NCBI GenBank assembly: GCA_900617975.1
Contig: UZAE01012071.1
Location: 18,280 to 69,308, forward strand
Direction: 5' to 3'
Source: Rodentolepis nana
Taxonomy: Eukaryota > Platyhelminthes > Cestoda > Cyclophyllidea > Hymenolepididae
Length of the DNA: 51,029 nucleotides
A program made the position numbers and the translations under genes. Position 1 is the stretch's first letter; each line of letters begins with the position of its first letter. The notes under the pieces are model-generated. The model was not told the DNA's origin and did not search any database. It saw nothing but the letters and a program-made list of their open reading frames with translations. Shown one piece after another: positions 1-51,029 of the stretch.

Positions 1-14
1 TACTACTACTACTG

Positions 15-46
<32 letters not shown>

Positions 47-77
47 GCTACGACTAATACTAATAATAATAACATTA
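1..77. repeat. (TAC)n/(TAA)n trinucleotide microsatellite
   Basis: The window opens inside a triplet array of TAC units with occasional TGC and TAA variants. It decays into TAA units near position 77. It may extend further to the left, outside the window. No function is visible. Confidence 0.9.
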
Positions 78-444
78 AATAAAATCAGAACTTAGGCACC
101 CCCATTCCAACGTACTATCATTTCTTATCAAAACACAATTTCTGTGGAATATTAGTGGGATTGAAAAGTTAACATTAAATTTGTGGAGAAAACGCAAATT
201 CAAAGTACATAATCAGGTAGTAATACAATAAGAAGTGAATTTATTCAAAGATCATATCAAATGTGCCAACAAATAAGGCGAATGGAGAGGAATTGAGATT
301 CGAATCACTTGAAGCTCATCTGTCATTAGGTCAAATCAGCTTGTTGGACTTTCATTTGGACCAATTTCAACGACCCAAGATTAAGAGGACGCTACCACGG
401 GGAGAGAGGTAAATCAGGTCTTCCAATTCGTTTCTGGCATGTTT
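78..444. other. non-coding DNA, nothing recognised
   Basis: AT-rich unique-looking DNA between the triplet repeat and the first retroelement copy. No coding region, RNA gene or repeat could be supported. Confidence 0.5.
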
Positions 445-790
445 ACTTCTATTCACGGGGGTGTGCGATTGACTTACCTCCATGTAGTGCACCCTGGGCA
501 ACGTATACTCATACGGCAAAAAGTCTATTAACCGGCAGTTGACTTCAGACTCCAAACTACCATCACCCCACTGAATGTCAAATTCGACAACTTCAACCGT
601 ACTCACCTCACTTTTTTCCAACTTTGTGTCTGTCTCTTTTACATCTTTGAAACACTCTTCTGTCCCCCCCCCCCATCTCGACCTTTTTTCACTTTGATGT
701 TCCTTCCCATCTGTGAAGCCTGAAGTCAACTGAAGGGCTAATGATAACTAACAAAACGCCTGCCATTTGATATAAATAACTTTTATTCAC
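445..790 (+). mobile_element. Non-autonomous ribozyme-headed retroelement, copy 1, with target-site duplications
   Basis: A ~322 bp element at 457-778 is flanked by an 11/12 matching target-site duplication (ACTTCTATTCAC at 445-456, ACTTTTATTCAC at 779-790). It starts with the ribozyme-like head (GGGGGTGTGCG...), runs through a pyrimidine-rich middle that includes a C11 tract at 664-674, and ends in the family tail CGCCTGCCATTTGATATAAA. The head and tail are shared with the LINE at 1470-4013, so this copy was probably mobilised in trans by LINE machinery. It encodes no credible protein. A long antisense reading frame across it is a by-product of the sequence. Confidence 0.88.
458..528 (+). 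ncRNA. HDV-like self-cleaving ribozyme, decayed copy
   Basis: Fold by eye: P1 GGGGTGT (458-464) with GCACCCT (489-495); P2 ATTGACTT (468-475) with AAGTCTAT (521-528), one U-U mismatch; P3 ACC (476-478) with AGT (486-488), one mismatch; L3 TCCATGT offering CC for P1.1; GGGCAAC (496-502); P4 GTAT-ACTC-ATAC (503-514); then GGCAAA carrying the putative catalytic C517. One extra G at 457 lies between the target-site duplication and G1 of P1. The P2 and P3 mismatches suggest this copy is weak or inactive. Confidence 0.72.
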
Positions 791-1458
791 TGCATACAGT
801 TAGCTTGTCAAGTAGGGAAATAAATGAAGTTTAGGGGTTAGCATTACTCAGCTAAAGCTCCCACCATCGATAAATATTGGAATAAGTACGTAAGTACCAC
901 AGGCTAGACTAGAGACCTCTTACTTATTACATTTGTGAGAATTCGATGTTTTTGAACGATGCGTCTCCATTGCTATTTGGCAGGAAGTTGAGTAAATTTA
1001 TAGGGGAGAGTGGGTAATTGCATCGAGCCTAGAAGCAACATCTAACGAGCAAGCATAGAGGACAGTTTTGGTGACTGATATTGGAGATAGGTGTATGCGT
1101 GTAATAATTTCCTTTATCTTCTCAAAGTCGAATTTATATGAGATTATAACTAAAATAGCCAAAGATTAAAGAATTTTTGAGCAACTAGAATTAGATGTGT
1201 GTCAATTCATATCAATGTTTTAAAAACAAACAAGTCAACATTTTACAAAGATTCTTATTATTATTATTTGATTTTATTTGCCAGAAAATTGTAAAAAGAA
1301 TATATTATAATGCTATTTAAACACTAAAATTTACATAAGCAAACTCAGCTATATCAGTTTTCATTTCCCGCGTTCTGCACGAAATGCACGTTTTCTTTTA
1401 TGATAATTACTTCAAATTGCATCAAGGATTAACTTAATCACTTCTTCAGACTGTTATT
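791..1458. other. non-coding DNA, nothing recognised
   Basis: AT-rich DNA between the first non-autonomous copy and the LINE. No coding region, RNA gene or further repeat could be supported. Confidence 0.5.
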
Positions 1459-1469
1459 AATTTATAAAT

Positions 1470-1541
1470 GGGGTGCGCGATAGACTTATCTCCACGTGGT
1501 GCACCCTGGACAACGTATCTTCGTACGGCAATAAAGTCTAT
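1470..1541 (+). ncRNA. HDV-like self-cleaving ribozyme at the LINE 5' end
   Basis: This is the best-preserved copy. P1: GGGGTGC (1470-1476) with GCACCCT (1501-1507), seven pairs including a terminal G-U as in delta ribozymes. J1/2: GCG. P2: ATAGACTT (1480-1487) with AAGTCTAT (1534-1541), eight perfect pairs. P3: ATC (1488-1490) with GGT (1498-1500). L3: TCCACGT, whose CC can form P1.1 with GG at 1508-1509. Joining segment: GGACAAC (1508-1514). P4: GTAT-CTTC-GTAC (1515-1526). J4/2: GGCAATA, with C1529 in the position of the catalytic cytosine. The 5' target-site duplication ends at 1469, so cleavage would release exactly the element's 5' end. Delta-like ribozymes are known at the 5' ends of R2, RTE and L1Tc elements. 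Activity here is inferred, not shown. Confidence 0.88.
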
Positions 1542-1572
1542 CACTCGGCATTTGATTTGACTTCGATTTATT

Positions 1573-2500
1573 ATGATTAGCCTGGAAAAAGGCATCAAGA
1601 GAAATCGCCCTCGTCAGGGCGAATCACAACGTCTTCAGATCCTTCAGTGGAATGCTGGAGGGCTGTCACAGGACAAAAAGATCCAAGTCCAGAAAATCCT
1701 ACAAACCTATGATGTAGATATTTTCACAATTATGGGAGCAAAAATTTCGGATGACAAACTGAAGTACTACCAATTCCCAGGCTACACCGTCTACCTTCTA
1801 CCTAAATCCCGTCAAGTTGCAAGTGGAATTCTAACTGGAGTAAAAGAAGGCCTCACCTCACACTACGATCTAATCAAGAGTATGGGCTCGACACAAGACA
1901 TATGTGAAATAATCAGATTAAATGTTTGGAAATGTCAAAACCACTTCAAGATATATGCAGTCTATAATCCACCCCAGAATTGTCCAAACTTTGACTTTCT
2001 AAACATCTCACACAAAACTGTAGCGTTAGGAGACTTCAACGCCCATTCCACCAGATGGGGCTACAAGGATACAAACATAGCTGGAAAGGAAATCGTAGAC
2101 ATGCTAAACACCAACCCTCTGGAACTTATTTACAGCAATGAGGATCCGGCTACATATTTGCACTACAATGGAACCAGAACAACTCCTGACTTACTCCTTG
2201 CTTCAAGCGACATCAGCGAGCATACACGCCGCAAAATAATTGACGATCCTTGTTCTGGTCACAAACCAGTCATTGCTAGTATTACCACTGGCAGCAAAAG
2301 CTTGACAAGGAAAGTGTCAACTAAACTATCATGGAACTTCAAGAAGTCTGACTGGCCTAGATTCACAAACCTTTTAGAGAACGAACTTCACACAAGTCCC
2401 CTCAACTTCAACCAACATCCTGACAAACTTTACAATGATATCACGAATATTATAATCAGATGTGCAAAGAAAACTATTCCCCAAATCAAGACTAAACAAT
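1573..2500 (+). pseudogene. LINE ORF part 1: endonuclease/exonuclease/phosphatase (APE-like) domain
   Basis: About 310 codons from the ATG at 1573, 31 bases after the ribozyme. The domain would nick target DNA for target-primed reverse transcription. Visible motifs: QWNAGG (residues 25-30, metal-site Asn27), GDFNAHS (153-159, Asp154 and Asn156), TPDLLL (204-209) and SGHKPV (228-233, general-base His230). The position of the metal-binding Glu reads Gly55 (IMGAK, GGA at 1735-1737), a change one base away from GAA. A C-terminal linker (SWNFKKSDWPRF, about residue 253) normally leads into the RT, but the frame runs into unrelated sequence after the undetermined base at 2501 and stops at 2571. Probably catalytically dead. 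Confidence 0.9.
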
Positions 2501-2552
2501 NACAACAATGGAATGGTAATCAACACCGCGCTAACTGCATTCCAAACTTTTT

Positions 2553-2755
2553 TTGGCCCGTCACAGCATAAACCCACTTCTAAGGTACAAGGATACTACC
2601 ATAGAAAAAACCAATGAATTCACTTATCTCGGAATGACTTTTGATACAAAGCTAACGTGGAAAAGTCACATTGCTAAAATTGCAGAACGAGTCTCCAATA
2701 GACTGAAGGTACTGAAGCGTCTTGCTGGTAGCGTATGGGACTGTGCACTCAACTC
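2553..2755 (+). pseudogene. LINE ORF part 2: C-terminal thumb of the reverse transcriptase
   Basis: The third frame shows the RT thumb signature NEFTYLGMTFDTKLTWKSHI, followed by a helical stretch (AERVSNRLKVLKRLAGS). No fingers or palm and no YADD-type active site exist anywhere between this and the endonuclease, so roughly 1.2 kb of RT coding sequence is absent compared with typical elements of this type. The frame is lost near 2750, where one inserted or deleted base moves the reading into frame 1. It has no start codon of its own. Confidence 0.82.
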
Positions 2756-3372
2756 TCGATACCACTTACAAAATGTTTATTCAGCCAATAATGTTTTATT
2801 GCTGTGAGCCACTCATTACAGCCACAGAGGTGACTCTCAAACCACTCGCGAAGGCACACAACCAAGCATTACGAATAATTACTGGAGGGATAAAATCAAC
2901 ACCCATTGATGCAATGCTCATAGTTACAGGAAGCACCACAATATGTTCCCTTATCAAAGAAAAGGCCTTGATCCTGTATGAGAGGCTACTGCGCATTCCC
3001 ATGGATAAGTTCTTCAGCACCTATGAGAATAGACCAAGACATCTGAAAACGCAATCTGGTCTAATACAGAAAGCCATAGAACTGAAGAAAGCGTTACAAA
3101 TCGATGATAAACCAAAAAGCCTCTCTCTCTCCATGAACCCATTAGCAGACATTGATGTAGTGTGTTGCACCCAACTGCTTGACTTCTTCAGGAAATCAAA
3201 CACCCCTTCAGAGCAAATGCGCTCACTGGTCCTTGAGACAATCAATGTCAACTATCCTGCAGATCAATGGCTCCAAGTCTTCACTGATGGGTCACACCTA
3301 GAAAACCAAGCAATCGTTGGTGCAGGTGTCTATTCTGAACTCTTCTCTTTCTACGCAACAGCGGGACAATAG
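2750..3372 (+). pseudogene. LINE ORF part 3: RT-RNase H connection and RNase H N-terminus
   Basis: Continues the thumb (MFIQPIMFYCCEPLITA, then LAKAHNQALRIITGG, a region typical of LINE ORF2 after the RT). It passes through a charged linker into the first RNase H strand WLQVFTDGSHL. The first catalytic Asp is GAT at 3286-3288. The frame ends at a TAG at 3370-3372. One lost or gained base near 3369 separates it from the rest of the RNase H domain. Confidence 0.85.
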
Positions 3373-4006
3373 ATCCGCCTTTGAAGGAGAAACAGAGGCT
3401 ACTAGGATAGCACTATGCCGATTATGTTGCCCGGATACGAAATTCACCAAATCGGTGATACTTTCGGACTCACAATCAGCAATAAACTCTATTGGAAACA
3501 GAGAGTCACCCAAAACAGCTGGGATGAAGGAATGTAGAAAACTCTATGAGCTGCTGAGAGAGAAAAACAAAACAGTGGTTCCACAATGGATTCCTGGTCA
3601 CTGTGGCATTAAAGGCAATGAGCTTGCTGACACACTTGCTAAGAAGGGGACAACGATTTTGCAATGCATGGACCGGCCCATGTCTTTCTACACAATGAAG
3701 GCCTTAATCAGGAGAGAATTCCATACCTCAAGGTGCAACGAACTTAAAGCTCGAACAAGGGAGAAACAGTGGACAGTGGTACTCTCCGGTATAGCCAACT
3801 GGCCAAGAATCGAAGCCGTTGCTGAGTTTAGACTACGTACCGGACACGATTGCTTGGCAAAACACCTTCTCAGATTGGGAGTATACACTCAACCCACATG
3901 CCCCCTATGTAACCTACAGGAGGAAATGGAGAAGACCCATCTGATTCGGTGTCCAGCCCTAAAGGCAACTAATGATAAATATCATGAAGCCTACCATTTA
4001 AAATAA
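3350..4006 (+). pseudogene. LINE ORF part 4: RNase H remainder and C-terminal zinc knuckle
   Basis: Frame 2 carries the rest of the RNase H fold: AFEGETEA (catalytic Glu), VILSDSQSAI (catalytic Asp), and QWIPGHCGIKGNELAD (His and final Asp). A C-terminal domain follows with a putative zinc knuckle CPLCNLQEEMEKTHLIRC (C-X2-C-X9-H-X3-C), common at the end of such LINE proteins. The stop codon at 4004-4006 lies inside the tail shared with the short elements. Together with part 3 all four RNase H residues are visible, so this region decayed by indels rather than by many substitutions. Confidence 0.88.
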
Positions 4007-4013
4007 ATAAATA
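3961..4013 (+). repeat. LINE 3' tail shared with the non-autonomous family
   Basis: The last ~50 bases (CTAATGATAAATATCATGAA, then GCCTACCATTTAAAATAAAT) align with the 3' end of the short elements (for example CTAATGATAACTA..., GCCTGCCATTTGATATAAAT) at about 80% identity by eye. In LINE-SINE pairs the LINE reverse transcriptase recognises such a shared tail, so this is the likely recognition signal. It ends in ATAA/AAAT units rather than poly-A. Confidence 0.8.
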
Positions 4014-4024
4014 AATTTATAAAT

Positions 4025-6140
4025 TAGTTCAATGCGAAGCATGGAGCCGTTTTGGTGGGAGACGATGCTATGTACGCACTAATTCCATTCACAATGACTT
4101 CACTCTTTAAATTTTAATTCCCTAAAGTTGTAGTAACATCCGCCCTCACTTTCTTCCACAAAAAAATCGACTAATCATACCGGCGTCACAAGAGGCCTTA
4201 GTTTTCTCTGTCACTCTTGCTTTCCCCCCCCCCGCCTCCCCCCTCCTCCGTTAACTTGTCACAGCTTGTCACCCGCTATTGTCATTCTCTTGAGTGTGTG
4301 ACTGATTAAAATGCTTCTGTTGGCTGACTTTTTGGAGGATGCTGTTTAGGTAGTAGTAAAAATATACATCTTCTAGTCCGACGTACTAAATTTTAAAACT
4401 TGTGAAAAAAATTCCTTTTTTGGAGACAGCAGCATTGTTTAATTAGAATTCCCATTAAAAAAGTGGCGTCAAATGCCATAATTGGACACTTTCATACTAA
4501 TTAAATGAAGAGTTTCTAAATGCAAGTTTCCCTTTTAGGCAAAATGTGAATTATTCGAGAAACGTTTGAAGAAGAAGAAGAAGATGATGATGTATTGACG
4601 TTATTTCATCCTACATTGATTTGCTTATCCATCTTTTTATCCACTTTACCATCTACTTTCCATTGATTTGCTTCACGAATAAGCCTTGACTTATCTTCAG
4701 TAATCTCAAATGGCAAAATATCCTAGCTTGGATGGGATTGAGGAATTAGTTAAGCCACCTCAAGGATATTGGGGAAACAGGGATATATCAAGTGGTGCGT
4801 TTAATCAAGTTATGAACACGGCAAACATTTTCCAGAGCTTGAATATGATAATTAATAGGTGATTAGTCGTAAAAGCCTCAGCACACTTGTTGAACCCTCA
4901 TGAGTGTTCGGAGAGCGAATGCGATTGCTTATTTTAATCATCCTAAGGAAGAGGGGAAACCATTTTAATTATTTCGTTTGAAACCCGTTCCATCTGCTAA
5001 GTTTTCTAGTCACCCTGTAATCATAAATTCCAAGCACAATTGCAATATGCAGATTAGTCAACATTGAATATATCGAAGAAATGAAAAAATAATTTTTTTA
5101 AATTTCTGCATTTAATGTAAGATTTCGTTTGAAATATATTTACAAACACACTTTAAAAATTCTTTCGTCAACACATTGAGTTTAATTATATTCGAAGTCT
5201 ATTTATACTGCGTTTTTTTGACTACAAGATTAATGCTTTCCAATTCTGGGAAAATACAATAGCCCACGACTTCATCTCTAGTGAATAAAATTAGCATTAA
5301 CATTTAGTCATGCGATTAGCTTACAACTTATTCACAACTTAAGATGAATGGTACCTTACAAAGGTCAACAATTTTCGGGGGCAATTAATGATCCATTTAT
5401 CTCTTCATCCGAGTGCATAATTTACCTGCACTACCGATTGATTATAGAATCTAAATTAATTATTGAAAGGATAAAACAAATTGTTAGGGGATTAGATTCC
5501 TAGAGATTTATGAAGAAAATTTAAGGGTATACCTTTTTTTATTAACTATTGAAGTGTACGATGGGAATTAAGTTCCGCAGTAAAGATAACAATGTGTGAA
5601 TTTATTCTCACGGCATACTCAAGTGTTGATTAAACGAGAAAATACAAATTTTAGATGTTTAGGTGGGTTAGGTTTACAAAATTATGCATTTGTATTACAC
5701 TGTAATTGACGTACCATGTATAAATCATCTTTTCGTTCATTTACCTTAACGACGCATCCGTGGCTTTAATGGAATCTCTCCCTCCTTAATCAAAGAAAAA
5801 TTACATTTGATCTTTGGCTGATGATGACTATAGGGAGAATCAAGTACAAAGAGCTTATCGCTAACAGAAATAAAATGTGACGCAATAATAACGAATATTG
5901 AAGAAAATTGAAATTAGTAAACCAAGAAATGTGAAGGTGATATATAAACAATTGGGTTGGATCTAGAGCAGATGAGAATCGAACCAGTTGTTTAATGAAG
6001 AACACGCTTTGAAATGGTGGGAAAAATTTAAATATTTTTAATCAGCCAAACAAGAAATAATAGTATGTATCTACTTTGCGATGAGCTTCGGTTTGAATTT
6101 GATCTTGTTTGGTTTAATTGTGAGTAATTTTAAGTAGTTC
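4025..6140. other. non-coding DNA
   Basis: AT-rich DNA with no supported gene. It holds a pyrimidine tract with a C10 run (4224-4233) and a short (GAA)n/(GAT)n patch near 4568-4590. Short reading frames are chance. Confidence 0.5.
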
Positions 6141-6485
6141 ATATATGGCATAAACGGAGTGTGCAATAGACTTAACTGCACGTTGTGCACCCTGGGCAAC
6201 GTATACTCATGCCTCAAAAAAGTCTATTATTCGGCATTTGAATTCTGACTTCAAACTACCATCACTCCGACTGTATGTCATATTCCTCCACTTCCGGAGT
6301 ACACATCGTACCTTTGTCTCGACCTTTGTGTTTGTCCCTCCTACATCTTCCCTTCCCCCCCTCTCTCCTTTTGTTACTTTGACTTTCCTCCCCTCCGTGT
6401 GAAGTTCGAAGTCAATCACTAAATGACTTATGACAACTATCATAATGCCTGCATCATTTGATGTAAATAAATATTTTGTCTAAAC
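6141..6485 (+). mobile_element. Non-autonomous ribozyme-headed retroelement, copy 2 (old)
   Basis: Element 6156-6470 (~315 bp) with a degenerate target-site duplication (6141-6155 against 6471-6485, 11/15). The head GGAGTGTGCAATAGACTT is followed by the family core (GCACCCTGGGCAAC, GTATACTC) and P2' AAGTCTAT. P3 is disrupted and the GGC before the J4/2 A-run reads CTC, so the ribozyme is probably dead. The middle is C/T-rich with two C-runs. The tail is CATTTGATGTAAATAAAT. Divergence and the poor duplication suggest an older insertion. Confidence 0.82.
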
Positions 6486-7668
6486 ACGAGAGAGCTCATA
6501 GAGCGGACTTCACACGAGGTGAATTCTAATAATCAGAGTTTGTTAAATAATTATATTAAATTATTTCGCAACAAAAGTCAGGTAGAATTGTGCTTCGGAA
6601 CGATCCCTTTCCACGTAGGTACCTCTTCTGAATTGATTAAAGTGCTGAATATTGGTAAATTAGTTACTGTCAAAGTTCTAGATTTGACGAATTACCTATT
6701 CAAAGTGCCAAAGGCGTCGATCTAAAAAAAATGTCCTTTAAATTTTAGACGAACATCGCATTCCTTTACAAAGACATAACTGACTTGTCAGAATACGTTA
6801 AAATCCAATCCGAGGGTTGCCAGAAATCTCAGAACACATCAATACACACTTATTTATTCCTATGATTTATCGATTTTTAATGAGTATAGAGCTTGTACTT
6901 AAGTTTACACAAAAAGCCTGACCGATATAAATAAACAGAGCTTGTAAAGCTGACGTTAATTTTAGAAAGTTTTCAGTTCCAATCGATACTTGGTTTAAAT
7001 CAAACGTAAAAAAGATTATAATTTATTCATTATTTATGTAAAACCATTCCAACTTACCTCTGGAATGCAAATGTAATATTTTATCTGAAAATCCCGCCAT
7101 CTTAACTTTCTGAGGAAAGCACAGTTTCTCCTCAAGTAAATTTAATTCAATTTTAAACAACTGTGGCAGACATATTGTTGCGGGGAAACTTATGCGATGT
7201 ATGTGAAGTGAGTTTCTTTAAATCTCATATTTTATCACAAATTGCTTTCTAATAATTTATCTTTGCAAATCATATCCCAATTGAAGTAAATTTTAACTTT
7301 GTTGCCCAATTATAAGATAGATCGAACAACAAACGTTTAGTTGTTTTTAACAATTTGGAGGTATAATTGCCCCTAACTAATAATATAAATGAAGACCTTT
7401 TAACTCTTGCATGTATAGACAATAATTGATTTATTAATAGTATTAAATTGAGATTTACTTTTCTGTGACCTCTTTAGTATGCTCCAAGCTTTTCTCTACT
7501 TAACAATTTTTGACTTAAATGAAGTAATAAACTCCAAGAAAGTAGGTTTTAAAGTTTTTTGGTAAAATTAATGCCATCGTAGAAATTAAATTTATATTTT
7601 TAAAATTACTTTTCTTATAAGGCAAAGTGCAACTCCCAGCAAACATTCATAATGAAATATAGTTAGCA
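6486..7668. other. non-coding DNA, nothing recognised
   Basis: AT-rich DNA without supported genes or repeats. A 68-codon frame starting at 6519 just after the element has no recognisable similarity. Confidence 0.45.
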
Positions 7669-7698
7669 ATATATATATATATATATATGATATATATA

Positions 7699-7734
<36 letters not shown>
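7669..7734. repeat. (AT)n microsatellite
   Basis: Alternating AT for 66 bases with two GATAT interruptions, 28 bases before the next retroelement copy. Confidence 0.95.
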
Positions 7735-7736
<2 letters not shown>

Positions 7737-7749
7737 TGCTTTCTATTTG

Positions 7750-8097
7750 ATTTGTACAATGTTTATTTATTTCAAATGGCGGGCATTATGATAGTTATCC
7801 CTAGCTCTTTAGCCGACGTTAGGCTTCACAGAGGAGAGGTACATCAAAGTGAGAAAAATTCGAGAGTGGGAATAGAAGAGAGATTCAAAGATGTAAAAGA
7901 GGCAGACATATAGAGACAAAGGCAGAGAAAAGGTAAGATGAGTATTGTGGAAGCGGTGTAATATGACATTCAGTGGGGTCATGATAGTTTAAAATTAGAA
8001 GTCAATTGCCGGTTTATAGACATTTTACCTTATGTGAATGCGTTGCCCAGGGTGCACCACGTGGAGGTGAGTGTATCGCATACCCAATTTGTATACT
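7750..8097 (-). mobile_element. Non-autonomous ribozyme-headed retroelement, copy 3
   Basis: Element 7762-8085 on the minus strand. The 3' tail lies at the left (TTTATTTATTTCAAATGG on the plus strand) and the ribozyme-like head at the right. The flanks give a partial duplication (7750-7761 against 8086-8097, 9/12). The core GCACCCTGGGCAAC is intact, but P1 (GGGTATG) and P2 (ATACACTC) are mutated, so self-cleavage is unlikely. Confidence 0.82.
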
Positions 8098-9653
8098 AAG
8101 GTAATCTAAGGCAGATCCGATTTTATTACTATGTTTCGCGTTGTTCTAAAGTAAAATCCACATTGACAATTTTTAGCAACAGTGTTCAATTACATAATAT
8201 TATATTTGGCAACTACAAAATCGACCCAACTGTTGATTGGTTATATTATAGTTTACGCTACATTGGAGAGCGTTATCAATTTGTGAGATGGAAGAAATGT
8301 GAAATACACAATTTTTGTTCATTTCACAGTACATTTTTTGTACAGTTTCAGAAGAAAACAGTAGGTTCATCCATTTTTTTTTCAGCTTTTAATCTTAACT
8401 TTCTCCAACTAACAAATTTTTCTTTTAGTGAAGTCTCTGAGAGTGCACAATAATGGGGACGCTGGAGCGATTGGCGACCACTTAGAATTTTGTTAATATC
8501 ACGCTTCTTTTCAGTTTATAATGTAAAATGAAGACGTTTACGGTTTCAGTCATGATTTGTATGTTGTCATATTTTCTCCAGATTTACACAAGATTTCATG
8601 GCATTTACATCACGCCCATTCTTCCGCCATCTCCCCCCCCCCTCCACCTCCTTTCCCAGTTCAGCAAGGGTGATGACATGCCTGACATTTCAAACCTCCT
8701 AGGTTTAACCTTTTCACTCGCCAAGTTTGTAGCAGACGGCTTTTGTGTGTGCAAATAATCAATAGTAGTAATAGAATTGGATATGCAAGAGAACCCATCC
8801 ACGTGGTGAATTAAACTGATTTGGAGAGATATCCCTAATTCACTCAAATCTAATCATCTGAATCGATTTTGCTAATAGCCTTGCGTTTTATGTCAACACC
8901 GGTAATTAACAAAAGAAACTAAGTTCTCTGCAAAATGAAGTTTTAGGCAACATATTAAAAAATCGAATCTAAAAATTCGAAACTTTAAACTGAAAAGATA
9001 AGTAGAAATGATTTTCATTTAAAAATCACAAAGGAGGAGGTGGAGAACGCAACGTCTGCAGGATAGTACTGTTTTGCTTATTTTGATTACAAAATCTGCA
9101 ACCGATTATCAAGCCGCGTCTTTTGACCTTCGGCAGTAAACTCTTTTTCTCATTTTGGGACATGACTCTCACTCGTTCGGCAATGATTAGCAAGCGAGCA
9201 AGTTTGATCTTTCGTTTCGCCTTAGACTTAGATTGCCAAAAAACCACAAAATGATCCTTCATCAAAAAAGCTCTTTATAATTAATTAATGATATTTCTAT
9301 TGTGAAGCGCAGGAAACTCCATCAAGAAGTCAAACGTCGGGTGCTATTTTTTTAATTTTCAATGGAATGATTGAGGTGAAAAGATGTACTTCAAGTACAT
9401 GCAATAGTGAAACAAACCAGTAGTACCGTAAATATTCAATAAAGCATGCTTGGATAAGTCCTGATAAGATTTTCATATTTTATAAGTTAAATTTTAAAAT
9501 AAATTTTATTATCTGTATTTTTTTCTGGATTTATAGGCCCAAATAACCTTTGTTCAACCAACTTTGTTGCAAATTTGGATTGGTTCCGAGCACTGGAAAG
9601 TCATCTATTTATTTATTTTACTATCACTATATTTATTAACATTTGAAGATATT

Positions 9654-9656
<3 letters not shown>
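8098..9656. other. non-coding DNA
   Basis: No supported gene. A C10 tract occurs at 8633-8642 inside a pyrimidine-rich stretch. Small frames here have no recognisable domains. Confidence 0.45.

Positions 9657-9692
<36 letters not shown>
9657..9692. repeat. (AT)n microsatellite
   Basis: Thirty-six bases of alternating AT. Confidence 0.95.
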
Positions 9693-9695
<3 letters not shown>

Positions 9696-12600
9696 GAGTG
9701 TGTTTATAAATGAAAGTGTGTTTAATTATCAAGGAGTCATAGTACCGTTTCAACAAAGGTTCAGGTGTGTAAAATGGAATTGCACGAATACTGACATTAA
9801 AGCATAGCGAGGGAAATTTTCACACAAAGGAATACGTCTGACGTTCAAAATGAGCTTTAAAATCCCATTCAAAGAGCCTCAGGTAATGCTTTACTATTTG
9901 GCAAGATTGAAACAACTGAAGACTAGAGGGGGGGGGGCGCGAAAAATCGTCCCGAATTCGACATTTTCAATTATCGGAACAATTTGTCATTTCTGGGGGC
10001 TTGTCAGCAATGTCCACCAGAGCGGTAGGAGGAAAAAAATCGCTGAGCGCACCCACCACCTAACCCCTCCCCCCCTCCATTGTCTTTCGAGGAATTTGAC
10101 TGCGAAATTTTGCTTAAATTTTGGCGTTTTCTACTCTCTGACTTCCATCCCTTCCTCTGCTTCTATCCCAAAAATTTTGCTTCATTTACTCATCTTCTCC
10201 AAAAGGGAAAACAACTCATTTTGTCACACCGAAAAGCAAAAATACTTCCCACCAATTGGATAAAAACACTTGCCCCGAGTGGACAAACTTAATTTCTTTG
10301 TGGCACAACAAAAGATCAGGCTGAATCATATTTTCAAAACTTTATTTCTCATTTAAAATATATATGCATTATCAAGACTGCTTTGTTACAAGTTTGATTT
10401 TGGACAAAGTTGTGCAAATGTATAGCTTGTCATTAAAAGCTTAAATTAAGGAGCGATTACATCCAATGATATGATTATAGACAGATCATACAGAGACATT
10501 GCCAAGGTTGTTTTTATTAATATATTTCAATAATATTTTTTGCAGACAGTAGATTAGGTAATTAAGTAGCCTTTAAGTTTATTTTAATGAATTGGTTGAT
10601 TTAAATAATTAAATATAATTTGTTAAAAAAGCCTGAATTCTTACTACGTGACCATTAATATGTCGTTTCAAACAAACGCTAACTCACTTCATCTTAATTT
10701 GATCATATCTGTTGATGCGCAATTGACTGGGGGGGGGGCGAATTAATGATTGGCTTGAAATGCGATTTAAGGCTGAAAGTCTAATCGAACGTATCAAGCA
10801 CATATTTACGAAATTCGTTGATGATTCCCATTGCGATATGATAATTCATTGGCAAATGAGCATAATTTTACATTTCATTTCAACATAATTCTTTGTGTTT
10901 ATTAATTTCAGGTGCAATCGGTACTTCTAATATTTCACTAACAGGGTTAAAAATCTATTTATTTTGGCTCTGCTTTTTTACGCACTTGTCATTTTTTTTT
11001 CAAATTTCAAAAGGGATATATTTAAAATATATTTATTCAAATAAAATGCAATACAAATGTCACCACCACTGTTATGTTAATTTATTTAATTAGACAAAGC
11101 AGGTTCTTATCGCGTGTGCATCCGAACTCATAACAGGAATCAAGAGCCTCAGAATTTGATCTATGGAATGGGTTTGTGAGCAGTTCAACTGATCTAATGC
11201 GACATTGATCGAATGTTTGAATTTAAGATTTACAACTCGAAAAAGTGAACTTACTATTTTAAGATATGGTTTAAAGTTACAGATATTTGAGAATTAAGCA
11301 ATGCGAATCTTCCGATTTTACATAAACACTATCACTTTCTGTGTCTTGTTTATTCGAATGATAACAAATTCTCTTCAACTTGACAAATATTTGAATATAA
11401 AAATGGAAATTGTATCAAGAACGTCCAAAATTAATTCAAATAAAATAAATTACTCATTTATCCAAGCATGCCAGTGGTAAGGAGGTCGAAATTTAACCAT
11501 TAGCATATTGTGTATCCTGGAATTCCGCCAAAAAAACTCTCAATCTGATTTCGCGCAAAACTAATGCCAAATTTATCTTAGAATAGAAGTCTTTCGATAA
11601 ATTAGTCGTAAATTCCAAAGCACAAAGTTTATTTCAATTTGTTTTACGTGTGGAAAGAAAATGAAAAAAGCCATTGGTTCTTAATGTGATTGAAGCGTCG
11701 CGTTTTGTTAATTTAATTGCAACAGTTGACAATATTAAATTCGAATTTTGACATGTTGCTTTGGAGGCTCACGGGATTTTAAAGGAGGATTTCAAGGATG
11801 TCATCCAAATCATCTGCATACATGAAAATCGTAAAGTATTGGTATTTAATTAATAACATCATTTTTTATTTTGCCAACGTTTTACTGAACACATTTCTCC
11901 TTCAAGCATGACTAAAAATAACCTATCCATGGCAGTTTTATTGGCACGTTTAGCAACTTAATGCTTATTTTCAAAATTGAGATTTTTTTAAATTAATTGT
12001 TTTTCTCTACGATTATTCTAATTAATCATCGAACATTTATCGAGTTCGTCTAGCTGCTTAATTCAGTTTGATTTATCAGTTGCAACAAAATTCATTGAAA
12101 TAAATCCGGACATCACTACAACACTGACGAGAATTTAAACTCAAAATCAGATATACCTTCAATCATTTACCTTTCCCAAATATTTGTTCATACGACATCT
12201 GCAAATGGTAGCTGGAGTTTGGCCTTGTTTGTCCGCAAAATGCTGGGGGTCACTATCTCCCCCCCCCCCCACCCCCCCTTCCCATTCGATGTCCCTGAAG
12301 AGAGACAAGAACCAACCGCAACAGGAAGAGGTCAAAGCCATAAAAATTTCTGACTTAACACTCCACATTACACCACTGAAGGCATATTTGCTGGCTCATG
12401 CTCTTCCATCTTCTCCCTCTCCCCATCCCCCCCCCCACCCCTGCTCCACTCTCCCTCTCTCCTACTCCTTCCACGCGTAGTTCGCCTGTTTGCTTGTAAG
12501 AAAATGTGTTTTTTTATTGCCAGGACTCCTCTGTGGTCACTTTGGGGACAGGGGAAAGAGGCAACATATTGGTGGGTGGTTGTCCCTGCGCAAGAATTTT

Positions 12601-14710
12601 CTCTTCCAATTTAAAACAATATTTTTATTCGTTGTAATTTTTTTTCAAATATAGACTTCAAAGCATTTAAATGTCAGAGTTGTTTGCCGCATGTTATAAT
12701 TTGATCCGCGCACTGTCGGCAGCATGAGAGTGCCAAAAATGGACGAAATACAGAGGGCATTAAAAGTTGCAAAGTTGGAAAAGGTCAGAAGCCAAGAACA
12801 TATACTACCCAAGAAAAATAAATAATTTATTATTAAGTTATTGCTGCTGTAATTAAGGAATGTACAATTGAAGGCCAAACTTTTTACACCATCCGTGAAT
12901 TTAATGGCGTTGAATTATAACATGAAATTTTTAAGGTAAATTTAAATCAAAATTGTTTTTTTTGGAATAATTACTATCAAACGGTCCATTCAAAGGAACA
13001 ATTTTAGAGATATATCAAAATTATGAATGTAATAGCATATATAGACACCTAAACACACAAGGTTAATATGGACTGAAAGAGTGGACATCACTGTTTGACC
13101 CCCCCCCCCCCAACGAGGCTCCACGGTGATTGGTCGAGACGCATTCTTGAGCAGGCTTGGAAATCAATTATTCATTTTAAGCATAAATTGAACGGAATGC
13201 AAGTAATTGTAGCCCTCAATTACAAAATCAAATATATATATATATAGATTTAGAGTGGATGTTGAATTCGTCAAAGCCTCGGTAAATTCGATGTAAGAAT
13301 GATGATATTCCTCAGTTCATACACCTTCCTGTCCATTTTACGGTAGAACAGTCAATTCAAAGGTGAAGTGAAATACTCTTCTCAAAGTTTTTCCAAAACA
13401 TGTCATGACATTTTACTGGCTGCTGCAAAATAAAACAAATTGTTCAAATAAAAATGTTTATCGGTTCAACTACCTTCTCACGTGTATTGATGATAAGGGA
13501 AACTTGCATAAAAATTCATTTCTCGGCTTCTCAAAGTAAAAGTTCTTGGAAATTTTTGTGTTCATGTAAGTTTGTTATAAAAATTACGTAGAGAAGGGTA
13601 TCATTTCTAATGATTATCACAGCATAACTTACTTGAATGTTACCCATGATGGGTGATGAAAAAAGGTTTTTTAACTCTGCAATGGTAATAAATAAAAAAA
13701 CATATCACAGCAAATATTCAAACTAAGTGATTAAAAAGGAAGACAAACTTGCATCTGATGAACAATTCATTCGATCGAGTTTTTTATTTCAGCTAATGTT
13801 AGTTTCTTTCTGCATATCAATTGAATCACTTAATTTTAATAAACAAAAATTTAACCCCAAATATGCCAATTCCATTGGCATTTACTAGATACTTTGCAAC
13901 AAGGCAGGGATGGAAATCATAAAAATGTTGATGTTTTATTAAATTTAGTAGACATGCCAACATCTTGAAATTCTATCCATCTTTAGACTATTTTCATTAG
14001 ATCGTTCTGAAATCGTAGCATATATTAAACCATAATTGTTTGCTATAGCAGGAGAGATAGCAACGTAGCGCGATATTTTCTCACTAAAGTAACCTTGAAA
14101 AACTTGTTATTACTAGTCCTTTTCAAACTCTAATAGAAATTGAAAGTACTAGGCATTTAGCAAAGAAAAAAGTCAATTTTAAGGTTTCCTCAAAGGAGCT
14201 GGAAAAGCTGAAATGATCATAGCTAACCTCTTTGCCAATGCAAATATATATATCAATTAAGAAGGTGAGATAGCATCCGAATAAGACTACCAGGATGCCA
14301 GTAGGTTGAGGTAAGACCAGAAGAAGGCTATTCAAATGAAGTTGCCGATAACGTCATGGGATTAAAAATTGAAGTTTATTTGAATTCGGGCGTTGCATTG
14401 AGACCATGAATACGCACGGGGATTAATTCCGGACAGACCTGTGGGTAAATTTCAAGGTCCTACTCCCAGGCTCAAGGCTTAGATTACATTCACAATACTC
14501 AGATCTGGTTGATTGTTGAATTAATTTTATGATTTTTTATGACACTTTGGTTTATTGCTACTTTAATCAAAGTTATATTCAAGTTGTAGTTAATAGCAAT
14601 GACTCTTTTACCTTTCACTTTTGATATGGAACATACCATTTGATTTCTAATCATATACTTGGTTAGTCGGTTTGAAAAGGAGCTAGATGAACTCAAGTCG
14701 TACCAAATAA
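9693..14710. other. non-coding DNA with G/C homopolymer tracts
   Basis: Five kilobases with no gene I can support. It holds G10 at 9928-9937, G10 at 10729-10738, C12 at 12259-12270 within a C-rich stretch, further C-runs near 12428, C13 at 13099-13111, and a short (AT)n near 13232. The 137-codon frame at 9850-10263 crosses a G-run, has no known motif and is treated as chance. Confidence 0.45.
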
Positions 14711-15057
14711 GACATTTATTTATATAAAATGTCAGGCTTTATGATAGTCGTCATGGCGTGTGCGATGGACTTACATCCACGTGATGCACCCTGGGCAACG
14801 TTTACTCATACGGCAAAAAAGTCTATAAACCGACAGCTGACTAATGACTTCAAACCACCATGACCTCACTAAACTGGCAGTTGACTTCTGACTTCAAATT
14901 GCCATCACCCCAAAACCGGCAGTTGACTTCTGACTTCAAACTACCATGACCAAACCGACAGCTGACTAATGACTTCAAAAAGGTAAGATGAGTACTGTGG
15001 AAATAATCGAATATTAAATACAGTCAGGTCATGGTAGTTCAAAGACTTTGCCGTAGG
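14711..15057. mobile_element. Rearranged non-autonomous retroelement (inverted tail, head, tandem units, inverted middle)
   Basis: Reading left to right: the family 3' tail on the minus strand (14711-14754), then immediately a plus-strand head starting at its first G (14755). Next come four tandem copies of the segment after the ribozyme (about 14827-14870, 14871-14912, 14913-14951, 14952-14979). Last is a minus-strand piece of the element middle (14980-15057). Tandem units 1 and 4 share one variant (CCGACAGCTGACTAATGACTT), and units 2 and 3 share another (GGCAGTTGACTTCTGACTTC), giving an a-b-b-a order. A tail joined head-on to an inverted 5' part is what twin priming produces. The tandem units need an extra step such as template switching. 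Confidence 0.8.
14755..14826 (+). ncRNA. HDV-like ribozyme in the rearranged copy
   Basis: P1 GGCGTGT (14755-14761) with GCACCCT (14786-14792), one C-C mismatch; P2 ATGGACTT (14765-14772) with AAGTCTAT (14819-14826), a G-U wobble replacing A-U; P3 ACA with GAT, poor; L3 TCCACGT; GGGCAAC (14793-14799); P4 GTTT-ACTC-ATAC; GGC with C14814. Probably weak because of P1 and P3. Confidence 0.65.
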
Positions 15058-17956
15058 TTAGTCTAACGCAACCTCCCCCCTCCCCCCAAAGAAGACAGCA
15101 TCTTGAATATTTTGGATGTTTGCCACACGAATAACCCTTGATTAAGGTTCAGTTAATACTAAGGCGAAATTCCTTAGTATGGAATGGCTCTCGAAATTAG
15201 TTAGGTTACTGCAAAATCATCGAGGAAACAGGGTAAATGATGTTCATTATGTTTGTCGTGGTTGTGTGTCGTTGATACAGAGCTTAGCCATTAAAACATA
15301 ATTAAGTAGATACTTCATAATACAGTGCCTATTGTTTCTTTGTTGGCTGAGAGGTCTCTGCGCTCACAACCGCAATTGATTGCGAAGAGTATAGTAGCAC
15401 GTCGCTCGTTCTAGAATGTTCTATCCTGAATGAGATTTCGTGGTTCAGCCAAGGTAGCGTTGTGCTATACAAAAATTCCACCCATTTCCTTTTTTTCTTT
15501 TGGGGTATCCAGTCTCCCCATCCAATCAGGTTTAATAGGTAATTACGGCTCTTTACACTGAGCTCCCAATCTGTGGTGGGAAATACCTCTCAGTTCCCAG
15601 ATTAAGGCTCCTCTTTTAAGTAATCAACCTTTCACCAATATTAAAAAAGAAAATTAAATGATATATTTCAATAATTATGGCTAAGACTGGCATTCAGAGC
15701 TGATACTGATAGAATTAGTTTATCCAAGTGAATTGACAATTTTTATTTAAGCAAACAAATTTTATAAAAATTATGAAGTAATTTATAGCGAAATCGCTCA
15801 GACGTGACATAATTGTCGTCAATATTTGCATTTTTCCATTTTTGGGTGTGCTTATTTTAAGTCGAAATCAAAGACAAAAACAGCCGAATTTACGTTTAAA
15901 TTCGTATTCAATGAATAGGGAGGGACAAAGCATGCACTTTTCAAGGGCACACAAAATCTGACTCATGGACGTGTGTGTTTTAAAGTTCGGCCTGTCACCT
16001 AGTGGGTGTTCTGGGAAGTAGTCTTGATTAAGGGTGCAAATAATGCCAAACAATACAAGGAATTTACGTCTATATTTAATTTCGAGTATTTTCCAGTCAT
16101 GCAAACTTGCAATTGGAAAAATCATGAGCTAGCGCAGTCTGGATAAATGCTGGTTTCCAATCATCGGCGTCTTAAACTTCAGGTCATTGATCTCATAATC
16201 TTATTAAGTTTTCTCGGTTAGTTAATTAGAATTTCGTTTGAAATTAAAAAGATTGGTGAAGGTGTAATGATTGCAGATTCTCACAATTTAAGCCACTTTG
16301 CGTAAATATTAGAACACTGGATTTAGTTCTCTAGGTAGATCTATATGTTAATTATATAAATAAAAACATGAAATGCCTAATTGAATTTTCCTTTTTTAAA
16401 ATGAAATTAAGTATTTCTTGAGCATAATACCAAACGTTTTGCCTTAAACATCCATGGAACTTGGCGGACATTTTTGTTCCAAAAGAGATCATATGTGCAC
16501 CCTAATATAGTTCAATCTTTTGATTTCCAAATTTTCAAAAATGGCTCATAGATGTACGACGCAGATCGCGATTGAATGCATTACAAATTATTCATCAGAA
16601 CAGTTGTGTTTAGGTGCACATATATGCCCTAGACGGTGAATAAATTGATTCCCATAATTGAAACTTAGTGTGTGGGGCACGCTTATAATATTATATCTGC
16701 TATTCACCAAAAAGTTTAAAAAATGAATTTATGGGAGAAAAGATAGTTATTAATTTCCATGATCCCAGTATTTCTCAAATAAATAAAACCGTAATTTCAT
16801 TTTCATTAAATGGCAATTGGCATGGATTGCTGTTTGTTTAAACCGCTGACAATTGAGTCAAATTTCATTAATACACGGGTATATATAACGAATGCGAGGC
16901 ATGAAATCTGTTTTGAGGTATTTGCAACTGCATTGAGTTGTTGGCATCGCTGATTTTTTTCTAAGTTGGTTAGCTCTCCGAGATTACTACTGGGACTTCT
17001 AGTTTGTTACGTTACGATATTTTACTAGTTAAAATTAATAATGCTTTTTTAATTTTTTTAATTTTTACTTTCAGACATGCAATTTATTGCCTAGACTATA
17101 TATTTCATAAGATTTAGTCACCTTACCAAGTTCTACAATCAAGTCATATTTTATTGCTTTCCCGAAAGACCAATGAAATCGTTTTCCGGTAATAAGGATC
17201 AAGATTTTTTTGGGGAATTTGGCAGAGAAAAAACAGCTTGCAGAATACCCATATTTACTTGATTTAAGCACTTGGAAAATCTACGACTAAGGCCTGACTG
17301 CCACTATTGTGAATGCTAAAGTACGATTTTGTACAAAATACCAGAAATGTAATGTATGACTGAGGAGTATTAAGCTGTGAAGCTTGTCGGTGAATTAGAT
17401 CCCTTACATTTTTACTCATGAATATGACAATGCAAATCGAAATCACCACGTTGCACAGATTCGAAATTTATGGTTCAAAATAATTGCCAAAGAATGAAGA
17501 AGTTTTGGCGAAAGCTGGACTTCAGCTCTCTCTAATCTACTTTGATTTTACTTGAACGACATGATCCACGATTTTGCCACCTTTGAAAATTGGCAAAAAC
17601 AATACATTCATATATATATATATATTTTTTTTTGAAATTGAATTTTAAATTTAAAATTACAATCTTTAATTTCAAAAAATTCGTCAAAATAAATTTACCT
17701 TCATCGCCCCCTCAAAAATTTACCAAATCTCTCTCCCTCATTAACCTTCTATTTCCTAATGGCTACCAGTTACCACAAAATAAAATATTATAAATAAATG
17801 CGTCCAACGATTCCTAACGTAGAAATGCCCTCGTCATTTCATGCGAGATACGTATTTAAAGCTCTGTGAGGTTAACTTTCCAAAACGAAGGAGCAATTTA
17901 AAATGTGTATGGAAAAATAACATTTTGAAAAATTTCAGCAAAGCGGATAATGGGTT
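15058..17956. other. non-coding DNA, nothing recognised
   Basis: No gene, tRNA or known repeat could be supported. The stretch 15330-15610 is less AT-rich than its surroundings but has no reading frame or RNA fold that I recognise. A short (AT)n lies near 17611. Confidence 0.45.
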
Positions 17957-18302
17957 GGCGATAGCATCATTATATTATTTCAAATGGCAGTCGTTTTGAA
18001 TATTTATCATTAGCCCTTTAGCTGGCTTCGGGCTTCGCAGAGGGGGGTAAATAAAAGTGGGAAAATTCGAGAGGGGGAACAGAAGAGTGATTCACAGATG
18101 TACAAGAGACAGACACAAAGGCAGAGAAAAGGTGAGATGAGCACTGTGGAAGTTGTGGAATATGACATACAGTGGGGTGATGATAGTTTGAAGTCAGAAG
18201 TCAGCTGCCGGTTAATAGAATTTTTTGCCGTATGAGTATACGTTGCCCAGGGTACACCATGTGGAGGTAAGTCTATTGCACACTCCGGCGATGACATCAT
18301 TA
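17957..18302 (-). mobile_element. Non-autonomous ribozyme-headed retroelement, copy 5, with TSDs
   Basis: Minus-strand element 17973-18286 (~314 bp). The flanking duplication is 16 bases with two mismatches (GGCGATAGCATCATTA at 17957-17972, GGCGATGACATCATTA at 18287-18302). The right duplication directly abuts the first G of the ribozyme P1. The left end carries the tail (TATTATTTCAAATGGCAG on plus). A sense frame of about 96 codons runs through the element but shows no domain. Confidence 0.9.
18215..18286 (-). ncRNA. HDV-like ribozyme of copy 5
   Basis: On the minus strand: P1 GGAGTGT with GTACCCT (one A-C mismatch, G-U pairs tolerated), P2 ATAGACTT with AATTCTAT (7 of 8 pairs), P3 ACC with GGT, L3 TCCACAT, GGGCAAC, P4 GTAT-ACTC-ATAC and GGC. 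All elements are present. Activity is uncertain because of the P1 mismatch. Confidence 0.72.
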
Positions 18303-21300
18303 ATCCGCCCTGTTGAGAGACTCAAATTTTATCGGGTCTCACTATTTTCCAGACGCCACCAGTGCGGTTAGCCTTTCCTCTCAGTGTGGAAGAGAGTTCT
18401 TACCAAAATCCAACTCTTACTGATAGTTGTTTTTGCCTAAAAATGCAGCAATACTGCAAACTATCGGACGGTTTGCATCCTCAAAGTCATAATTGACTTA
18501 AAGGAAGTATTTAGTAATTGAAGTTAAGTAATTATGTTTCTCATGAATGCACTTGTGAATAGACAACTCTGTCAGCGCGTAGATGCACTGCCATTATTGA
18601 AGGCATTTTCATTCCAATATTTGCCCTAAGTGAGGTCTTTTAAGTCAAACTTACAGTGGAGCATAAGAATATGATTCTCCTTTCTTGTTGGCTCTAAATT
18701 GTTAAGTAAGTTGTTCAGATGGTTAGCTCTACGTGCATTATCGTTTCTAACAATGAAACAGTCCGAATCCTAAGCCAAGTGAAATTTCCACTCCAAAAAT
18801 TTCACATTCAGCAGACTTCAAGATTAATTGATTTGACTCCGAAAAAAGATCACCAAAGCTGATATATGATATGATATTTCCAATTTTTGCCACTATATAG
18901 CGTAGGTAATTTGGAAAATTGCCTCTCAGGGACAAAGCTTATTTCAATTCAATAATTGGTAATTTCACTAAAAGAAATGTTAGAGATGTATATAAAATAT
19001 AATTTTAATATAAGAGATTTAATAGGTTTTACTCGGTATGTTAGAGTACATTTTGTAAAGATTCACTTGCTGAAGACTCTCTAATTGGTGTTACTAGACG
19101 TAGTCATTACCACAAAGACGCATTTAGGATACCGGTCTCTACTTAAAAAAACGTGTTTTAGAAAGTGGTATAATGAGTCAATGCTTCATTGTTCTTCCAC
19201 CGAACCAGACATGGTATGACAGGTGCTGGAGATGAGAGAGAGAGAATAAAAGCATAGTGAATGCGGAGATTTTTTCATTCAGGAGTATTTACAAAACCCT
19301 CCTTATCGATGGGCTTTGACAGTTCTACCTCCTGAAGCTTGAGACTATTCGTGTGTTAACTATCCACTTATTAGACTAGATCAAAATCCCACTAATTTTA
19401 GAACCCCACAGTTATTGATACTACTTTACAGTTAATTCCAATAATTATTTAGAAAACCTCAATAGAACTGTAGATTTCCTGTATGATAATCGATTAATGG
19501 GTGGGGGAGGTGGTTTCATGGTAGCATGACGCGCATTTAATGAGAGAGTAGAATTTCTCTTTCATCTTTAACTTGACACTTTACGGCTGCCTGGAGAAGA
19601 ACAACCTGGGTATTTGCAGTCAAGACAGCCTGGGTAGGCTGGTATTGTATTCTAATCAGATGTGCTCTCGTAGTTGACGGTCTGCTGCTTTCTTATGCGC
19701 GGTGTATTTTACGGTGGGACTAAGAAAACGGAGAATGTATAACCAATTTTGACATGCTAGGTACACACGTTGCTTCCCGTTCATCTGAAATTAGTACGAG
19801 GTGCTTGCATGAATGCCAATTAAACTAGTGCTTATTTATATTTTCTAGAGGGGGTTGTTAAAAGTTAGAGTAAATCTAACTGTTTAAGAGATCATTGCCT
19901 ATAATTATTTTGAAAAAAATGTACTTACTTTCAAGTAAGTATTTGCATGTTGAAGATCCATTTCTGCCCTCTGTTTTTTTTTAAGATGAAAACAATTTGG
20001 AGCGTTCTGCCTCTCCCTCTCTCACTCTCTCTGTGTTTAAAACAATAGATGTATTGAAATTTGTTTTAGTTCTAACTTTTAATGGCTTTATAATTGTTCT
20101 GCATAATTAGACTAATGTCTAAAATAGCAGCTTTCATGAAAATTTATTTAAAAACCTTTATAATTTTAATCAGTTTACCAAGCCACTAAAAAAAGAACAG
20201 CATTTCCAAGAGTCTCTTCTATGTAGAAATGGAAATTTGATGTTAAAAAATCACTTTTAATCACCACCAAATTAAGCGGAAATAATCGGAACAATTTTAG
20301 TTGTTACGATTAATTCATCCCACTTCTTAGACGTGTATAATAGTGTTAAACCAAATCTGTACATGGGAATTGATTGATTTGATTTATAATAAGAGAAAAA
20401 ATGAATTCTTGGTAGTCTCGGAACGACATTTTCAAGTGAGATTTCCACTTGTATGAAGACCGATAAACCCTATGAATTACAATATGAGGGAGACGAAATG
20501 CACTCACTGTATTTTCAAAAAAATGAAAGAGATTGAACTCGCATGCATATGCAGAGCAGTAAAGCAAATAGCCAGTAAAGACTAGAAGTGTCAGGAAATA
20601 AAAATGGATAAAAAAGAATTCGAAGGAAATGAGTTAGGTGGTGAAGGCTGGGTGTAAAGCGAAAGTACATTTGAATCGTAGTTAGCTCACTACATGGTTG
20701 ATACAGTAATTTTGAGTTCCCAGTTAACTATTATGGCGGTTGGTTCAGTCCATATATTGTTTTAGTAATAATGTAAAACTGTTTATTCTTTATTAAAAAA
20801 ATTAACTTGTCAAAATTGTTGACTGATCTTCTGACTAAATACACCCTCTTCTACTCTCTCTCCACTTTCCTCTAAGTCAGCACGTGATTAATTTACATTT
20901 CGCTGTTGTTCCCAGCACCCGCTATTGTCCGGACTGAAATGTTCCATCGCTGCAATTTCCCTATGCTCCACTACGCTGCGCTATTAATCAGGTTAATTCC
21001 CCATTTCCTCTTTGTTTTTACGGCGGATCTACAGCCTCCAGTGAATCTGATAGGTATCGTCCCCCCCCCCCTCTATCCCTGCCCCCAACCCCCTTCTACT
21101 TGGCTAAATGTTCGGAATAATTTATATTTCCTAATTGAACCTGGCTCTAAAAGGCACTAACGTGCTCTTACTCTCTTCCTGCTATCTGCTAGAAGTAAGT
21201 TTAAGACAGGCCAAAAAAATACTTCCAAACTTCAATTATTTCACTTAAATAAATATGTCCTCTTCTATCAAGTCATTGATATTAATATAAATTGCTTGTT

Positions 21301-23570
21301 AAAATAGAGTAGTACCGACCATTGATTCAAGCCAATTTAAAAAATGAATGGGAGAGTGTTTTCAAGGATGTGATCTCCCAAGCTAAACGATACAAATGGA
21401 AAGTTGAAAAAAAACTTAATATCAGAAAAGTCAATTATACGGACTTCCAGAGCTTCTTTCTCAACGTGTTGTTGCCCTGAAACAAATTAACGTATTGGTA
21501 TTATTATTGATGTAAATTAAAATTACCCTGATTAACACCCCTCTTGATGAATGGAAATCATGCAGAATTTTTAAAGTGTCTCATTTTTTTATAAAATCAC
21601 TAGGTGCAATTATTTACTTCGGAACAAATTCACTGAAATTAGTATTTTATGGCCTGCTTCTGCAATTGCCGTTACTAACACACTCATGGGTGTAACATTG
21701 ATAATGCATGTGAATTTTATGATTTCGTGTCTATTTGTTCAGTCAAAGTCCAGTTGGAGTAAAGTCAAACTTTCCCTTACATCTATATCTCTAATAGCAT
21801 TTCGTTTTGCCCATCTTAAGCTAAATTGCTTATGATAATTATCACTCTAATTTCACGGATTTAAGTTAGTGAATTAAAGATCAATTCGATTTGTCTGAGC
21901 AATCTGGTTAATGAGTATAAATTTAAAATTAGAGAGTAGATTTGGCTTCAGTTTAAAAACCCTTTAAAATTGTTATTTATTTGACTATATGCTTGATCAT
22001 GACCATATTTATATATTTAAAGCGATCATAACAAACTGCTAATACTAAACAGACGTTTCCAGTTCCTGTTACAAAGGGGATAGATGTGTGATTAGACTTT
22101 TTCAGTTATAAAATATTATTGGAAGAATCAAGTAAGTAATTTTTAAAGAACGAAACTAAATTGATAATGTGATGTGTCCACAGCAAGGTTAGTCCGTTAG
22201 ACAATTAAAAACCTCTAATTCCTGTTTTGTCCGTTTCCTCATTAAGAATGTAGATTCATAAAGTCATTTACGAATTGGATTACTCGAACTCCTTTGGCTT
22301 AACTAACCTCGTCCTTGTATTTGTCCAATACAAACCCAATTGACTTTCGCGAATTGATTTATAGAAGAGTGGAAAAAATTCAATAACAAAAGTTGCGCCA
22401 ATTAATGACCTGCTATTATTCATTCTTTCCAATTTCAAACCATTCTTTCTTCAAAATCTAGAGGCAAACTAATTAATCACTTCGCCAGTGGGGTAAATGA
22501 CATACGATTTTAGTAATGAATATCTGAGATAATTTTGATTCTTTTTTTATTTTCCTTAAAAACAGATTGACACTTGCAAAGATGTACGCTTTGCACTAGC
22601 TGTTCCTGTATCATTCAAATTTTCTCTACTCTAAGGCAGAGTACCTGCCTGTGAAATGATTTTATGCTCACCTCCACAGTCAGTTCAAGTCTTTAATTAA
22701 GTCCTTCGAGGAAAACCAAGACGTAAAAAAGAGGAGAGGGGTGATGGGGACGCCTGTCTTCTGGAGAAATATGAATTACTTATCTGCAGATATTTGGCCC
22801 GTCTTTCACGAATTAAGTATAGGTTACATGACGTAAGAAGGGATATTTATGAATTTTTTTGTTGATTTTAGTAAAAAATGCAATCACTCTGGTAGATTCA
22901 ACTGTGAGGGTATCTATATGGACAATAATAAAACAAATTTTATAGGTGGAATGGATATTTTTACTCTACGCAATTTACTTTTATTAATAATATATTTGTT
23001 TTTTAACTCATTGTATCCGCAGTGTCACCTTCAAAAGCATTAGGACTTTAAAGCGTCAATATCTCAGGCAAAATCAATAACATCAATTAAAAGCCGTTTA
23101 ACCAATCATATTTTAATTGGCAGCAAAGTGACGAGAGCCCACCTCCCTCTGTTTATGAACAAAACAATAATTTTTGCAGGCTGTAAAAATCTGAAGAAAG
23201 GCCAAATTTTATGAAAGAATGTCCATAAACTACCTTTTTAACATGTTTGCATAATTCCTCAATCTTTCGGGCTTGTAAATGCTTATTTATTGAACTTTCG
23301 AACGTAAATACAGATATACGATATTATATTCCTATCACTTAGATAGCCGTTAAATATTAAAAGGGGCCTATAACGATCAACAATAAAATTGGAACTTCAG
23401 ATTTCGATTGATTAACTCTAAAGGTTGACATATGCTATAATAATACTTAAAATTTTAAAGTACGAAAGATTCTTCTTCGGCCTTTACCCTTGACTGATTA
23501 GATTGAAGTTCAGAGTATTAATTTCTAATTATTTTGTTGTAGTATTGAACCTAGTTTAAGCAGTTATGAG
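18303..23570. other. non-coding DNA
   Basis: Over five kilobases with no supported gene. Contents noted: a C11 tract at 21061-21071, short GA-rich and CT-rich patches near 19236 and 20010, and otherwise unremarkable AT-rich DNA. Confidence 0.45.
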
Positions 23571-23585
23571 TGTGTGTGTGTGTGT
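23571..23585. repeat. short (GT)n microsatellite
   Basis: Seven GT dinucleotides in a row. Confidence 0.8.
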
Positions 23586-23811
23586 CAATCTATAACCACA
23601 TTTGTACCATGAAGATCCTTAATAAATAACCTACGACACTAAGTGAAGATATACTTATATAATCAAACTAATTCCAGTTTTAAAATCACTTTCCTAGATT
23701 AAATCTCTATAAATGTATTAAAAGCCTTATTTTAATTACCACAAATTCTCATTTCTTTGATTAAACCCTTGAAATATTGGGGGAGGGGGGGGGGAGGAGG
23801 GGGTGTGATCC

Positions 23812-24730
23812 GACATCATCCGCGTTGTTAAAAATTTTACCATTTAAAGGGTTTTGCATGGAACGAAACAAATGGTAATCCGAAGGCGCAAGGTCAGGGC
23901 TATATGGTGGGTGTGACAAAACATCCCAACCCAGTTCCAATCATTTTTGCCGAGTAACCAAAGATGTGTGGGGGGGGGGGCCTTGCGTTATCATGATGGA
24001 AAACAACACCCTTCCGATTTGATAATGCCGGCCGCTTATCTTCAATTGCATCCTTCAGTTTTTCGAGTTCTTCAACATACACATTTGAACTTATCGTTTG
24101 GTTCTGCGGCATGAGTTCAAAATACAAAATTCCTTTGTGATCCCACCACACTGACAACATAATCTTTTTTTGCTGAATCTCTGCTTTTCATACTGTTTGG
24201 GCTGGTTGATCTTGCTTCACCCATGATCTCTTGCGAGTAGCATTGCTATAAACTATCCACTTTTCGTCGCCAGTAACTAGGTTCTTCAGAAATGGATCAT
24301 TCTAATTGCATTTCAGTAGCGGCGAATCACAGATGCTAATCCGTTGCGTCAAATGAATTTCCTTCAACTGGTGAGGGATCCATAAATCAAGTTTCTTGAC
24401 ATAACCAAGGGTTTTTTCTAATTTTTTTTCAATGCATGTATGCGACACATTGAGCTTCTCTGCAATATCTCGTGTTGTGCTGTGACGATTTGAATCGATA
24501 ATGGTCTTGATATGGGTTTCATCCACTTCGACTGGGCGGCCAGATCTTTGTGAATTTTTCAGTGAAAAATCACCGGAACGAAATCTTTCAAACCAATTTC
24601 GACACTACCTTTCTTTTAAGGCTTCATCTCCATATACGGCACATAACTTCTTTTGTGCTTGCGATGCGTTCTTGCCTTTTCGGAAGTAATACAATAAAAT
24701 GTGTCGGAAGTGCACGTCCTGTTCTTTCAT
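23812..24730 (-). pseudogene. mariner transposase, broken
   Basis: The frame starts at ATG 24730 (minus) with the N-terminal helix-turn-helix region (FRKGKNASQAQKKLCAVYGD, then NWFERFRSGDFSL). The second DNA-binding helix set and the linker follow (DETHIKTIID, IAEKLNVSHT, LGYVKKLDLWIPHQL). The catalytic region has VTGDEKWIVYSN (first Asp, 24266-24268), VFHHDNARP (second Asp) and, in another frame, [13 protein letters not shown] (third Asp, 23878-23880), consistent with a mariner D,D34D enzyme. Damage: in-frame stops at 24605-24607, at 24302-24304 and a third near 24190, a frameshift at an expanded C-tract (G11 on plus, 23970-23980), and loss of the C-terminus. About one third of the substitutions needed for death are simple point stops. 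Confidence 0.9.
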
Positions 24731-24879
24731 TTTTAAATTGGGATAAAAACAAAACTAAAGAACTAAACAAAACATTTTTTACCTATTAACCTAGAAGTCC
24801 ATACAGTAAGAAAAAAATATAGGTTAAATGCTCTGGCCACGTTAACAAAACAAAAGAAAGTATAGAGTGAATCCGTCAA

Positions 24880-24911
24880 CAAAAACGGCAATGACTTAGT
24901 TGCCCACCCAA
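24880..24911. repeat. mariner terminal inverted repeat (right end)
   Basis: Minus strand begins TTGGGTGGGCAACTAAGTCA and continues into a CGTTTTTG-like segment, the usual form of mariner ends. It abuts TA at 24912-24913. Confidence 0.75.
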
Positions 24912-24913
24912 TA

Positions 24914-27900
24914 GATTCCTAAATACCAAAACGACATTTGTCTAATGCATACCTTGTTATCAATCAAGATGAAACCAGATGGCAGTTTGCACTAGTTGCC
25001 ACTAGCTGTCACGGTAAACGTGTGAAATACAGGAATAAAGAAAAAGCGCGAGATCTAAATTTTGTGGGTAAAAGTGGTTAAGCTCCGAAATATAACTCTA
25101 ATTTTATGGAAATATTTGCAAGGGAAGTTCCATCAAGTTGTTTGAGTGATTCCACTTGGATAGTAAAAATAATCTATTTGACAACAAGATGAAGCTGAAA
25201 TAAAAAATTATCAGTTCGGACGTGAATTATCTTATTATTAAAAGTTTCATCATCATGAGAATATTCAGCGTGATGACTACCAATCGCCAAATTCATATAA
25301 TATTAATGAATTATCATAGCTACATTTAAGTAATAAACATGGAGTCGTGGATAAGCACCTATTAGGGTATAGAGTCTCTCTTCTCATTCATCAAGTTCTC
25401 AAGCCTGAAGTAGTATGCTAGTTTCGTTGGAAGGTCGGGGGGGGAGAAGGGGGAAAGAAGGCTCGGGGGGAGGAGGGCGTGGAACTTATTATGAGCAGGG
25501 CTGTCGTTTTCACTCAAGTTCTCAGTGAAAATTAATGACCACAAGAACCGCCACTGTCATATTCAGCTGACACGTCATAAAGCCTAGTATAAAAAACACA
25601 GTTTTAATAGGATAACTGAGCTGAAAATGAGTCATATTAGTAGGCATTACTGCATGTCCTCGAGTTTTAAATTTTGAGGCCAGCTTCAGCGATGACTAAT
25701 CTCGAGACAAATTGTAGCATTAATTGGTATGAGAGCTATTTTGACAAACTCTGGGTAACGCCACTTAACTTGCCACTACATTTTTATCTATTGGGGAAAT
25801 GTGTGGAAAAAACATTTATGGATGAATAATTGTTGAAACCCATGGTTCGAAGATATTATTCACTTACATGGGATTCTTGTTTTTTAAACGATTACTACTC
25901 TCCAAGTGATTCAAGTGCTGTTTCTTCTCAAAATCTACTAAATTGACTTATAGAAAATCAATAAATGCTTTAAGCTCCTTCTCTTACCATTTTATATGTG
26001 CCTTATGCTCTGGCATAAGGCAAAGGAATGAGGATAACATTGCATTCTTTAGAGGGTAAATGGAACCTCCAGTAATACTGGATTTAAAAAAAGAAGAATC
26101 AGATTCACTTTTGGAAGCTTAAAGTGCCTGATTGCAGAGCGCGGACTGCATAAACTTTGTACCATTATCCTGTAAGTAAGTGGCATTCTAACTCTTTTTT
26201 AAATTCGATGAGTAATAGCTGCAAACTACAGGGTGGGCAAGATTGTTTAGATGCCGCTTGAAAGTGGAAAGGTAAAATTGAATATATTACTTCCATTTCA
26301 ATATTGTAAATACGGAAACCCACGAAATCACTTTCAATAAGATTGGGGGGTGGGAGATGGGGGTGGGAGAGAAGGACTACCTCTATTATTATGGTCACAT
26401 TGAATTAATAACAGAAAGGGAGGGGTTGGGGGTGGTTTCATTTGCTCGAATTTGAACACCAAAATAAAGAAATGCGATAGAGTCAATGATCGCAATTAAT
26501 CCCGAGAAGTTGGCAAACCTTGGATTCGGTGAGTTGAAATAGCGTTTCATTGGAGCAAACAGCACCTAATGGAGGTGTGGAATTACACAGGGCGATTGTT
26601 AAGTGCTCCAAAAGTAGACAACTGAGAGTACGTAAAATTTGCGATAAAGACAACAAACTTGATAATAATCAAATATCAAATCACAATGACTGATTAAGTT
26701 AATAGGAAGAAAAAATAATCTCATATTCACAGATGATTTCCCGAGCGTCATATTGCCATATTTGACTTACTTATACTCCATTATCAAAAAAGTCCTTAAT
26801 ATAAGAAACAATTATGTTAAGCTTTTTACTTTTTTATTTCTCAAAAGGCACTCATGCACTACCTTTGAACCCAAAATGAATTTAAAATATAAAGCAATTA
26901 TCCTCACTGTCTTTATTCAATTAAGACAGTACTAAATGGGATTAAAATATCATGGAGTTCTAAAGTCAAACTAGCCGAAGGTACTACTCTTATAACAATT
27001 TCAGATTAAGTTAATTTTCAACGTTTTCAAAATCTGTGGAAGTGGACGAATTCCAGTGGAACATAGAAGAAGTATTATGCGGATGGATAAGGTTTTAAGA
27101 ATAAATGAGAATTATCAAATACTCCTTACGATGATCTCGTTTCATAAGTCTTATCTAGTAATCTAATCGATCATAAGCTTTGTGAAAGAGAAGAGACATC
27201 GATAAATACTCAAATCCAAGATGTTTGAGAACATGGTGCTTTGGATGTAAATATTGACTAAGAGTGCAGAATATGCAGATTTCAGGTCAATTTATTCTTC
27301 GATCCAGCTTAGTTTTTTTTCATTTAGTATTTGAAGAGAATTAAAACTCCATCCTCTGCATTGAATGCAAACGTTTGCATATGCAATTTAAGAGTGAATT
27401 TACATTTAAGTTTAGGCCTTGTTGAATAACGCAAAATTTCTTTAAATCAACGCGCACTCCGTTTAGTGGGTATAGTTGGTGTGCCTACTTTACTTTCTAG
27501 GAAGTATTGAGCTCAAAGTTGTTAAAATATCATAAACCAAGGTGACCTTCAACTCATACTCGTTGACAGCATGTGCGCTCATATCAGTTAAGTGATCCTG
27601 AATAGCATCTTAAATCTTTCAATTGCCTGACGATTCAATAGATTGAGCATCATGTGAAAAGTAGACGTTTATAGAGGGTTAGAGAGCATGCGGTGCATTA
27701 GAAATTGCATCGTCAGTATTTAGGTAATGACCAGCTTATGTATTTTGCCATAAATTTAGTGGTATTTTTGCATGTGTAAAAATTTATCGGGGTTTTCCGA
27801 ACCTCCGATCAGCCGAATAAACACCCGTGAGCGGTTATTTGATTCCAAAAATAGTTTCATGAAATGAAATTTTCCTTTTAACCGCCCTGGGCGAATTTTC

Positions 27901-28064
27901 GGAAAATTCAGGTACTAAACGTGTTACACGTAATTAATCCTCGAATAATTTCTTCAAATGCTTTTTTTAATTGATGCCCAGTTGTTTGAACCTCTAAAAG
28001 ATTAAGAATAGTGCTTGCTTTTAATACTCTATTTGCCGAAAAATTCTTTCTCAACGTCATGTAG
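24914..28064. other. non-coding DNA
   Basis: No supported gene. G-rich patches occur at 25437-25444, 26344-26371 and 26419-26436. No other repeat is recognised. Confidence 0.45.
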
Positions 28065-28188
28065 TAACGGATTCAATGCTGTCATTCCAGAGGAATTCTG
28101 CATCGCCGGATTCATGGAGTATGGAAAGCTCCAGCCTCTTGTGAATGTGTCACATATTGGCTCATCAGCTTTTCTGCACCGCAAGCAG
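28065..28188 (+). CDS. Possible orphan internal exon, unknown protein
   Basis: A 124-base stretch is bounded by a candidate acceptor (pyrimidine-rich TTCTTTCTC upstream, AG at 28063-28064) and a donor (GCAAGCAG|GTAATT at 28188/28189). It stays open in one frame for 41 codons (starting NGFNAVIPEEFCIAGFMEYG, ending HRKQ), entering with one leftover base and leaving in phase 0. Its G+C is about 48% (59 of 124 counted), against roughly 35% around it. The composition and mixed polar and hydrophobic residues look coding-like. I do not recognise the peptide. No partner exon is visible nearby, so it could belong to a gene extending outside the window or be chance. Confidence 0.3.
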
Positions 28189-29330
28189 GTAATTCAATAA
28201 TTCAAACCTACTCCTGGTGACGCGCCCAGTGAAGTAATCAAAATTTTCCAGTAAAGTTAAATTCGCAACGGAAGAGGAAACGCTTTTTGGGTGCAAAAAA
28301 ACCAATCGTTAGGGCTGATCATCACACTCCTCTCTGAAAATTGCGCTGCTTATAGAATGCAAGGTCTTTCATAAGAGTTCGAATTGGAAAAGTGCGCAGT
28401 GTTGAGTCCATACGCTTTCGTTAAAATGTTTGCATGCTCAATTCCCCCAAATCTTACTCCACTTCATCATTCCTACTTACGTTTGAATTAACTGTCAAAA
28501 TGAATTATCGTTGTCTTACAATTAGGAATTAAGCTCAAGGTGAAATAAAAAAGAATGGAAGCACATATTAATTGCTGTCTGAGATATAATTATCTAGTCG
28601 CAAGAGGAAATAAAGTTTCAATCGCAGTTTGTTGCTCTGAAATTAATGGCGGGCCACCAAGGGCGATGAATGAGGATAATTAGAGACTCCACACACACAC
28701 ATACACACGCACACACACTGTGGGAAAAGAAGTCATGCAATTCAACTTGTTGAATGTCAACCCTTATTTCAAAATTTATGGGCATTTTTCCTTTTTGGCA
28801 AATTTAATTATAATCTAACTTAATTTATGCCAATTTTTCATATTTTAATTCATAATCAACACAGTTTTCTAAATAAACTAAAATAAATACCGATAGTGTA
28901 GAAAATTTGTTACTTTTAAACAAAAAATGGCAACATTATCTTTTAAATTATAAATGAAAGTAATCTGTTGGTCTGACAAAATAGCATGCTTTGTGTACCA
29001 ATTTGCTGCTACGCACCCCAGAGGGAACGCCGTCTTTTTTTGTAAAATCATCTTTTGGTATATTGCATTAATTGGAACTGCTTAAATAGACAAATTAATC
29101 ACATAAAGGGGAAAGAAAAGACTTACTTTGTTCAAGTTGCTAGGCCCCAATGTGACCTGACACTGAGATCCGGAATACGCAGAAGTTATGAAAAGTTTAA
29201 TAAAACAAGGATTTAATTGAGTTTTTTAAGTACAGTGAAATTGTGAGATTTCACCTTCAAATCTCATGGTTATTTCTTATTCACAGACTCTTTCTGCGAA
29301 ATAAGTATACATTGAAGACACACCCCTTAA

Positions 29331-29334
<4 letters not shown>
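28189..29334. other. non-coding DNA with a (CA)n patch
   Basis: No supported gene. A CA dinucleotide patch lies at about 28690-28719. Confidence 0.5.

Positions 29335-29365
<31 letters not shown>
29335..29365. repeat. (TA)n microsatellite
   Basis: Thirty-one bases of alternating TA. Confidence 0.95.
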
Positions 29366-29368
<3 letters not shown>

Positions 29369-29942
29369 TATAAGACATTTATTGAATTTCGACTTACGAA
29401 AAATTGAATGTCATAATTTTATGCGCTGTAATTTTACTTCGTGCCTCTATGATGACTGGGTTTAAAGCCAAACTAAACTTACTTCATTTTTTTAGAATAA
29501 ACACCAAGGTCGATTGATGGTGTTTTAAAGGAGGAAATTACTAATGGTATTTTCCCAGTTGAAAAGAATTCCAAATGTCTTTCTCTGATACCTATCAATT
29601 ATTCAAGTCTTGTATAATCAGTATAATATTGAAAAAAATGTATTTGGGTTGAAGAATTTAGGACATAAGAACATTTTATAGCCTTTGCGGTTAACATTAT
29701 GAAACTTTTTCCATTCACTTAAATCTTTGAAAACCCTTATAGCACTCACAAATTTAAACTATCGAATGTGGAAAGATCGCAAATATTAACATTTGAGGCA
29801 TGTTATGCCTGCTTTCATAATACAACTAAAAACGCATTCAAATATTGATGAAATTGAATTTAAGGCTCTTTACTTAATATATAGAAAAGGGTTACAAAGT
29901 AAAAGTTTTTCCTCATTTCAGTATCGTTTTTGAAATGATAGC

Positions 29943-30274
29943 TCAATTTTGAAGTTCATTTATTTATATCAAATGGGAGGGGTTTTGATGGTTATCATTA
30001 GCTCTTTAGTTGACTTCAGGCTTCACAGAGGGGAAGGAACATCAAAGTGAAAAAGAGTCGAGAGGAGGGGGGAGAGAACAGAAGAGTGCTTCAAAGACGA
30101 AGGTTGTAAGGGAAGAAAAAGGTGAGGTGGGTACTCTGGAAGTAGTCGAATATCACATACAGTGGGGTCATGGTAGTTTGAAGTCAGAAGTCAACTGCCG
30201 GTTTATAGACTTTTTGCCGTATGAGTATACGTTGCCCAGGGTGCACAACGTGGAGGTAAATTCAGTTTTGGAGT
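29943..30274 (-). mobile_element. Non-autonomous retroelement, copy 6, 5'-truncated, with TSDs
   Basis: Minus-strand element 29956-30261 (~306 bp) flanked by an 11/13 duplication (TCAATTTTGAAGT at 29943-29955, TCAGTTTTGGAGT at 30262-30274). The head stops inside the ribozyme: the P1 and P2 5' strands are missing and the sequence starts at about P3 (ACCTCCACG). The other parts (GCACCCTGGGCAAC, P4 and P2') remain. Truncation at the 5' end with intact target duplications is the signature of incomplete target-primed reverse transcription. An antisense 112-codon frame crosses it and is not regarded as a gene. Confidence 0.88.
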
Positions 30275-33140
30275 CAATTCCAGTTAAGATGGGGAAAAAA
30301 TTCCAATGGCAGAATATAAATTTATTGGCCTCTTTCTTTGAAGTTTAATGCGAAAATTCTCCCTCTTGTTCATGGAAACTCCATTCTCAATTTGCATTGG
30401 TTTAAAAATGGAACGATTTTTTCACTTTCCAAATTGGAGGGGACTTTTGTGGGATTTTTGTATTGAAAGTGTACATTTTTAAGTAACTGGGTTATGGGCG
30501 GATCCATTATTAACTCTTTGAAGAGGCCTAATATAAATGAATGAGGTAAAATGTTGTGAAAAATACGCAAGCCAAATATGCTTCAAATCAAATCTTTTAA
30601 TTTCAGTTCATTTTCAATTTTCGAAAAAAATTGTAAACGTAAAATACGAAGGCAAATGGCATCGAAAAGTCAAAAAAACTTTTAGCTTTAGCCAAAATTA
30701 CATTCAAACTTCTTATTTCTTTGACTAACTATTTGTACCTCCCACATGTTTAGTTAACATAAAAGAAGGTGAAAAAGGATTAGAGGTGTTGCGATGATAA
30801 AATTGGAAGTAAATATAATGGACAATTTGTCAAATTTTGAGATGGACTGTTCTGTTTCTTACTATCCAATAAAACGTCTTGTCTTCGACTTATTAAAATT
30901 GAAACCTGTATGATCTCATCTAGGAACATTTAACCTTCTCGAGAAATGCGTAAAAACATTGCAAATTAATAGGTAATGAATAATAACTATCTCGAGCAAG
31001 TGAACAATCATAAAATTCGTATTATTTTAAACATATGGCAAAGATTTAGGAAATATCTTTTAAGCAAAAAAAAAATTAACTTCGTTTTGATTTTTGAAAT
31101 TCTTGGTGTCACCCTGAGTACCCCTTTGATATCCAACCTTTTGTCCTTTATAAGACCCTTATGGAAGTGCTTGTATCCCATAGATTTGCATGGTGTTCAA
31201 TCAGTCTATATTACTATATCTTGGTTGATTGAGGAGAATTAAGATAATTGATTGGTTAAATTCGAATTTTTGCATATTTTTAAACGAAATGAAAAATACA
31301 CTTTATTGAATAATTAAGTTTTAGGTGATGACAGAGATTTCTTTTATCAGTCTGTTACTGCCCAGATCAATCTGATTTTTTAAAGTTATTTGATTGTTTC
31401 TGAGAGGGAGAGCTCAGCTTGTATCTTTTTGCTGAATGAAAATCTCCAACGAAACTTCTATACATCTCTGAATATTAGTGTTGATTAACGGAAATGAAAA
31501 AAAGCATTGATTTCAAATTAAAAAATAAGGCATTGATATATATATATATATATTAGATAACATTGCTGTGGTTGATTTTGCTTGGCATTTCTTGTGATTG
31601 TTATATATTGCCAGTTCGAAACATAACACTGAGTGATGGAGTGCGTGATCAATTTGTTAATTATGTAGAATGTTACAAGTATTTCCATGTCAACATCTAA
31701 AGCATTCAAATTTTGTAGTTTTGAAATATTTTACATAAACGGCATTCAATTTGAAGAATATTTNCCCCCCCTATTAAATTAAGCATCATTATTAACTTTT
31801 TTGTACTCTACACATGTTTCATTCTGTTCTTACTTTGTGGGTCGTAAATAAAGTCACGCTTCAATTTTTCTGCCAATAAATGGTATGAGCAGTTTCAAAA
31901 AGGGTATTGATAGCTCGCTTCTATTGGATTAGAAGCAATATGTAGCACTGACATGGCGAAAAGAAGCACATTTGTACAATATTACATTACTTTCCAATGC
32001 ATGCTCAAATCGATTGCCGTCGATTCAAATATGCTCCTCTCGACTGTCGATTATCATCTAATAAACAGTGGGGCATACACATTACGGCTTTAAAAATTGA
32101 GTGCTTTCATCTTCAGTATGTTGCAGTCTGTTTACCTCGCCATTCCCAAGTAGACTCCGCTTTCTATATAATTTTGGGTAGAGGCGTTGTCTCCTGTTAG
32201 CCAATAAGTAGCTTAGAAATGTCTGCAGCATAAATTTATGATTTTAATGAACTAAGGCCAGCTTTGACCGATCTGCTGACCATTGCGCTTTTGCTATTTC
32301 CATTGATATTTGTTAACCTTCCACTTTCCAGATTAATAATTATAGATTCGTGGGGAAAGAGAGTGAGAGACAATAATTTCCCCATGGTGGGAGGGAGGGG
32401 GGGGGAGAGGGGTTGAGTAAGGAAGATTAAAGTCCTTTGGTCGCATCAGATTTTATTGCCTATTAGTGAACATGTGAATTCCCCACAGTTTGTTTACGCG
32501 TGATTAACTTGCGAGGTGATTGTTTGCAGGGTAATGATGAAGTCAATTCACGTGTTGTAATAAAACAACCCTTGATCATTAAAGATTGGAATGGAGCCGC
32601 ATGAGTTTCTGCTTTTCATTTCAGATTCGGATAAATTGTCTAAAGCATGACAAACATGAGTCTAGTGGTTACGTTTGTTATACTTGAATATAATCATTTC
32701 ACACTTTTATTAGGAGAAATTGCATATTTTTTTAGAAAATCGTATAAGGCAATCCTTTCGACACACTTTCCCTCTGCGCGAATTCCTTTCGTTATCCCTC
32801 ATTTAACTATACCCACCTATGTTGCAGCCTAAAAAATTTTTCGTAATTGCAAATTCCACTTCATTTAATTTCTGGAAAGGGGTGAAGTTTCCATGGAATA
32901 TTCGAGGTTTAATTGTAGTTATCTAACCCCTGCAATTCCGGTTGAGTTAGTGTTGGTGATATTCATACCTTGTCAATGCTTTTATTTAGTTTAATGTCTA
33001 TTTCCTTTTTTTCCACACCTTATAGATTTGGCAAGAAGTGAAATTATGGATGCAGGGGGGGGGATCATTGAAAGACGACTCTATAACTAAAAGATCAACT
33101 TTTATTTCTTGTTAATTTGATGTAGTTGAATTATCACTCC

Positions 33141-33141
<1 letters not shown>
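30275..33141. other. non-coding DNA
   Basis: No supported gene. Contents: short (AT)n at 31535-31553, one undetermined base at 31764, G9 at 32397-32405 and G9 at 33055-33063. Confidence 0.45.

Positions 33142-33171
<30 letters not shown>
33142..33171. repeat. C30 homopolymer
   Basis: Thirty uninterrupted C, followed by ACCCCC and further C-rich sequence to about 33195. The complementary G strand could form quadruplexes and the C strand an i-motif. The length may also be an assembly estimate. Confidence 0.9.
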
Positions 33172-33195
33172 ACCCCCATCTCTCCCCTCTCCCCT

Positions 33196-33875
33196 CAGTA
33201 CCATTCAGTTTCCAGTCTGAAGGCGAAGAGCTTTTCTTCGAAGGTAGCACCTAAATATCATTTATACCTTCCACTGGTCCATACTTCTACAAGTATTGGA
33301 TAGAAATGGGAAAAAATAGTAGCATCAGAACAAGCTCGAATTTCAAACACTGACCCCCATTATCTAATGAGCAAAAAATGAATTCCCTATTAGGCAAGAA
33401 TAGTTGGCCAACATGGATGACATCTTTAGCACCTATTTCGATTGGAATTTAGGTAGAGGGAAAAAGGAATCCGACTGCATTAGTGCAAAAGATCCAGTAA
33501 ACGGATCCCTTAAAGGTCAAAGGGAGTTAATTTGTTTTCTCCCGCTGCTGTTGGAGTCACATTTACCTTTCAAAAGCACATTTTGCTTAAAGCAATACCT
33601 TTTAGCGTAGATGCAATTATTTATTTTGAAGCATTTTTCTTCTTTAACTAAATCAGCCTAATATATTCATATATGATTAGCTTTTGATAATAGTTTAGTT
33701 AATGATAAAATTTTATGGAGGTACCTGTTCTCGCCAGAAGTAATTTTATGCTTTGAAGATAATTCATGGCTTTTCAGCAGCAATGGAATACGAATTTCAA
33801 ATGAGATAGAAAGAAATAATTAAGTGAAATAAACAAATTTTCTATATATATGGCTTTTAATTAAAAATAAGTAAA
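33196..33875. other. non-coding DNA, nothing recognised
   Basis: No supported gene. A 68-codon frame at 33404-33610 has no recognisable domain. Confidence 0.45.
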
Positions 33876-34211
33876 ACTGAAACAAATGTTTATAACAAAT
33901 GGCAGGCGTTTTGATAATTATTATTAGCCCTTTAGTTGACTTTGGGCTTCACAGAGGGGAGGAGAAACACCAAAATGAGAAGAATTCGGGAGGGGGAACA
34001 GAAGGGTGCTTCACAGATGTAAAAGATCCAGACAAAACCAAGGCTCAGAAAGAGTAAGATGAGTACTGTAGTAGGGGTCGAATATGGCATAGAGTGAGGT
34101 GATGGTAGTTTGAAGTGAGAAGTCAACTGCCGGTTTGGTAGACCTTTTTGCCGTATGATTATACGTTGCCCAGGAGGTAAGTCTATCCCACACCCCACTG
34201 AAACAAATATT
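33876..34211 (-). mobile_element. Non-autonomous ribozyme-headed retroelement, copy 7, with TSDs
   Basis: Minus-strand element 33891-34196 (~306 bp) with the best duplication after that of the LINE: ACTGAAACAAATGTT (33876-33890) against ACTGAAACAAATATT (34197-34211), 14/15. The right duplication abuts the first G of GGGGTGTG on the minus strand, which is exactly the predicted ribozyme 5' end. Thirteen bases covering P3' and most of P1' are deleted between short GG repeats (34171-34176), so this copy's RNA cannot fold the ribozyme although its 5' end is exact. Confidence 0.9.
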
Positions 34212-35867
34212 GATCAATAAGCAGTAGTGATTGTGACTGAGAATAGGACCAGCATTTTGTGAAATGATCAAGGAAATTTAAATTTTGAACTTGGTCTGCT
34301 CATCGAGGAAATATTTTGAATCCATAATCCATTCGCCTCTCCTGCTTCTCATAAAAATTTGCTCTATTTCATTTCACTTGTAATGATAAGAGAATTTCAT
34401 TAAATGCTATATAAACAGGGAACTCTATTGTCATCCACTAAAACTTTTTTGATAATCTATTCAGTTTGCCTATTCGATTTGTGCAATGATAATAAAACCA
34501 CTCATAGCAGCCATTTATTTTTTTACTTAAACATATTATTATAATTTGAATGTTTCATTTCCTAAAATTGAGAAACAATAAACAAATTTTCTCAAATGCA
34601 AAGAAACCTACGTTCAAATTCAAATATTTTTCCTCAACACATTATTATTTCCAATATTTCAACTTAATGATATGTTAAAATGTCTGAGGGATTTCTAAGG
34701 CCTAAATTGGAGTCCCATACTCTCTCTCTCTCTCTTGGAGTAATATGAATGAATTAGGGCCGATTGTTTCGTCAACTACTTCAGTTCAATCACAGCGTTT
34801 GATTTCGTGGTTTCTAAACTCACCGATATACACATTAAATAACATGCCATCGCCGAATATCAGATTGATCCCTTTTACTAAATAAGAAATTACTCATTTA
34901 ACAAAATTTTCCTTCCTATTTCTGAAAAAAAATTGACTTACACAATCGGAAAGGAATTAAAAACGGGATCCTTCCGGAGCAAAACATGAAAGCTTCTGCA
35001 GTGCAAGCGAACTGATAACTAGGGTTCAAATAATTACTTCAAATTTCTATAAACGCAGTCAGCTAAAATTGAAAAACTATAGATTTGGGGAATTCAATTT
35101 GACATTCTAAATGACTCTACCAAATCAGCAAATTACTGCAGTACTCATAATCTACACTAATATAAACCCATAAAACTTTACAAATTTATTTAATAAAAAG
35201 CACTCTTCTTCATAGGAAATACTTATGACTGTGAAAAGAAATGATTTCAGGGTGGCTATGATTTAATTATTTATCGGTACCTTCCGCAAATTCAGAATAA
35301 CTTAACCCGTTCTGACTAATATGAGTTTGAATGAACAGAGAGTCGACTTTTAATATTGCCCTGCTAATGAATGAATTCATTCAAGGCGGTTCTTTTGACC
35401 ATAGTAGACAGAAGATCGTCAAAAGATCCATTGAAAGCACGCATTCACAAAGTCCAAGTTCTAGCAACTAGAGACGAAGTCCTTGGTGGTTACTTCTTTT
35501 TCTGTCCCAAATGGAGTAAGGCTAACATAAACCTATTCAACAGAATTACGAAGGCTGGAGTGAAAATGGCTTCTTAAAAAAAGCAACTTCAAATTTGGTG
35601 TTTGACAAGAAACTTCAAAAGGAGACCGAGTTTAGAAGGATAAAGTGGAATTTTGAAGGCATGTTCATGAAAATGCCTAAATTATCTTACGCAGCTTCTA
35701 TTTATAAAGTGAAATTTAAGTGTTTAAATTTGTCAATATTCCGCTTATTAAATGATTACGTTAAAGAGGTGATAATGCACTCATGCAACGTCTTACTTTA
35801 TTTTTTAAATAATAAAATTATCGCATAACCTCTCGTAAAAAATAATGATTTAATAACTCTCTGCCAC
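34212..35867. other. non-coding DNA
   Basis: No supported gene. A 68-codon frame at 35371-35577 and a 77-codon frame at 35595-35828 lie close together on the plus strand but show no known motif. A short (CT)n lies near 34722. Confidence 0.4.
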
Positions 35868-36225
35868 CTCAGCACTCACGGGGTGTGCGATAGACTGGCC
35901 TCCAAGTGGTGCACACTGGGTAACGTATACTCAAACGGCAAAAATGTCTATCAATCGACAATTGACTTCTGACTTCCAACTACAATGACCCGACTGTATG
36001 TCATGGTCGACCACTTTCACAGTACTCATCTTGCCTCTTCTCTGCCTTTGCGTCTCTCTGTCTCGTACATCTGTGAATCAGTCTTCTTTTCCCAACCCCT
36101 TGACTTTTTGTCACTTAAATAGTCCTCCTTCTCTTTGTGAAGTCTAAAGTCAGCAAAAGGGCTAATGATGACTACTAAAATGCCTGCCATTTGATATAAA
36201 TAAATTAATTAATCTCAGCACCCAC
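35868..36225 (+). mobile_element. Non-autonomous ribozyme-headed retroelement, copy 8, with TSDs
   Basis: Plus-strand element 35880-36213 (~334 bp) with an 11/12 duplication (CTCAGCACTCAC at 35868-35879, CTCAGCACCCAC at 36214-36225). The first base after the left duplication is G1 of the ribozyme. The tail GCCTGCCATTTGATATAAAT is followed by AAATTAATTAAT before the right duplication. Confidence 0.9.
35880..35951 (+). ncRNA. HDV-like ribozyme of copy 8
   Basis: P1 GGGGTGT (35880-35886) with GCACACT (35911-35917), one mismatch; J1/2 GCG; P2 ATAGACTG (35890-35897) with ATGTCTAT (35944-35951), six pairs; P3 GCC (35898-35900) with GGT (35908-35910), fully paired with a changed first pair; L3 TCCAAGT; GGGTAAC (35918-35924); P4 GTAT-ACTC-AAAC, one mismatch; GGC with C35939. 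Confidence 0.72.
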
Positions 36226-39006
36226 CTCTCATATAGTACTTATGTATAGTCTCAAGGCCCTCGGAAAGTTCTTGTGGTCTCGAGTTTAAATATTAATGAA
36301 ACGTTGCCATTTAAAATTCTTATTAATAAGCCGTCTCCCAGCAAACCTACTAATCTCAATGCATTCTTTCTTTCCCTCACTCTTTTGCGAAATCGTTAAA
36401 GAGTTTGATATCAAATTCTTGGTTGAAAAACTCCCCTAAAGATTCGTACATCTTCAACATTGAGAAATGGCGGATAGTTCATTGGCCAAAAATCGAATAT
36501 AGTGGCACAAGTAATATAGATATCAATTTAAAAATTCAAACCAAATGCATTATGGCGATTCTCTTAACTGCTCATCGTCAACTCCGCCTTTGTTTTACAA
36601 AAAAAATCAAGGGGAAAAATTATTCAAATGCAAAACTTCGACTGTTTTTGTAGCAATTTGCATTTGGCTTTGGAAAAAATGAAAAAGAAAATAGTTTTAC
36701 AATCTTTAAATTGTAAGATGAGGAATTCCGAGGGTTAGTGCGGGCTTGTCTAGATTTTGCCTAAAAAACCTGCGACATTTAAATACACTGACTTTATCAA
36801 AGAGGCTCGCCAAGTGAGACAGGTGCTATCATGGAGAAAAAACGAGAAAGGCAGATTTATTTTTTGGTGGAAAAAGCTAACATTGTTGCTATCTTCTCCC
36901 CAATTATAGGTTTTAAAGCTCCTTTTTCGCTGAATTTAATTATACATTAAATAGGGGAAATAGGTTTAAAATTTCTTTTGTTTTTTTTAAAAAAATAATT
37001 TTAGCATATGAAGTTAGGAAAAATCTTTCAAAAATACCAGAATTTTATAATATTTTTAAATTTGTTTTCTTTGGGAAAATAATAAACTAACATAAATAGT
37101 TCTCAAACGTAAATAATTCTACTTGACGGAACAAGTGTAACGAACTTTATCTAGATTTAAATGCTGAATCTACATCTAATAAGGAATTGTAAATCCAGAG
37201 GTCGTGGTTTTTAATCAATTAGGGCCCCACTTTCTATAAAAGTGCATTTCCCAAAAATGGAGAAGGTGGTCTGTTGGACCTCAGCTTTCGAGGGAGGAAA
37301 ATTTTTTACATCCATTTGCTTTTCCTTAGTCACTACTGTAGGATTCTTAGCATTTTGAATTTATTCTTGATTAATTAAAGGAAAATTTTACAGGGTTAAT
37401 ATAAAGGCTAGAAAATGTTTCTTCAAACACAGGAAGTACGGTATTGATGTCAAGTCATCACCATACCACTACACGTCATAAATAGTACAAACCACAGATT
37501 GATGACGTCAGCTGACGGAAATCATCGATTGGCCCATTGTTAAGCCAATCATATTCTTCAACACTAGGAAAGGAAATCTAATAATGTCTTAAATCTCCGC
37601 CCGGACATAACTCGCCCGAATCCAATTCAAATTATTAAATTAAATCTTTATTTGCATTAATAAGCTCAATTCGGTCTGGATAGTGGAATGAACTTGCCAC
37701 GTCAGTCTATGTTCTCACTTCTTGATGTCTGAACAAATTTAGAATACATGGAAAATGTGACCTGATCTTTCATATCAGGATAAAAATATGTAGTTCTCAG
37801 TGCTGTTTTATCATAGGGAGGTAAGAATATTTCATTTTGAAAAAATATCTCTCTAAAACTTCAACTAAGGATAGTAGCCCTGGATACTTGAAATTTTCAA
37901 AATAGGAGTGCTACTCTTCTAAATTGTAGCACAGTCACGCAATTGCATCCAAATAATATTCGTATTTTCAAGATGTTACCTACATCGGCGTGTCTTGTTA
38001 AAAATCAATAAAATTTTTTGCTCATTCTGATAATAAAAGCTAGGCCATTATTCTACTAGATATACTTTTTCCCTATAAAGTTCTGAAACCATGCTCTCTT
38101 TGCTCCATTAGTATGACTATTTGAACTTCCATGAGGTCTAATTATCTTTCATTGGAATGTTCACTTTCATTTTGCAGAAAGGGGCTAACTTTTCCACCAC
38201 AAAGTTCTCTTTGAGCTTTCCTTTTTGGTACATTGCGTGATAATTCCTCTTCCCCTTCTCTCCCATCTTTTCCTTTTTCATCTCCCCAAAATAGTGTGCC
38301 CGGTTTGGAGTCATTTTGCCATCATTTTGTGTCCTCCTCTTTAAGCTTCAGTTTCCTTTCATGTGATAGCTCTCTTTCATTAGCAAGTGTTCGCTTTTCC
38401 ATATCTAGGAATCTAGAGATAAGAAAAGTCCAATAAACTATAAAAGGCGAAGCTCGAAAGATTTTAGGAGGAAAATTAATTTTTCTAATGCAATAATGCT
38501 GTCTATAAAAGGCGGAGATTCAGACCAAAATCCCCATTGCCTTTTTCTATGATTAGACGCTTTATTGTGATATTTTTACTAAAAATTTTAAATTTATTGA
38601 TACATTTGCATTGCCATTGAATGATACCGTCAGTGGTAATTGAAGAGATTTATAAATAACAAAATTTATTTGCTAGGCTTAAACGATTTTCACTTTTTTT
38701 GGAATCCATTTGAATGAAGACAAACCGTTAAAGTGTCTCAAACCGAGCACCAGTGAATGACCGTTTAAATAAATCATCAGAGAACACAATAATTTTCATT
38801 AAAGCTTACCCTCTTTTAGAATCATTCAGCAATAGCATTCAAGGAATGGATTGTGAAGAGTGTCTTTAGTTTACAGAAGTATAATGAAGTTTCATAGAAT
38901 CAAAGAACAGTGTTTAATCCATTTCAATGTTCATTAAACATGTCAACTTTTCCTAAGAATTGTGTGGATCGAAAAAAATGAATATTATCTAATTTATTTC
39001 AATTGC

Positions 39007-39011
<5 letters not shown>
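36226..39011. other. non-coding DNA
   Basis: No supported gene. It includes a perfect TGACGTCA palindrome at 37503-37510 and a 15-mer CTATAAAAGGCGRAG occurring twice (38438-38452 and 38503-38517). Neither is tied to a gene. Confidence 0.4.

Positions 39012-39084
<73 letters not shown>
39012..39084. repeat. (AT)n microsatellite
   Basis: About 73 bases of alternating AT with one GTATAT break. Confidence 0.95.
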
Positions 39085-39149
39085 GAAAAGAGTATTTCAA
39101 TACTTCCATTGGGTAGAAAATTATCACTAAGCCACTTTTCTTATTATTA

Positions 39150-39315
39150 TTATTATATCAAATGGCAGGCGTTTTGATTGTTATCATTACCCCTTTAGTT
39201 GACTACAGTCTTCACAGTGGGGAAGGAACACCAAAGTGTACAAAATTCAAGAGGAGGGGGGGGGGGACAGAAGAGTGTATCAAAGACGAAGGAAGATAAG
39301 GTGGAATAAAGGGGG
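39150..39315 (-). mobile_element. Non-autonomous retroelement, copy 9, cut by the assembly gap
   Basis: Minus-strand copy whose tail is preceded by (ATT)n (from about 39140) and which shows the family pattern ATCAAATGGCAGGCGTTTTG and the TTCACAG... segment. A G11 tract (39256-39266) sits in the family's G-run position. The sequence enters the gap after GGGGG. No ribozyme head is found right of the gap, so the 5' half is either in the gap or absent. Confidence 0.8.
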
Positions 39316-39410
39316 NNNNNNNNNNNNNNNNNNNNNNNNNNNNNNNNNNNNNNNNNNNNNNNNNNNNNNNNNNNNNNNNNNNNNNNNNNNNNNNNNNNNN
39401 NNNNNNNNNN
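39316..39410. other. assembly gap (95 N)
   Basis: A run of 95 undetermined bases directly after a G-run inside a retroelement copy. The gap was probably caused by the homopolymer and repeat. Frames reported across it are meaningless. Confidence 0.99.
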
Positions 39411-42400
39411 CAGGAGGGCGCTGAGCGTCAACGTGATCGGGGTCTCCTAGTTTCATCGAATATGCCAAGTTGAAATAATAAACTATTCCTCAATTATACA
39501 GTTACTTACTCATAAATCTTCGATATCTCCCTTAATGTACATTATATAATAAATTATTTCAAGCAGCACTAGTAAAACTGGGTGGTTTTCTAAAGAAATT
39601 TTGTGAATATTATTTTTGACGAAACCTAATCTCTAATAGAAGTCAGAAACGCTAATACGTAATAAACTTGTTTATATTCTATGATGAATTAAACGCAGCA
39701 AAATCGGAAATGATCTGCCAACTGGTGAACTCTTCAGGCTAGTGGATAGGTACGAAAAAAATTATATTGCCGCAGATGATCTCGAAATCGAGCGCACTCA
39801 TATGATTCGGAACTTTCAAAGGTCTTCAATATTTAACTTGTCGTGGCGTTCTCCCGATTTCCCTTGTAGTCTTACCTTTGTCCATCCACCTTTGTGCTCC
39901 ATTTTAATTAAATATTCAAAGTTTGTTTCCACGCCAATGGAATGTAAATACGATTTCAGTATTGCGACCCATCAATGATTTTTGTGGGGCACTGTGAATT
40001 AGATTAAAAATTTAGCAAGTAGCCTGAGTCAAAGTTATCAAGATTCCAGAAGACAGTTTAAAATCATATGGCATTTTGTTTATTTCAGAAGTGGAACAAT
40101 TTGAAGAGACTGGACCATCTCGTTATAAATATTTGAAATGGGAAATAATGATTAGCCAAACATTTGCTTTTTACTGGAAATCTGTATTTGTGTTAAAGGA
40201 TATACCGTTTCATTGTTCATTTTTCATGGTAATGGCTCCTATTTTATATTAACATGGACATTTTTCTACCTAAATTAGCACTAATTTATCCTTAATGATA
40301 TATTTTTGTCTTATAATTTACTAAAAGTCAAAGTGGCTATAATGGGCTGACCTAATAGCCACCTTTGCGGATTAGTGCGTAATGATTGAATAGCCCCCAA
40401 CTTTACGGAGATAGTCCCAAAATCAAAAGTGAGATACCCATTTAATTTTTGCTGGTTAATAGTTCAGTTACCCTACTCAGAGATAGAGGGAGAGAGTGAG
40501 AAGTGAATTAGTGAAATGTTCGTTTAAATCAATTAAACATTATTTAGCATATACTTGATTTTAGTTAAAACGATTGATACCTTTAGTTTACGTTCATAGA
40601 TCAATACAGTAAATCCAATTGAGTCAGGTAGCAGTGAGATTCAATAAGCTATTTTCTCAGAGGAGGATATAAAAAGACATTAGTTTTTTAATTCGAGTTT
40701 TAAAAATTCAAATTGCCAGGGATTATTGAACAAAATCTTTTACTCGATGAACTTCACCTATCAACCAGTTGATTGGCCTGAATTTTGTAGTTTATCTCTT
40801 CCAGTCGTTTTCATCTCAAGGAATGCTAAGTCAGATGAAGAAGGCAGGTGATATTACAATTTTGTGCTCCCAAAATTTGTTTGTTTTTAAAGCTAATGCA
40901 TTAAATTTACAAATAGCCTTTTTTCTTTAACTCCCTATTTTGCCTGAAATATTGTTGAAGCTACGCCTATTGTTCCCATGACACAACTTCCGATCTATTG
41001 TACTTCTTATCTTTAAAGAAAGTTTCCAAATTTCTTCTCGTGGTTCGGTTTCTTCATTCTCAATTTATTTTAAAATTTTTCTGTAAAGAATATTTGCTTC
41101 TCTTGGAGGCTTTACAGTTTATACATGCAGAAAAATCTTAATAAGTATCGATATTCTATTGGATATTGTTGTCAAAATTGGGTTCTCTCAGTGCTTCTAG
41201 ACTCTTCTCTTTAGGCTAGAATTGAAGTTCACCTGATCCACCTAGATTTTCAATCGGATTTTTATAATTTATTATAACATCATTCAAAATTTCCACTTAA
41301 TGGAAAATTGATCAGTCGAAGTGTTTTTAAGTACTTACTTTGTGCCAAAATGTCATCTCACTTCAGGCCACATTAAATGTATTACTAGATATAACTTTTT
41401 AGCAAGACCAATAAAGTAGCAATTTGTATCCGTGAATTCATCAAATTCAATTATTGGTATCCAAAAAGCAAAAAGGTAAATTCCGATAACACTGACAAGA
41501 GTGATAGTTAGATTCATCAATCGGGTTTTTAGTGGAATTCGATAATTCATCTAATAATTTCAACCAAACATTTTCATTTTTGCCCTTATTTTTGCAATGT
41601 ATATATAATATTATTTAAGGAGAGAAATTTTTCTGCATAAAAAATTGCATTATCATGTCAATCTAATTAATTTTTACGCCTAAAAATGTTTGGTCTTGTT
41701 CAAAATGTTTTGATGTTTTATTTCATCTCTGGAGTCCTTTGTCTGTGTATTCCTCCAAAATTTCGCTTCCACCTAGTTTTATCTACCCGAATCTTACGTT
41801 GTGTGCGGAATCTTCAGTAGATGTATTCGAGCAACAATCGCGGTAAGTCAATATGAATAGTAATAGACTACGTGGATTATATCTCTGAGGCTAAACAGTT
41901 ATGCACTTCAACGGATTCTTGGTCTCAAAATATGTCCGGATATGGATGAGAAAGTCCTCAGAGAAGCAGATAACGGAGAATAAATTGCAAAAATTAAAAT
42001 TGGAGGTGGATGAATAGATTCAAGATTGTGGGTTGGTTCTATGGCTCGATATATCAATTTTAATGGCTGAAGTGGAGAGATTATGGGGATATTTACCTTT
42101 TCTTCATGGTTAATTGATAATATCATGAAAGAGATTGCATGGCTAATATCTTAAATGTCAAGAAGGAGTTAATATAACGAAGCCTCGGGGAGTGACTGAC
42201 AAATGGAATGTCATTAAGACTGCCCATTAGGCAAACAGGTGAAAAGGAGGGGGAGGGGGAGCCGATGTTCGGATTTGCTTCTAATTTATTTCCTCTTCGA
42301 AGAACCCGTTTTTTTCCTTTCCTGCTTCAGTGCACGAGGCCTCGATTTGATACATAGAATGGCTAATTGTTCACTTTTTTAATATATATGTATTTGAAGA

Positions 42401-44729
42401 GACTTTATTAGTTATAAGAAAAGACTTTAAGTAATTTTTTATAAATATAATTTAATTCAGAATCACAAAAGAATGGTGCTGTTGAAAACAAATAGAAAAT
42501 TTTGAAAATATATTTACTAATATTCAAACGTTTTATATAGAAATTCATTTTAGCACTTGCAGAAAATGGAACGAGGGTTGTGGTGTAAATATTAACTTAG
42601 AATTGAGATTTGGCCAAATCGATAGATTTCTTTGTTGGGGTATTGAAAAATTGTATTAGTAAATTTTTCAGCTGTTTTGAATTTTAGCATTTCGATAGGC
42701 GTCTATTATTAAGATTGCGGAATCACTTAGTAATTCCAAACATGAAATGGTGTTCAGGCAGATTCATGCTCTCCTTTCCATAAATGTGAATAAAATTGGG
42801 TTTTGTGTTCTGAGTGAATTAACACCAGTAATTGTTTAAAATCAACAACAAAAACATTTATGAATTACCAAGTTCCAAAATTGCCTTAGTGGCAAGAAAA
42901 CTAAGATTGAAAAGTTTATGGTTCCCGCGTTAATGAAAAATAAATAAATCAAGTTAAAATTTTGACAATTCGGGTTCTAATTAAATGCGTTCTTTCTTTA
43001 AATTTCTAAATAAACAAAAAATAGCATTCTAAATAATGGGTTCGGGTAGCTTACCAAATAGTACTTTTGTTATAGCTGTGGTTTCCATCAATTTCACCAT
43101 TTTATGAAGCTATGTTGTTAACATTTATATCCGTTTTATTCATTAAAACACAGCTATGTACATGAGCGAAATCAGCAAATATTAGTCAACGTTAGCACGA
43201 TAACCCATTTTTGACATTTCCGCAACTATGCTCTGATTTTTAAGTAAACTCTGAAACTGTGAACAAAATTCAAAATAAAATTTTGAAATTTGGCAAGTAT
43301 GGCCTTGCTTCTGTGGGATTAAAAAGGGTATTCGGAGTTCTTTAAAGAAAGAGCAGTGAAAATATATCGTTGAGTGACCCTCATTCTCTGGGCGAAAAGA
43401 ATCAGTCGGTACCTGTGGACATCCATACCAATGAATAATTAAAGTTGAGCATCGATTAACTATGACATTCATGCTGATCACATCAACTCGTGCAGGAGAT
43501 AAACCTGATACATTTTTTCTACCATTTGCCTTAGTCTTTGAAACACTGGTCCCCATTACTATTGATATTCACTGTACATTGACTAGTGGGGGGGGGGAGG
43601 GGGAGAGGGCGAAGGTCAATATCAGCATTTATACCACCTGAATAATTATTATCTTTGGAAGGGCCGCAATTATATTTCAGCGATGCGATGCCGATGAATA
43701 ATTTAACAATAACGCCTGAGAATTAGCGTATGGAAAAAGCATATTCAAACCATTAATACCCGTCATCATCAAGGATTCGTGCTTCTCCGTCCCCTAGTAC
43801 TTTATTAGAGAGAAGACATGCATAGGTACCGCTATTCAAACTTTGCTGAGCAGAACAGATCTTCACGTTTTCCACTGTGTTAAGTGGCCGCGCATAACAA
43901 ATTTATAACGCAAGATCTATAAGGATGCGAATGTGTGAAAGAAGCAAGTGTTCTCTCAGTAGATAAAGGTGGATCCTCAGTCAACCTATAGGATTTCGTC
44001 TCGTTGCCCAACTGTGGCTTATAAACAAATATTTTTAAGATATTGAAATGGACTATTATTGTCTTAATGCACAAAATAAATGAAAAGAATTTTGAGCTCT
44101 CCCGAGTAGTCTTCTAATTGGATTAAATGAAATCTAATTGGCCAAAATCAGAAGAACGGGACAACTCAATAAAAACACTGCAATTGAGACATTTACACAT
44201 TTTATGGTAGTTGGTAGAGTTATGATGTTAAATTTAGTTTCTGCTTTGCTGACGCACTTAGAATATGTGCGTCAAAGATAAGCTTCCTTGGGTTACTTTG
44301 ATTAACTTTTAGTTTTAGTGGACTGCGAGCTGTGAGTATAGAGTTCACGGATGTTTGCTACAAATATCACTAATAGGGTGGGAGAAATAAGATGATATAT
44401 GAACTGAATTAGGAAAATCGAGGACAGAATGCCTCAATTTGATTAGATTAATTTATTGGTACTTCTTTTTTAACATTGTCTGCAACCCTGAAACGTAATT
44501 TTTAATTTTTCATTTAGAATTGTTGACGTTTTGTGTGCCGGAACAATAAATTGAGCTTAATTCAATAAAAAACATAATACATTGCTTTTAGATGAGATAT
44601 TACAAGTATCTAATTATTTCTCAATAGACCTTCGACGAAAGGTAAAAATAATGACGTATACATTTTCCTATTCCGTGTTCGAGCCTACAAGACAATTAGA
44701 TCGTCATAGCACCTATCAAATGTACGCAC
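39411..44729. other. non-coding DNA upstream of the cadherin exon
   Basis: No supported gene in this 5 kb stretch. A G10 tract lies at 43588-43597. The longest frame is 124 codons on the minus strand (43182-43556). It has no recognisable motif and average composition, so it is left unassigned. Confidence 0.45.
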
Positions 44730-44901
44730 TGCTATCTGCCTGCGCGGCCATTCACATATGAGCGCGGACGCGGGGTGATACGGACGCGTGGGCGCGGTGC
44801 GAAGTGTGTGTATCAGAATGCTAATCAGCCAGGCACTCTCATGCACGTGTACACATCATTTGCCTTACCTTCACACGCAGGTCGCTTCCACGACGGATGA
44901 T
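44730..44901 (+). promoter_or_regulatory. CpG-rich leader of the cadherin gene
   Basis: A short CpG-dense patch (44737-44801, with GCGCGG, GACGCG and GGCGCGG) stands out from the AT-rich surroundings just before the coding exon. It may be promoter or 5' untranslated sequence. A pyrimidine-containing TTGCCTTACCTTCACACGCAG ends at 44880, 21 bases before the preferred ATG, and could be a splice acceptor for a 5' leader exon or a spliced leader. No TATA box is obvious. Confidence 0.4.
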
Positions 44902-46986
44902 ATGCCCTCGAAGGTTCTGCCCTCTATCATCTCATTCTTCCTGCATCTCCTCTCTACTCTCCCATTTCTCCTACTTTTCACCTACCCCTCTATCTATGCC
45001 TTCCATGCAAGCACACCAGACGCCCAAAAGACCAATGTGGTCTTTGTTATTGACGAGGAATCTCCAGTAGGCTCTCGAATTGGCAGTCTGGCAGAGAAGC
45101 TTGTTCTCGATAATTTCTTACGCGGAGAGGTGAATTTTGTTCCCTTGACAGATCTACGATTGGTGAACTTCAATCGGACTAATGGGTTAATTACAGTGAG
45201 ACAAAGAATTGACAGAGAAGGTCTGTGTAAAGAAATTGGAATATGTTGTCCAGGTCAGAGTATAATTCCCACCTCTTCTCACTCTACATTCCACGATCCG
45301 CTCTCCCCTGATGTGCAGTACTCGGGCTGTGCCATTAAGATGTTAGTGATGGACCAAAGACAGCGAAGCTCTAACACACCGCAAATAAATCAGGAACATC
45401 CTCTGATTCAAGTAATTATTTATGTCAACGATTTGAATGACAATCCTCCCTTCTGGTCTCCTGATAAACTAGAGCTGGAAGTTCCAGAGCACACAATGGT
45501 TGGTAGAAAGTTCCAGCTTCCCGAGGCTACTGATCCAGATCATGGGCCTGAGCATACGGTTCAGAATTATCGACTAATTCCAAGTGAACCTCTTGACCAT
45601 GATCCAAATATAAGGGGAATAGCCAGCGATGCATTTGAATTGACCAGTGAACTAATTGAACGTTCTCCTGGATCGCCATATAAATTCTCTCTAGGACTGA
45701 AGGTGAAAGCTGACCTGGATCGTGAAAAGCAATCTGCTTATTACTTCCTACTCATAGCTACTGATGGTGGCTCACCACAACTTACCGGAACTCTAAGTGT
45801 GATTGTCCGAATTACTGATATTAACGACCAGACACCGTACTTTCGACAAAATAATCCCTCAGTTGAAATTTCGGAGAATATATCGCCGGGAACGCAGATA
45901 TTCACAGCTGTAGCCCTGGATGACGACCCATCCGATGCAAACCGTCTGGAATATAAAATTGGTTTAACTGCGTCCGCCGAGGTTCAACGACTTTTCGCCA
46001 TTGACAGTCGAACAGGTGCGGTGAGTGTTTCCGGAGAAGTAGACTATGAATCTGCACCTATTCTACCCAGTAGAGATGTAAAAGATTCAATGTATAGCGG
46101 TAGCAACGAATACGGGTACATTATTCCAATTGAAGTTACAGACCAAGCTCATATTGCCGAAACAAAACTCCGAGTCCATGTCCTAAATGCAAACGACAAT
46201 CACCCAGTTATTTCCATTCAATCACCTCTACAGAATTCCGCTTCCAAAGGGGAATTCTATATTCGCGAAGATGCACCGGTTGGAACTTTAGTTGCTACTA
46301 TAACTATCTCCGATGCTGACGAGCGAAGTGGTGTTGATCCCAGCTTTAGCAATAGACAACCTGACTGTAAGGCAAATAACAACGCCTATTTTACTGTGGA
46401 GAAACTGCATCCAACAATGCGAAATTTTTTCAAACTCGTTGCTTCTAAGCCCTTGGACCACGAAACTAAAAGCACCCATGGAATTACGATCACCTGCTAT
46501 GACTCCGGACAGCCAGTTCTCGATACCAAGATGCACATCACTGTGCGCTTGGAAGATGTGAATGATTCGCCACCAGTCTTTGAAAAATCTATTTACTATG
46601 CTCGCATCAGTGAAGGTCTTCCTGTTCATACTCCAATTATTAAAATACATGCCTCCGATGCGGACACGGGGGAGATGGGTGACGTGCGCTATAGATTCCT
46701 GGGGAAAGTTCATCAAATGGACTACGATCCACTGGTTATTCTAGACGAGAAGACTGGACAAATAAGGAGTGGTAAAATGTTTGATCGAGAGGTGATGAAA
46801 TCATTTAACTTCACAGTCGAGGCCGTAGATTGCGGAGGTGAAAATAAGTCATCATGCGGAGGGCGGGTGAATACTGCGACAGCTGAAGTTATTGTCCAAA
46901 TTGAAGATATCAATGACTGTGCCCCAGAATTTGACCAACAGTCCTATGAATTCACCATTCAGGAATGCCATATTTCCAAAATTTTG
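44902..46986 (+). CDS. Protocadherin-like cadherin, first large coding exon (partial gene)
   Basis: Cell-surface adhesion protein. 695 codons are read here. The ATG at 44902 is preferred because a signal peptide follows at once (MPSK, then a hydrophobic stretch to about residue 33). An in-frame ATG at 44818 would add 28 residues before it. Repeats: EC1 about 45-184, with a protocadherin-like Cys-containing loop (RQRIDREGLCKEIGICC, later C) and ending DLNDNPP; EC2 185-314 (ADLDRE, ATDGGSPQ, ending ITDINDQTP); EC3 315-435 (DYE in place of DRE, ending LNANDNHP); EC4 436-560 (DADERSG, CYDSGQP, ending LEDVNDSPP); EC5 561-677 (DADTGEMGDVRY, FDRE, ending IEDINDCAP); start of EC6 678-695. These linker motifs bind calcium. 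The exon ends in phase 0 at a donor after codon KIL. The remaining repeats, transmembrane segment and cytoplasmic tail must lie downstream, outside the window. Confidence 0.93.
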
Positions 46987-46992
46987 GTGAGT
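46985..46992 (+). other. 5' splice donor of the cadherin exon
   Basis: TG|GTGAGT, an almost ideal metazoan donor. Past it the frame loses cadherin character and stops at 47059-47061, which supports the exon end at 46986. Confidence 0.85.
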
Positions 46993-47404
46993 AGGCCAAT
47001 TTTGTTCCATACGTTATTATTACTTTTACTCATGTGCAAGTTGACAAGACCATGCAAGTGACGCTGTCAGTCGAATTAATACGATAGGTGAGGAGATGGG
47101 GGGGGGAACGAGAGCGTCAGAGTGTAAGTACTCCACCCAGCCACCCCCAATTCAAGAGGTCCAGGTGTTTCGGGTGAAAGTGGAGGGTGAATAACCTGAC
47201 TTCATTTGCATGCATGTTCGAGCAAGCTAGAGCAGACTACTGCCAGTGGTGGTTTAAAGCTATGGTAGTTAACTTAATTAACATGTCCGCAGAGATAGGA
47301 CAAAGAGCGGAGAACACAGATGTCTGTCCATAAATCGGTCTTTTCTTGTCATATTCAAAATCAACATCACCAGATAATCAAGGACCTCAGAGCTCTAATT
47401 AACG

Positions 47405-47471
<67 letters not shown>

Positions 47472-50400
47472 CATAGTTTTAGGGGAGACCGATAAGCAAA
47501 ACAATCGCTTTATCATTCGATTTTTAAGCTTTCCTATGACTATCCTTTTTAATCAGTAATTGAGGCGGTTATTCCTCTCACTGACTGCCAGTAACAGGAT
47601 TAAAGCCTATAACGATACACAACAATCCACGTCCTCGTAGTTTATGCTATTCCAATGATTGCCGCTTCTTCTGAGCACGATTGGCTAAAATTGCCAACTC
47701 TGTATTTGGCCTATATTTCTCGTTATAAATAGTCTTTCCTTTCGTCTGCGCACTGAAATTATCAACAAGCACATTTTGAAACGCTTTCCTGATTGATCGA
47801 ATTAATTTAAAACCACAATCTTCATCCTTAAGGGCTGTGACTTTAAGGGTGGGTCAAAAATTTAGTTTGAGAAAATTGCATAGAGATTAGAATTTTTATT
47901 GGGAAATAAGGACATAAACAATTTCAGAAGAGATGAACTCCAACTGAAATTCATATGGTGAAGAAGGTGTATAAAAGAAAACAAAGACTCCAGATTGCGT
48001 GAAGCATTTCTCCTTAATTGTTGGTGTCCTTTTCGTAGAAATATGCTCATTCGGTTGTTCTTGTGAACACACTCGACATCCCTTCGGTTGGGTTATTTTG
48101 TCCTCTAAGGTTCTTCGATTAATTGAATTTAACCTAGCCAATATCTTCCTTTCTGTTCATTTTCTCTTTCTTTCTGATAGTTCGAGTTAGGACTTGAATG
48201 CTAGTGTTCTTTTTATTTCTGGAATTGTGAAACAAAGCCTCTTTGATCAAGGGCCTATCTATTGCCTTTCAACCCACATTGATCTTATGCTATTTTCCTT
48301 AGTAAACCTAATTCTATCAAAATTCTCCTTACAAGTACTGTTATGTGTCAAATGTAGCGAATTATTTAGACTATCAGAATGATACAGATAACCTCTCGTC
48401 TGAAGTTTTCTGCCTTCAACCAAAAGTCTTTTTTTATTGCAAGAAAGCTTAGAAAATGAGGAATTTCCTTCTTGAAGGTTGTTATTTTAGTTCGTTTTTT
48501 CTCTTGAGATTGGTCTATTTTTTTAAGGTAAAACAATTTAGGTACCACTTAAAAGGTAGTACTTGATTTAAAAATGAAAAGATAGATTAACTAGAGCTAT
48601 TTAGAAGTCCATTATTTTTTGATTTATGGTTACTACTCTCTAGCAAAAGAAATGGGTTGTACCCCACCGTTAAACTAATTGTGGACTACAGTACCGAGTT
48701 AAATCTTTCAAACTTCAAAACCGGTTTTTACCCAGACGAAACACAAACCTCTATCAAAATTTATAAGAAGCTTCCGGACTGATAGGTGAAGACCACAATT
48801 TTACCACTTGTGGAACTTTCATATTTTGTGAAGTAAAGCACCCGGTTGCGTTCTCATCTCCAACCAGCAAAATAATTACATAAAGCTATACATTTTTCTG
48901 CCCAACTCATACCTTTATTAAAAATTACACCAAGCGATGAATGCCTATAAACTAAAGTAGCCGTGTGTACTTCAACTTCCCTTGAAGTACCCTTACCTTC
49001 GAGTAATCGATAGCGTATAGTGGAGAAAAACATGACAATTATTCGAATGGAGATAATTTGATAGCATTTCTACTCACTGCAAGATAACGAAGTCCCCACC
49101 CCACCCCCTCTAACAGACCAGGATTTATATCCGTTTGGCAAATACATTGCATCTTATCTCAGCATCCAGAGGATACTTCATTGGCAGTAAAATTACTATA
49201 AATAGTCCAAGGTGTACCTCATGTCACTTTATCTCCTGATAAGAAACTTTCAAATTTTTCTGCTGGAGCACCACTTAAGGCTACTCTTCAATAAAAAAAC
49301 CCGTGATAATTAGGTCATGGACACACTGACATGCTCTGAATCAGCACGGCGACGATTAAGGTTCGTGAAATTTGAATCCTCTGGAATTTTAAACGCAAAA
49401 CAACAAGGATGTAGGACAGATCTTTGTTATGTTTTTTTAGAGCGACCTGGTTTAATGTCAATTTCTTTTTTTTGTGATCCAATTTAAATCGGATTTATTT
49501 TGTTTATATTTTAATCACCTTCGTTTATAACATTCGTATTGTACCTAAAATCACCGAACCAGATAAATCGTGTTAATTTACTTCGACAAATTCTTAATTA
49601 AACCCTCCAATCATAAGTCCACAACCTCGTAAAGTACTGGCCGCTTACTTCAAAATGTAAAATTTCTAAAAGATTTTCATTTACTTTTTTTAACTTAGAA
49701 ATTTCCGATCAGTACTTTGATAACTTATGTTGGTCAGTTTGATAGCTGGTGTGATTGTTCATTCCTGTATACAGCAATCTCATTCGAATTTGGCTTGTGG
49801 ACCTTCGGCGTGCAAAAGTGCAATGAAAGTGGGATAAAGACATGACCTTCCAGCGAGATCTAATCATAGGATGGTCATTTACGAATTCGTAATTCCTCGA
49901 GCCTAAGGCCTATCGAGTCATGTAAGGAAAGTGAAAGTGTCAACCGCCCTGGTTAAGTCAACGAAATCGGAATTATTCGGAGACTCCATTATGCTACTTC
50001 TTTCCTCAAGTGGAACTTAAAATTTTTTTGTGAATATTAAGTGCTTGTTAAGGCATATTAAACATCTATTTCATGGAATGTTGCAGTACAGCTCAAGTTG
50101 AAGGTTATATTTAACACATTTTATCACAATATTTACTTCTTTTCATTAAGTCAGTAACTTGATGGTAACTTTAATAATACAATCACTATTGTAGAGCCGT
50201 ACACCTAAAATAAAATAGCCTTTTCCTTGCCTTGGTGGAAAGCTCTCAGAAAACATGTGCAAGTTGGCGCGTAGGGGATTCATGGGTGTTGCCACCATTT
50301 CCTATTCTCCTGTCTGGCCTTAAGATGGTTCTCTAAGATAAAGTGTTTCCGCTACACATCGGATAGAAGTAAACACAACATCCGTGCAATAGAGAACTGT

Positions 50401-51029
50401 TTTTCACTTAAAATAAGAACACATATTTCTTTTTCTTTTCATTTTTCGATGAAAGTATTGTTCGTCTGTTCTAGGCAATGCCATATGTTAATGAAATTAA
50501 ATTGGAATGGCCATTATTACTGTTTAATCGACCGAGTTAATGCGCAGGATATGCATTTTAACGAATGTTAAAAATATAGTATTTGGTAAATATTTTTAGA
50601 AATTTTTATTCTTTCTGTTGGCACAGTTCAAGAATAGGGATTTAATCAATGGCTAATTGGGCAATTTAATCCTATCAATACTATATTAATTTAAGAGTCA
50701 ATAGATGAACATAAAATAGCATTTGACGGGAATATGGCATGAATTAAATTAAAGGCAATTATTTGAAGGTCTGGTTACTTGTTTGTAGGATTTTAAGGGG
50801 GCAAATCTTATGTCTTTTACATATATTTATATACATATATTTTGAACTGAATACGCCGAATTGTTTCAGACAGATAGCGCAGAACAGCGTGTGTTAAAAA
50901 ATGATTGAACTTTTCTCTCAAGGACCTAATGATGTTGTACGCTTCGACCAAAATATTTGCTAATTTAAATTCAGCACTTTGATTCGTGCACTTACAAGTA
51001 TTTTGTCTGATTTCGCGCTGTCGTGGGGG
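46987..51029 (+). other. cadherin intron, open to the right
   Basis: No cadherin motif (DXNDN, DXDXG, DRE) is seen in any plus frame after the donor, so the next exon lies beyond the window and the intron exceeds 4 kb. It holds a G9 run (47098-47106), an (AT)n array and C-rich CCCCACCCCACCCCC near 49095, and is otherwise plain AT-rich DNA. Confidence 0.65.
47409..47469. repeat. (AT)n microsatellite in the intron
   Basis: Sixty-one bases of alternating AT. Confidence 0.95.

Follow-up and report, generated by a model that had tools for sequence, protein, structure and literature searches.

A predicted HDV-like ribozyme heading an RNase H-bearing LINE and an abundant short element in the flatworm Rodentolepis nana

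HDV-like ribozymes are listed for R2, R4, R6, RTE, SART, Baggins and L1Tc (PMC11620745), and ribozyme cleavage at the 5′ end of the element is described for R4, Dong, Baggins and L1Tc (PMC3774820). L1Tc encodes an AP endonuclease, a reverse transcriptase (RT) and an RNase H, carries an HDV-like ribozyme within its 5′-most 77 nt, and has short partners (PMC4035085). The R2/R1 SIDEs of Drosophila combine a ribozyme with a LINE 3′ end (PMC3414825), and CCUCCUCGUGG is the most conserved stretch of the R2 ribozyme (PMC5035012). Among flatworms, an HDV-like ribozyme has been reported for the planarian R2 (PMC3774820). With R2, R4, RTE, SART, Baggins and L1Tc as precedents the principle is known, and the HDV-like ribozyme heading a LINE in Rodentolepis nana is a well-supported new case of this 5′-end trick. 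The LINE lies in a stretch of 51,029 nt, referred to below as the window, and all positions are those of the window unless a locus is named.

The LINE and the short elements related to it resemble L1Tc/NARTc (ingi/RIME) with their Pr77 block in that the ribozyme makes up about the first 75 nt of an element with an AP endonuclease, an RT and an RNase H, and in that the 5′ ribozyme block is retained in a short non-autonomous partner; cleavage occurs just upstream of the ribozyme in L1Tc/NARTc and is predicted at the same site here (PMC4035085). In contrast to trypanosome L1Tc, the host here is an animal, and in contrast to L1Tc/NARTc, the middle of the short element does not derive from the LINE as far as the comparison reached. 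Going by their descriptions, Baggins, SART, RTE, R4 and R6 are likewise LINEs with an HDV-like ribozyme in the 5′ UTR (PMC11620745, PMC3774820), and R2 and the R2/R1 SIDEs of Drosophila carry theirs at the 5′ end (PMC3414825). R2 and the present family share a near-identical CCUCC(U/A)CGUGG stretch (PMC5035012); at bases 20-30 of the ribozyme, 9 of 123 copies have CCUCCUCGUGG and 73 have CCUCCACGUGG. However, R2 is rDNA-specific, whereas the elements here are dispersed and have variable target-site duplications (TSDs) of 8-15 nt. R2 SIDEs are described as uncommon in Drosophila (PMC3414825), whereas the ribozyme core occurs here at more than 14,000 places, LINE copies and arrays included. Schistosome hammerhead SINEs and twister-variant LINEs are flatworm self-cleaving retroelements, as is predicted here, but of different ribozyme classes (PMC11620745). 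Among the literature matches listed there was no report of this LINE/short-element family and no HDV-like ribozyme of a flatworm element besides that of planarian R2; the Ruminski 2011 catalogue lies outside this scope, and priority is not established. The first-pass annotation knew of no description of such a ribozyme in this LINE family, but a ribozyme in an RNase H-bearing LINE is already published in L1Tc (PMC4035085). The notable features are how abundant the ribozyme core is and that the host is an animal, and 5′-end processing by HDV-like ribozymes would be extended to an RNase H LINE that is dispersed in an animal genome.

The first 73 bases of the LINE, G1470-C1542 on the plus strand, fit an HDV-like double pseudoknot base by base, confirming this fold for the predicted ribozyme, and cleavage is predicted between T1469 and G1470. 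Base 1 of the ribozyme is G1470. P1 joins bases 1-7 (1470-1476) to bases 32-38 (1501-1507) as GGGGUGC/GCACCCU, with six Watson-Crick pairs and a terminal G1-U38 wobble. P2 joins bases 10-18 (1479-1487) to bases 65-73 (1534-1542) as GAUAGACUU/AAGUCUAUC, with nine Watson-Crick pairs. P3 and L3 occupy 1488-1500. The three pairs of P3 (bases 19-21 with 29-31; 1488-1490 with 1498-1500) are A-U, U-G and C-G in the window copy and A-U, C-G and C-G in the family consensus, and they close the seven-base loop L3, UCCACGU (bases 22-28, 1491-1497). The CC of L3 pairs with the GG of J1/4 (GGACAA, bases 39-44, 1508-1513) to form P1.1, C23-G40 and C24-G39. The P4 hairpin (1514-1527) pairs CGUA with UACG (bases 45-48 with 55-58) and is followed by G59 and C60, the latter being C1529. 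P1, P2, P3, P1.1 and P4 thus stand in the nested order of a double pseudoknot. Pairing, including that of P1 and P4, was counted over 123 copies, in which the key bases are C60 in 116, G1 in 112, U38 in 122, U22 in 120, G27 in 118, G39 in 119 and G40 in 121. Following HDV position names, we take C60 to be at the position of C75, and the catalytic C after P4, the G1-U wobble, the U-CC-G of L3 and the GG-CAA of J1/4 are presumably features of the HDV class. The fold, the plus strand, the catalytic C and the LINE context had all been proposed in the first-pass annotation and are confirmed; the order and pairing of the helices were read from the sequence and from the covariance-model alignment to RF00094. 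The perfect pairing of P2 also holds but extends over nine pairs instead of eight. The start at G1470 is correct, and the last P2 base is 1542, one beyond the end at 1541 given there.

The 5′ ends of the elements coincide with the predicted cleavage site, which is the strongest evidence for the ribozyme. Unique ribozyme matches were gathered from 90 loci and the window (161 in all, 65 LINE-type and 96 short-type). Matches start at base 1 in 48 of the 65 LINE-type and 53 of the 96 short-type cases and by base 3 in 54 and 64, respectively; full-length copies are over-represented in these counts because most loci were chosen by similarity to queries that have base 1 or the start codon as their first position. 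At loci chosen by the endonuclease instead of the ribozyme, 19 of 31 LINE-type matches start at base 1 and 23 of 31 by base 3. When copies with unique flanks (53 LINE, 58 short) were compared, the share of the commonest letter was 0.32-0.64 over the 15 columns preceding base 1 and 0.83-1.00 over the 15 columns that start with it, so the unrelated flanks end at the predicted scissile bond. TSDs were analysed for the short copies and the window LINE. An exact TSD of at least 8 nt was found in 29 of the 52 short copies with both flanks, against a mean of 4.0 and a maximum of 8 for mismatched flank pairs in 200 shuffles. The TSD directly adjoins G1 in 20 of these 29 copies; five have one extra base before base 1 (T, T, T, A, A), not a cap-like G, and four have three or four extra bases. 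For the short copy at 458, the TSD is imperfect and is separated from base 1 by one extra G. In the window LINE, AATTTATAAAT is found on the plus strand at 1459-1469, adjoining G1470, and again at 4014-4024, where it is partly ambiguous with the A/T-rich tail, indicating that the LINE spans 1470-4013. These genomic 5′ ends support the earlier inference that the ribozyme forms the 5′ end of the LINE.

The remaining parts of the LINE all lie on the plus strand. The ORF at 1573-2571 encodes an AP-like endonuclease (PF14529, 5.2e-16; PF03372, 8.6e-8), and its start codon is 30 nt downstream of the ribozyme, so that the ribozyme makes up nearly the whole 5′ UTR. The coding remnant at 2722-3372, between the endonuclease and the RNase H, lacks most of the RT and has no Pfam match. 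The segment at 3317-4006 encodes an RNase H (PF00075, 3.4e-9), bearing out the RNase H reported earlier, and a C-terminal Cys/His stretch, and the 3′ tail at 3969-4013 ends in (AAAT)n. RT matches are present in other copies (PF00078, 1.4e-9 in L054 and L044, and 8.6e-7, just under the cut-off, in L032). With an endonuclease, an RT in other copies, an RNase H, TSDs and a 3′ repeat tail, the LINE is an RNase H-bearing non-LTR retrotransposon; its RT motifs presumably resemble those of the I group. The endonuclease has at least 141 matches in the genome (130 of 1,403 candidates scored), many of which hold stop codons. One copy, L034, is internally deleted, with a single open frame running from the endonuclease directly into the RNase H without an RT.

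The same ribozyme heads an abundant short SINE-like element that the earlier finding had not included. The copy at 458-779 (plus strand, ribozyme at 458-529) represents an element of about 322 bp. Further heads of short copies are at 6156-6244 (plus; the element runs to about 6470 by eye), 7999-8085 (minus), 14755-14842 (plus), 18198-18286 (minus), 30188-30259 (minus; homology from base 17), 34120-34196 (minus; with a deletion) and 35880-35968 (plus). Compared with the window LINE, bases 1-89 of the short element are 83% identical and the last 42 bases are 81% identical (34 identical bases, matching 3969-4010 of the LINE, E 4e-7), and nothing convincing was found between these 5′ 89 and 3′ 42 bases. 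The element is most aptly described as a SIDE- or SINE-like hybrid, and the shared 3′ tail suggests that it is probably mobilised by the LINE. Origin as a plain internal deletion of the LINE is rejected, as the middle of the window LINE gave only chance-level short matches. A classical Pol III SINE is rejected as well, since no tRNA, 5S or 7SL head reaches the Rfam gathering score in the window and the Pol III A and B boxes are no better than those of shuffled sequence. Among L031-L060, the middle of the short element matched nine loci (L031, L037, L040, L047, L049, L050, L055, L056 and L058), eight of which, together with L001 (the same place as L031), hold short-element ribozyme matches, so that these loci look like short copies. 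A genome search with the short element gave 5,655 first-look candidates, with at least 42 matches among the 40 scored.

Short patterns showed that the ribozyme core recurs. Within the window, with up to 3 mismatches allowed, an 18-mer from the core matches 9 places, where 0.02 would be expected. In the assembly (107 Mb, 4,701 contigs), with up to 1 mismatch allowed, a 20-mer of the core has 14,496 places (6,615 + 7,881), a density of roughly one per 7.4 kb, and the reversed-pattern control has 0; these places pool LINE and short copies with truncated ones and with tandem arrays. No relatives were found in viral contigs by the exact core pattern or the LINE protein, or in bacterial and archaeal contigs by the exact core pattern. 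One array, at L102 (G000:C20:53400-54320), holds 19 tandem copies of GTGCACCCTGG in 921 bases at a spacing of 36-49 nt with one gap of 86, and similar pieces are found in L058, L072, L098 and L051. Most units of the L102 array span P3, the P1 3′ strand, J1/4 and P4 without the P1 5′ strand, and the tandem-array units are probably mostly inactive.

Alongside the observed fold, its position, the coincidence of the 5′ ends with the scissile bond, and the insertion of the short copies and the window LINE with TSDs, we consider it highly probable that the ribozyme forms the 5′ end of both the LINE and the short element by self-cleavage before G1470 (in the window LINE) and that the uncapped product serves as the template for target-primed reverse transcription. 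The ribozyme RNA would be transcribed as part of a longer read-through transcript, fold co-transcriptionally and cut 5′ of G1470, leaving a 5′-OH. The uncapped cleaved RNA would then be reverse transcribed at the target, with the short element mobilised by the LINE, and each full new insertion would start at base 1 and could cleave itself from its new host transcript. The ribozyme may also aid translation of the ORF 30 nt downstream. It is possible, if unlikely, that the block combines a promoter with an active ribozyme, as in Pr77/L1TcRz, such that the copies carry their own transcription start and also trim read-through transcripts. The L1Tc Pr77 block is a precedent for this (PMC4035085), and none of the Pol III boxes of the short element is better than those of shuffled sequence.

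An ancestral fold that was active in a family now dead, with the present copies as decaying fossils that do not cleave, appears distinctly improbable. The helices are broken in many copies, many endonuclease matches hold stop codons, and the sole joined endonuclease-RNase H frame, that of L034, lacks an RT; the retrieved loci reach about 1.5 kb past each match, too short to show a complete LINE frame. However, all tested pairs and C60 are intact in 26 of 53 LINE and 20 of 70 short copies, and a 916-aa frame in contig C3214 carries both endonuclease and RT matches. 

The variability of the copies was compared region by region. In the LINE set, which was partly chosen by ribozyme similarity, L4 is the most variable region at 0.129 substitutions per site, against 0.014-0.066 elsewhere, and P2 (0.017), J1/4 (0.022) and J4/2 (0.014) are the least variable. 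L4 is the loop expected to be free to vary. The short set is more even, with J1/2 highest (0.121), bases 59-60 of the catalytic site at 0.079 and L4 at 0.067. Within short copies, the ribozyme has 0.051 substitutions per site, against 0.088 in the body and 0.060 in the tail, in 48 of 58 copies picked by their body, the 10 whose ribozyme aligned poorly or was over 35% diverged having been dropped, which biases the comparison toward a low ribozyme rate. The ribozyme rate is below the body rate in 37 copies and above it in 9. The LINE and short consensus sequences differ at six of 73 bases (7, 41, 50, 51, 54 and 73), and no pair is broken. At 7 and at 73 a Watson-Crick pair gives way to G-U, and at 54 the U-G of what may be a fifth pair of P4 becomes U-A; the differences at 50 and 51 lie within L4, and that at 41 is an A/G change in J1/4. 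Covariation gave no support. Canonical pairing over the 123 copies, which come from one genome and are too similar to each other, is 0.9483 against 0.9480 in shuffles, with 116 of 300 shuffles reaching 0.9483, and there are 3 double changes in helices against 3.3 in shuffles. Pairing no better than shuffles is expected if copies decay freely after insertion, and it neither supports nor refutes the ribozyme.

It is very improbable that the conserved 5′ block serves chiefly as a Pol II promoter, downstream or internal, or as a binding site, starting transcription at G1, and that its fold is inactive or incidental. Such a start at base 1 would give uniform 5′ ends too. However, capped templates often leave an extra G upstream, and the position before base 1 shows no enrichment of G (13 of 113 full copies). 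Moreover, nothing about a promoter calls for the helices in HDV order, for the conserved bases of L3 and J1/4, for the catalytic C or for a covariance-model score that passes an Rfam cut-off. The trypanosomatid Pr77 block, which would favour a promoter, is both promoter and ribozyme (PMC4035085).

Returning to the ribozyme, its covariance-model scores lie below the Rfam cut-offs in the window and are higher in some other copies. A scan of the whole window at the Rfam gathering score gave 0 matches of any family. At a relaxed threshold, RF00094 matched 1468-1541 on the plus strand with 28.8 bits (cut-off 50; E 0.55 in a search of 9 kb against 4227 families) and no mispaired model position, in an alignment that is in register and begins two bases upstream of G1470. 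RF02682, also relaxed, matched 460-528 with 29.7 bits, 8084-8016 with 29.0 and 1472-1541 with 27.6 (cut-off 44). Its cut-off is passed in two of eight other sources scanned, both short copies (L095, 46.2 bits, and L062, 44.5 bits; E 5.2e-6 and 1.3e-5 in that search), and the LINE copies L034 and L002 reach 37.5 and 37.6 bits. The plus-strand covariance-model match predicted in the first-pass annotation is therefore present at a relaxed threshold but lies below the cut-off in the window itself. In the alignments above the cut-off, P1 is paired from element base 3, two bases in from G1, with one mispair; given this shifted register, the scores support the architecture and not the exact 5′ end. 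Over the 107-Mb assembly, RF00094 has at least 71 places at E≤10, a lower bound because 86 of 18,786 first-look candidates were scored; the best has 44.0 bits (E 0.0019), and none is above the cut-off of 50. All 10 of the places retrieved (ranks 1-5, 7, 13, 26, 29 and 49) belong to this LINE/short-element ribozyme family. P2 is unpaired in the printed Rfam models, so that the match of its nine bases adds evidence that does not depend on the model hit. Nested folding energies are unremarkable (z -1.72 and -0.12) and uninformative, because P2 and P1.1 cannot be modelled together with nested helices. A repeat that resembles the HDV fold by chance is scarcely credible and is rejected on model scores, copy number and 5′-end coincidence, since the E≤10 matches of RF00094 in 4 of 14 control genomes (none above the cut-off), the weak energy z-scores and the lack of covariation stand against the genome-wide RF00094 and above-cut-off RF02682 E-values, the P2 bases outside the models and an element end at the predicted cleavage site.

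The short element captured the ribozyme, and its intact and broken copies form a natural series for the effects of cleavage on transposition and on host transcripts. Chances appear evenly balanced that the ribozyme drove a repeat that ranks among the most numerous in a flatworm genome, in which a promoterless short element built from a ribozyme, an unrelated insert and a LINE tail would spread by excising itself from the host transcripts at its insertion sites. If this is true, thousands of potential self-cleavage sites would have been left in host genes and intergenic RNA.

Three further features were observed in the window and the genome. A single long FAT/protocadherin-like ORF at 44788-47061 is evidently a host gene (Cadherin, 6.5e-46; Cadherin_FAT4_N, 8.3e-16). 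A long (AT)n run at 7666-7741 has sub-cut-off mir-1277 matches on both strands, which are likely spurious. Locus L101 (G000:C1797:9958-11292) is a mitochondrial COX1 contig whose 7 in-frame TGA codons, flatworm-like protein and best Pfam score under genetic code 9 make a flatworm host probable; of the three codes compared, code 9 gives 357.5 bits, code 4 gives 350.1 and code 5 gives 343.0.
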